This document shows positions 1-52,702 of a stretch of 52,702 bases of DNA, piece by piece (position 1 is the stretch's first letter; each line of letters opens with the position of its first letter). The translations under genes were made by a program, and so were the position numbers. Source of the DNA: Pseudonocardiales bacterium (GTDB taxonomy: Bacteria; Actinomycetota; Actinomycetes; Mycobacteriales; Jatrophihabitantaceae); the NCBI GenBank assembly GCA_030840445.1, contig JAVEEN010000223.1:1-52702 (forward strand). The letters run 5' to 3'. Under the pieces are notes generated by a model that did not search any database, was not told the origin of the DNA, and worked only from the letters and a program-made list of their open reading frames with translations.

Positions 1-256
1 GCCACTGGGTCTTGCGACGCTGGCGATCCCAGATCAGCCCACCGGCCAGGGCCAGCATGGTGAGCAGGATGCCGACCGAACCGGCCATGTTGTAGTGCGT
101 CGTCGTCAGGAACAGTCCGAGGACCAGAACCGAAAACCATCCCATGATCTGGCGGCCCTTGCTGAACTCGTGATGCCAGCCCCAGTCCTCCGGACGCTCG
201 TGTTCGACATGCGGCTCGGAGCCATCGGTCAACTGGTGTCCGTGGTCGGCTGCCAT
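1..256 (-). CDS. DUF2631 family small membrane protein (3' end cut by window edge)
   Basis: Eighty-five codons are visible from an ATG at 256-254, preceded by a good ribosome site GAGGAGAAG (272-264); the 3' end lies outside the window. The N-terminal third is His/Glu-rich and contains [14 protein letters not shown] (residues 23-36), which I recognise as the DUF2631 signature. Two hydrophobic segments follow (about 38-51 and 57-76), so it is a small inner-membrane protein ending in a basic stretch. It is divergent from dxr, where such proteins are commonly found in actinobacteria. The function of the family is unknown. Confidence 0.8.
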
Positions 257-330
257 GTGACATCTTCTCCTCACGGCTGGAATGGGGCTCGCAGTACGCG
301 TGTCATTCTGGCATCGGAGACAATGGCCAG

Positions 331-1542
331 GTGACCCGCCCCGCCGAATCCCGCCGCATCGTTCTGCTCGGCTCCACCGGATCCATCGGCACCCAGGCGC
401 TCGACGTGATCGGCAACGCCCCGGACCGCTTCGAAGTGGCCGGTTTGTCGGCGGGCGGCGCCAACCTCGAGCGCTTGGCGGCCCAGGCGGTGCGATATAG
501 GGCTCCCTTCGTCGCGGTCAGTTCAGCGGCCGCCGAACCCGAACTCCGCGCGCGCATCGAGGCGGCGTGGCCGGTCGGCGAACCGCTGCCGAACGTGCTC
601 TGCGGTGCATCAGCCACCGAAGAACTGGCCGCGCTGGACTGCGATGTGGTGCTCAACGGCGTGGCCGGCGCCCAGGGCCTGCGGGCCACGCTGGCCGCCT
701 TGAACGCTGGCCGCACGGTCGCCCTGGCCAACAAGGAATCGCTCATCGCCGGAGGCCCGCTCGTCCTCGATGCGGCCGCACCGGGTCAGCTGGTGCCGGT
801 GGACTCCGAGCACTCGGCACTGGCTCAGGCCCTGCGCAGCGGTTCGCCGGACGAGGTGAAGCGGCTCGTTCTGACGGCAAGCGGCGGCCCCTTCCGAGGA
901 CGGCGCCGGGACGAGCTGAGCCACGTGACCCCGGAGCAGGCCCTGGCCCACCCGACCTGGGCGATGGGCCCGTTGATCACCACCAATTCCGCCACCCTGG
1001 TCAACAAGGGACTGGAACTGATCGAGGCAGCCCTGCTCTTCGGGGTCGACTACTCCCGGATCGACGTGGTGGTGCACCCGCAGTCGATGGTGCATTCGAT
1101 GGTGGAATTCATCGACGGATCGACCTTGGCCCAGGCGAGCCCTCCCGATATGCGGCTGCCGATCGCCCTCGCACTGGCGTGGCCCAACCGGGTGCGCGGC
1201 GCGGCCGCCGGCATGGATTGGACGGTGGCGCACAGCTGGACATTCGAACCGGTGGATCACATATCCTTCCCGGCCATCGAAGCGGCAAGATCGGCCGGCG
1301 TCGCAGGTGGCTGCGCGCCGGCAGTGTTCAACGCGGCCAACGAGGAGCTGGTAAGCGCCTTCCACGCCGGTGCCTGCCGATTCCTGGATATCGCCGATAT
1401 CGCGGGTCAGATCCTGCAACTGTGGCTCGGCACAGAACATGGCGCCGCCGGGAACCCTCGGGACGTGGCCGATGTTGAAGAGGCGGAGTTCTGGGCGCGA
1501 CGACATGCCGCGGCGGCAGTCCGGGCGTCCGCCGGTCACTGA
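331..1542 (+). CDS. dxr: 1-deoxy-D-xylulose 5-phosphate reductoisomerase
   Basis: Cytosolic enzyme that rearranges and reduces DXP to 2-C-methylerythritol 4-phosphate with NADPH, the committed step of the MEP isoprenoid pathway. The 403-residue length is normal. Visible are the NADPH loop GSTGSIG (14-20), the NKES motif (134-137), metal ligands D158 and E160 in VDSEHSA, the SGG loop (184-186), NKGLE (225-229, the third metal ligand being E229), and the substrate block [12 protein letters not shown] (249-260). The GTG start at 331 has a modest GGAGA (316-320). It heads the dxr-rseP-fkbp-ispG group, so two MEP steps are co-located. Confidence 0.97.
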
Positions 1543-1645
1543 GAGCTGGCGAAGAAAGGCACAATGGACAACGGTGCAGCTGTTCGGTAGCCGTCGGGCC
1601 GACAGCCGTCCTGAAGGTCCGCCACGAAGCTGGGAAGGATAACGC

Positions 1646-2935
1646 GTGCTCTATGCCCTTGGCGTGATCGCCTTCGCCCTCGGGCTGCTGGCCTCGATCG
1701 CCCTGCACGAGGTGGGCCACATGGTGCCCGCGAAGAAGTTCGGCGTAAAGGTCACTCAGTACATGGTGGGCTTCGGGCCGACCATCTTCTCCCGGCGCAA
1801 GGGCGACACCGAGTACGGGCTGAAGGCCATTCCGATGGGTGGCTACATCCGGATGATCGGTATGGTCCCGCCCCGCGCGGACGGCCGCCGTAGCCGGTGG
1901 CCGCGCCGGATGGCCGAGCTGGTGGAGGAGTTCCGGGCCACCAGCCGCGCCGAGGTCGAACCCGCGGACGAGCACCGTCAGTTCTACCGGCTGACCCCCG
2001 GCAAGAAGATGATCATCATGCTCGGCGGTCCGACCATGAACCTGCTGATCTTTCTCGTGATCACCATCCTGCTGTACGGCCTGATCGGGGTGAAGGGTCC
2101 GACCACCACCGTGGCCGACGTCAGCCAGTGCGTGGTGCCCGTCACCTCGACGGTCACGACCTGCCCGCCGGAAACCAGCAAGGACTACGTCAAGGCGCCG
2201 GCCAACGGTGTCCTGCAGGTCGGGGACAAGATCACCTCGATCAACGGTGTGCAGATCACGCAATGGTCCGATTCGGTCAAGATCATCGAAGCCTCGGCCG
2301 GAAAGCCGCTCACCGTGATCGTCGAGCGGGCCGGAAAACCCGTGTCGCTCAACATCACCCCGGTTCAAACCACCAAGTACGCCGATACGACCGGTAACAA
2401 AACCAAACAGGCCGGCTTCATCGGCATCGGTACCACCCAGGCGTATCAGCAACTCGGGCCGGCCGCCCTGGGCCGGGTGATCTGGCAACAACTCGGGCTC
2501 AGTGTGACGGCACTGAAGCAGTTCCCCAGCAAGATCGGCAGCCTGGTTGGCACCGTGTTCGAGGGCAAGCCACGCGATCAGCAGGGTGCGGTGGGCGTGG
2601 TCGGACTAGGCCGGATCGGCGGCCAGATCGCCGACACTCCGGCGTTGGGCGTCCTCGACAAGGTCTCGATCCTGTTGAGCCTGCTCGCCGGGGTCAACCT
2701 GTTGCTTTTCTTCTTCAACCTGTTACCGCTGTTACCACTGGACGGCGGCCACGTGGCCGGAGCGATCGTCGAGGCCATCCGGCGAGGTATCGCCAGGGTG
2801 CGTCGGCGACCCCGCCAGATCTTCGTCGACGTCGCCCAACTCGTACCGGTCATGTACGTGGTCGCGAGCATCCTCATTGTGTTCTCGGTGCTCGTGATGT
2901 ACGCAGACATCGTCAAGCCGATCTCCATCAATTAG
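1646..2935 (+). CDS. rseP: Site-2 zinc metalloprotease (RseP/Rip1, M50 family)
   Basis: Intramembrane protease that cleaves anti-sigma factors and other membrane substrates after a first cut, releasing sigma factors; Rip1 of Mycobacterium is the known relative and also sits between dxr and ispG. The active-site HEVGH lies at residues 21-25 in the first transmembrane helix and the second metal-binding motif LDG at 365-367 (Asp366). A PDZ domain lies between (about 190-250). A roughly 50-residue basic insertion (about 75-120) separates the first helix from the second, as in other actinobacterial members. GTG start at 1646 with ribosome site GGAAGGA (1634-1640). Confidence 0.95.
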   Translation: MLYALGVIAFALGLLASIALHEVGHMVPAKKFGVKVTQYMVGFGPTIFSRRKGDTEYGLKAIPMGGYIRMIGMVPPRADGRRSRWPRRMAELVEEFRATSRAEVEPADEHRQFYRLTPGKKMIIMLGGPTMNLLIFLVITILLYGLIGVKGPTTTVADVSQCVVPVTSTVTTCPPETSKDYVKAPANGVLQVGDKITSINGVQITQWSDSVKIIEASAGKPLTVIVERAGKPVSLNITPVQTTKYADTTGNKTKQAGFIGIGTTQAYQQLGPAALGRVIWQQLGLSVTALKQFPSKIGSLVGTVFEGKPRDQQGAVGVVGLGRIGGQIADTPALGVLDKVSILLSLLAGVNLLLFFFNLLPLLPLDGGHVAGAIVEAIRRGIARVRRRPRQIFVDVAQLVPVMYVVASILIVFSVLVMYADIVKPISIN

Positions 2936-2983
2936 TTCCAGCCGAGCGCGATTCCGACATCCGAACGATCTGAGGAGTTTCCC

Positions 2984-3361
2984 GTGACAGTTCCGTCCAA
3001 GCCCGAGGTCGAACTCCCCGCCGAGGCGCCTACCGGTGAACTGCAGATCCGCGACATCACTGCGGGCGACGGAGCCACCGCCCAGGCCGGCCAGCAGGCG
3101 GTTGTGCACTACGTCGGCGTCGCGCACTCGACCGGTGAGGAATTCGATGCCAGTTACAACCGGGGGACGCCGTTCACCTTCCCGTTGGGCGAAGGCCGGG
3201 TAATCGCCGGCTGGGATCAAGGTGTGCAGGGTATGAAGGTCGGTGGCCGCCGCGAGCTGATCATCCCGCCGCACCTGGGTTATGGCGACCGCGGTGCCGG
3301 CGGGGCGATCAAGGGCGGCGAGACCTTGATCTTCGTCGTGGACCTGCTCGATCTGCGCTGA
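2984..3361 (+). CDS. FKBP-type peptidyl-prolyl cis-trans isomerase
   Basis: A single FKBP domain of 125 residues that catalyses proline isomerisation during folding. Family motifs include VVHYVGV, the FDASYNRGTPFTFPLG block, the VIAGWDQGVQGMKVGG core and LGYGDRGAGG before the C-terminal FVVDLLDL strand. There is no signal peptide or lipobox, so it is probably cytosolic. The GTG start at 2984 has a clean GAGGAG (2972-2977). It lies 48 bp after rseP and 98 bp before ispG, a place that has no FKBP in Mycobacterium tuberculosis, so this is an insertion into a conserved neighbourhood or a lineage trait. Confidence 0.93.
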   Translation: MTVPSKPEVELPAEAPTGELQIRDITAGDGATAQAGQQAVVHYVGVAHSTGEEFDASYNRGTPFTFPLGEGRVIAGWDQGVQGMKVGGRRELIIPPHLGYGDRGAGGAIKGGETLIFVVDLLDLR

Positions 3362-3411
3362 GCCGGAGCGAGCCGCACTGGGCCGGGTTGAACCGGGTTG
3401 CGCTGAGCCGG
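3354..3411 (+). repeat. 13-bp direct repeat between the FKBP gene and ispG
   Basis: TGCGCTGAGCCGG occurs at 3354-3366 (covering the FKBP stop codon) and again at 3399-3411. The sequence between is also built from GCCGGGTT/ACCGGGTT-like pieces. It looks like a local duplication of the end of the gene; no function is evident. Confidence 0.6.
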
Positions 3412-3459
3412 GGATCCGGAGCGCCAGGGACAACCATTCTGAGGGATTGAGGAACAGCA

Positions 3460-4620
3460 GTGAGTACACCGATTTCGCTGGGTATGCCGACCGCACCGCC
3501 GCCGGTGCTGTCCCCGCGTCGCAAATCCCGCAAGATCAAGGTCGGCTCCGTCTCGGTCGGCGGCGACGCACAGATCTCGGTGCAGTCGATGACGACGACC
3601 CTGACCTCGGACGTCAACGCCACCCTGCAGCAGATCGCCGAACTCACTGCCTCCGGCTGCGACATCGTCCGGGTCGCCTGTCCCAGCCAGGATGACGCCG
3701 ACGCGCTGCCGGCTATCGCCAGGAAGTCCCAGATCCCGGTCATCGCGGACATCCATTTCCAGCCGAAGTACGTTTTCGCCGCGATCGACGCCGGATGTGC
3801 CGCCGTCCGGGTGAATCCGGGCAACATCCGCGCCTTCGACGACAAGGTGGGGGAGATAGCCCGGGCGGCTGCCGATGCCGGCACGTCGCTACGGATCGGC
3901 GTGAACGCCGGGTCCCTGGACAAGCGCCTGCTCGAGAAGTACGGCAAGGCGACGCCGGACGCGCTCGTGGAATCCGCGCTCTGGGAGGCGTCGCTGTTCG
4001 AGGAGCACGGTTTCCGGGACTTCAAGATCTCGGTCAAGCACAACGACCCGGTGGTCATGGTGCGGGCCTACGAATTGCTTGCCGAGCAGTGCGATTACCC
4101 ACTGCACCTCGGAGTGACCGAAGCCGGCCCGGCATTCCAGGGCACGATCAAGTCGGCTATAGCGTTCGGTGCCCTGTTGTCCAAGGGCATCGGTGACACC
4201 ATCCGGGTTTCCCTGTCTGCGCCTCCGGTGGAGGAGGTCAAGGTCGGCCTGCAGATCCTGGAGTCGCTGAACCTGCGACAGCGGCGTCTGGAGATCGTGT
4301 CCTGCCCGTCCTGTGGGCGGGCTCAGGTCGATGTCTACTCCCTAGCAGAAAAGGTGACCGCGGGTCTCGAGGGCGTCGAGGTCCCGCTGCGCGTCGCGGT
4401 CATGGGCTGTGTGGTGAACGGTCCAGGTGAAGCGCGTGAGGCTGACCTCGGTGTGGCCAGCGGCAACGGCAAGGGCCAGATCTTCGTCCGGGGCGAGGTC
4501 ATCAAGACGGTGCCGGAATCGCAGATCGTGGAGACGCTGATCGAAGAGGCGCTACGACTGGCCGAGCAGATGCAGGCCGCCGGTGTGGCATCCGGCGAGC
4601 CGACGGTGGCCATCAGCTGA
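3460..4620 (+). CDS. ispG: 4-hydroxy-3-methylbut-2-en-1-yl diphosphate synthase (IspG/GcpE)
   Basis: Iron-sulfur enzyme converting methylerythritol cyclodiphosphate to HMBPP, the penultimate MEP step. Bacterial two-domain form: a TIM barrel with VQSMT near residue 41, then the 4Fe-4S domain with C282 and C285 (CPSC), C317 ([11 protein letters not shown]) and E324. The length of 386 is normal. The GTG start at 3460 has a GAGGA ribosome site (3449-3453). It closes the dxr-rseP-fkbp-ispG set. The electron donor is not encoded in the window. Confidence 0.97.
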
Positions 4621-5028
4621 CCACTTGGCTAAATAGCCTGTCGCACCGCGCGGCTGGACGGCGCCGCCTTCGGGATCACCCACACCGAACAGCTCAGTGA
4701 CTACGCCGACCGGGGCGAGAGCATGGCTATCTGCACCGCAAGTGAGGTCCGTCGACCGCCGGCTGGCGCGACTCCAGCCGGCCGAGCCGCGCGTAGCGGA
4801 GTCCGTCGAGTACGCCACCGCTGAGCGGCCCGCCAGGTGCTGCCGGAGTTGCACGACCGTTGGGGCGCGAGGCTCCGGGAGCCGTGAACCGGCGACCCTC
4901 AGCGCACGTACCTACCCGGTCGAGGTCGAAGCCGTGCCGGAAGTCCTCGGATGGACCTCGCATTCCTCTAGGGGCGGGCACCGTTTCACGGGACGGATTT
5001 CTAACTTCGGCAGGTAGCGTGCTGGGGT
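4621..5028. other. 408-bp stretch without a convincing gene; possible coding relic
   Basis: No ORF with a plausible start and family resemblance fits here. In the plus-strand frame from 4633 to the TGA at 4810-4812 about 36 codons (4651-4758) have strongly GC-biased third positions and read like a real protein fragment (for example ITHTEQLSDYADRGES), but there is no start codon or recognisable family. I read it as a possible decayed gene piece. The rest contains an inverted repeat flanked by direct repeats (listed separately) and then the short leader of the next gene. Confidence 0.4.
4747..4809. repeat. Inverted repeat flanked by 9-bp direct repeats
   Basis: CCGGCTGG (4759-4766) and CCAGCCGG (4774-4781) form a perfect 8-bp stem with a 7-nt loop. 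The direct repeats GTCCGTCGA (4747-4755 and 4801-4809) bracket it. The arrangement resembles a small REP- or MITE-like intergenic element, but a single copy in this window cannot prove mobility. Confidence 0.45.
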
Positions 5029-5967
5029 GTGACCGCGCTGCAGACCCGACCTCGGCTGCTCACGGGGTCAGACACCGCGCCGCTGCGGCGATTGGTGCGC
5101 CGTGACGCCCTGGTCAACTGCGTCCTTGACTCGAGATTGCAGTACGCACCTGATCTCGACGCGCGGCGGCTGGGTGGGTTCGTCTGGGGCCTCGACGGCC
5201 CGATGCTGGCCCCCGACGGCTCACGCGACATCGACGGCTCACGCGACATCGACGGCGACTCCGTATCCACCGCCGGTGCGACGTCGCTGCGGGCGGCGCT
5301 CTTCCACGGCGGAAACCTGATCCCGGTCGGGCGTGACCTGGAGGCGTTGGAACTGCTCGCCGAGCAGCTGTCGCGCAATGGCCGCGGTTGTTCGTCGATC
5401 GTAGGTCCGGCGGATTCGGTACAGGCGATCTGGCCGGTACTCGCGCGTCGCTGGGGTCCTGCCCGGGCGATCCGGATGAGTCAACCCCTGCTGATGATCG
5501 ATCGTGCCGCGGCGGCGAAGATCGAGCATCTCGTCGACCGTTCCGTTCGGATCGTCCACCCCACCGAGGAGCAGCAGTTCCTGCCGGCCGCGGTCGCCAT
5601 GTTCACCGAGGAACTCGGCATGTCACCGCTCGGACGCGATCGGGGCGCCGGCTACCGCGCCCGGGTGAGCGAGGTGGTCGCGGCCCGCCGGGCGTTCGCG
5701 AGGTTCGACGATCGTGGGCGGGTGCAGTTCAAGGCCGAGATCGGCGCGCTGTCCGCCGGCACCGCTCAACTGCAGGGCGTCTGGGTGCGCCCGGACTTGC
5801 GGGGGCTAGGAATCGGCACGGCGGCGATGGCCGCGGTACTGCGGCTCGCGTTGGACCGGGCGCCGACGGTCAGTCTCTACGTCAACGACTTCAACATCCC
5901 GGCCCGTCGGATGTACGACCGGCTGTGCATGCGCCAGGCCGGCGTCCTCAGCACCGTCCTGTTCTGA
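5029..5967 (+). CDS. GNAT acetyltransferase with N-terminal DUF4081-like domain
   Basis: A 312-residue protein whose C-terminal half (about 170-312) is a GNAT fold with the acetyl-CoA loop RPDLRGLGIGTAAM and the terminal LYVNDFNIPARRMYDRL. The N-terminal half matches the DUF4081 type found in the gene after ispG in Mycobacterium (the Rv2867c position). The substrate is unknown. The GTG start at 5029 is preceded by GGGG only. Residues about 64-75 carry a six-residue tandem duplication GSRDID-GSRDID encoded by an exact 18-bp repeat, placed in a variable loop. Confidence 0.88.
   Translation: MTALQTRPRLLTGSDTAPLRRLVRRDALVNCVLDSRLQYAPDLDARRLGGFVWGLDGPMLAPDGSRDIDGSRDIDGDSVSTAGATSLRAALFHGGNLIPVGRDLEALELLAEQLSRNGRGCSSIVGPADSVQAIWPVLARRWGPARAIRMSQPLLMIDRAAAAKIEHLVDRSVRIVHPTEEQQFLPAAVAMFTEELGMSPLGRDRGAGYRARVSEVVAARRAFARFDDRGRVQFKAEIGALSAGTAQLQGVWVRPDLRGLGIGTAAMAAVLRLALDRAPTVSLYVNDFNIPARRMYDRLCMRQAGVLSTVLF
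5218..5253 (+). repeat. Perfect 18-bp in-frame tandem duplication in the GNAT gene
   Basis: GGCTCACGCGACATCGAC occurs at 5218-5235 and again immediately at 5236-5253, adding six residues without disturbing the frame. Exact identity suggests a recent slippage event. Confidence 0.9.
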
Positions 5968-6055
5968 AACACGGTGCTGTCCGGCGAAGGCGGTGCTGTC
6001 CCGCGATGGCGGCTGGCTGCGCGCCCCGTCGGTGGTCCCTGATATTCATCTCAGC

Positions 6056-6733
6056 ATGACTCTTGATGCTGTGATCTTCGACTGGGGCGGCACGCTAACT
6101 CCGTGGCATACGGTCGACCCGCTCGCGTGCTGGCTGGCTGTGACGTCCGACGAGCGTCAGGCCGCGGCGCTGCACGAAGCCGAGGCGGCGGTCTGGGCCT
6201 TGTGCCGGGACGAGCACCGCAGCGCCACACTGGACCACGTACTGGACGCGGCCGCGTTGACGCTGACCGCAGCTCAGCGTCGGGCCTACTTCGATTGGTG
6301 GGATGCGCACTCCTTCACCGATCCGGCGGTCGAACCGTTGTTCCAGGGCCTCAACGAGCGCGGCCTGAAGATCGGCATCCTGTCGAACACCATCTGGCCC
6401 CGGGACGAACACGAACGCATCTTCACTCGCGATCTGGTGCACTCCTATATCGACGGAGCCGTGTACTCCTCGGAAATCGAATGGACCAAACCTGACCCGC
6501 GGGCGTTCCGCGCAGCCATGGACGCCGTCGGCGTGCAGGATCCGTCTCGCGCGGTGTTCGTCGGGGACCGGCTGTTCGACGACATCTTCGGAGCCAAACG
6601 CGCTGGCATGCGCGCCGTCCACGTTCCGCACAGCGACATACCGGCCTGGCAGAGCACGGGTGTGGTGGGCGAACCGGACGCGGTCATCGACGGCTTGCTC
6701 GATCTGTTGCAGGTCATCGATGCCTGGCGCTGA
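6056..6733 (+). CDS. HAD-superfamily hydrolase (putative phosphatase)
   Basis: A 225-residue haloacid dehalogenase-like hydrolase. Motif I is FDWGGT (nucleophile D9), motif II LSNT, motif III the Lys in EWTKPDP, and motif IV VGDRLFDDIFGAKRAGM. The usual second Asp of DxDxT, the acid/base residue at position 11, is Gly, as in the DxGGT subgroup. I choose the ATG at 6056 because the domain begins at residue 4; an in-frame ATG at 5993 would add 21 residues with no homology. It is convergent with the DUF4439 gene, 18 bp away. The substrate cannot be inferred. Confidence 0.85.
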   Translation: MTLDAVIFDWGGTLTPWHTVDPLACWLAVTSDERQAAALHEAEAAVWALCRDEHRSATLDHVLDAAALTLTAAQRRAYFDWWDAHSFTDPAVEPLFQGLNERGLKIGILSNTIWPRDEHERIFTRDLVHSYIDGAVYSSEIEWTKPDPRAFRAAMDAVGVQDPSRAVFVGDRLFDDIFGAKRAGMRAVHVPHSDIPAWQSTGVVGEPDAVIDGLLDLLQVIDAWR

Positions 6734-6751
6734 CGAGGTTCGGCAGCGGCG

Positions 6752-7261
6752 TCAGATGCCGGGAAAGGGAACCGTGGGGGTCGCGGGGGTCAACAGTGCG
6801 CGCCAGTAACGGGCGGTCTGGGCCGATCCCGACAGTCCGGTGAGGGCCTGCTTGCGCAGGGTGCCGGTTTCGGTCGCTGCCGCGACGGTGCCGGTTTCGG
6901 TCGCTGCCGCGACGAGAAGGAATCGGTATCCGGCTGAGCAGGCTTCTTCCAGGGCCAATGCCCACCGTTGGGCCGCGATGGCGTCGGTCAGCTTCTCCGG
7001 TGGTGCGTAGGACGGTTGGGCCGCGACCGGTGCTGCGCCAGCGCTGGAAAGCTGGGCCATCAGGTCGTCGCGGGTCGCGCGGTGTTCGGCCTGCAGGTCC
7101 CTGACCCGACTCACCTGCGTCGCATCGGTCAACCTCACGCCAATCATCGAGTAGGCGAAATAGGCGGCGTGCTGCGCGTCAAGGACGTTCTGCAGCGCCG
7201 TGATCGCGGTGCTTGCGCCAGCACTGTTCGGCGACACGGTGGAACCGCTCGGGCTGGTCAC
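6752..7261 (-). CDS. Ferritin-like DUF4439 protein
   Basis: A 169-residue mostly helical, Ala-rich protein with the DUF4439 hallmarks: ALQNVLDAQHAAYFAYSMIG near the N-terminus and EEACSAGYRFLLVAAATETG before the C-terminal helix, a ferritin-like four-helix arrangement. I place the start at the GTG 7261-7259, which overlaps the TGA of the upstream gene (GTGA, 4 bp), implying translational coupling. The same pair sits beside rimP in Mycobacterium (Rv2843/Rv2844 region). A 9-residue tandem duplication, AAATETGTV then AAATETGTL, lies near residues 115-135. No metal-binding role is shown by the sequence alone. Confidence 0.82.
   Translation of the reverse strand: MTSPSGSTVSPNSAGASTAITALQNVLDAQHAAYFAYSMIGVRLTDATQVSRVRDLQAEHRATRDDLMAQLSSAGAAPVAAQPSYAPPEKLTDAIAAQRWALALEEACSAGYRFLLVAAATETGTVAAATETGTLRKQALTGLSGSAQTARYWRALLTPATPTVPFPGI
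6861..6914 (-). repeat. Perfect 27-bp in-frame tandem duplication in the DUF4439 gene
   Basis: The 27-bp unit 6861-6887 is repeated exactly at 6888-6914, adding nine residues (AAATETGTV). The duplication falls at the end of a predicted long helix. Confidence 0.93.
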
Positions 7262-7767
7262 GGCGCCAGCACCTTGCCGTGGGTATCCAGACAGGCGGAG
7301 ATGCTGCCGAGCATCGGCACGATCTGGCTGGCGTGCTGCTCGGTCACCGGCCACGCCAGGCAGCCCGCGGAAAAGGCTGCCGCAGCCGCTTTGCTGGCTG
7401 CGGTCAGCCCGGCCACGGTGGCGGCCACGGTGGCGGACGAAGAGCCGGCAGGTGGCAGGGTGGGATTCAGTCGCCAGCCGGGGTAGTTCTCCAGGAGGCC
7501 GCGCAGGGCGTCACCGTGGGCGGCCACGTCGCTGCGCAGCGGGTCCAGGAGAGCTGCCTGGTCGGGCAGGGCGGTGACGGCCCGCTGGTACCCGGTCAGC
7601 AGCCGTACCTGGGTCGAGAGCAGGGCGGTCAGTCGCTGCGGCGGGGGTGCCGGTGGTAGGGCGAGCTTGTGGTGCACAGCCCGGGTGACGCCCAGTCCGG
7701 TACCTGCGGCTGCGGCGGCGACCAACACGGTGCGGCTCAGCAGCGTGCGTCGCGAGATCTCAACCAT
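7258..7767 (-). CDS. Tat-signal exported protein of unknown function, partner of DUF4439 gene
   Basis: A 169-residue protein beginning MVEISRRTLLSR, a twin-arginine motif at R6-R7 followed by an Ala-rich hydrophobic stretch (14-28), so export in folded form is likely. The mature part is Ala/Leu-rich and helical with two Cys near the C-terminus (in SAGCLAWP and SACLDTHG) that could form a disulfide. No lipobox Cys is seen. It is the first gene of a two-gene unit with the ferritin-like gene (4-bp overlap) and is divergent from rimP. I infer that the two products act together outside the membrane, but the role is unknown. Confidence 0.75.
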   Translation of the reverse strand: MVEISRRTLLSRTVLVAAAAAGTGLGVTRAVHHKLALPPAPPPQRLTALLSTQVRLLTGYQRAVTALPDQAALLDPLRSDVAAHGDALRGLLENYPGWRLNPTLPPAGSSSATVAATVAGLTAASKAAAAAFSAGCLAWPVTEQHASQIVPMLGSISACLDTHGKVLAP

Positions 7768-7852
7768 GACCGGAGCAGTCTCTCAGATGCCGGTAGTCTG
7801 ATCCCAGGTAACGCCTCGCTTTACAACTGGACACCGACGGGAGCGCGAAGAC

Positions 7853-8347
7853 ATGGCTGCGCGAACACCCCAACGCCAACAGCTCATGGAGCTGCTCGGA
7901 CCGGTGATCACGTCCCAGGGATATGACCTGGAGGACCTGTCGGTCACCGCCGCGGGCCGGCGCAGTGTCATCCGGGTGATCGTTGACTCCGATTCCGGCA
8001 TCGACCTGGACGGCGTGGCCGAAGTGTCGCGAGCGGTCTCCGAAATCCTTGACGCCGAGGCAGAGCCGGCGAGCGCAGCGGCGTTCTCGGGACCGTATGT
8101 CCTCGAGGTGTCCTCCCCGGGGGTGGATCGTCCGCTCACCGAACCCAGGCACTGGCGGCGCGCCGTCGGCCGTCTCGTCAGCGTCGCCATCTCCGACCAG
8201 TCCGTCACCGGGCGCGTTCTCGCAGGTGGCGAGGACGGCATCGTCCTCGAGGTCGACGGAGTCAAGATCAATCACTCACTGTCGGAGCTGGGACCCGGTC
8301 GTATCCAGGTCGAGTTCTCCCACGCCGACGATCACAAGGAGGCCTGA
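7853..8347 (+). CDS. rimP: Ribosome maturation factor RimP
   Basis: A 164-residue protein that assists 30S subunit assembly (S12/S5 region). The N-terminal alpha/beta domain carries [10 protein letters not shown] and [19 protein letters not shown]; the block ending [20 protein letters not shown] is the RimP signature, followed by a C-terminal SH3-like domain. ATG at 7853. It opens the rimP-nusA-ylxR-infB-rbfA cluster and lies 5 bp before nusA. Confidence 0.96.
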
Positions 8348-8352
8348 GCCCC

Positions 8353-9501
8353 ATGGTCTCAGTTGACATCGCAGCGCTGCGCAGTATCGAACGTGAGAAG
8401 GAGATACCGTTCGACACCGTCATGGAGGCGCTGGAAACTGCGCTGCTGACGGCGTACCGGCACACCAACCATCCGATGCCCAGCGCTCGGGTGGAAATCG
8501 ACCGCAAGAGCGGCGAGATCACCGTCTGGGCCGCCGAGCACGGTCCGGACGGCGCGCTGATCGAGGAATTCGACGACACGCCGACCGACTTCGGACGGAT
8601 CGCCGCCATGACCGCGAAACAGGTGATCATGCAGCGACTGCGGGACGCCGAGCACGACACCACGTACGGCGAATACTCCGGCCATGAAGGCGACATCGTC
8701 ACCGGCGTGATCCAGGCCGATGCCCAGGCCGCCCAGCGGGGGCTGGTCATCATCGAGCTCAACAACAAGATCGAAGCTGTCCTGCCGCAGTCGGAGCAGG
8801 TTCCCGGCGAGGTCTATAACCACGGCACTCGGATCAAGTCCTACGTCGTCGCCGTCACCCGAGGCATGCGAGGTCTGCAGATCACACTGAGCCGGACGCA
8901 CCCGGGCCTGGTCAAGAAGCTGTTCGCCTTGGAGGTGCCCGAGATCGCCGACGGCAGCGTGGAGGTGATGGCCGTGGCCCGGGAGTCCGGCCACCGGACC
9001 AAGATCGCGGTGCGCAGCACCGTCGACGGGCTGAACGCCAAGGGCGCATGTATCGGTCCGATGGGACAACGGGTCCGCAATGTTGTCGCCGAACTGCACG
9101 GCGAGAAGATCGACATCATCGACTACGACGACGATCCCGGGACATTCGTCGGAAATGCGCTGTCACCGGCGCGCGCCCAGCAGATCACCATCGTCGACCC
9201 GATGGCGAAAGCCGCTCGAGTGGTCGTCCCGGATTATCAGCTCTCCCTCGCCATCGGCCGTGAGGGTCAGAACGCACGGCTCGCCGCCCGGCTGACTGGT
9301 TGGCGGATCGATATCCACTCCGACGCCGAGGGAAATGACGGGCGGACTGGCGGGCGAACTGACGGGGGGAATGCCGAAACCGCCTCACCCGTTGTAGCCG
9401 AGGTCGGCATTGGCCAGTCGGCTGGCTCTGGGCGATTGGTCGGCACGATGGGAGCTGCGGACCCAGGTCCGGTGGATTCGTCCGCCGAACATAGGGAGTA
9501 G
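8353..9501 (+). CDS. nusA: Transcription termination/antitermination factor NusA
   Basis: RNA polymerase-binding factor of 382 residues controlling pausing, termination and rrn antitermination. Domain order: N-terminal RNAP-binding region (1-125), S1 domain (about 130-200, GDIVTGVIQ to [10 protein letters not shown]), then KH1 and KH2 ([16 protein letters not shown] and [21 protein letters not shown]). It lacks the acidic repeats of E. coli NusA and instead ends in a low-complexity Gly/Asp/Thr tail with the repeat [11 protein letters not shown]-like region (about residue 330 on), typical of actinobacterial forms in length but not in sequence. Confidence 0.96.
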
Positions 9502-9509
9502 ACTCGTCC

Positions 9510-9845
9510 GTGGCCGTCACCCCATTGGGGGCAGTCCCGCTGCATCATGTGGTCATCCGCACGTGCATCGGCTGCCGCCACAGAGCGACAGCCGCCGAGT
9601 TGCTCCGCGTCGTCGCGGATCGTGCGGTATCCATTGTCCCGGTTGATCCGGTTCAGGTCCGCCCGGATCCACGCCGTCGCGCGCCGGGCAGGGGAGCATG
9701 GATTCACCCGAACCCGGAATGCGTCGCTCTCGCTGAGCGTCGTCGGGCCTTCGGGAGGGCGCTGCGGATCGCAGCGGCCACCGATCCGACGCCGGTCCGT
9801 GAATACGTCGCATTGTTGTTCGCCGCCAGTCCGACTGGTGAGTGA
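9510..9845 (+). CDS. ylxR: YlxR family (DUF448) RNA-binding protein
   Basis: A 111-residue basic protein found between nusA and infB in many Gram-positive bacteria, implicated as a nucleoid or RNase P-associated regulator in other species. The family signature RTCIGCR sits at residues 17-23 with Cys19 and Cys22, and GRGAWIHPNPECV follows near residue 61. GTG start at 9510, 8 bp after nusA. Confidence 0.9.
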   Translation: MAVTPLGAVPLHHVVIRTCIGCRHRATAAELLRVVADRAVSIVPVDPVQVRPDPRRRAPGRGAWIHPNPECVALAERRRAFGRALRIAAATDPTPVREYVALLFAASPTGE

Positions 9846-9927
9846 GCGGCCCAGCAACCAGCACCATCCCGCTCGGCTACCGCCGATCGGGACACAGGGG
9901 AGACCCGCGAAAGTGAGACGAAGAGCT

Positions 9928-9973
9928 ATGAGCACCCGATGAAGCGCCAACCATGATTGCGTTTCCCACCTAA
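9928..9973 (+). promoter_or_regulatory. Three ATGA-chained mini-ORFs in the infB leader
   Basis: uORF1 ATG AGC ACC CGA TGA (9928-9942, MSTR), uORF2 at 9939-9956 (MKRQP) and uORF3 at 9953-9973 (MIAFPT). The stop of each overlaps the start of the next by ATGA. They end 45 nt before the infB GTG. A hairpin (CCCG...CGGG, 9868-9891) precedes them. The arrangement suggests reinitiation-dependent control of initiation factor IF2; see findings. Confidence 0.55.
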
Positions 9974-10018
9974 ATCGGGACTGTGCGGGTCACCGCCGGT
10001 CCTGCGACAAGGAGTCCA

Positions 10019-12865
10019 GTGGCAGGCAAGGCCCGCGTACACGAGCTCGCCAAAGAGCTTGGTGTGCCCAGTAAAGAAGTTCTAGCAAAGCTCAGCGAAC
10101 TCGGTGAGTTCGTCAAGAGCGCTTCGTCGACGGTCGAGGCGCCAGTTGCGCGCCGGCTGCGTGAAGCATTCCCCGCCGAGGCGGCAGGGCCCGCGAAGAA
10201 GACCACCGCCAAGGCAACGGTCAACCCGGTGCCCGCCGCGGCGGCCCCGGCCGCAGTGGCCGAGACGCCGTCGCCAGTCGCACCGATTCCGCCGGTTTCG
10301 GTCCCGATCGCTCCGGCGGCGACAGCAGCTCCGACGAGCCCCGCCGCACCCGCGGCGTTGGACGATCAGAGCGCAGCGACCCGGCCGACGAGCCCGGCCG
10401 CCTCGCCGAGGCCGGCCGGACCCCGTCCGGGTGCGCCTCGGGTCGCCAACAACCCGTTCGGCGTCGGTGGCGGTCAGTCTGCTGTGCGACCGGCATCACC
10501 TCGTCCCGCAGGCACCACGCCGGGTCACAATCAGGGCCAGATGCCGCCCCGCCCGGCCAGCCCCCGTCCGGGTGGCTCGGCCGGTCCCGGCGGCCCCCGG
10601 CCCAACCCAGGCATGATGCCGCCCCGGCCCAACCCGGGCACGGTGCCGGGTCGCACCGGCGGCCCCGGCCGTCCAGGCGGTCCCGGCCGTCCGGGCGGTC
10701 CTCCCGGTCCCGGTGGCGCTGGTCGCCCAGCCGGTCCCGGTGGCGCTGGTCGTCCTGGTGGCGCTCCTGCCGGAGGCGGTAACTACCGCACCGGTGGACC
10801 CGGCGGTGGCGGCGGCGGTGGCTATCGCGGTGCCCCCGGTGGCGGCGGTGGTGCAGGTGCTCCCGGTGGTGGCGGCTTCGGTCCCCGTCCCGGCGGTGGC
10901 GGACCCGGTGGTCGCGGTCGCGGCGCCGGTACGGCCGGAGCGTTCGGCCGGCAGGGTGGTCGTCCGACCCGAGGCCGCAAGAGCAAGAAGCAGCGGCGTC
11001 AGGAGTTCGACAACATGTCGGCTCCGTCGATCGGCGGCGTTCAGGTTCCGCGTGGCAACGGCGACGTCTTACGGCTGCCCCGTGGCGCCTCGCTATCCGA
11101 TTTCGCCGAGAAGATCAATGCCGAACCGGCTTCGCTGGTCACGGTGATGTTCCACCTCGGAGAGATGGTCACCGCGACCCAGTCGGTCAACGAAGAGACC
11201 CTGCAACTGCTCGGTGCCGAGCTGAACTACAACGTCCAGGTCGTAAGCCCCGAGGACGAGGACCGCGAGCTGCTCGAGTCCTTCGACCTGACCTTCGGCG
11301 ATGACCAGGGCGAAGACGCGGACCTGATTGCCCGGGCCCCGATCGTGACCGTGATGGGCCACGTCGACCACGGTAAGACCCGTCTGCTCGATGCGATCCG
11401 TAAGACGAACGTCATCGGAGGCGAGGCCGGCGGCATCACCCAGCACATCGGTGCCTATCAGGTGCACGTCGACCACGACGGCAGCACTCGGCCGATCACC
11501 TTCATCGACACCCCTGGTCACGAGGCGTTCACCGCCATGCGTGCCCGTGGTGCCAAGGTGACGGACATCGCCGTGCTGGTGGTCGCGGCCGACGACGGCG
11601 TCATGCCGCAAACGATCGAGGCGCTCAACCACGCCCAGGCTGCGGAAGTGCCGATCGTGGTGGCCGTCAACAAGATCGACAAGGAAGGCGCCAACCCGGC
11701 CAAGGTCCGCCAGCAGCTGACCGAGTACGGGCTGGTGGCCGAGGAGTATGGCGGCGACACGCTGTTCGTCGACGTCTCGGCGCGAAACAACCTGCACATC
11801 GACGATCTGCTCGAGGGCATCCTGCTGACCGCTGACGCGGCACTGGACCTGCGGGCAAACCCGGATCAGGACGCGCAGGGCATCGCCATCGAGGCTCATC
11901 TGGACCGCGGTCGTGGTCCGGTGGCAACGGTGCTGGTACAGCGCGGAACGCTGAACGTCGGTGACTCCATCGTGGCCGGTGACGCGTTCGGCCGGGTCCG
12001 GGCCATGCTCGACGACGACGGCAACCCCGTCGACCAGGCCGGACCGGGTACTCCGGTGATGGTGCTCGGCCTGACCTCCGTGCCCGGCGCCGGTGACTCG
12101 TTCATCGTCGTCGAGGAGGATCGGATCGCCCGCCAGATCGCCGACCGGCGGTCGACGCGGGAACGGAACGCGCAGCTGGCGTCCAACCGTCGACGGATCT
12201 CCCTCGACGACCTGGACAAGGCACTCGCCGCCGGTGAGGTTCAGCAGCTGAACCTGATCATCAAGGGTGACGTCTCCGGCTCGGTGGAGGCCCTCGAAGA
12301 TTCGTTGTTGAAGATCGAGCTCAACGACGGAAACGACGAGGTGTCGCTGCGGGTCATCGGTCGCGGCGTCGGTGCGATCAACGAGAACGACGTCAACCTG
12401 GCCATCGCCTCGGACGCCGTCATCATCGGCTTCAACGTCCGGCCGGCGGGCAAGGCCGGTGAGATGGCGGACCGCGAAGGTGTGGATGTCCGGTACTACA
12501 CGGTCATCTACCAGGCGATCGACGAGATCGAAGCGGCGCTCAAGGGCATGCTCAAGCCCGAGTTCGAAGAGGCACAGCTCGGCACCGCCGAGGTCCGTGA
12601 GGTGTTCAGGGTTCCGAAGATCGGAAACGTCGCTGGTTCGATCGTGCGGTCTGGCACGATCAGGCGTAACTCCAAGGCGCGCCTGGTCCGCGACGGCATC
12701 GTGGTCAACGAGCACCTGTCGGTGGATTCGCTGCGGCGGTTCAAGGACGATGCGACCGAGGTCCGCGAGGGCTTCGAGTGCGGTATCGGCCTCGGGTCGT
12801 TCAACGACATCAAGGTCGGCGACATCATCGAGACCTTCGAGATGCGCGAGAAGCCGCGCGGCTAG
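10019..12865 (+). CDS. infB: Translation initiation factor IF-2
   Basis: GTPase that brings fMet-tRNA to the 30S subunit and promotes subunit joining. I start at the GTG 10019 ([16 protein letters not shown]), matching the conserved actinobacterial N-terminus and preceded by AAGGAG (10009-10014); a GTG at 9983 would add 12 residues. Length is 948. The order is IF2_N helix domain, a Pro/Ala then extremely Gly/Pro/Arg-rich linker (about 120-320), G domain with G1 GHVDHGKT (447-454), DTPGH, NKID and SAR motifs, then domains II-IV ending in EMREKPRG. The linker is the only odd part, low in complexity and over 80% G+C. Confidence 0.97.
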
Positions 12866-12878
12866 TTCAGGAAGCGAT

Positions 12879-12919
12879 CGGGGAGTTTTCCGTCCATCAA
12901 CTGGACGGGAAACTCCCCG
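12879..12919 (+). terminator. 18-bp near-perfect hairpin between infB and rbfA
   Basis: The arms 12879-12896 and 12902-12919 pair over 18 positions with one G-U-type pair and a 5-nt loop TCAAC. It starts 14 nt after the infB stop. No T-tract follows, and rbfA begins 26 nt later, so it could be a U-less terminator/attenuator, an mRNA-stabilising end or an RNase III site. Confidence 0.75.
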
Positions 12920-12944
12920 ACGTATGTGAGGAAGGGAAGACACC

Positions 12945-13415
12945 ATGGCTGATTCGCCCAGATCCCGGCGGATGGCAGGGCGCATTCGGCAGATCGTCGC
13001 CTCCTACATCGAGAGCCAGATCAAGGACCCACGACTCGGCATGGTCACCGTCACCGACGTGCGGATGACCGGCGATCTGCACGACGCGACGATTTTCTAC
13101 ACCGTGTTCGGGGACAACAACGAACGGGCCGACTCGAGTGCGGCCCTCGAAGCCGCCAAGGGCCAGATGCGATCAGAGGTCGGCCGCCAGACCGGGGTGA
13201 AGTTCACCCCGACGCTGACCTTCGTACCCGACGAGATCCCCGAGACGGCCAAGCACATCGAGGAGCTGCTCGCCGTGGCCCGGCAGGCGGACGCGGAGGT
13301 GCTGAAGGTTCGGGAGAACGCGGTTCCGGCCGGTGACCCCGACCCCTACCGCAAGCCTCGTGAGGACGACGAGAACGAGGACGACGAGGCTGCCGGCGCC
13401 GCGGCGCAGGCCTGA
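12945..13415 (+). CDS. rbfA: 30S ribosome-binding factor A
   Basis: A 156-residue KH-like protein required for 16S rRNA 5'-end maturation and cold adaptation. The family core is visible: [25 protein letters not shown] at the N-terminus, [18 protein letters not shown] and the [17 protein letters not shown] segment. The C-terminal tail is highly acidic ([12 protein letters not shown]). ATG at 12945 with GAGGAAGGGA just upstream. It follows infB after a strong hairpin. Confidence 0.95.
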
Positions 13416-13438
13416 CGCGCCAGAAAGACGGGACGCAG

Positions 13439-13981
13439 ATGCTCATCCGGACCGCGACGGAACTCGACTGGCCCTCGGTCTGGCCGTTCTGGCGCGAGAT
13501 CGTCGCGGCGGGGGACACCTATACCTACGAGCCGATTACCGATTCGGAGCGGGCCCGGGAAGTCTGGTTCGGTTCCGGCAGCTACCAGACCTGGGTCTGC
13601 ACGATTGATGACTCAGACGAATCCGAGTCCGACGAACCCGGCAGCCCGGCACCGACCGACGATGCCGGCCGGATCGTGGGCACCTATCACCTCGGGCCCA
13701 ACCACGGTGGTGCCGGTTCGCACATCGCGAACGGCTCCTACATGGTGGCGCCCGGAATCCGGGGCCACGGCATCGGTCGCGCCATGGTCGAGCACTCCAT
13801 CAGGCGCGCCACCGAGTCCGGTTACCTGGGAATCCAGTTCAATGCGGTTGCGGCCAGCAATACGTACGCGATAAGGCTGTATGTCGATCTCGGATTCAAC
13901 ATCATCGGACGGGTTCCCGGCGGATTTCGGCATCCCCAACAGGGGTTGATCGATCTGTTGATCATGCACCGCGCTCTGTAG
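13439..13981 (+). CDS. GNAT family N-acetyltransferase
   Basis: A 180-residue acetyltransferase with the acetyl-CoA loop VAPGIRGHGIGRAMVEHSI near residue 102 and the C-terminal NTYAIRLYVDLGFNIIGR block. The substrate is unknown. An acidic Ser/Asp/Glu-rich insertion (about 60-80, DDSDESESDEPGS) interrupts the sheet before the IVGTYHLGPN strand. It lies 23 bp after rbfA, where many actinobacteria carry the DHH phosphoesterase nrnA, and 45 bp before the MATE gene. Confidence 0.9.
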   Translation: MLIRTATELDWPSVWPFWREIVAAGDTYTYEPITDSERAREVWFGSGSYQTWVCTIDDSDESESDEPGSPAPTDDAGRIVGTYHLGPNHGGAGSHIANGSYMVAPGIRGHGIGRAMVEHSIRRATESGYLGIQFNAVAASNTYAIRLYVDLGFNIIGRVPGGFRHPQQGLIDLLIMHRAL

Positions 13982-14026
13982 CAATAGCGGCCCTGCGGCC
14001 AAGCCATCTCGAGAGGAGGGAGTGCG

Positions 14027-15334
14027 GTGACCACCACGGACGCGTCGTCCCGGCGCATCGTGGCCCTGGCCGCTTCCGCCTTCGTGGTTTTGGCCGCGGA
14101 ACCATTGTTCCTGCTGGTCGACACCGCAGTGGTCGGTCATCTGGGGCGGGTGCCGCTCGCCGCCCTGGGGGCCGCAGGCACGATCATGACCCTGCTTGCC
14201 ATCGTGGGCACCTCCCTCGAGTACGGCACCACCGGGCGGGCCGCCCGCTTCTACGGCGCGGGTCGACGCGAGGCCGCTGTGAACGAAGGCGTGCAGGCAT
14301 CGTGGCTCGGCCTGCTGATCGGCCTGGTGGCCGTGGTCGTCGGTGAGTTGGTTGCGGGCCCGGTCACCCGGCTGGTGGCCGGCGGCTCCAATGACGTCGC
14401 GGCGGCCGCCGAATCCTGGCTGCGCATCGCCGTGCTCGGACTTCCCGGGATCCTGCTGGTGCTTGCTGGAAACGGTTGGCTGCGGGGCGTCCAGGACACC
14501 CGGACCCCGGTTCGAATCGTGCTCGTCGCGAATGTGCTGTCCGCGCTGGCCTCGCCGCTACTGGTCTATCCGGCCGGTCTGGGGCTGGCGGGCTCCGCGG
14601 TGGCGAACGTGCTGGCGCAGTGGGTCGGAGCTGCACTCTGCGTCCTCGCGATTCGCCGGGAGTCGGTGCCATCGGTGCCGCACTGGCACGTGATGCGCAA
14701 GCAGTTGGTGGTGAGCCGGGATCTGGTTCTCCGCGCGCTGGCCTTTCAAGCCGCCTACCTGACGGCGGCCGGGGTCGCGGGCCGAATGGGGGCGGCGCAA
14801 CTGGCGGCGCACCAGGTGGGCCTGCAACTGTGGGAGTTCATCGCCCTGCTCCTCGATTCCTTCGCCATCGCCGCCCAGTCGCTGGTGGGCGCGGCTCTCG
14901 GCAGCGGCGATGTCGATGCGGCCCGGAACACAGCCTGGCGGGTGAGCCGATTCGGGATCAGCGCCGGTGTGGTGTTCGGGGCGCTGATGGCGGCCAGCTG
15001 GTACGTGCTGCCCGCCGCGTTCAGCTCGGACCAGGAAGTTCAGCACCAGGCCCATATCTTGTGGCCGTGGCTGGTGTCGCTGATGCCCCTGGCCGGTGTG
15101 GTCTTCGCGCTGGACGGGGTCCTGCTGGGTGCCGGGGACAATGCGTTCGTGCGTACCGTGACCCTGGTCGCGGCGCTCGGCGGCTACGTACCGCTGTGTC
15201 TGGCCGCATTGCATTTCGGCTGGGGTCTGGGTGGCGTGTGGCTCGGCCTGGCCGTATTCATCGCGATCCGGTTCGTCGGGATGGCCTGGCGGACCCGGAG
15301 CGATCGATGGCTCGTCGTAGGGGAGACGTTGTGA
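14027..15334 (+). CDS. dinF: MATE family efflux transporter (DinF-like)
   Basis: A 435-residue integral membrane protein with about 12 hydrophobic segments, of the multidrug and toxin extrusion family, driven by an ion gradient. Recognisable are AAEPLFLLVDTAVVGHLG near residue 25 and the duplicated counterpart near 245 (MGAAQLAAHQVGLQLWEF). GTG start at 14027 with an excellent GAGGAGGG (14013-14020). The position after rbfA and before truB matches dinF of Mycobacterium. The transported compound is unknown. Confidence 0.92.
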   Translation: MTTTDASSRRIVALAASAFVVLAAEPLFLLVDTAVVGHLGRVPLAALGAAGTIMTLLAIVGTSLEYGTTGRAARFYGAGRREAAVNEGVQASWLGLLIGLVAVVVGELVAGPVTRLVAGGSNDVAAAAESWLRIAVLGLPGILLVLAGNGWLRGVQDTRTPVRIVLVANVLSALASPLLVYPAGLGLAGSAVANVLAQWVGAALCVLAIRRESVPSVPHWHVMRKQLVVSRDLVLRALAFQAAYLTAAGVAGRMGAAQLAAHQVGLQLWEFIALLLDSFAIAAQSLVGAALGSGDVDAARNTAWRVSRFGISAGVVFGALMAASWYVLPAAFSSDQEVQHQAHILWPWLVSLMPLAGVVFALDGVLLGAGDNAFVRTVTLVAALGGYVPLCLAALHFGWGLGGVWLGLAVFIAIRFVGMAWRTRSDRWLVVGETL

Positions 15335-15337
15335 CCG

Positions 15338-16243
15338 ATGGTGCGTAAGGGGCCGACCGGACCCGGTGGGCTGATCATCGTGGACAAGCCGTCCGGCATG
15401 ACCTCCCACGATGTGGTGTCGAAGGTGCGGCGACTGGCCAAGACTCGCCGGGTCGGACACGCCGGCACGCTCGACCCGATGGCCACCGGGGTGCTGGTGA
15501 TCGGCGTCGAACGGTCGACCAAATTGTTGAATCATTTGGTCCTGACGGACAAGACCTATACCGCCACCATCCGGCTCGGCGCCGCCACGACCACCGACGA
15601 CGCCGACGGCGAGATCACGGACGCGGCGGACGCCTCGAAGCTGTCTCGACCACAGATCCTGGCCGGAATCGCCATCCAGCGTGGCGAAATCCAGCAACGC
15701 CCCTCGTCCGTTTCGGCGATCAAGATCGACGGCGAACGGGCATACGCGCGGGTCCGGGCCGGCGAGACAGTGGACCTGGCGGCCCGTCCGGTGGTCGTCT
15801 CGCGGTTCGAGCTCATCGGCGAACCGCAACTTCTGGATCGGTTCTGCGACCTCGACGTGATCGTCGACTGTTCATCAGGCACCTACGTACGCGCGCTGGC
15901 CCGCGACCTCGGGCAGCTGCTCGGCGTCGGGGGGCACCTGACCGCGCTGCGGCGCACCCGAGTGGGTCCCTTCTCCCTCGATCAAGCCCTCACCCTGGAC
16001 GAGCTGGCCGAGCTCGCGGATCCGATCGTGCTGCCCCTGCCACAGGCGATCGCGGCAGCCATGCCGATCCGGCAGATCACCGAAGCCGAGGCGGCCGAAC
16101 TGAGCTTCGGGCGGACGATCGAGCCGGCCGGCATCCAGGGCACGCATGGTGCCATCAAGCCCGGCGGGGTCGCGGTGGCGCTGCTCGAGGAGTCGGCCGG
16201 CCGCAGCCGTCCGGTTCTCGGCTTCACCCCCGCGGGCAGTTGA
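15338..16243 (+). CDS. truB: tRNA pseudouridine-55 synthase
   Basis: Makes pseudouridine 55 in the T-loop of tRNAs. The 301-residue protein has GGLIIVDKPSGMTSHDVV at residues 10-27 and the catalytic motif GHAGTLDPMATGVL with Asp46, then SGTYVRALARDLG and the C-terminal LDELAELADPIVLPL region. The ATG at 15338 lies 3 bp after the MATE stop; a GTG one codon later is also possible. ribF and rpsO, which often follow truB, are not here; efp comes next after about 208 bp. Confidence 0.96.
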   Translation: MVRKGPTGPGGLIIVDKPSGMTSHDVVSKVRRLAKTRRVGHAGTLDPMATGVLVIGVERSTKLLNHLVLTDKTYTATIRLGAATTTDDADGEITDAADASKLSRPQILAGIAIQRGEIQQRPSSVSAIKIDGERAYARVRAGETVDLAARPVVVSRFELIGEPQLLDRFCDLDVIVDCSSGTYVRALARDLGQLLGVGGHLTALRRTRVGPFSLDQALTLDELAELADPIVLPLPQAIAAAMPIRQITEAEAAELSFGRTIEPAGIQGTHGAIKPGGVAVALLEESAGRSRPVLGFTPAGS

Positions 16244-16366
16244 TGACTCAGTTGACGACTGGGGCCGGGCATGCTCGCATCGGCGTAGCGGGGCGCGGCC
16301 GACCTCGGTGGTCCGATCCGGCGCCGGTGCCCGCTAAACTCGTGGGCTGGTGCCGGTCCGCTTCCC

Positions 16367-16420
16367 GGCGACACCGCCTTGGGGCGACACCGCTTGTCTG
16401 TGACCGCTTGGCGACACCGC
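16367..16420 (+). repeat. 11-bp motif repeated three times in the efp leader
   Basis: GGCGACACCGC occurs at 16367-16377, 16383-16393 and 16410-16420, start-to-start spacings 16 and 27 bp, ending 31 bp before the efp start. It may be a binding-site array or a local duplication; nothing else in the 16244-16451 gap is recognisable. Confidence 0.55.
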
Positions 16421-16451
16421 TCTCTTCCAGATCTAGGAGACCTACGCACTC

Positions 16452-17015
16452 ATGGCCAGCACTAACGACCTGAAGAACGGCCTGGTCCTCAACATCGATG
16501 GCCAACTCTGGACAGTCGTGGAATTCCAGCACGTCAAGCCCGGCAAGGGAGGCGCGTTCGTGCGCACGACCCTGAAGAACGTGCTGTCCGGCAAGGTCGT
16601 GGACCGGACGTTCAACGCCGGAACCAAGGTGGAGACTTCGACGGTCGACAAGCGGGCGATGACCTACCTGTACAAGGAAGGCGAGGATTTCGTCTTCATG
16701 GACGGGCAGTCCTATGAGCAGATCCACGTGCCCGCCGCCGTGGTCGGAGATGCCGCTGACTACCTGCTGGACAACTCAGAAGCGGTCATCGCAGTCCATG
16801 AAGATGCCCCCTTGTTCATCGAGCTCCCGACCTCGGTCGAGCTGCTGATCACCTACACCGAGCCGGGCCTTCAGGGTGACCGGGCTACTGGCGGAACGAA
16901 GCCGGCGACCGTGGAAACCGGCGCGGAGGTCCAGGTCCCGCTGTTCGTCACGACCGGCGAGAAAATCAAGATCGACACCCGGGACGGCCGGTACCTCGGT
17001 CGGATCAGTAGCTGA
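16452..17015 (+). CDS. efp: Translation elongation factor P
   Basis: A 187-residue factor that rescues ribosomes stalled at polyproline. Three beta-barrel domains are implied by length and motifs: N-terminal KOW-like loop [11 protein letters not shown] with Lys32 at the tip, [11 protein letters not shown], and the C-terminal [32 protein letters not shown]. No modification enzyme gene (epmA, earP, ymfI) is nearby, in keeping with unmodified actinobacterial EF-P. ATG at 16452 with TAGGAGA (16434-16440). nusB follows after 18 bp. Confidence 0.97.
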
Positions 17016-17033
17016 TCGGAACGGGTCCGCGCC

Positions 17034-17456
17034 ATGGCAGCACGCAGCAAAGCCCGCAAACGCGCCGTCGACCTGCTCTACGAGGCCGATCTTCGCGGCG
17101 ACGACGCGGTATCCACCCTGGCCGAGCGAATCGCGCTCGGCGATCCGCCGATCAACGCCTATACGGTGGATCTGGTCGAGGGCGTGGCTTCCCGGCGGCC
17201 CGAGATCGACCGGATGCTGTCGGACTACTCCGAGGGGTGGACGCTGGAGCGGATGCCGGGAGTCGACCGGGCCATCCTCCGGGTCGGTCTCTATGAGCTG
17301 CTGTGGGCCGATGACATCCCGGACGCGGTCGCCATCGACGAAGCCGTCGAGCTCGCCAAGACCTTGTCGACCGACGACTCACCGAGGTTCATCAACGGCA
17401 TTCTCGGCCGGGTCCTGCGTGACAACATCCCTGCCGGTGGCACCGCCGGGAGCTGA
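17034..17456 (+). CDS. nusB: Transcription antitermination factor NusB
   Basis: A 140-residue all-helical RNA-binding protein that acts with NusA/NusE on rrn boxA elements. Signature pieces are SKARKRAVDLLYEADLRG at the N-terminus, ERMPGVDRAILRVGLYELLW (residues 71-90) and VAIDEAVELAKTLSTDDSPRFINGILG near the end. ATG at 17034. It is convergent with bldD, with 51 bp between the stop codons and no clear terminator hairpin. Confidence 0.95.
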   Translation: MAARSKARKRAVDLLYEADLRGDDAVSTLAERIALGDPPINAYTVDLVEGVASRRPEIDRMLSDYSEGWTLERMPGVDRAILRVGLYELLWADDIPDAVAIDEAVELAKTLSTDDSPRFINGILGRVLRDNIPAGGTAGS

Positions 17457-17507
17457 GTTGCGTTCGGTGCCGCCCGGCAGCCTTGCACCGCTGTCAGGGA
17501 CCGCCGC

Positions 17508-18098
17508 TCAGGCCCCGGGGTGTCCCATCGAGCCGGGGGCCAGCACGCCCCAACCGATGAGCTTGTCGGTCAGCTGATCCAACGACGTGTCGAACATCAG
17601 GGCCAGCGCCCGCAGATCCTCGCCCCGGATAGACAGCACCTTGTTGCCGTAGTCGCCGCGCTGGCGCTGGATGGATTGGGCGTAGCGGATCAGCGGCGCG
17701 GCATCCTCAGCTGGGATGTTGTGCATCCTCTGCAGATCCAGCACGATCTTGCCGGACGCCTCGGGCCGGGAGGTATTGGCGCCTTCCTCCGAAGGCAGCA
17801 GTTCCGAGATCGGTACGCCGTAGAACTCGGCCAGTTCGGCCAGCCGGGCGACAGAGACGGCCCGGTCGCCGCGCTCGTAGGACCCGACGACGACTGCCTT
17901 CCACTTACCGTCGGATTTGCGTTCGACGCCATGCAGGGACAAGCGCTGTTGGGAGCGAACCGCTCGCAGGCGACTGCCCAGCGCCCGGGCGTACTCGCGG
18001 TCGTCGGGCGCCTCGGCGTGGGCGTCTGACACCGTCGAGTCGTCGACACCTGCTGTGAGGTCGTCTGTCCCGACGGGTCCCGCGTTCTGTTCAGTCAC
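17508..18098 (-). CDS. bldD: BldD-type developmental regulator with c-di-GMP binding motif
   Basis: DNA-binding master regulator that in Streptomyces represses sporulation genes when dimerised by tetrameric cyclic di-GMP. The 196-residue protein has an N-terminal XRE-type helix-turn-helix (about 38-102: GSRLRAVRSQQRLSLHGVE, VVVGSYERGDRAVSVARLAEL) and a C-terminal domain with the complete c-di-GMP signature RxD-X8-RxxD at R147, D149, R158, D161. A 36-residue acidic N-terminal extension precedes the HTH. GTG start at 18098-18096. It is divergent from pyrR, the standard actinobacterial position. Development or differentiation control is inferred. Confidence 0.93.
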   Translation of the reverse strand: MTEQNAGPVGTDDLTAGVDDSTVSDAHAEAPDDREYARALGSRLRAVRSQQRLSLHGVERKSDGKWKAVVVGSYERGDRAVSVARLAELAEFYGVPISELLPSEEGANTSRPEASGKIVLDLQRMHNIPAEDAAPLIRYAQSIQRQRGDYGNKVLSIRGEDLRALALMFDTSLDQLTDKLIGWGVLAPGSMGHPGA

Positions 18099-18286
18099 GT
18101 TAGCGTCCTACGTTCTATCTCTGGAGCGACCACTCACGGTTACGGAAAAGCAAGCTATCTCTTTCGGTAAGGCTACTTAGACCACACAGCGTAACAGTTG
18201 TGGCATGACTCGCACGGGGGGAACTCCGGACACCCGCCGCCGCAAGGCGGCCATCGGGACTGCTACCGTAACTACGAAGTCCGACG

Positions 18287-18321
18287 TCCTTTAACGACTC
18301 GTCCTGTGAGGCGAGGAAGGG
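18287..18321 (+). promoter_or_regulatory. PyrR RNA-binding loop overlapping the pyrR Shine-Dalgarno
   Basis: In RNA form, a 6-bp upper stem (18298-18303 with 18310-18315) closes a hexaloop CUGUGA (18304-18309) that fits the CNGNGA PyrR consensus. A lower stem CCUU/AAGG (18288-18291 with 18317-18320) is separated by a purine-bearing internal loop. The 3' side of the structure is the AGGAAGG ribosome site of pyrR, so PyrR-UMP binding would block translation of the operon's first gene. A separate GNRA hairpin (18236-18251, loop GCAA) lies upstream. The rest of 18099-18335 is the divergent bldD/pyrR promoter region, where I could not fix -10/-35 boxes. Confidence 0.75.
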
Positions 18322-18335
18322 GGTCCGCTGTCGCC

Positions 18336-18965
18336 ATGCCGGCACAGTCGAACTCACGGCCATCGAGCCGACATATCACCACTTCGCCGTCCGATTCCGG
18401 CGACTCCAAGACAGTTCTGCACGCCGATGACGTCGCTCGGGTGCTCGATCGCATCGCCCATCAGATTCTCGAGAAAACCCGCGGCGGGGCCGACGTGGTG
18501 CTGCTCGGTATCCCGACCCGCGGGGCCTACCTGGCCGACCGGCTGGCCGCGCGGATCCGGGCCTTCGGCTCAGTCGAGGTAGGCCTGGGCATGCTGGACG
18601 TGACGCTGCACCGTGACGACCTGCGCACCCAGGGAGTACGGCCGCTGGGGAAGACGGTCGAGCCGGTGGGGGGCATCGACGGCAAGTTGGTCATCCTGGT
18701 CGATGACGTGCTGTTCTCAGGTCGCACGGTCCGAGCCGCGCTGGACGCGCTGAACGACCTGGGCCGGCCGCGGTCCGTGCAACTCGCTGTGCTGGTCGAC
18801 CGGGGTCACCGGGAGCTGCCGATCCGCGCGGACTACGTGGGCAAGAACCTGCCCACCGCGCGCGAGGAGCAGGTCAAGGTCAGCCTCAGCGAGATCGATG
18901 ACGAGGATTCGGTGTATATCGCGACGAAGTCGGAACCTCGGTCCGAGAGCGGGCAGCCAGAATGA
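18336..18965 (+). CDS. pyrR: Pyrimidine operon regulator PyrR / uracil phosphoribosyltransferase
   Basis: Binds UMP or UTP and the pyr leader RNA to reduce pyrimidine gene expression, and has weak UPRTase activity. I start at the ATG 18336 (209 residues); an upstream in-frame ATG would read through the RNA-binding loop. The PRPP-binding motif [10 protein letters not shown] is at residues 122-131, with [15 protein letters not shown] (58-72) and the dimer/RNA face around [10 protein letters not shown]. The AGGAAGGGGG ribosome site is 12 nt upstream and lies inside the PyrR loop. It overlaps pyrB by ATGA. Confidence 0.94.
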
Positions 18966-19924
18966 GCCGCAACTTGCTGAGCGCGGCGGACCTGTCGGCA
19001 GCAGAGGCGCAGACCATCCTTGACTCGGCCGAGCAGATGTATGCGATCCAGTCCCGGCAGGTGAAGAAGCTGCCCACGCTGCGAGGCCGCACCGTGGTCA
19101 ATCTGTTCTTCGAGGACTCGACGCGGACCCGGTCCTCGTTCGAGATCGCGGGCAAATGGTTGTCCGCCGATGTCATCAACATCAGCGCCAAGGGATCGAG
19201 TGTGAGCAAGGGCGAGAGTCTGCGGGACACCGCGCTCACCGTCGCGGCTATGGGCGTCGATGCGCTGGTGGTGCGACATGCCACCTCAGGCGCGGTGCAA
19301 CGTATCACCGAGTGGGTCGACTGCTCGGTGGTCAACGCCGGAGATGGCACCCACGAGCACCCGACCCAGGCGTTGCTGGACGCGTTCTCGTTGCGCCGCC
19401 GGATCGGCGATCTCGCGGGCCGGCACGTAGTCATCGTGGGCGACCTCACGCACAGCCGGGTAGCCCGATCCAACGTCCTGCTGCTGCATACGCTCGGGGC
19501 CGACGTCACCCTGGTCGCTCCGCCGACCCTGATGCCGGCCGGCGTGGCCAGCTGGAACTGCGCCACCAGTTGGGACCTGGATGCAACGCTGTCGGGCGAA
19601 GTGAACGGCGCCGTCGACGCGGTCATGATGCTTCGCGTTCAGCGGGAGCGGATGAGCGGCGGGTACTTCCCGACCGAGCGTGAGTACGCAATATCCTACG
19701 GTTTGAATCCGCGCCGCCTGAAGCTGTTGCCCAAAGACGCCTCGATCCTGCATCCCGGACCGATGAACCGCGGGCTGGAGATCTCCTCCGCGGCGGCCGA
19801 CGGCGACCGTTCCATCGTGCTCGATCAGGTGAAGTCAGGCGTGGCCGTCCGGATGTCGGTCCTGTATCACCTACTCGCCGGCGTCGATCAGCCGGCGCCC
19901 GCTCTGGAGGAGGTCTCCCCGTGA
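18962..19924 (+). CDS. pyrB: Aspartate carbamoyltransferase catalytic subunit
   Basis: Condenses carbamoyl phosphate with aspartate, the first committed pyrimidine step, in the cytosol. The carbamoyl-phosphate motif STRTRSSFE is at residues 53-61, followed by KGESLRDTA (81-89 region), the [10 protein letters not shown] segment and the aspartate site [14 protein letters not shown]. The length of 320 is standard and no regulatory PyrI subunit is present. The ATG overlaps the pyrR stop (ATGA). Confidence 0.97.
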
Positions 19925-21249
19925 CCAGAGCGAGTGCGGAGGTGCTGCTGCGCAATATCCGTCCCCTCGGCGGTGCCGTGACCGACGTGCTGTTGACCGC
20001 CGGCGTGATCGCCGAGATCGGCAGCAAGCTCGAGGTGTCCGGCGATGCCGAGGTGTTGGACGGCGGGGGTGCGATCCTGTTGCCGGCCTTCGTCGATCTG
20101 CACACCCACCTACGGGAGCCCGGTCGCGAGGATGCCGAAACCGTCGAATCAGGCTCCGCTGCCGGAGCGTTGGGCGGTTACGGATGCCTGCACGCGATGG
20201 CCAACACTGACCCGGTGGCCGACACGGCCGAGATCGTCGAGCAGGTCGCCCGCCTCGGTCGGCACGCCGGCCTGGTCGACGTCCGCCCCGTGGGAGCGGT
20301 GTCCAAGGGCCTGGCCGGTGAACAGCTCGCCGAGATCGGCAACATGGCCCGGTCCGCTGCCGCAGTCCGCATTTTCAGCGACGACGGGCACTGCGTCTCC
20401 GACGCCCGTCTGATGCGTCGAGCCCTGGAGTACCTCAAGCCGTTCGACGGGGTGCTGGCCCAGCATGCCCAGGACCCGCGGCTGGCCGATTCGTCCTGCT
20501 GCGCGCACGAGGGCGAGATCTCCGGCAAGCTCGGGTTACCGGGCTGGCCCGCGGTTGCGGAGGAAAGCATCATCGCCCGGGACGTGATGCTGACCGAGCA
20601 CACCGGATCCCGGCTGCATGTCTGTCACGTGTCCACGGCAGGAAGCGTCGAGGTGATCCGCTGGGCCAAATCCCGTGGCATCCAGGTGACAGCCGAGGTG
20701 ACTCCGCATCACCTGTTGCTGACCTGCGATCTGCTCGCCGGCTACGACCCGGTGTACAAGGTCAACCCGCCGCTGCGCCCCGCCGAGGATGTCGCCGCTC
20801 TGCGGGCCGGCCTTGCCGACGGCACGATCGACGCCGTTGCCACCGATCACGCGCCGCATGCCGCCCACGACAAGGATCACGCGTTCGGCGATGCCGCCTT
20901 CGGCATGCTCGGACTACAGACCGCGTTGGGCGTGGTCGTCGAGGCGATGGTCAACACCGATTTGCTGGACTGGGCCGGGTTGGCCGATCGGATGAGTATC
21001 CGGCCGGCCCGGATCGGCCGGGTAGGCGAGCACGGCCGGCCGATCGCCGTGGGCGAGCCGGCCAACCTGACGTTGGTCGACCCTGACGCCAGCTGGCTGG
21101 TGGACCCGGATCAGCTGGCGTCGCTGTCGCGCAACACCCCGTTCGCCGGCCGGATTCTGCCCGCACGAGTGCTGGCCACCTTCCTGCGTGGCCGCACGAC
21201 GAGCCGCGACGGCCGGATCGTCACCCCGGACCGGCAGGTGCTGGTGTGA
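19921..21249 (+). CDS. pyrC: Dihydroorotase (class I)
   Basis: Zinc amidohydrolase that cyclises carbamoyl aspartate to dihydroorotate. Metal-binding [10 protein letters not shown] with H61 and H63, the [12 protein letters not shown] region, HVSTAGSVE and the catalytic ATDHAPH with Asp309 are all present. The length of 442 fits active class I enzymes rather than the inactive pseudo-dihydroorotases. The GTG start overlaps pyrB by GTGA. Confidence 0.97.
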
Positions 21250-21767
21250 ACCGGCCCGAACTGGTCGTCGTGCTCGTCGCGCTCTTCGCGCTGGCGGTCG
21301 CCGGTATCCGGTTGGGCTGGCGCAATCGCGGCGCGCGACAGGAGGCGTTGCCGGAGTTGCCGAAGGTGCCCACGGACCTCGGCATGCCGCGGGCACCGGA
21401 CCTCACCGGGCTGTACGTGGGCACGACGGTCGCGGTGGAGTGGCAGAATCGAATCGTCGTGCATTCACTGGGCCAACGGTCGGACTCGGTGGCGCGGCTC
21501 ACCGAGGCGGGGGTTCTGATCGAACGGCAGGGAACCCGGTCGATCTTCATCCCGGCCACCCAGCTGGTGGACGCCCGGCTGGAGCCGGCGCTGGCCGGCA
21601 AGGTCGTGGGTAAGGGCGGTCTGCTGGTGCTGCGCTGGCGGCTCGGCGAGGTCGAGCTCGACACCGGCCTGCGAGCCGATGACAGAACGCTGTACCCGGC
21701 ATGGGCCAACGCCATCAACTTTCCGCGTGACGCCAACGACAACGGATCGAGGACGAACCAAGGATGA
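21246..21767 (+). CDS. Conserved actinobacterial membrane protein between pyrC and carA
   Basis: A 173-residue protein with one N-terminal transmembrane helix (about 5-22, [15 protein letters not shown]) followed by a basic stretch and a soluble domain rich in beta strands that resembles the PH-like fold assigned to such proteins. The same slot (Rv1382 in M. tuberculosis) is occupied by a related gene across actinobacteria. Its function is unknown; its translation is coupled at both ends (GTGA with pyrC, ATGA with carA), so it is made in step with the pyrimidine enzymes. A membrane anchor or signalling role is only a guess. Confidence 0.8.
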
Positions 21768-22890
21768 GTAAGGCTCTTCTCGTTCTGGAGGACGGCCGGA
21801 CCTTCACCGGCGAGCAGTACGGGGCGGCCGGCGAAACCTCCGGAGAGGCGGTTTTCAACACCGGCATGACGGGATATCAGGAGACCCTGACCGATCCGTC
21901 CTACCACCGCCAGATCGTGGTCCAGACTGCCCCGCACATCGGCAACACCGGAATCAACGACGAGGACGACGAATCGTCGCGCATCTGGGTGTCCGGCTAT
22001 GTGGTACGCGATCCGGCGCGGCGGGTTTCGAATTGGCGGTCCCGGCGCTCGCTCGACGACGAGCTGGGATTGCAGGGGATAGTGGGCATCTCGGCGATCG
22101 ACACCCGGGCCCTCACCCGGCATCTGCGCGAGCGCGGGGCCATGCGCTGCATCATCTCCTCGGCTGACCTCGAGGTCGAGTCGCTGCTTTCCAAGGTGCG
22201 GGCCGTGCCTCAGATGGCCGGTGCGGACCTGACCGGCGACGTATCGACACCCGAGCCGTACACCGTGACCGCGACCGGTGAAACCAGATTCACAGTCGCC
22301 GCGCTGGACTACGGGATCAAGACCATGACCCCGCGCCGGATGGCCGAACGGGGCATCACCACCCACGTCCTGCCGGCCTCGTCCACGGCGGAACGGATCC
22401 TGGCCACCGGAGCCGACGCGGTGTTCCTGTCCAACGGGCCCGGCGATCCGGCTACGGCCGACACCGCAGTCGGCGTCGTGCGTGAACTGCTCGGCGCCCA
22501 GATCCCGGTGTTCGGCATCTGCTTCGGTAACCAGCTGCTCGGGCGAGCGTTCGGGTTCGGCACCTACAAGTTGCGTTACGGCCATCGGGGTCTCAACCAG
22601 CCTGTGCAGGACAGACTGACCGGCAAGGTCGAGGTCACCGCCCACAACCACGGCTTCGCAGTCGATGCCCCGACCGAGGGAAGCACCGAGACCGACTTCG
22701 GGGCGGTGGAGGTGAGCCACATCGGCCTCAACGACAATGTGGTCGAGGGTCTGCGGGCTCTCGATGTCCCGGCGTTCTCAGTGCAATATCACCCGGAGGC
22801 CGCGGCCGGCCCGCATGACGCCGCCTACCTCTTCGATCGGTTCGTCGACCTGCTCGACGTTCGGCGCGGCGCCGCCAGGGAGAAGATCTG

Positions 22891-22891
<1 letters not shown>
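21764..22891 (+). CDS. carA: Carbamoyl-phosphate synthase small (glutaminase) subunit
   Basis: Class I glutamine amidotransferase that supplies ammonia to CarB. The N-terminal CarA domain has [20 protein letters not shown] (residues 28-47); the glutaminase has the nucleophile Cys253 in [14 protein letters not shown] and the His/Glu pair in [11 protein letters not shown] near residue 345. The length of 375 is normal. ATGA overlap with the preceding gene and a 1-bp overlap (TGATG) with carB. Confidence 0.97.
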
Positions 22892-26219
<3,328 letters not shown>

Positions 26220-26220
<1 letters not shown>

Positions 26221-27104
26221 TGGCCGGCGAGGCGGGCGATCAGGCGCAGCCGGCCGCCGGACCGGTGCAGGAGACCGGCGAGATCTTCGATGTCACGCGC
26301 TTCGGTGAGTACACCCAGTTCACCGTCGTCGCGCCGGGTGTGGCCCGGGCCTACCAGCCGGGACAGTTCGCCGCGGTGGCCGTCGGCGGCGTGGAAACCT
26401 CGATGCTGCTCAGGCGATCCTTCGCGTTGTACGGGGTAAAGCCCGGCGGGGAGTTCGCCGGCACCATCCAATTCGTGGTTGCCGCGAACGGCCGCGGCAC
26501 CGAGTGGTTGGTGCAGCAGAAGATCGGCGCCCGGCTCGACCTGGTCGGGCCGCTCGGGGTGCCGTTTCCACTGCCACGCCCGGGTGTGCCTGCGGTGCTG
26601 GTCGGTGGCGGCTACGGCTCGGCTCCGCTGATCCCGTTGGCAGAGAAGCTGATCGCCCAGGGCAGCGAGGTCGAGGTCATCGTCGGCGCAGCGACTGCCA
26701 GGCGACTGTTCGGCGATTTACAGATCAAGCGACTGGTGGGAACCGTGACCGTAACCACCGATGACGGCTCGGCCGGCCAACGCGGCTGGGTGACCGATCC
26801 CCTGCCATCGGCGATCGAACGTCTCGGCGCGGAGATCGTCTATGCCTGCGGGCCGATGGGCATGCTTCGAGCGGTGGGCGAGGTGGCTCAGGCCCATGCC
26901 ATCCCCGCGCAGGTCGCGGTCGAGGAGTCGATGGCCTGCGGGATAGGGGTCTGCATGACCTGCGTACTGCCGGTCCGTGGATCCGACGGCGTCTCGCGTT
27001 TCGTCCGGTCGTGCGTCGAAGGCCCGATCTTCGATGCGGGGCGGATCAGATGGGCCGACGTGGGAAAGCTGCCGGCGGATCTGTACGGCGCGGACGGAAT
27101 GTGA
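26220..27104 (+). CDS. pyrK: Dihydroorotate dehydrogenase electron-transfer subunit
   Basis: FAD and 2Fe-2S protein that passes electrons from PyrD to NAD, making class 1B dihydroorotate dehydrogenase NAD-dependent. The FAD-binding RRSFALYG (about 62-69), NAD-binding VGGGYGSAPLIPLAEKL and the 2Fe-2S cysteines C240, C245, C248 and C265 are present. I start at the ATG 26220, which overlaps the carB stop (TGATG); length 294. Its presence distinguishes this organism from mycobacteria, which use a class 2 quinone-linked PyrD. Confidence 0.95.
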
Positions 27105-28096
27105 GGGCGTTTGACGTGACGATGGACATGACCACCTCCCTGGCCTCGGTCGAGTTGGCGAACCCGGTGCTGACCGCCTCCGGTTGTGCGGCGGCCGGCC
27201 GGGAACTCAGCCAGTTCTTCGATGTGGCCGACCTCGGGGGAGTAGTCACCAAGTCGATCATGCTGAAACCGCGTTCGGGGCGGCCGACGCCCCGGATGGC
27301 GGAAACACCCAGCGGCATGCTGAATTCCATCGGCCTGCAAGGACCTGGCATCGATTCGTTCATCGCCAACGACCTGTCCTGGTTGCGCCAGGCCGGCGCT
27401 CGCACCGTGGTGTCGATCGCCGGGCACAACACCGACGAGTTCGTGAGCCTGGCCAAGCGGTTGTACCACCAGCCGGTGGACGTGCTCGAGGTCAACATCT
27501 CCTGCCCCAACGTCGAGAGTCGCGGTCAGGTCTTCGCCTGCGATCCGATCGCCTCGGCCCGGGTGATCTCCGCTGTTCGGCGCGCCACCAACCCCAACGT
27601 GCCGATCTTCGCAAAACTGTCGCCCGACGTCACCGACATCACCCAGATCGCTCGCGCGGTAGCCGACGCGGGGGCTGACGGAATCTCCTTGATCAACACC
27701 CTGCTCGGCCTGGACATCGACCTCGACACGATGCGCCCGACCCTGGGCGGGACCACCGGCGGGCTGAGCGGGCCGGCCATCCGCCCGGTGGCACTGCGCT
27801 GCGTGTGGCAGGTCCACCAGGCCGTGCCCCAGCTACCGCTGCTCGGCATGGGTGGAATCAGGACAGGGCAGGATGCGCTGCAGTTCATCCTGGCCGGTGC
27901 CTCCGCAGTGTCGGTGGGTACCGCGGTCTTCCACGATCCGACCGCGCCGATCCGGATCATCGCCGAACTCGAGGCTGAACTGGCTCGTCGGGGTTTCCGC
28001 TCGGTCGCCGAGGCGGTGGGATTCGCCCATCTGAGCGCCGAGGAGCAAGCTGCTTTCCTGGCCAGTCGCAGCCCGGTCGCCGGAGTAGCGTCGTGA
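27101..28096 (+). CDS. pyrD: Dihydroorotate dehydrogenase catalytic subunit (class 1B)
   Basis: FMN flavoprotein oxidising dihydroorotate to orotate together with PyrK. The start is taken as GTG 27101, which overlaps the pyrK stop (GTGA); this gives 331 residues. Motifs include ELANPVLTASGCAAAG, the FMN region TKSIMLKPRSGRPTPRM and TPSGMLNSIGLQGPG, NISCPNV, and the C-terminal GMGGIRTGQDALQFILAGAS. The presence of pyrK immediately upstream supports class 1B rather than class 1A. Confidence 0.96.
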   Translation: MRAFDVTMDMTTSLASVELANPVLTASGCAAAGRELSQFFDVADLGGVVTKSIMLKPRSGRPTPRMAETPSGMLNSIGLQGPGIDSFIANDLSWLRQAGARTVVSIAGHNTDEFVSLAKRLYHQPVDVLEVNISCPNVESRGQVFACDPIASARVISAVRRATNPNVPIFAKLSPDVTDITQIARAVADAGADGISLINTLLGLDIDLDTMRPTLGGTTGGLSGPAIRPVALRCVWQVHQAVPQLPLLGMGGIRTGQDALQFILAGASAVSVGTAVFHDPTAPIRIIAELEAELARRGFRSVAEAVGFAHLSAEEQAAFLASRSPVAGVAS

Positions 28097-28926
28097 GCTT
28101 CGGCGCACGGCTGGACCACGCCCTGGCCGAGCGCGGCTCGTTGTGCGTCGGCATCGATCCGCACGCGGCGCTGCTGATTCAATGGGGTCTGGCCGACGAC
28201 CTGGTGTCCCTGGAGCGGTTCTCACTCACCTGTGTCGAGGCCTTCGCCGACGTGGCCGCGGTGTTGAAGCCGCAGTCGGCCTTCTTCGAGCGCTTCGGAT
28301 CCCGCGGAATCGCCATTCTGGAAAAGACGATCGTCGCAGCACGGGATGCCGGCGCCCTGGTGTTGCTCGACGTGAAACGAGGAGACATCGGTTCGACAAT
28401 GGCGGCGTACGCCGATGCCTACCTCGATCCGTCGGCCGAACTGGCCGTCGACGCGATCACCGTCAGTCCATATCTGGGTGTGGGGTCTTTGCAGCCGGCC
28501 TTCGACTTGGCGGCGATTCACGACGCCGGGGTCTTCGTCCTCGGCCTGACCTCCAACAAGGAGGGTCCCGAGATCCAGCACGCCCGCGTTGCCGACGGTC
28601 GGACGGTCGCCCAGAGCATCATCGACGATCTGGGGATCCGCAACGCCGATGCCCAGCCCCTGGGCGCCCTCGGTGTGGTAGTCGGGGCCACGATCGGCGA
28701 TTCGGTGGCCGACCTGTCCGGGCTGAACGGCCCGATCCTGGTGCCGGGGATCGGAGCTCAGGGCGGGACAGCCGAGGACGTAAGGCGAATCTTCGGCTCG
28801 GCGCTGCCGGCGATATTACCCAGCGTCTCCCGCGAGGTCCTCCGGCATGGCCCATCGGTCGCTGCGCTACGGGATGCGGCTCAGCGCGCGATCGATGAAT
28901 TCGCGTTCCTGCGCCGATCGGGGTGA
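28093..28926 (+). CDS. pyrF: Orotidine 5'-phosphate decarboxylase (PyrF type 2)
   Basis: Converts OMP to UMP, the last step of the pathway. This is the longer type 2 form, 277 residues. The catalytic block LLDVKRGDIGSTM has D93, K95 and D98; the phosphate-binding end is LVPGIGAQGG near residue 216. GTG start overlaps pyrD (GTGA). pyrE, needed to supply OMP, is absent from the window. gmk follows after only 42 bp. Confidence 0.95.
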   Translation: MSFGARLDHALAERGSLCVGIDPHAALLIQWGLADDLVSLERFSLTCVEAFADVAAVLKPQSAFFERFGSRGIAILEKTIVAARDAGALVLLDVKRGDIGSTMAAYADAYLDPSAELAVDAITVSPYLGVGSLQPAFDLAAIHDAGVFVLGLTSNKEGPEIQHARVADGRTVAQSIIDDLGIRNADAQPLGALGVVVGATIGDSVADLSGLNGPILVPGIGAQGGTAEDVRRIFGSALPAILPSVSREVLRHGPSVAALRDAAQRAIDEFAFLRRSG

Positions 28927-28968
28927 CCGCATTGCGCGGACGATTCGAGCGTTGGGCAGAATGCCAGC

Positions 28969-29547
28969 ATGACCTCAGGCACCGCCGATCCCGTCCGCGC
29001 GCGGCTGACAGTGCTCTCGGGCCCGTCCGGCGTAGGAAAGGGAACCGTAGTCGCGGAGGTTCGTCGGCTGTACCCGCACGTGTGGGTCTCGGTGTCCTGC
29101 ACGACGCGCAAGCCGCGTCCCGGTGAGTCCGACGGTGTCCAGTACTACTTCCTCACTGACGCGCAATTCGACCAGCTGATTGTCGACGACGAGCTTCTGG
29201 AATACGCGACCTTCGCCGGCCATCGGTATGGCACGCCGCGCAAGCCGGTGGATCAGCACCTGGCCGCGGGCCGGCCGACGGTGCTGGAAATCGAATTGCA
29301 GGGAGCGCGTCAGATTCGCAGCTCCATGCCCGAGGCCCAGTTCGTCCTGCTGGCTCCGCCGTCGATGCGGGAGCTGCGCGATCGTCTGCTCGGGCGCCGG
29401 ACCGAGGGACCGCCGGACCTGGAGGCCAGGATGGCGCGGGCCGAGATCGAGCTGGCGGCGGCGGACGAGTTCGATCAGGTCATCGTCAACGATGATGTCG
29501 AGCGCGCAGCCGCGGAACTGGTGACGTTGATCGAAGCGGCCAGCTGA
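28969..29547 (+). CDS. gmk: Guanylate kinase
   Basis: ATP-dependent GMP to GDP kinase, 192 residues. The P-loop GPSGVGKGT is at residues 18-26, followed by the GMP-binding SCTTRKPRPGESDGVQYYFL and the R/E-rich LID (LLGRRTEGP). ATG at 28969 has no strong ribosome site (GCCA context); an ATG 8 bp upstream is out of frame. The mihF gene that normally separates pyrF and gmk in actinobacteria is missing. It converges on the pntB gene. Confidence 0.96.
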   Translation: MTSGTADPVRARLTVLSGPSGVGKGTVVAEVRRLYPHVWVSVSCTTRKPRPGESDGVQYYFLTDAQFDQLIVDDELLEYATFAGHRYGTPRKPVDQHLAAGRPTVLEIELQGARQIRSSMPEAQFVLLAPPSMRELRDRLLGRRTEGPPDLEARMARAEIELAAADEFDQVIVNDDVERAAAELVTLIEAAS

Positions 29548-29615
29548 TCGACTCGCGCTGACCCGCGCGTCTGGTGCCGCCGCGAGCCCGGCAACGGCGA
29601 GTGGATCACCAGCTG
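29541..29615. terminator. Weak bidirectional inverted repeat between gmk and pntB
   Basis: CAGCTG-ATC-ACTCGC at 29541-29556 is partly complementary to GCGAGT-GATC-CAGCTG at 29597-29615 (two short breaks), with a GC-rich 40-nt loop. It spans the convergent gmk/pntB junction. Only a tentative terminator. Confidence 0.35.
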
Positions 29616-29622
29616 ACCGCAG

Positions 29623-31014
29623 TCAGACCACCTTGGCCGCGGCGACCAACTCCGCCAGCCCCTTCTTGGCATCCGCGAAGAGCATGCTCGTCTTGGGATC
29701 GGTGTACAGCTCGTTGTCGATGCCGGCGTATCCCGAGGCCATCGAACGCTTGATCACGATAATGCTGCGCGCCCGGTCGACATCGAGGATCGGCATACCC
29801 GACACCGCATTTCCGGGCCGGCGTGCGGCCGGGTTGGTGACGTCGTTGGCGCCGATCACCAGCGCCACGTCGGTGCGGTCGAACTCCGGGTTGATGTCAT
29901 CCATCTCACGCAACTGGTCGTAGGGCACATTGGCCTCGGCCAGCAATACGTTCATGTGCCCAGGCATCCGACCGGCCACCGGGTGGATGGCGTACGAGAC
30001 CTCGATCCCGCGCGCCTCCAGCAGCTCAGCCAGCTCACGCACCGCATGCTGGGCCTGGGCGGCCGCCAAGCCGTAACCGGGAACCACGATCACCTTGCTG
30101 GCGTAGACCAATTGCAGGGCGGCGTCATCGATGGCGATCGAGCGAACGCTGCCACCGCCGGCCCCGGAAACCTCGATGCCACTCGTGCCGGTGCCGAACC
30201 CGCCGGCGATGATGCTCAGGACGGAGCGGTTCATGGCGTCGGCCATCAGCTTGGTCAGGATGCCGCCGGACGCGCCGACCAGGGCCCCGGCGATGGTCAG
30301 AGTCGCATTCTCCAGAACGAAACCAGCCATGGCGACCGCGGTGCCGGTGAACGCGTTGAGCAAGGAGATGACCACCGGCATGTCGGCGCCACCGATCGGC
30401 AGCACCATCAGGATGCCGATACCGGTGGCCGCTGCGACCACGATGACCAGGATCCAGATGTTGTGCGCACCGGCGATCACGTCGATGCCGGCGGCGACCG
30501 CGGCGAGCGCCAGAATGGCCGATACCGCCTTGGCACCGGGAAATGTCACCGGTTGGCTGAAATAACCCTGCAGCTTCGCTGCCGCGATCAGCGAACCGGA
30601 GAATGTGACGCAACCGATCAGCACATCCAGTACCGAGGCCGTGGCCACGCCGCCGGAAAGGTGCGTGTCGTGGTGGTAATCGGCCACCGCGATAAGGGCC
30701 GCCGCCCCGCCACCCACTGCGTTGAACAGGCTTACCAGTTGCGGCATCGACGTCATCGCCACTGAGCGGGCCGAGTACAGCCCCACCGCGCCGCCGATCA
30801 GGGCACCGCAGGCGAGTACCAGCCAGCGAGTGGCGTTCATCGTGCCGCCGTGGCTGACCTGCACCAGCACCGCGATCACCGCGACCAGCATGCCAAAGGC
30901 AGACAACTGGTTGCCGCGGCGCGCGGTGGCGGGGGAGTTCATCATGTGCAGGCCGAGCACGAAACATGCCGCGCCGAACAGTGATGCCAGCCGGACGCCG
31001 TCCTGCACCGTCAC
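29623..31014 (-). CDS. pntB: NAD(P) transhydrogenase subunit beta
   Basis: Membrane subunit of proton-translocating transhydrogenase (NADH + NADP+ to NAD+ + NADPH), 463 residues. The N-terminal two thirds holds about nine transmembrane helices; the C-terminal domain III (from about 285) binds NADP with VPGYGLAAAQAQHAVREL and GANDVTNPAA. GTG start at 31014-31012 overlaps the pntAB stop (GTGA). It is the last gene of the pntAA-pntAB-pntB operon, which lies on the strand opposite to its neighbours gmk and rpoZ. Confidence 0.96.
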   Translation of the reverse strand: MTVQDGVRLASLFGAACFVLGLHMMNSPATARRGNQLSAFGMLVAVIAVLVQVSHGGTMNATRWLVLACGALIGGAVGLYSARSVAMTSMPQLVSLFNAVGGGAAALIAVADYHHDTHLSGGVATASVLDVLIGCVTFSGSLIAAAKLQGYFSQPVTFPGAKAVSAILALAAVAAGIDVIAGAHNIWILVIVVAAATGIGILMVLPIGGADMPVVISLLNAFTGTAVAMAGFVLENATLTIAGALVGASGGILTKLMADAMNRSVLSIIAGGFGTGTSGIEVSGAGGGSVRSIAIDDAALQLVYASKVIVVPGYGLAAAQAQHAVRELAELLEARGIEVSYAIHPVAGRMPGHMNVLLAEANVPYDQLREMDDINPEFDRTDVALVIGANDVTNPAARRPGNAVSGMPILDVDRARSIIVIKRSMASGYAGIDNELYTDPKTSMLFADAKKGLAELVAAAKVV

Positions 31015-31361
31015 CGCGGCTCACCGCTCTGGCTCGGCGATGCGTCGGCGGGCCGTTCGACCGGCCGTTCGGCGGGTACCGGACGCTTGCGGAACATCTG
31101 CAGCATCCGGTCGGTCACCGCGTAACCGCCGACCACGTTGGCCGCACCGAAGGCGGCCGCGACGAAGGTCAGGACGTAACCCAGCGGGCCGCTCACGAAC
31201 GAAGACAGAATCACCACGCCGACCAGCACGACGCCGTGAATCGAGTTCGCTCCGGACATCAAGGGCGTGTGCAGGGTGGCGGGCACCTTGCTGATGACCT
31301 CGAACCCGACCAGCAGGGCGAGCGCGAAGATGGTCAGATCGCCTACGAATCCCTGGGTCAT
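31011..31361 (-). CDS. pntAB: NAD(P) transhydrogenase subunit alpha, membrane part
   Basis: A 116-residue protein with about three transmembrane helices forming the alpha-side membrane domain II, as a separate gene (split alpha, as in Rhodospirillum and mycobacteria). The body FALALLVGFEVISKVPATLHTPLMSG and NSIHGVVLVG is the family signature. It ends in a Pro/Arg tail. ATG overlaps the pntAA stop by ATGA and its own stop overlaps pntB by GTGA. Confidence 0.94.
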   Translation of the reverse strand: MTQGFVGDLTIFALALLVGFEVISKVPATLHTPLMSGANSIHGVVLVGVVILSSFVSGPLGYVLTFVAAAFGAANVVGGYAVTDRMLQMFRKRPVPAERPVERPADASPSQSGEPR

Positions 31362-32509
31362 GCCGAACCTCCGAGGGCCGCGGCGGTCGCGGCTTGGACG
31401 ACCTGCCCGGCGTGGGTGACAACCACGCCCTGGGTGATCTCGTCGGTCAGGTCCACCTCGAGCGCACCGCCCTCTCCGATCAGGTGTTTGAGCAGCGCGC
31501 TGATGTTGCGCGCGTAGGTCTGGGACGCGCTGGTGGCCATGTCCGACGGCAGATTGGGTGCGCCGATGACGGTCACCCCGTTCGGGGTCACGATGGTCTC
31601 TCCGGCCACCGACCCGGCGACGTTGCCACCGAGTTCGCTCGCGGCCATGTCCACGATGACCGAACCGGCTCCCATTGCCGCGACGGCCTCGGCCGTTACC
31701 AGCAATGGCGGGGTGCGGCCCGGTACCTGAGCGGTCGTGATCACGATGTCCTGCCTGGCAATGTGGGCGCTCAGTTCGGCCTGCTGGGCATCGCGTTCTG
31801 CCGACGTCAGCTCCCGCGCGTAGCCACCCTCGCCGGATGCGGCGATCGAGGTGGTGAGCTCGACGAACTTGGCCCCGAGTGACCGCACCTCCTCGCGTGC
31901 GGCCGGCCGGACGTCATAGCCGCTGACCACGGCGCCCAGTCGTCTGGCTGTTCCGATGGCCTGCAGCCCGGCCACGCCGGCGCCCAGCACGAGCACGCTG
32001 GCCGGTTTCGAGGTTCCGGCAGCGGTGATCAGCAGCGGGAAGAAGCGGCCGAAGTTGCTAGCGGCCAGCAACACCGCCCGGTAGCCCGCAACGTTGGCTT
32101 GCGAGCTCAACGCGTCCATGCCCTGGGCCCGGCTCAGAGTCCGCGGCAGCCCGTCCAGGCTGATGGCCGTCACGCCCTTGTCGGCCAACGTCCGGATCAA
32201 CGTCGGATTGGTCAGCGGAGCGAGCAGGCCGATCACCGTCTGGCCGGGACGCAGGGCTTCGAGGACGTCGGGGGCCGGCCGCGTGACGCAGAGGAGTACG
32301 TCGGCCTCGGCCAGCGCCGTCGCCCGGTCGAGCACCCTGGCTCCGGCCGAGGCGTAAGCCTGGTCACTGAACCAGCCCGCCTGACCGGCTCCGGTTTCGA
32401 TGAGTACCTCCGCGCCGAGCGCACGTACCCGGCTGACGGCATCCGGGTCCAGTGCGACCCGACGTTCGCCCGCAGCGGTTTCACGCGCGACGGCGATCTT
32501 CAGAGCCAT
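31358..32509 (-). CDS. pntAA: NAD(P) transhydrogenase subunit alpha, NAD-binding part
   Basis: Soluble domain I, 383 residues, of the alanine dehydrogenase/PNT family. It begins MALKIAVARETAAGERRVALDP, has SRAQGMDALSSQANVAGYRAV (about 128-148), the dinucleotide loop LGAGVAGLQAIGTARRLGA, and QVPGRTPPLLVT. It heads the operon. The 352-bp region upstream is shared with rpoZ in divergent orientation and carries five copies of a 17-bp repeat. The C-terminal 35 residues are an Ala-rich tail. Confidence 0.96.
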   Translation of the reverse strand: MALKIAVARETAAGERRVALDPDAVSRVRALGAEVLIETGAGQAGWFSDQAYASAGARVLDRATALAEADVLLCVTRPAPDVLEALRPGQTVIGLLAPLTNPTLIRTLADKGVTAISLDGLPRTLSRAQGMDALSSQANVAGYRAVLLAASNFGRFFPLLITAAGTSKPASVLVLGAGVAGLQAIGTARRLGAVVSGYDVRPAAREEVRSLGAKFVELTTSIAASGEGGYARELTSAERDAQQAELSAHIARQDIVITTAQVPGRTPPLLVTAEAVAAMGAGSVIVDMAASELGGNVAGSVAGETIVTPNGVTVIGAPNLPSDMATSASQTYARNISALLKHLIGEGGALEVDLTDEITQGVVVTHAGQVVQAATAAALGGSA

Positions 32510-32861
32510 CAGCGTCTGCCTCCGAGGTGTTTGGTGTGCGTCCGTAGTCGGTGTGCGTCCCCAGCCGATGTACGTCCCGCCCAGTCGGTGGACGTCCCCA
32601 GCCGGTGTACGTCCGTAATACGGCTCGAACGGACAGTAGCCGTGCCACCGCTCACATCCGGGTAACCTCCATCACATTTCGTGGCAACGCGTGCGCCCCG
32701 AGACCCAGGAAACGCTCGTTGGTGGGGAGGAACGGGCGTCACTTGGTAGGATTGATCGAATTTGCCTTTCCGCCTTGCTGCCTCCGGCGCAGAAATATGA
32801 GTCGTTGCCGGCGCGCGTGTCGCGGAAAGCTGACCGTATCGATCGAAACTCGAGGCCCCGC
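32510..32861. other. Divergent pntAA/rpoZ intergenic region (352 bp)
   Basis: No gene is supported here. It holds the five-copy 17-bp repeat (32533-32620), then about 240 bp of ordinary promoter-like sequence for rpoZ with a possible -10 TAGGAT (32747-32752) but no matching -35. The tract upstream of rpoZ could be read in frame, but its codon use is not like the gene body. Confidence 0.7.
32533..32620. repeat. Five-copy 17-bp imperfect tandem repeat before pntAA
   Basis: Units at 32533-32549, 32550-32566, 32567-32586 (20 bp), 32587-32603 and 32604-32620. The consensus is GGTGTGCGTCCCCAGCC, with the invariant core CGTCC in every copy and RCGTCC in four of five. It begins 24 bp upstream of the pntAA start codon. 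There is no spacer/repeat structure of the CRISPR type. Possibly a regulator-binding array in the pnt leader/promoter. Confidence 0.85.
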
Positions 32862-33125
32862 GTGACCGGAATTGCTTCCACCCCCGAAGGCATCACCAAC
32901 CCGCCTATCGATGAACTGCTCGACCGTACGGGTTCGAAGTACGCCCTCGTGATCGTTGCCGCCAAGCGTGCGCGCCAGATCAACGCCTACTACAGCCAGT
33001 TGGGCGAGGGCTTGCTCGAGTACGTCGGACCGATGGTGGAGACCGCGCCGCAGGAGAAGGCGCTGTCGATCGCTTTGCGCGAGATCAACAGCGACCTCAT
33101 CGAGTTCAAGCCTTCCGAGGCCTGA
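32862..33125 (+). CDS. rpoZ: RNA polymerase omega subunit
   Basis: Small RNAP subunit that aids assembly of beta'. I take the GTG at 32862 as start (87 residues), because the conserved part begins at [20 protein letters not shown] and longer in-frame readings do not resemble omega. The signature [16 protein letters not shown] and VGP...[11 protein letters not shown] follow. A weak GAGG precedes the start. Only 17 bp separate it from coaBC. Confidence 0.93.
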
Positions 33126-33142
33126 GTCGGTTCGGCTTATCG

Positions 33143-34432
33143 GTGACCGTGGCCGGTTCCGAGCCTGATTCCCCACCCGGTGCCGTGACCGCCATGGCAT
33201 CGGCTGTCGCTGCGCCAAAACACATTGTGCTCGGTGTCGGCGGAGGTATCGCGGCCTACAAGGTCGCCGATCTGCTCCGCCACCTGGTCGAGGCCGGCCA
33301 CCACGTGACCGTCGTCGCGACCAGTTCGGCGCTCAAGTTCGTGGGAGAAGCGACGTGGGCCGCGCTGTCCCACCATCCGGTGGCGACTGACGTCTGGTCG
33401 GACGCTCACGACGTACCGCACGTACGGATCGGCCGCGAAGCCGATCTGGTCGTGGTTGCACCCGCTACCGCCGACCTGCTGGCCAAGGCGGCGCACGGCC
33501 TGGCCGACGATTTGCTCACCAACACCCTGCTCACCGCACGATGCCCGGTGTTGTTCGTACCGGCCATGCACACCGAGATGTGGGAGCACCCCGCGACGCA
33601 GGACAACGTCGCCACCCTGCGCCGGCGTTCGAACACGGTGCTGGAACCGGCCATCGGTCGGCTGACCGGTGCCGACACCGGCAAGGGCAGGCTGCCCGAG
33701 CCGGCCGAGATCGCCCGGATCGCTGAGCTGCTGTTACACCGCGGTATCTCGCTGCCGGCCGATCTGGTCGGCCGGCACGTGGTGATCACGGCCGGAGGTA
33801 CCCGTGAGGCCCTCGACCCGGTGCGCTTCCTGGGCAATCGATCCTCCGGCAAACAAGGCTTCGACCTGGCCACCGTCGCCGCGGCCCGGGGAGCCCAGGT
33901 GACGGTCGTCGCGGCCAACGTCGATCTGCCGGCACCAGCCGGCTCGGAGGTGATCCGCGTGGTGAGTGCCGAACAGTTGCGCGAGGCCACCCACGCCGCC
34001 GCCAAGAACGCCGACGTGGTCGTCATGGCTGCCGCGGTCGCCGATTTCCGCCCGGCCGTGCTCGCACCCCACAAGATCAAGAAGACCGATGCCGATCCCG
34101 CACCGGTGGCTCTGGTCCGCAATCCCGACGTGCTCGCGGAGTTGGTCGCTGCCCGCAGCGCCGGCGAGCTCGATGCCGTCCTGGTGGGCTTCGCGGCTGA
34201 AACCGGTGACGACAACGCGGGCGTGCTGGAGCACGGCCGGGACAAGCTGGTCCGAAAGGGATGTGACTTCCTGGTTGTCAACGCCGTGTCCGACACCAAG
34301 GCGTTCGGCCAGCCCGACAACGCCGCAGTCATTCTCGGAGCGGACGGTTCCGAGCGTGAGGTGCCGCTCGGTCCCAAGACCATGCTGGCCTCGGCGATCT
34401 TCGATTCCGTGATTTCCCGACTCGACCGCTAG
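33143..34432 (+). CDS. coaBC: Bifunctional phosphopantothenoylcysteine decarboxylase/synthetase
   Basis: Two steps of coenzyme A synthesis in one 429-residue protein. The CoaC half has the flavoprotein start VLGVGGGIAAYK, the VPHVRIG region with the catalytic His and PAMHTEMW (the PAMN motif of E. coli has His here, which I believe is common in actinobacteria). The CoaB half begins near 211 (VVITAGGTREALDPVRFLGNRSSGKQG) and includes HKIKK. Start is uncertain: the GTG 33143 is the longest, but GTG 33185 or ATG 33194 would remove an unconserved leader; no ribosome site discriminates. Confidence 0.94.
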   Translation: MTVAGSEPDSPPGAVTAMASAVAAPKHIVLGVGGGIAAYKVADLLRHLVEAGHHVTVVATSSALKFVGEATWAALSHHPVATDVWSDAHDVPHVRIGREADLVVVAPATADLLAKAAHGLADDLLTNTLLTARCPVLFVPAMHTEMWEHPATQDNVATLRRRSNTVLEPAIGRLTGADTGKGRLPEPAEIARIAELLLHRGISLPADLVGRHVVITAGGTREALDPVRFLGNRSSGKQGFDLATVAAARGAQVTVVAANVDLPAPAGSEVIRVVSAEQLREATHAAAKNADVVVMAAAVADFRPAVLAPHKIKKTDADPAPVALVRNPDVLAELVAARSAGELDAVLVGFAAETGDDNAGVLEHGRDKLVRKGCDFLVVNAVSDTKAFGQPDNAAVILGADGSEREVPLGPKTMLASAIFDSVISRLDR

Positions 34433-34468
34433 ACTTTGCCCGCCAACTCAGAGAACCAGGAGCTATTC

Positions 34469-35671
34469 GTGACCCGCCGCCTCTTCACCTCGGAATCTGT
34501 CACCGAAGGTCATCCCGACAAGATCGCCGACCAGATCTCGGACGGCATTCTCGACGCCTTGCTGTCTCAGGACCCGGCCAGCCGGGTCGCCGTCGAGACC
34601 ATGATCACCACCGGTCAAGTGCACATCGCGGGCGAGGTGACCACTTCGGCCTATGCCGATATCCCGGCGATCGTCCGCAAGACCATTCTCGGCATCGGCT
34701 ACGACTCCTCGCGCAAGGGTTTCGACGGTGAGTCCTGCGGCGTGAGCGTGTCGATCGGTGCTCAGTCGGCCGACATCGCGCAGGGCGTCGACACGTCCTA
34801 CGAATCCCGGGTCGAAGGTGCGAACGACATCGAGGACGCCATCGCGGCTCAGGGCGCCGGCGACCAGGGTCTGATGTTCGGCTATGCCTCCGACGAGACT
34901 CCCGAAATGATGCCGCTGCCGATCTGGCTGGCCCACCGGTTGGCCGAGAAACTGACCGAGGTCCGCAAGAACGGGACCGTGCCGTACCTGCGTCCGGACG
35001 GGAAGACCCAGGTCACCATCGAGTACTTCCACGACAAGCCGGTTCGGTTGGACACCGTCGTCGTGTCGAGCCAGCACGCCGACGACATCGACCTCGACAC
35101 CCTGCTGAAGCCGGACATCGAAGAGCACGTGGTCAAGCCGGTTCTCGAGGGCCTCGGCATCGAGACCGAGGGTTACCGGTTGCTGGTCAACCCCACCGGC
35201 CGGTTCGTCATCGGTGGTCCGATGGGTGACGCCGGCCTGACCGGCCGCAAGATAATCGTCGACACCTACGGCGGCATGGCACGACACGGTGGCGGCGCGT
35301 TCTCCGGCAAGGATCCGTCGAAGGTGGACCGCTCAGCGGCGTATGCCCTGCGCTGGGTTGCCAAGAACGTGGTCGCGGCCAAACTGGCCCGACGGGTCGA
35401 GGTCCAGGTGGCATACGCCATCGGCAAGGCCGAGCCGGTAGGCCTGTTCGTGGAGACTTTCGGAACCGAGACCGTGCCCGTCGACAAGATCATCGACGCG
35501 ATCAACGAGACCTTCGACCTGCGTCCCGGCGCGATCATCCGCGACCTCGACCTCAAGCGCCCGATCTACCAGGCCACGGCCGCCTACGGTCACTTCGGCC
35601 GCGAGAACGCCGACTTCACGTGGGAGCGCACCGACCGCGCCGAGCAGCTGGCCAAGCTGGCCACCAGCTGA
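34469..35671 (+). CDS. metK: S-adenosylmethionine synthetase
   Basis: Makes SAM from methionine and ATP. The GTG at 34469 with AGGAG (34458-34462) gives [22 protein letters not shown]; a TTG at 34436 is in frame but less likely. Length 400. Motifs [12 protein letters not shown] (14-25), [11 protein letters not shown], and [19 protein letters not shown] are complete. It ends the rpoZ-coaBC-metK group; no SAM riboswitch fits in the 36-bp gap before it. A strong terminator follows. Confidence 0.97.
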
Positions 35672-35680
35672 TCCACGCCC

Positions 35681-35746
35681 AACTCTCGCTCAGTTACGCC
35701 CAACCCCGCTGAGTTACGCCAGAGCTGGCGTAACTCAGCGGGGTTT
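35681..35746 (+). terminator. Rho-independent terminator after metK with a duplicated 5' arm
   Basis: AACCCCGCTGAGTTACGCCA (35702-35721) and its exact complement (35726-35745) form a 20-bp perfect stem with loop GAGC, followed by TTT within the arm's end. Just upstream, 35681-35700 (AACTCTCGCTCAGTTACGCC) is a near copy of the 5' arm, able to compete for the 3' arm. Confidence 0.88.
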
Positions 35747-35793
35747 CGCGTACCTCGGCCAGAACGGTCGCCACCGACTGGTAGGCATATCGA

Positions 35794-37797
35794 GTGACCA
35801 CGACTGCGACCGGGCCGTCCCGACAGGCTGCCGGGACGTTACCGGTGGCTCGAGTCGCCGTCGACTCCCCATTGCCACACCTGGACCGGCCCTTCGACTA
35901 CCTGGTTCCCGCGGAGCTGGATCAGATCGTCGTCCCAGGCTCCCGGGTACGAGTTCGGTTCGCCGGCCGCCTGGTGGACGCCTGGGTACTGGATCGGACC
36001 GAGGCCAGCGCGCACGACGGCCGGCTGTCCTACCTCGAACGCGGTGTGGGCGAGGAACCCGTCCTAACCCGGGAGACGGCGGCCCTGTTCCGTTCGGTGG
36101 CCGACCGCTGGGCCGGCACCTTCGCCGACGTCGTGCGGCTCGGGGTGCCACCGCGGCATGCCCGTGCTGAGTCCGCGGTCCGAGCCGAGTCCGGTGGTCT
36201 GGTCAACCCGCCGAATCCCGAGGGTTGGTCGCGCTACCGCGCCGGGCCGGCTTTTCTGGCCGCCGTCGCAGGTGGCCGCGCCGCCCGCGCGGTCTGGAAC
36301 GTTTTGCCCGGCGAGGACTGGCCGGCTCGGATCGCTGAGGCGGTTCAAGCTTGTCTGGCGGCCGGCCGGGGCGCCGTCGTCGCCGTGCCGGACGCGCGTG
36401 ACACCGCTCGGCTGGACGCCGCGCTGTCCGCCGTGCTGCCGGCCAACAGCCATGTCGTGCTCTCGGCCGACCTCGGCCCGGAGGCCCGCTACAAGAGCTG
36501 GCTGGCGATCCGTCGAGGTGCGGTACGGGCGGTCATCGGTAACCGTTCGGCCGTGTTCGCTCCGGTGTCGGACCTCGGATTGGTCGTCATCTACGACGAC
36601 GGAGACGATCTGCATGCCGAGCCGCGTGCTCCGTATCCCCACGCGCGCGATGTCGCCGTACTCCGGTCCTCGGCGACCGGCGCGGCGCTGCTGGTCGCCG
36701 GCTTCGCCCAGACGGCCGAGTCAGCGCTGCTGCTGCAGTCCGGGTGGGCGCAGCACATCGTCGCCGATCGCGGCATCATTCGACAGGCATCGCCGCGGAT
36801 CAGCGCCCTGGGCGACGACTTCGAACTGGAACGCGATCCGGCCGCCCGCAGCGCTCGATTACCCGCGCTGGCCTTCCGCGCGGCGCGCGAGTCGCTGGCC
36901 GGGAACCGACCGGTTCTCGTCCAGGTGCCCCGTCGTGGCTATCTGCCCGCGCTCGCCTGTGTCAACGATCGGACGCCAGCCCGGTGCGAGCACTGCCACG
37001 GGCCGCTGGCCACCTCGTCCGGTACCGGGGCGCCGGTGTGTCGCTGGTGCGGGCGGTCGGTCCACCAGTGGCGGTGCCCGGTGTGCCAGGGCACCCGGAT
37101 GCGGGCGGTGGTGATCGGTGCCTCCCGCACCGCCGAGGAGATCGGACGGGCGTTCCCCGGTGTGGTGACCCGCACCAGTGCGGGTGATCAGATCCTCGCC
37201 GAGATCCCGGAGGGTCCGTCGGTGGTCATCGCCACGCCTGGAGCGGAGCCGGTGGTACCCGGTGGCTACGGTGCGGCCTTACTGCTGGACGGTTGGTCGC
37301 TGTTGTCGCGGGCCGACCTGCGGGCCGCTGAGGAGACGGTGCGGCGCTGGTGCAATGCGGCGGCCCTGGTCGCTTGTGACGGCCAGGTCATGATCGGCGC
37401 TGACGCGGGCCTGGCCGCCGTTCAGGCGCTGGTCCGCTGGGATCCGGCCGGCCACGCCGAGCGGGAACTGGCCGATCGGACCGAACTCGGATTCCCACCG
37501 GTAGCGCGGCTGGCCTCGCTGACCGGCGCACCGGCCGACATCGCCGAGTTGCTCGCGCTGGCCCACCTGCCGCCGACGGCGGAGGAGCTGGGGGCGGTCC
37601 CGGTCACACCGTCGAAGGCGGCCCGGGCCCAAGCTGGCGGCGACGGCCAGGGCGAGCAGATCCGCACGCTGCTCCGGGTACCCAGGCCAGCTGGGGTAGC
37701 CCTGGCCGAGGCTCTGCATGCGGCCGCGGCGATCCGATCCGCTCGCAAGTCCGGCGGGCCGGTCCGGATCGATCTTGACCCGCTCGAACTGTTCTGA
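35794..37797 (+). CDS. priA: Primosomal protein N' (PriA), ATPase motifs degenerate
   Basis: Replication-restart protein of 667 residues. The N-terminal DNA-binding domain (RVAVDSPLPHLDRPFDYLVP) and the zinc region are clear: Cys389, 398, 401, 416, 419, 428, 431. The helicase core is degenerate: the Walker A place reads NVLPGEDWPARI without GKT, and the DEEH box is DDGD. This matches other actinobacterial PriA proteins, so it probably acts as a structural restart factor rather than a helicase. GTG start at 35794. It follows the metK terminator, suggesting its own promoter. Confidence 0.9.
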   Translation: MTTTATGPSRQAAGTLPVARVAVDSPLPHLDRPFDYLVPAELDQIVVPGSRVRVRFAGRLVDAWVLDRTEASAHDGRLSYLERGVGEEPVLTRETAALFRSVADRWAGTFADVVRLGVPPRHARAESAVRAESGGLVNPPNPEGWSRYRAGPAFLAAVAGGRAARAVWNVLPGEDWPARIAEAVQACLAAGRGAVVAVPDARDTARLDAALSAVLPANSHVVLSADLGPEARYKSWLAIRRGAVRAVIGNRSAVFAPVSDLGLVVIYDDGDDLHAEPRAPYPHARDVAVLRSSATGAALLVAGFAQTAESALLLQSGWAQHIVADRGIIRQASPRISALGDDFELERDPAARSARLPALAFRAARESLAGNRPVLVQVPRRGYLPALACVNDRTPARCEHCHGPLATSSGTGAPVCRWCGRSVHQWRCPVCQGTRMRAVVIGASRTAEEIGRAFPGVVTRTSAGDQILAEIPEGPSVVIATPGAEPVVPGGYGAALLLDGWSLLSRADLRAAEETVRRWCNAAALVACDGQVMIGADAGLAAVQALVRWDPAGHAERELADRTELGFPPVARLASLTGAPADIAELLALAHLPPTAEELGAVPVTPSKAARAQAGGDGQGEQIRTLLRVPRPAGVALAEALHAAAAIRSARKSGGPVRIDLDPLELF

Positions 37798-37831
37798 AAG
37801 GCGCCCTTCCTCTCGAGGTCGCAAGCGCCTT
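37798..37831. terminator. Short hairpin between convergent priA and the MFS gene
   Basis: AAGGCGC (37798-37804) pairs with GCGCCTT (37825-37831) across a 20-nt loop that itself contains CTCGAG. It overlaps the stop of the minus-strand gene. A modest bidirectional terminator at best. Confidence 0.4.
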
Positions 37832-39695
37832 ACGGTCGCGGGCGGGACGCGCTCTGGTCGGCGAGCGCATCCTCATAAGCGACGTCCTGGCCGGGAATGC
37901 CGTCGAGGGCGGCACCCTCACGCGCCATAGCCTCGACAACGGTTTCGTGGCGCGGCGTGCCGACTTGGCCGTCCGAGTCGGAGCGGCGGTCCGGGCCGGA
38001 GCCCGCGGGCATCCCGGACTCGCCATGGATGAAGCGTTCGCCACGCATCAGTGAGGCCACCGCGGCAATCAGCAGCATCACGATCGAGGCGCCGAAGGCG
38101 ATGGCCAGCCCGTGCCGGAAGGGGTCGGAGATCAGGTGCGGGAAGAACTCGCGTCCGGTCAGGGTGGCTACGTCGACGCCGGATCCCGGTCGTAACTGCT
38201 GGGGATCCACCTGGGATACCAGGGCTTTGATCGGGTTGTCACCGAGGAAGGCCGCGAACAGTGTGCCGACCGGGGGAGTGTGCGAGATGCTGTTGGCCGC
38301 GTCCGGAGTGATACCCAACCTGGTGAGCCCGTCGTACATCGACGCCGGTAGCCGACTGGCCAGGCCGATGGCCATCAGGGTGAAGAAGCCACCCATCGAC
38401 AGCACCATGCCGGCGTTCATGCCGGTCGCTCGGATACCGGAGGCCGCGCCTCGCTCGTTGGCGGGGACTGCGTTCATGATCGCGGCCGAGTTCGGTGCGG
38501 CCACCAAGCCCATCCCGATACCGTTCAGGGCGAGCAGGATCGCGAACACGACATAGTTGAAGTTGGCCGGGATGGCGATCAGCCCGCCGAAAGTAGCGGC
38601 CGTGAGTAGCAGACCTCCGGTCGAGAAGGCCCGCGCACCGAACCGATCCGAAAGTGCGCCGGAGGCCGGACCGGCGACCAGGAACCCGATGGTCAGCGGC
38701 AACATATAGATGCCCGCCCACAGCGGAGTGTTGGCGAAGTTGTACCCATGCAGCGGCAACCAGATGCCCTGGAGCCAAATGATGAGCATGAACTGCAAAC
38801 CACCACGTGCCATGGACACCAGGAAATTCACCGTCTGGCCCGCCGCGAACGCGCGGATCCGGAACAATCTGAGATCCATCATCGGGTCGGTGACCCGGGT
38901 CTCGATGACGCCGAATGCGATCAGCAGGACGGCACCGCCGATCAGGCCGAGCAGGACCATCGGGGAGGACCAGCCCATGGTGTGCCCGCCGTAGGGCTGC
39001 AGCCCGTAGGTGATCGCCACCAGGATCGCGATCAGGCCGACGCCGAAGGTCAGGTTGCCCCACCAGTCGATGGCCACCTTGCTCTGGCGGTCCCGGGGCT
39101 GGTCGCGCAGGGTCCGGTAACCCATCCAGGTTCCCCAGATCCCGATCGGCACGCTGACCCAGAAGACTGCTCGCCAATGCCACTCCGATAGCAGGCCGCC
39201 GATGATCAATCCCAGGAACGAACCGCCGATCGCGGCGACCTGGTTGACGCCGAGTGCGAAGCCACGTCGGTCCGGTGGGAAGGCATCGGTGATGATCGCG
39301 GTGGAGTTGGCCGTCAGCATCGCACCGCCGACACCCTGCAAGATGCGCAGCGAAATCAACTCGAGCGCCCCGGCGGAGCCGGTGTTGGGCACCAGTGCAC
39401 ATGCCACCGATGCGACCGTGAAGATACCGAAGCCGAGGTTGAACAGCCGGGCACGACCGTATTGATCACCGAGCCGGCCGAAGGTCACGACCAGAACCGC
39501 CGTCACCAAGAGGTACCCCATCAACATCCATAACAGGTAGGAGATGTTGGCGGGGGCCAGCGGGTTCAGACCGAGTCCCGAGAAGATGGCCGGAAGCGAG
39601 ATCAGCAGGATGGAGGAGTTGAGCGTCGCAGCAAGGATGCCGACGGTGGTGACCGAGAGCGCGATCCGGCGGTCATGGGCGGCGGTCAGTGGCAC
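37830..39695 (-). CDS. DHA2-family (EmrB/QacA-like) MFS drug exporter, 14 TM helices
   Basis: A 621-residue major facilitator protein with about 14 hydrophobic segments, including TLNSSILLISLPAI, motif A GRLGDQYGRARLFNLG (near residue 73) and SLRILQGVGGAMLTANSTAI (motif B region). The C-terminal ~80 residues are a hydrophilic tail. GTG start at 39695 with GAAAGGGG upstream. An inverted repeat lies 17 bp upstream of the start codon, which suggests a dedicated repressor whose gene is not adjacent. It is inserted between priA and def, in reverse orientation. The exported compound is unknown. Confidence 0.92.
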   Translation of the reverse strand: MPLTAAHDRRIALSVTTVGILAATLNSSILLISLPAIFSGLGLNPLAPANISYLLWMLMGYLLVTAVLVVTFGRLGDQYGRARLFNLGFGIFTVASVACALVPNTGSAGALELISLRILQGVGGAMLTANSTAIITDAFPPDRRGFALGVNQVAAIGGSFLGLIIGGLLSEWHWRAVFWVSVPIGIWGTWMGYRTLRDQPRDRQSKVAIDWWGNLTFGVGLIAILVAITYGLQPYGGHTMGWSSPMVLLGLIGGAVLLIAFGVIETRVTDPMMDLRLFRIRAFAAGQTVNFLVSMARGGLQFMLIIWLQGIWLPLHGYNFANTPLWAGIYMLPLTIGFLVAGPASGALSDRFGARAFSTGGLLLTAATFGGLIAIPANFNYVVFAILLALNGIGMGLVAAPNSAAIMNAVPANERGAASGIRATGMNAGMVLSMGGFFTLMAIGLASRLPASMYDGLTRLGITPDAANSISHTPPVGTLFAAFLGDNPIKALVSQVDPQQLRPGSGVDVATLTGREFFPHLISDPFRHGLAIAFGASIVMLLIAAVASLMRGERFIHGESGMPAGSGPDRRSDSDGQVGTPRHETVVEAMAREGAALDGIPGQDVAYEDALADQSASRPRP

Positions 39696-39711
39696 GAAAC
39701 GGCCCCTTTCG

Positions 39712-39732
39712 TTCGTTAGCCATGCTAACTAA
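39712..39732 (-). promoter_or_regulatory. Palindromic operator upstream of the MFS exporter gene
   Basis: GTTAGC (39715-39720), 3-bp centre CAT, GCTAAC (39724-39729), extended by TT/AA at 39712-39713 and 39731-39732. Typical of TetR- or MarR-type sites. It lies 17 bp from the MFS start codon and 43 bp from the def start. Confidence 0.65.
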
Positions 39733-39774
39733 TGTGCTGTCAGTCCGCAAAGTGGCCTTCCATACACTGGACCG

Positions 39775-40392
39775 GTGACCGTGCTTCCCATCCGACTGTT
39801 CGGCGACCCCGTGCTGCGGACTCCTGCCGAACCTGTCACCGTCTTCGACCGGGAACTGCACCGGCTGGTCGCCGATCTGACCGAGACGATGATCGATGCT
39901 CCGGGTGCCGGACTTGCGGCACCGCAACTCGGTGTTGGTCTGCGGGTGTTCACCTACCGGGTCAGCGACGAGGAGCAGGGTCATCTGGTCAACCCGGTGC
40001 TGCACTTCCCGAACACTGAGATGCAGGACGGACCCGAGGGCTGCCTGTCCATCCCCGGCCTGTCCTGGGACTGCCGTCGGCATGAGCACGTGGTCGCCCA
40101 CGGGCAGAACATGTACGGCGACCCGATCAGTATCGAGGGCACCTCCCGATTGGCCCGTTGCATCCAGCACGAAACCGACCATCTCGACGGCGTGCTGTTC
40201 GTCGACCGGCTCGATCCGGAGACCCGTCGGGCCGCGATGGCTGAGATCCGCAACGCGGACTGGGCTGGTCTGTCCACCCCGATGATCAACCCGATGATCA
40301 AGGTGAGTCCGCACGGCGGCGGGCCGTATGGCCCGAACGTCCCGATGCGCAATGCTCCGGCCGAGAATGATCCGTTCGGCCTACGTCGGTGA
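39775..40392 (+). CDS. def: Peptide deformylase
   Basis: Removes the N-formyl group from nascent proteins, using metal. All three motifs are present: [10 protein letters not shown] (44-53), EGCLSIPG with Cys90 (88-95), and QHETDHLDG with H132, E133, H136. The length of 205 includes a C-terminal extension (about 155-205) ending in a Gly/Pro-rich tail typical of actinobacterial forms. GTG start at 39775. It overlaps fmt by GTGA, so the deformylase and the formyltransferase are co-translated. Confidence 0.96.
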
Positions 40393-41318
40393 GACTGCTC
40401 TTTGCCGGTACACCCGAGGTCGCGCTGCCCTCCTTGAAGGCCTTGATAGCTCATCCGGCCCATGAGGTCGTCGGTGTGCTGACCCGGCCCGATGCCGCCA
40501 GCGGCCGCGGTCGATCGCTACGGCCGTCACCGGTGGCCGAACTGGCTCGCGAACACGACATCCCAGTCTTCGCCCCGGCCAAACCGTCCGACCCGGACTT
40601 CGCCGCCGCCGCGGCCGAACTGGAGATCGATGTGTGTCCGGTCGTCGCCTACGGCGCGCTACTGCGCGAGCCCGCTCTGAGTTTGCCCCGTTACGGGTGG
40701 GTGAATCTGCACTTCTCGCTGCTGCCGGCGTGGCGCGGGGCGGCCCCGGTACAGCACGCCTTGTTGCACGGCGACGACTACACCGGCGCGTCCACGTTCC
40801 TGATCGGGCCCGGACTCGACGACGGCCCGGTCTTCGGGGTGTTGACCGAGAAGATCCGTTCCCGCGACACCAGCGGCGACCTGCTCGGACGGCTGGCCGA
40901 GGCGGGCGCGGGCTTGCTCGTTGCCACCATGGACGGCATCGCAGATGGCTCGCTGTTCCCGGTTCCGCAGCCCGCCGACGGGGCCTCGCTGGCGCCCAAG
41001 CTGTCCGCTGCCGACGCCCGGATCCGCTTCGATCTTCCCGCCGTTGCCGTCGACCGCCGGATCCGCGCGTGCACCCCGGCGCCCGGGGCCTGGACCGACT
41101 TCCGCGGAGACCGGCTCAAGCTCGGACCGGTGATCTGTGGTGACGGGTCCACGGAGTTGCCACCCGGCGTGCTGCAGGTCAGCAAGAAGTCGGTCCTAGT
41201 CGGCACCGCGACAGTCCCGGTCGAACTCGGTCAGGTCCAGCCGCCCGGCAAGACGTCGATGGCAGCGTCCGATTGGGCGCGCGGGGCCAGACTCACCACC
41301 GGAGATTCTGTTGGCTGA
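40389..41318 (+). CDS. fmt: Methionyl-tRNA formyltransferase
   Basis: Formylates Met-tRNA for initiation. The N-terminal hydrolase-like domain has catalytic N106, H108 and D144 in the HFSLLP (108-113) and LDDGP segments, and the C-terminal OB domain is present; length 309. The GTG overlaps def (GTGA). The stop overlaps the rsmB TTG by 8 bp, so def-fmt-rsmB form one unit. Confidence 0.96.
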
Positions 41319-42798
41319 GGCGCCGGGCCAGGCCGATCCGGCGCGGTGGGCCGCTTGGCGCACACTGGTGGCGGTCGACGAGGACGAAGCGTACGCCAAC
41401 TTGGTCCTGCCGAAGCTGGTCTCCGAGGCGGGTCTCACCGGCCGCGACGCCGCCTTGGCGACCGAACTCGGCTACGGGACGCTGCGGGCCAGCGGCACTG
41501 TCGATGAGATCCTGCGTGACTGTTCCAGCCGCCCGTTGGCCGACATCGAGACCGGTGTGCTGAACCTGCTGAGGCTCGGGGCGTATCAGCTGCTCAAGAC
41601 CCGGATTCCGAACCACGCCGCGGTGGCCACGACCGTGGATCTGGCCCGTGCCACCGGCAACGCCAGAGCCACTGGCTTCGTGAACGCCATTCTGCGCAAG
41701 GTATCCGCGCGGGACTTCGATGCCTGGTGTGATCGGATCTCGCGCGAGGCCTCGCCGCTCGGCCGGCTGGCGGTGCGCCATTCCCACCCGGGCTGGATCG
41801 TCGGCGCCTTTGCCGACGCACTCGGCGCCGGATCCGCCCGGCCGCCGGCCAGTGAAGTGAGTGCCGAGACCGCGGGACTGCTCTACAACGGTGCGGACGG
41901 TCCCGACCACGACCTGTCCGATTTGGAGGCCGCACTGTCGGCCGACGACGAGCGACCTGAGACCCACTTGGTGGCATGGCCGGGCCGGATCAGCCGCGAT
42001 GAACTGGTCCAGCAGGCTGCGGGCGAGGCGGGACCGTATTCGCCCTACGCGGTCAGGCTTGTCACCGGTGGCGAGCCTGCCGCTCTGGCCGCTGTGCAGG
42101 AACAGCTTGCCGGCGTACAGGACGAGGGCAGCCAGCTCTGCGCGGTCGCACTGAGCCAGCTGCCGCTGTCCGGCCCGGACGCGCGCTGGCTCGATCTGTG
42201 TGCCGGCCCCGGCGGGAAGGCGGCCCTGCTGGCGGCACTCGCCGATCGGCGCGGGGCCCGGCTCACGGCCAGTGAGTTGCACCCGCATCGCGCCGAGCTG
42301 ATCGCCCGCGCGACCGCAGGGTGGGATGTCGAGATCAGGGTGGGCGACGCGCGCCGGTTGGCTACCGACGACGGCCCCGCGTCGGCAGGGGCTGAGCCGG
42401 CAGCCGGCAGCAACATCGTCGAGGCCTATGACCGGGTGCTGTTGGACGCACCGTGTACCGGCCTGGGTGCGCTGCGCCGTCGACCTGAGGCACGGTGGCG
42501 CAAGACGCCGGACGACTTGGCCGATCTGGTGGTATTGCAACGGGATCTGCTCGATGCCGCGGCCCGGGTGGTACGTCCGGGGGGCGTGATCGGCTACGTC
42601 ACCTGCTCGCCGCACCTAGCCGAAACGCGTGGCCAGATCAGCAGGTTCCTGGCTGATCGTGAGGACTTCGAACTCCTCGATGCCCGCCCGGCGTTTCCGG
42701 GTGTCACGCGCTTGGACGACTCGGGCATGGTGCAGTTGTGGCCGCATCGCCACGGCACCGACGCGATGTTCTTCGCCGCGCTGCGACGAACGCGCTGA
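41311..42798 (+). CDS. rsmB: 16S rRNA m5C967 methyltransferase (RsmB/Fmu/Sun)
   Basis: SAM-dependent rRNA methylase of 495 residues: N-terminal NusB-like RNA-binding domain (10-150), then a Rossmann methylase with [18 protein letters not shown], Cys382 (PCTG, catalytic release) and Cys432 (TCSPH, nucleophile). The start is a TTG at 41311, chosen for its GGAG ribosome site (41301-41304) and the 8-bp overlap with fmt; no ATG or GTG fits better. The methylase domain is a little longer than E. coli's owing to an Ala-rich insertion around 360-375. Confidence 0.95.
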
Positions 42799-42862
42799 CC
42801 ACGCTGGTGCCCCCGGAGTGCCCGCCGACTCACCGTTCGGCCGGCTCCTCATGGAGGCGAAA

Positions 42863-44596
42863 TCATCGGTGGTGCTGGTGTCCGCGCTGAAGCACTGACG
42901 AGAAGTCATTCACCTTGGCGTCCCGACTGCTCAGCGGGTTCAGCCCGAACCGGTGCTCGATCGTCGCCAGGATCGAGGTGGTGTCGTATGAGCTCGAATC
43001 CACCGCGAACTTCTTGTCCAGCTGCGGTGAGATCAACAGCGCCGGCACCCGGGTGCCCGGTCCCCACTTGTCGGCTACCGCGCCCTTCTTGCCCGCAGCG
43101 GGAGGACTGACATGGTCCCATTGTCCACCGAACTCGTCATAGGTGATCACGATCAGCGTGTCGGAGGCCTGCGGGCCGTTCTCGACCGCCTTGATCAGAT
43201 CGACGAGATGATCTGAACCGGTGCGCTCACTGGCGTATCCCGGGTGCTCGTTCTCCCGGCCAAGCGGCTTGACGAAGCTCACCGGCTTCAACTGGCCCGA
43301 CTTGGCGGCGTTGACGAAATTGGTCTCGTCCTGCAGGTGAGACCGGCCCGGCTGGCCCTCCTGGAAGTTCCTGTAGTAGTTGAAGGGCTGGTGGTGGAAC
43401 TGGAAATCGCCGGTCGGGCAGTAGGGGTACATGGCCTTGGGATTGGCCTCGTTGGCTCCGTCCGCCGAATGCTTGGAGTTGTCGCAGCGGCCGACGCCGG
43501 CATCGCCCATGGTCCAGCCCGCGCCGGTTATGTTGCCTGCGGCGTTGTCCCAGCCACCTGAGTACCAGGCCCAATCCAAGCCCTTGCCGGACAGTTCGTC
43601 GCCGATCGTGGGCAGGGTCTGAGCAGGCAACTGCTTGCTCACCGGCGTCCCGGGGGCATAAGGCTGGGAGGACGGCTGAATGGTGTTGACGGCGTAATCA
43701 CCGCACACCGTGCCCTTCTTCGGTGCGACGGCGGCGGCCGGCACCACACAGTTGCCGTTGGCATCGGCCGCCTGGGTCAGCGCTCCGTCGGCAACCAGTC
43801 CGGTCGGCGTGTACAGCGGATATTTCGTCGGCTCGCCGTTGCTGTCCACGACGGAATGCAGGTCGTTGCCCGATGCTGAGGTCAGTTTGCCGTTCACCGG
43901 CGCGAGATCAGCAATCGCGTTCGGGAAGGTCGGCGTCCGGGCCGTGACCAACCACTGGTGGTTGAGGAACGATCCACCGAACGCGCCCTGGAACAGTCGG
44001 TCGGCGATAGCGTACTTCGGAGCGTCGGGGCCGTGCAGGTAGGTGTAGATCGGCAGCTGCTTGGTGTCGTAGTGACCCATGGTCAGGCCGACGGCGTCCG
44101 ACCCTGCGGTGTAGCGGTTCTGCTGACCGCCGTTGATCTGATACTGCTCCTGGTAGTAGCGGTGCACGATGTCGCGCGTACAACCGCCGGGGAGTCCGGT
44201 GCCCTTCGGGACACCGCTGGGAAAGAACTCATTGGGCCGCGGGCAGGTGGTGTCGTCCTGGCCGATGTAGTCGGTGATCGCAAAGGGCTTGTTGGGTGTG
44301 GTGGCCGGCAGGTTGACATCGTTCTGGGGGAGTACCGGCAACACCGCGCCATCCTGACCGACCTGCACCGCATTCGCGGGCTTGGCCTTGGAGAGTCCGT
44401 TGACGCCTTCCCAGCCACCGTAGAGGTTGTCGAAGCTGTGGTTCTCGTCGTAGATCACCACGATGTGATTGATCGCCGACAGGCCGCCCCGGTCGCGCTC
44501 ACTGTGAGCCGCGGCCTGGCTCGTGGCCACCCCCGCCGACGCCAGGGTCAGGGCGGCCGTCAGGCCGATCAGCTTCGAATGCCGGAATCGTCGCAC
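42863..44596 (-). CDS. Secreted phosphoesterase of the phospholipase C / acid phosphatase family
   Basis: A 577-residue protein of the phosphoesterase family typified by bacterial phospholipase C and AcpA. The Sec signal peptide is MRRFRHSKLI then a hydrophobic run with cleavage near residue 30 (SQAAA). The metal/catalytic motif VVIYDENHSFDNLYG (46-60; E51, N52, S54) and the C-terminal VITYDEFGGQWDHVSPP follow. GTG start at 44596-44594 with GGAGGAGA. A PHO box lies 115-150 bp upstream, so I infer phosphate-starvation control and a phosphate-scavenging role. The substrate (phospholipid or phosphomonoester) is not clear. Confidence 0.88.
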   Translation of the reverse strand: MRRFRHSKLIGLTAALTLASAGVATSQAAAHSERDRGGLSAINHIVVIYDENHSFDNLYGGWEGVNGLSKAKPANAVQVGQDGAVLPVLPQNDVNLPATTPNKPFAITDYIGQDDTTCPRPNEFFPSGVPKGTGLPGGCTRDIVHRYYQEQYQINGGQQNRYTAGSDAVGLTMGHYDTKQLPIYTYLHGPDAPKYAIADRLFQGAFGGSFLNHQWLVTARTPTFPNAIADLAPVNGKLTSASGNDLHSVVDSNGEPTKYPLYTPTGLVADGALTQAADANGNCVVPAAAVAPKKGTVCGDYAVNTIQPSSQPYAPGTPVSKQLPAQTLPTIGDELSGKGLDWAWYSGGWDNAAGNITGAGWTMGDAGVGRCDNSKHSADGANEANPKAMYPYCPTGDFQFHHQPFNYYRNFQEGQPGRSHLQDETNFVNAAKSGQLKPVSFVKPLGRENEHPGYASERTGSDHLVDLIKAVENGPQASDTLIVITYDEFGGQWDHVSPPAAGKKGAVADKWGPGTRVPALLISPQLDKKFAVDSSSYDTTSILATIEHRFGLNPLSSRDAKVNDFSSVLQRGHQHHR

Positions 44597-44711
44597 TGTG
44601 ATCGTCTCCTCCAGAGCGGACTGTGACGCGCCCTACCACGTCGACCTGTGGGTCTGATCCTGACAGTCTGAGGACTAGGTAGGAAATAGCATTCGATGTT
44701 TAGTTTCGCCC

Positions 44712-44744
44712 GTTATCTGAACATCCGGTAGTCGCCTGGTGAAC
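44712..44744 (-). promoter_or_regulatory. PHO box (PhoP binding site), three 11-bp direct repeat units
   Basis: Read on the minus strand the units are GTTCACC-aggc (44744-44734), GACTACC-ggat (44733-44723) and GTTCAGA-taac (44722-44712), an 11-bp period matching the GTTCACC-N4 consensus at 7/7, 4/7 and 5/7 positions. It sits upstream of the secreted phosphoesterase gene. The remaining gap 44597-44829 has no gene; an A/T-rich patch (44684-44720) is the probable core promoter. Confidence 0.7.
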
Positions 44745-44829
44745 GGGCCAAAGCGGGGCCACCGGCCGAGTGTGGGTCGAGTGGGTGCGCGGCAGTGCCG
44801 CGATTCCGGGTGCCCCCTAGACTTCTGAC

Positions 44830-45558
44830 GTGCCAGCCTCGCAGCCCGAACCCATGATCGCGCCGAGCATCCTGTCGGCCGACTTCGCTCATCTGGCCGC
44901 GGCCGCGGATGCCGTCTCGCGGGCCGACTGGCTGCATGTCGACGTCATGGACAACCACTTCGTACCGAACCTGACCATCGGGCTTCCGGTGGTGAAGAGC
45001 CTGCACCGAGCCACCGATCTGCCGCTTGACTGCCATCTCATGATCGAGGATCCGGACCGGTGGGCCCCCGGATACGCCGAGGGCGGCGCGGCGAACGTGA
45101 CCTTCCACGCCGAGGCGGCCAGCGATGTGGTGCAAACCGCGCGCGCTGTCCGGTCCGCCGGCGCGCTGGTGGGGCTCTCCGTCAAGCCGGGCACTCCGCT
45201 CGAGCCCTATCTCGACGTCCTCGTCGAGTTCGACACGCTGCTGATCATGTCTGTCGAACCGGGCTTCGGTGGCCAGGCATTCATGCCCGAGGTGCTGGAC
45301 AAGGTTCGTACGGCGAGAAGGCACGTCAACTCCGGCCACCTCCGGCTGTTCATCGAGATCGACGGTGGGATCGGCGCGGACACCATCACCGAGGCTGCCG
45401 AGGCAGGCGTGGACGTCTTCGTCGCCGGTTCGGCGGTGTACGGCGCGGACGATCCAGCCGCGGCCGTCGAGCACCTGCGCAGCCTGGCCCGGGTCGGAAT
45501 GGCCCGCTGCGAACAGATAATCGGACGAGCTAAGGGCCGAGCAATGGGAGAGGCATGA
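44830..45558 (+). CDS. rpe: Ribulose-phosphate 3-epimerase
   Basis: Interconverts ribulose 5-phosphate and xylulose 5-phosphate, feeding ribulose 5-phosphate to RibBA. The 242-residue TIM barrel has [10 protein letters not shown] (11-20), metal ligands H36 and D38 in [13 protein letters not shown]69 in DCHLMI and [12 protein letters not shown] at 44830 is the longest start; an ATG at 44854 just before IAPSILS is an alternative. ATGA overlap with ribD. Confidence 0.95.
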
Positions 45559-46619
45559 GCCTGCTGCAGGCCACGGATGCCGAGATCACCGCATTGCAGC
45601 ACGCCGCCGAGTTGGCCCGCACGGTCGCCGGGAGGACGAGCCCGAACCCGCCGGTCGCCGCAATCATCCTCGACCCACAAGGCCGCCGTATCGCCGAGGG
45701 AGTCACCCAGCCCGCCGGATCCGAGCATGCGGAGGTGATCGCACTTCGCGCGGCCGGCGAATCAGCCCGCGGGGCAACCGCCGTCGTCACCCTGGAGCCG
45801 TGCAACCACACCGGGCGCACGGGACCCTGTTCGCAGGCTCTGATCGACGCCGGCGTCGTCCGGGTGGTGTTCGGCGTCTCCGATCCCAACCAGCAGGCCG
45901 CTGGTGGCGCCGACCGTTTGCGGGAGGCCGGCGTCCAGGTACTTGCCGATGTGGACCAGGGCGAGATTGCTCGCGGCGTGTTGCGGCCCTGGCTTTTCTC
46001 GGTGCTGCAATCCCGCCCGTTCGTGACCTGGAAGTTCGCCGCCACGCTGGACGGTCGGAGTGCGGCCGCCGACGGAACCTCGCGGTGGATCACCAATGCC
46101 GAATCTCGCGCAGATGTGCATGCGCTGCGCGACATCGTCGACGCGGTCGTGGTGGGCAGCGGCACGGTGCTGGCCGATGACCCGCAACTCACCGTGCGCG
46201 GCCTGGCTGGTGCTAGGGAGGATGAACTGGCCCCCCGACAACCGCTGCGTGTCGTGGTGGATCGACGTCATCGCGTCGGCAAGGAATATCGCGTGTTCGA
46301 CGACGCCGCCGAAACTGTCGTGCTGGACACTGCCGTCCCGCGGTTCGCGCTCAAGGCCCTTTATGACCGAGGCGTTCGCCACGTTCTCCTCGAAGGCGGC
46401 CCGACCCTTGCGGGAGCCTTCCTGGAAGCCCGGCTGATCGACCAGGTGGTGGGCTACGTGGCTCCTAAACTGCTCGGGTCGGGGACAGCCGCGCTGCGGG
46501 ACGCGGGAATAACCAGCATGGCCGATGCAGTCACACTGGAGGTATCCGACGTCAGTCGCCTCGGCGATGACGTCAAAATCGTGGGCCGCCCAGTCTGGCC
46601 CACCGGTCAGGAGGAATGA
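45555..46619 (+). CDS. ribD: Bifunctional riboflavin deaminase/reductase RibD
   Basis: Second and third riboflavin steps. The N-terminal cytidine-deaminase-like zinc domain has H58, E60, C83 and C92 (GSEHAEV and [12 protein letters not shown]); the C-terminal reductase has [19 protein letters not shown] (about 155-173) and [14 protein letters not shown]. Length 354. ATGA overlap with rpe; ribE starts 3 bp after its stop, with an AGGAGG inside the ribD end. Confidence 0.96.
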
Positions 46620-46621
46620 GG

Positions 46622-47296
46622 ATGTTCACCGGCATCGTCGAGGAACTCGGCGAAGTAGTCTCGGTCACCGGGCACGGTGATTCGGCTGTGCTGCGCATCC
46701 GTGCGACGAAGGTCGCCGAGGACGTCAGGCACGGCGCCTCCATCGCGGTCAACGGGGTGTGTCTCACCGTCGTCGGCGAGGAAAGCGACTCCGCCGCGGG
46801 CGTGCCGGCGGTGGATCTGGTCTTCGACGTGATGGCCGAGACCCTGAAGCGGAGCGTCATCGGTGCGCTGGCGGCCGGGGACCGGGTCAATCTGGAACGC
46901 GCCGCCCGGGTGGACAGCCGCCTCGACGGGCACATCGTGCAGGGCCACGTCGACGGAACCGGGGTCGTGTTGGCCCGTACGCCCGGCACCGAGTGGGAGT
47001 CTTTCCGCTTCGGCCTGCCGGCTGACCTGTCCAGATACGTCGCGGAAAAGGGCTCGATCGCGGTGAACGGAGTTTCGTTGACGGTGACCGCGGTCGGAAA
47101 CTCAACCCGTCAGGACTCTGATTGGTTCGAGGTCGGGCTGATCCCCGAGACCCTGCGCGCGACCAACCTCGGAAACCGGGCGGTGGGCGAGCCGGTGAAT
47201 CTCGAGGTCGATGTGCTGGCTAAGTACACCGAGCGCCTGCTGACTCGTGGGACCGGACTGAACATCCACTCGAACACATCGAACGGCGGCGGCTGA
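46622..47296 (+). CDS. ribE: Riboflavin synthase alpha chain
   Basis: Dismutates lumazine to riboflavin. The ATG at 46622 ([11 protein letters not shown]) is preferred over ATG 46616 because AGGAGG (46609-46614) is then 7 nt away and MFTGIVEE is the family's usual start; 224 residues. Two homologous lumazine-binding halves are seen, each with an AVNG-C/S-LTV motif ([10 protein letters not shown] and [14 protein letters not shown]), and [11 protein letters not shown]. ribBA follows after 4 bp. Confidence 0.96.
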
Positions 47297-47300
47297 CAAC

Positions 47301-48545
47301 ATGCTGGATTCAGTAGAGAAAGCGATCGCCGACATTGCCGCCGGTAAGGCGGTGGTTGTCATCGATGACGAGGACCGCGAAAACGAGGGAGATCTGATCT
47401 TCGCCGCCGAGCTGGCGACGCCCGAGCTGGTGGCCTTCATGGTGCGTTATACCTCGGGCTACATCTGCGTGCCGATGAGTGAGGCCGAGGCGGATCGCCT
47501 GGACCTGCCGCCGATGTTCCGGGTCAATCAGGATCGACGTGGGACCGCCTACGCGGTGACGGTCGACGCCCGCGAGGGGGTCACTACCGGCATCTCGGCC
47601 ACCGATCGTGCCCGCACGATCCGACTGCTTGCCGACCCGTCGACGTCTTCGGCCGATCTGGCACGCCCGGGCCACATCGTCCCGTTGCGGGCCAAGGACG
47701 GCGGCGTGTTGCGCCGGCCCGGCCATACCGAGGCGGCGGTCGACCTGGCAACGCTGGCCGGGCTCGCTCCGGCCGGTGTGTTGTGCGAGGTGGTCAGTGA
47801 GAAGGACCCGTCCGGCATGGCCCGAGCCGACGAACTAAGAGTGTTCGCCGACGAGCACGGGCTTACCCTTATCTCGATCGCCGACCTGATCGCTTACCGC
47901 CGCCGATTCGACAAGCTGGTCGAGCGGGTGGCCGAGGCCAGGGTGCCGTTGCGCTACGGAGAATTCACCGCGGTGGGGTACTCGTCGTCCTACGACAACA
48001 GGGAACACGTCGCGTTCGTCTTCGGCGATATCGGAGATGGCGAGGACGTGCTGGTCCGCGTCCACTCGGAGTGCCTCACCGGCGATGTGTTCGGATCATT
48101 GCGCTGCGACTGCGGTCCGCAACTGGACGCGGCGTTGGCGGCGGTGGCCCGGGAAGGGCGCGGAGTCGTGCTGTACGTCCGTGGCCATGAGGGCCGCGGC
48201 ATCGGCTTGCTCCACAAACTGCAGGCTTACCAGCTGCAGGACGCGGGACGGGACACGCTGGACGCCAACCTGGACCTGGGGCTGCCGGCCGATGCCAGGG
48301 ATTACGGCACCGGAGCTCAAATCCTGGCCGACCTCGGAATTCGTACCATGCGACTGCTGACGAACAACCCGGCCAAGCGAGCTGGACTGGAAGGATATGG
48401 TCTGTCGGTGGTCGGTCAGGTTCGACTGCCAACTCATGTCAATCCCGAGAATCTGCGTTATCTGGAGGCGAAACGAGACCGGATGGGCCACGAACTCGAC
48501 CTCGGACCGGATTCGGTCGTCGCCCATCAGACCACGGAATGGTGA
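47301..48545 (+). CDS. ribBA: 3,4-DHBP synthase / GTP cyclohydrolase II fusion
   Basis: Makes both precursors of the ring. The N-terminal DHBP synthase (1-200) has [18 protein letters not shown] and [24 protein letters not shown]. The C-terminal GTP cyclohydrolase II binds zinc through C258, C269 and C271 ([17 protein letters not shown]) and contains [16 protein letters not shown]. Length 414. The two activities are fused as in other actinobacteria. Confidence 0.97.
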
Positions 48546-48564
48546 GTGGCACGGTGAGCGAACA

Positions 48565-49047
48565 ATGAGCGGACACGGTGCTCCGGACACCGGACCCGTC
48601 GCAGGCGCGGCGGACCTCAAGGTGGTCGTGCTGGCGGCCCAGTGGCACACCGAGGTCATGGCGGGGCTGCTGGCCGGGGCACGCCGGGCGCTGGCGGATT
48701 CGGGCGTCAAGCAGGTCACTGTCGTCAGGGTGCCCGGTACGTTCGAGCTTCCTGTCGCGGCGACCCGCATCGGGCGAGGACCGGTGGACGTGATCGTGGC
48801 CCTGGGCGTCGTCATCCGGGGCGGTACGCCGCATTTCGACTATGTCTGCTCCGCGGCCACCGACGGCTTGACCCAGGTGTCGGTGCGGACCGGCATACCG
48901 ATCGGTTTCGGCGTCCTCACCTGCGACAACGATCAGCAGGCGCTGGACCGAGCCGGCCTGGAGGGGTCGAAGGAAGACAAGGGTTACGAGGCGACCCAGG
49001 CAGCACTGGTCACAGCGGTGACGCTGCTGAAGTATCCCCGCGATTAG
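48565..49047 (+). CDS. ribH: 6,7-dimethyl-8-ribityllumazine synthase
   Basis: Condenses the RibD and DHBP products to lumazine, forming an icosahedral or pentameric particle. I start at the ATG 48565 (160 residues), 19 bp after ribBA; a longer in-frame ORF starts inside ribBA and is not credible. Motifs: TFELPVAA (59-66), the substrate loop [14 protein letters not shown] with catalytic His90, and the C-terminal [10 protein letters not shown]. It completes the rib set. Confidence 0.95.
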
Positions 49048-49052
49048 CCGAC

Positions 49053-49679
49053 GTGGCACCGGTATCGCCGTCCGCCGTGGGTGAAGGTCGGGTCACCGGC
49101 CTCGTCCTGGCCGCGGGAGCCGGCCGCCGGTTGGGACGTCCGAAGGCCGAGGTGATGCTGCACGGTATGCGACTGATCGACCGCGCCGTCAGCGTGTTGC
49201 GCGACGGTGGCTGTCAGGACGTCGTGGCGGTGGTCCGGTCGGCGGACGTGACTGCGGCCGGGGCTCGTAGCGTGGTGAACCCCGACCCCGATGCGGGAAT
49301 GGGACGATCGTTGGGGATCGGCCTGGAAGCGGTGACTGATCCGGCCTGTGTGATCATTCTCGTCGATCAGATCGGGATTAAGCCGTCCGACATCGGCCTG
49401 GTTATTGCCGCTCATCGCCGACACGGTTCGCAGGTGGTCCTGGCCCGGCGTCAGGGAAAAAGGTCGCATCCGGTATTGGTTCCTAGACGACTCTTCTCCG
49501 AGTTCGCCGCCGCCGCCGTCGGTGACCAAGGCGCGCGGGCCTTCATCGACGCTAGGCCGGATTCAGTCGAGTTCCTCGATCTGCCTGATCAGATCAGAGA
49601 TATCGATACGCCCCAGGATCTCATCGAGGTAACCCGAACCGGGGACTGGCCTGACCCAGGACCTCGAGGGCGCGGCTGA
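49053..49679 (+). CDS. MobA/MocA-like nucleotidyltransferase
   Basis: A 208-residue NTP transferase with LVLAAGAGRRLGRPKAEV near residue 18, the nucleotide-binding loop of the MobA/MocA family, and the conserved ILVDQIGIKPSDI middle. It is 5 bp behind ribH, so probably co-transcribed, but it is not a known riboflavin enzyme; a molybdenum cofactor cytidylyl- or guanylyltransferase is the likeliest role. GTG 49053 is chosen; GTG 49077 is a possible alternative. Its 3' end overlaps the thioesterase gene by 59 bp on the other strand. Confidence 0.8.
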   Translation: MAPVSPSAVGEGRVTGLVLAAGAGRRLGRPKAEVMLHGMRLIDRAVSVLRDGGCQDVVAVVRSADVTAAGARSVVNPDPDAGMGRSLGIGLEAVTDPACVIILVDQIGIKPSDIGLVIAAHRRHGSQVVLARRQGKRSHPVLVPRRLFSEFAAAAVGDQGARAFIDARPDSVEFLDLPDQIRDIDTPQDLIEVTRTGDWPDPGPRGRG

Positions 49680-50082
49680 TTTCCGCCGGGATCGCCACCG
49701 GCCGCCTCGTCTCGCGGTTGACATAGACGTGCACGAATCGGCCCACTGCGGCTGGTGAGTCGTCGGCGCCGAAGAGGCCAAGGCGATAGATCACGCTGGT
49801 CCTGCCGATGTGCTCGAGGGCAATTCCTGCCGTCACCAGCACCGGAAACCGGAGCTCGGCAAGGTACCGGCAGGAGGTTTCCACGACCAGTCCGATTGCG
49901 GGCAGTTCGCGGATGTTGTTGCCGGCCGCTTCGATCAGCCACCCGTTGACGGCTGTGTCGAAGAGCTGGTAGTGCACGGCGTTGTTGACGTGACCGTAGG
50001 TGTCGTCGTCGGACCACCGGGTCGGCATTGTCCGGAGCACCGGGAAATCCTTACGGGTCAGGGCTTTAAGGTCCTCGCTCAT
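49621..50082 (-). CDS. Hotdog-fold acyl-CoA thioesterase (4HBT type)
   Basis: A 153-residue thioesterase with the 4-hydroxybenzoyl-CoA thioesterase motif RWSDDDTYGHVNNAVHYQLFD (Asp then HVNN) near residue 22 and the strand LVVETSCRYLAELRFPVLV. ATG at 50082 overlaps the preceding gene by ATGA. The physiological acyl-CoA is unknown. The end of the gene is antisense to the nucleotidyltransferase gene over 59 bp. Confidence 0.87.
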   Translation of the reverse strand: MSEDLKALTRKDFPVLRTMPTRWSDDDTYGHVNNAVHYQLFDTAVNGWLIEAAGNNIRELPAIGLVVETSCRYLAELRFPVLVTAGIALEHIGRTSVIYRLGLFGADDSPAAVGRFVHVYVNRETRRPVAIPAEISRALEVLGQASPRFGLPR

Positions 50083-50561
50083 CGGAGAATCCTGCCCCGG
50101 CCGCCGGTCGCGTACTTGGCTGCGGCCATCGCGACCGCATCCTCGACGAGGGCACCCGGCAGATCGGGACCGAACTTCTTGGTGGCCACGCCTCGCCACG
50201 AGGCGCCCAATCGCGTTCCCACGGCAGCACCCAGTGCTCCGATCACACCGCCGGCGATGGTGCGTCCAGGCGAACTGCCTTCCCGGTGCGCGAGGGTCGC
50301 ACCGGATACCGCGCCGAGGACCAGCCGTAACCCGGCTGCACGCGGCTGCAACCGGCTAGGCGCCTGCGGCAGCTTGTCACCGACCAGTTCACCGGTCGAG
50401 CCCAGCAACGCGATGCGACGTGTCCACCGGGTGTGCGTCCCTGATCTTCGGGAAACGAGGTGCCGTGCCGGTTTCGCGGTGAGGACAAGTGCGGCAACGC
50501 CGAGCGTGCTACGGGAACCAGAGGCCAGACCGAGGAGGCCGGCGCGCAGGAGGAGTGACAT
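50079..50561 (-). CDS. DUF4126-like membrane protein
   Basis: A 160-residue protein with three to four hydrophobic stretches, including LLGLASGSRSTLGVAALVLTA at the N-terminus, ELVGDKLPQAPSRLQP (about 58-73) and GGVIGALGAAVGTRLGA. The SGSRSTLG and VADKLP-like motifs suggest the DUF4126 group, of unknown function. The ATG is preceded by a weak ribosome site. It is 48 bp after tex and overlaps the thioesterase by ATGA, so the three probably form an operon. Confidence 0.7.
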   Translation of the reverse strand: MSLLLRAGLLGLASGSRSTLGVAALVLTAKPARHLVSRRSGTHTRWTRRIALLGSTGELVGDKLPQAPSRLQPRAAGLRLVLGAVSGATLAHREGSSPGRTIAGGVIGALGAAVGTRLGASWRGVATKKFGPDLPGALVEDAVAMAAAKYATGGRGRILR

Positions 50562-50609
50562 GTCTTCACATTAGGTGCAGATCATCTCAGCTATGGCCGA
50601 AGTGGCTGG

Positions 50610-52702
50610 TCAGGACCGGCCGAGACCCGCCCTGCGCAGCGCATCCGCCATCGTCGTCGAGGCAGACGGCTCGCTGCGGGGAGGCTTCTGGGCCGGGCGG
50701 GCCTGCGGTTGGTCGCGCTTGGGCCGCCCGGCTGGAGTGCCGCCGGCCGAGCCGTTGCCAGCCGAACCGGTCCCGGTCGAGCGGGTCGGCTTTGCTTCGT
50801 CGGTCAACCGGAGACTGAGGCCGATCCGCTTGCGAGCAACGTCGACTTCGAGCACCTTGACACGTACCACGTCGCCGGACTTGACCACATCGCGCGGATC
50901 CTTCACATACGTGTTCGACATCGCGGAGATGTGCACCAGGCCGTCCTGATGGACGCCGATGTCGACGAACGCGCCGAAGGCCGCGACATTCGTCACCGTT
51001 CCTTCGAGGACCATGCCCGGTCGCAGGTCGGCGACAGTATCGACTCCCTCGGCAAAGGCGGCGGTCTTGAAGGCCGGTCGGGGGTCCCGTCCCGGCTTCT
51101 CGAGCTCGGACAGGATGTCGGTGACGGTGGGCAGCCCGAAGATATCGTCGACGAAGTCCTCGGCTGCGATGGAGCGAAGCGCGTTCGAGTTTCCGATCAG
51201 GGATTCCAGTGACGTCTTGGTGGCGGCCACCATGCGCCGGACCACCGGATACGCCTCGGGATGGACGCTTGAGCTGTCGAGGGGGTCCGCTCCTCCTGGG
51301 ATACGCAGGAAACCCGCGCATTGCTGGAATGCCTTGGGTCCGAGCCGCGGCACGTCCTTCAGAGCACGGCGAGTCCGAAACGGGCCGGTCGCATCCCGGT
51401 GGGCCACGATGCTTGCCGCAAGTCCCTCGCCGATGCCCGACACCCGGGACAGCAATGGCACCGAGGCGGTGTTCAGGTCGACTCCGACGGCATTGACCGC
51501 GTCCTCGACAACAGCATTCAGCGAACGCGACAGGCTCAGCTCGGGAAGATCGTGCTGGTACTGGCCTACCCCGATCGACTTCGGATCGATTTTCACCAGC
51601 TCGGCCAGCGGATCCTGCAGGCGCCGGGCGATCGACACGGCGCCGCGGAGCGAGACATCCAGGTCCGGCAACTCGGCCGAGGCATAGGCCGAAGCCGAGT
51701 ACACCGACGCGCCGGCCTCTGACACGACCGCCTTGGTCAGTGCGAGATCGGGGTTCGCGGCGATCAGTTCCTGGGCGAGTTTGTCGGTCTCCCGTGATGC
51801 GGTGCCGTTGCCGATGGCGATCAGCTCGACCTGATGCGCGGCGGCGAGCCGGCTCAAACTCGTGAGTGCCTCGTCCCACCGGCGCTGCGGGACGTGCGGG
51901 TAGATGGTGTCGGTCGCTACTACCTTGCCGGTGGCATCGACGACGGCGACCTTGACGCCAGTGCGAAAACCGGGGTCGAGGCCCATCGTGGCTCGACTGC
52001 CCGCCGGCGCGGCCAGCAGCAGATCCCGCAGATTGGCGGCGAACACTCGCACGGCTTCCACCTCGGCGGCTTGCCGGAGTCGCATTCGCAGGTCGAGGGA
52101 CATCCTGCCGAAGATTCGAGTGCGCCAAGCCCACCGGACGGTGTCCAGTAGCCATCGGTCAGCCGCCCGACCATGATCGGCCAGCTGGAACTGCCGGGCT
52201 ATCCGTAGCTCATAGCCGTTGAGACCGACATAGCCGTTTAGGCCGACCCGCGCCGGCGAGCCGCTCGCGGTCGCAGCATCCTGCGCGGGTGGTTCCTCCG
52301 GCTCGATCGCGAGATCGAGGACGTCCTCCTCCTCGCCGCGGAACAGGGCCAGGATGCGGTGGGAGGGCAGCCGGTTCAGGGGCTCGGAGAAGTTGAAGTA
52401 GTCCGAGAACTTTGCCCCGCCCTCGACTTGCCCCTCGCGAACGGCCGAGCTGATTCGTCCCTGAGACCACAGCCGCTCACGCAGTTCGCCGATCAGGTCC
52501 GCGTCCTCGGCGAACCTCTCGGTGAGAATGGCTCGGGCACCCTCCAGGGCGCCGTCGGCGTCGAGCACTCCCTTGCTCGCATCGACATATCGCGCAGCCT
52601 CGATCTGCGGGTCGTGACGAGGATCGGACAGCAGGAGCTCGGCCAACGGTTCCAAACCGGACTCCCGAGCGATCTGCGCCTTCGTGCGCCGTTTCTGCTT
52701 GT
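50610..52702 (-). CDS. tex: Tex-family RNA-binding protein (5' end cut by window edge)
   Basis: Conserved nucleic-acid-binding factor that affects transcription and stress tolerance. The visible reading runs in from the edge (KQKRRTKAQIARESG then LEPLAELLL), so the start is outside the window; 696 or more residues are present. The N-terminal helical domain, YqgF-like RNase H fold (GLDPGFRTGVKVAVVD), helix-hairpin-helix (VGVDLNTASVPLLSRVSGIG) and S1 domain (GMVLEGTVTNVAAFGAFVDIGVHQDGLVH) appear in order, with a basic, Ser/Gly/Pro-rich C-terminal tail. An extra hexapeptide repeat VGLNGY-VGLNGY lies near the middle. Confidence 0.93.
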   Translation of the reverse strand, partial: KQKRRTKAQIARESGLEPLAELLLSDPRHDPQIEAARYVDASKGVLDADGALEGARAILTERFAEDADLIGELRERLWSQGRISSAVREGQVEGGAKFSDYFNFSEPLNRLPSHRILALFRGEEEDVLDLAIEPEEPPAQDAATASGSPARVGLNGYVGLNGYELRIARQFQLADHGRAADRWLLDTVRWAWRTRIFGRMSLDLRMRLRQAAEVEAVRVFAANLRDLLLAAPAGSRATMGLDPGFRTGVKVAVVDATGKVVATDTIYPHVPQRRWDEALTSLSRLAAAHQVELIAIGNGTASRETDKLAQELIAANPDLALTKAVVSEAGASVYSASAYASAELPDLDVSLRGAVSIARRLQDPLAELVKIDPKSIGVGQYQHDLPELSLSRSLNAVVEDAVNAVGVDLNTASVPLLSRVSGIGEGLAASIVAHRDATGPFRTRRALKDVPRLGPKAFQQCAGFLRIPGGADPLDSSSVHPEAYPVVRRMVAATKTSLESLIGNSNALRSIAAEDFVDDIFGLPTVTDILSELEKPGRDPRPAFKTAAFAEGVDTVADLRPGMVLEGTVTNVAAFGAFVDIGVHQDGLVHISAMSNTYVKDPRDVVKSGDVVRVKVLEVDVARKRIGLSLRLTDEAKPTRSTGTGSAGNGSAGGTPAGRPKRDQPQARPAQKPPRSEPSASTTMADALRRAGLGRS
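52212..52247 (-). repeat. 18-bp in-frame tandem duplication in tex
   Basis: The 18-bp blocks 52212-52229 and 52230-52247 encode VGLNGY twice and differ at two synonymous positions. The divergence implies an older event than those in the GNAT and DUF4439 genes. Confidence 0.85.

Follow-up and report, generated by a model that had tools for sequence, protein, structure and literature searches.

Three NTGA-linked mini-ORFs precede infB across the Actinomycetes and may form a termination-reinitiation ladder controlling IF2 synthesis

Background

Initiation factor IF2 is universal and essential. What, then, are three tiny ORFs, each starting on the stop codon of the one before it, doing in the leader of its gene, infB? 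The question is raised by an initial annotation of the 52,702-nt stretch of DNA analyzed here (the window, a contig of a Pseudonocardiales bacterium, JAVEEN010000223.1), which described mini-ORFs encoding MSTR, MKRQP and MIAFPT between ylxR and infB, joined by two ATGA links and ending 45 nt before the infB start, and which held that such a double chain is improbable by chance. It further suggested that a ladder of this kind could sense initiation capacity, in a logic comparable to IF3 autoregulation, an interpretation that proved partly supported. Here we follow this arrangement through the Actinomycetes and weigh the explanations for it; the hairpin, the invariant GTG start and the class boundary reported below are additions to that annotation.

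Methods

The best 80 of at least 175 relatives found in a scan with the InfB N-terminus make up the named loci, a choice biased to near kin. Further leaders were taken from part of the matches in overlapping genome sets (phylum, 322 of 396 matched; class, 280 of 296; order, 110 of 121; family, 18 of 24), and the families referred to are those among the matches listed. Five loci were excluded, L001 as a second copy of the window and L129-L132 as contig edges or weaker paralogous matches. The leaders read comprise 221 from the class Actinomycetes (42 numbered families plus the named loci), which gave 212 distinct sequences when anchored at the infB start, and 20 from outside the class. Under the strict rule a chain consists of at least three NTGA-linked ORFs, each of 3-9 codons, within 150 nt; the relaxed rule allows 220 nt, 3-12 codons and links of -4 to +3. 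The row sets of 206-207 used for folds, arm pairs, ylxR ends and length or codon variants include two repeats of one genome. Since the class leaders are related by descent, our counts are not independent events, and the argument rests on which features changed and which were kept.

Results

The mini-ORF chain and its distribution

The coordinates and peptides of the three mini-ORFs proved exact, as did their placement (Table 1). The downstream gene matches the NCBIfam IF-2 equivalog above its cut-off, and the product of 9510-9845 matches RnpM, which we take to be the same gene product as YlxR, at 45.4 bits, under the cut-off of 80. An in-frame GTG at 9913-9915, 5' of mini-ORF 1, would give a longer peptide, MRRRAMSTR, and a similar extension is found in some other leaders.

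Table 1. Features of the infB leader and its surroundings in the window
Feature	Position	Strand	Content and basis
nusA, ylxR-like gene and infB in a row (surroundings of the ladder)	8353-12865		ORFs, translations
nusA	8353-9501		NCBIfam NusA match above cut-off
ylxR	9510..9845	+	ORF and translation; ends 82 nt upstream of the ladder
Mini-ORF 1	9928..9942	+	ATGAGCACCCGATGA; MSTR, stop
Mini-ORF 2	9939..9956	+	ATGAAGCGCCAACCATGA; MKRQP, stop; ATGA link to ORF 1 at 9939-9942
Mini-ORF 3	9953..9973	+	ATGATTGCGTTTCCCACCTAA; MIAFPT, stop; ATGA link to ORF 2 at 9953-9956
Mini-ORF 3 stop, TAA	9971-9973	+	
Hairpin, ORF 3 stop to infB Shine-Dalgarno	9976..10004	+	CGGGACTG...CGGTCCTG; folds, swap tests
infB Shine-Dalgarno, AAGGAG	10009..10014	+	sequence
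infB (IF2), GTG start at 10019	10019..12865	+	NCBIfam IF-2 equivalog above cut-off

When the window's own 150-nt leader was shuffled with its dinucleotide content preserved, 60 of 20,000 shuffles contained a chain of at least three ORFs (NTG starts, 3-9 codons). Throughout the whole genome the pattern ATGA-N7-RTGA-N7..13-ATGA, which represents one ladder spacing only, has three matches, namely the ladder of the window, one that is out of frame, and one that is in frame (C310:985), the surroundings of which were inspected cursorily.

The strict chain is found in 204 of the 212 distinct class leaders against 40 of 10,600 dinucleotide shuffles, and the relaxed chain in 211 of 212 against 32 of 2120. 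Even with ATG as the only start codon allowed, 110 of 214 leaders (a set that includes a few repeats of one genome) contain it, compared with 3 of 10,700 shuffles. These counts exclude the possibility, raised in the initial annotation, that the chained starts would not be conserved in related genomes; the ATGAGCAC-CGATGA motif that it ascribed to infB leaders of other actinobacteria is indeed present there. The conservation is class-wide and ends with the class, as none of the 20 actinobacterial leaders from outside it has the chain under either rule, a single link being found in three. Nor does the chain occur before tuf, rpsB or rplT in 30 diverse class genomes (0 of 74 leaders, with one link in two of them; 13 of the 87 loci were without a usable leader).

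Eight leaders fail the strict rule (L097, L168, L169, L174, L187, L196, L204 and L205). The relaxed rule admits seven of these, in which inspection by eye shows a variant of the ladder (a longer ORF, a TAATG or near-overlap link, or a greater distance). The remaining one, L097, fails both rules, since it has one base less than its kin, leaving ORF 3 open into the hairpin; this Nocardia-like leader is either a sequencing error or a genuine exception. In the small-genome family f99, where the leaders have 45-49% GC, the same design is written in different codons (MKLK/MSSLEL/MRSFN).

Features that vary and features that are kept

The peptides are free to change. The 205 chains encode 54 distinct peptides in ORF 1, 70 in ORF 2 and 116 in ORF 3, for example MSTP/MKSR/MTMRHS in Mycobacterium, MSTR/MKSLK/MTRLQVHE in Micromonospora, MSQP/MKLKP/MNARR in Saccharomonospora and MSTR/MSTR/MSTPMN in a class genus that is presumably Streptomyces. 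Across these peptides there were no conserved regulatory codons and no arrest peptide of the kind that marks a leader-peptide attenuator. The ORF lengths form 23 distinct triples, synonymous variants are present, and ORF 3 stops at TAA (110), TAG (57) or TGA (38). Against this variation, ORF 1 has its ATG at the canonical position in 187 of 205 chains, ORF 2 starts with ATG in 117 and GTG in 88, and ORF 3 starts with ATG in all but one. Put differently, the base 5' of the shared TGA is A (117) or G (88) and never T at link 1, and A (204) or T (1) at link 2; a C at this place breaks the rule, which only 8 of 212 leaders fail. The nucleotides of ORF 1 are strongly conserved in part of the class, with ATGAGCACACCGTGA in 60 of 63 MSTP leaders. 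The last sense codon is CGA in 100 of 205 chains for ORF 1 and 127 of 205 for ORF 2, and CCG in 78 of 205 for ORF 1, and such final codons might slow termination.

The succession of frames 0, 2 and 1 and the whole-codon lengths are imposed by the chain rule itself, and the finding proper is the near-universal compliance with that rule among leaders whose sequences have changed. The rule tolerates any peptide, yet peptides, lengths and stops differ among the leaders that pass it, from which we infer that the frames are selected. Judged on this pattern, the mini-ORFs look like short translated frames in which the linkage, and not the product, is under selection.

Surroundings of the ladder

The geometry downstream of the ladder is fixed, the distance from the ORF 3 stop to the infB start being 36-54 nt in 186 of 205 chains and 36-68 nt in 204, with the 45 nt of the window among them. 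The Shine-Dalgarno match is at most 3 nt before ORF 3 in 202 of 205 chains, 4-5 nt before ORF 1 in 152 and at least 5 nt before infB in 189; a weak match at ORF 3 against a strong one at infB is as expected for starts by reinitiation and de novo, respectively. On the upstream side, a motif search located the end of ylxR in 142 of the 207 rows, with some doubt in a few. In 61 of these the gene ends upstream of the ladder. In the other 81 of the 142 its end falls within the ladder, in a frame that differs by genus: 32 have an ATGA link between ylxR and ORF 1, in 29 ylxR shares the ORF 1 stop in frame, and 20 show some other overlap. The ladder persists while the end of ylxR drifts.

All 212 distinct class leaders have GTG as the infB start, and the 19 scored outside the class have ATG (9), GTG (6) or TTG (4). 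Since tuf (23 of 27) and rplT (19 of 27) are also rich in GTG starts in class genomes, the invariant GTG of infB is mild support only and is given little weight; rpsB starts with ATG in 24 of 24, possibly an internal Met. In two f99 genomes (L257 and L261) infB has GTG although tuf has ATG. Start-codon discrimination of the infC type was considered for infB and rejected, as GTG is a standard start and no start outside ATG, GTG and TTG was found. In Streptomyces, infB is listed among the SigR-dependent genes (PMC5472188).

The hairpin before infB

In the stretch from the ORF 3 stop to the infB Shine-Dalgarno, a hairpin with 7 or more pairs forms in the folds of 203 of 204 leaders. For 197 of the 204 its 5' edge is -3 to +6 nt from that stop, and for 173 its 3' edge is 13-17 nt before the infB start codon. 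The folding z over 207 leaders has a median of -2.05; 53% of the values are below -2 and 86% are below -1. The outer arms come in 80 different pairs among 206 rows, and the arms covary across leaders: with arms delimited by external anchors, a leader's own arms pair at a median of -19.7 kcal/mol, compared with -13.1 when arms are exchanged with those of unlike leaders, and the native combination ranks among the best 5% for 100 of 204 leaders and for 34 of 46 non-redundant ones (32 of 46 in a first run). When the arms were defined by the folds, 15 of 27 had their own pairing in the best 5%. When 60 rows of the region were aligned by MAFFT, RNAalifold gave no base pairs, a result that counts against the hairpin as so tested and that we attribute to the shifting of the arms with length; the model derived from this alignment captured sequence only and was set aside. 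The hairpin is claimed on single-sequence folds and swap tests. A ribosome that terminates at ORF 3 would, to judge from its size, sit over the 5' arm.

We also considered whether the leader could hide the infB Shine-Dalgarno. In the window, the lowest-energy fold of 9920-10040 (z -2.13) pairs the 5' arm of the hairpin with ORFs 1 and 2 and leaves the Shine-Dalgarno hidden, and in Nocardia- or Micromonospora-type leaders a CCTC in the hairpin is a possible partner for the GAGG of the Shine-Dalgarno. Among 27 leaders of relatives the fold of the window was not a general feature, and pairing of the 3' arm with the Shine-Dalgarno is hardly better for a leader's own sequences (-8.8) than for swapped ones (-7.3), being in the best 5% in 11.7% of 206 rows and in 3 of 27. 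An anti-Shine-Dalgarno switch is thus not upheld as a general mechanism. No terminator-like site was seen at 9300-10100 of the window, and Rfam 15 gave no gathering match over 5000-16000 of the window and none at E<=1 in the loci of 20 relatives.

Discussion

The reading that we favor, and to which we would give about an even chance, is that the infB leader is a translated termination-reinitiation ladder, broken before infB, that controls IF2 synthesis in cis. A ribosome would start at mini-ORF 1 or come from ylxR, terminate, and reinitiate by way of mini-ORFs 2 and 3 at the 4-nt NTGA overlaps, of which two are found in 204 of 212 leaders. After ORF 3 the chain would be broken by the hairpin that lies before the strong infB Shine-Dalgarno and, in most genomes, by the 36-54 nt gap to the GTG. 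The occupancy of the translated ladder would then set infB translation. Because each reinitiation would need IF2 and initiator tRNA, passage through three serial steps could depend steeply on initiation capacity. At high capacity, ribosomes would be consumed in the ladder and released ahead of the hairpin; at low capacity, they would skip ORFs 2 and 3 and be held by the infB Shine-Dalgarno, so that IF2 would be restored, and the competition between ladder and infB would amount to negative feedback. The proposed signal and the sign of the control are the least certain part of this scheme, and the sign is a guess; if the ladder ribosomes crossed the hairpin, the element would be a positive one instead.

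That the ladder senses IF2 or initiation capacity is plausible by analogy, because IF2 favors reinitiation in E. coli. There, reinitiation with an initiator tRNA of poor affinity for IF2 rose about 2.5-fold on overproduction of IF2; overproduction of IF3 lowered reinitiation, and the need for IF2 may be greater in reinitiation than in de novo initiation (PMC2268962). As reviewed in PMC12548453, most E. coli studies place the optimum of coupling at -4 to +3 nt and find it 3-10-fold weaker near +40 nt, while other studies saw it undiminished up to +25 nt, and 70S-scanning in vitro was IF3-dependent and equal at +1 and +39 nt. Since coupling is several-fold weaker near +40 nt in most of these studies, the gap between ORF 3 and infB would be the weak link, and the optimal spacing within the ladder, followed by this gap and the hairpin, suggests a design of tight, tight and broken.

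The main rival is a plain relay, in which the ladder passes ribosomes from ylxR or ORF 1 to infB and keeps the genes in step with no sensing at all. A ylxR stop inside the ladder also fits simple coupling from ylxR, whether it is ATGA-linked to ORF 1, in frame at the stop of ORF 1 or in another overlap (32, 29 and 20 of 142), and in M. tuberculosis reporters showed that ribosomes use the short uORF of ppe2 as a landing pad, by way of an AUGA overlap (PMC11260477). We nevertheless think the relay unlikely, as ylxR ends upstream of the ladder in 61 of 142 leaders, here by 82 nt, the step to infB is never tight and has the hairpin in its way, infB has a strong Shine-Dalgarno of its own, and one link, rather than three, would suffice. 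Two links of -4 also place three ORFs in three frames, and it can be imagined that the ladder is merely a cassette of stops that halts ylxR ribosomes in every frame before infB, with the restarts incidental. Many genomes do use a ladder stop for ylxR. Such a cassette would need to keep its stops alone, yet the base at link 1 is held to A or G, that at link 2 is A in 204 of 205 chains, and ORF 1 keeps its ATG at the canonical position, all of which makes this explanation improbable.

Two further explanations do without reinitiation as the point of the ladder. Translation of the mini-ORFs could shield the leader from Rho or nucleases, so that the level of infB would follow the survival of its mRNA; in M. 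tuberculosis, Rho and translated uORFs reportedly shape premature termination. A single longer ORF would be better suited to this purpose than three short ones, and the 9300-10100 region of the window is without a terminator-like site, and protection of the transcript is improbable. Alternatively, the AUGA repeats could be a protein-binding or structural motif in an untranslated RNA element, a proposal that could draw on the nucleotide conservation of ORF 1 in the MSTP leaders. The linkage is constant while the peptides, lengths and third stop change, there is no Rfam match, and pairing of the ladder with the hairpin arms, the Shine-Dalgarno or upstream sequence was not above swapped controls in 27 non-redundant leaders, a result on which the ladder was rejected as a structural RNA; this last explanation is very improbable.

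Termination-reinitiation thus remains our preferred reading, under which the ladder has the look of an ancient element controlling the start of protein synthesis. The 42 families sampled keep it, whether their genomes are small, with leaders near 45% GC, or large and rich in GC. It makes the setting of the IF2 level directly testable in Actinomycetes, and would offer a natural assay of reinitiation and of the part that IF2, IF3, initiator tRNA and recycling factors play in it. A literature search in which part of the queries named infB, and which had subscription literature mostly outside its scope, returned no description of the infB mini-ORFs; two papers in which both infB and uORF occur (PMC7157823 and PMC9031893) mention infB in passing in the sections available. 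Given this and the absence of an Rfam match, we rate the ladder as a new form of uORF or reinitiation control, unusual in the number of its ORFs, its spread and the gene it precedes.

Among known systems, the 4-nt overlap and the reinitiation expected from it are shared with NTGA-overlapping gene pairs (PMC6728339, PMC12548453), which are pairs of protein genes, whereas the infB ladder is a serial chain of very short ORFs. The MIRU repeats of mycobacteria likewise carry a small ORF coupled at -4 nt (PMC12548453), but they are mobile and occupy many sites, while the ladder is fixed before infB, with one further in-frame match of the same spacing in the genome. Closest among the tested cases is ppe2 of M. 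tuberculosis with its one AUGA-linked uORF, also in an actinobacterial leader and with reinitiation demonstrated by reporters (PMC11260477); that uORF overlaps the main gene and stands behind a B12 riboswitch, whereas before infB there are three, class-wide, with no overlap of the main gene. In autoregulation of infC through its ATT or ATC start, the gene for an initiation factor (IF3) is controlled through the role of that factor in a homeostatic loop, as proposed here, but by start-codon discrimination, in place of which infB has a uORF ladder and a standard GTG start (PMC5472188). Finally, the four uORFs of yeast GCN4 (PMC5972666) resemble the infB leader in being short and serial and in the separation of the last uORF from the main ORF. 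A further likeness, should our model be right, would be an output set by the loading of post-termination ribosomes with initiator tRNA. It is possible, though we hold it tentatively and as less than probable, that infB follows a similar logic across the Actinomycetes, gauging IF2 and fMet-tRNA through three serial reinitiations and adjusting its own translation, in which case the joint probability of the three steps would give a steep, roughly cubic response. GCN4 differs in that its mechanism is eukaryotic 40S scanning, its uORFs are spaced and not overlapping, and its main gene encodes a transcription factor, where the ladder described here stands before the gene for an initiation factor.
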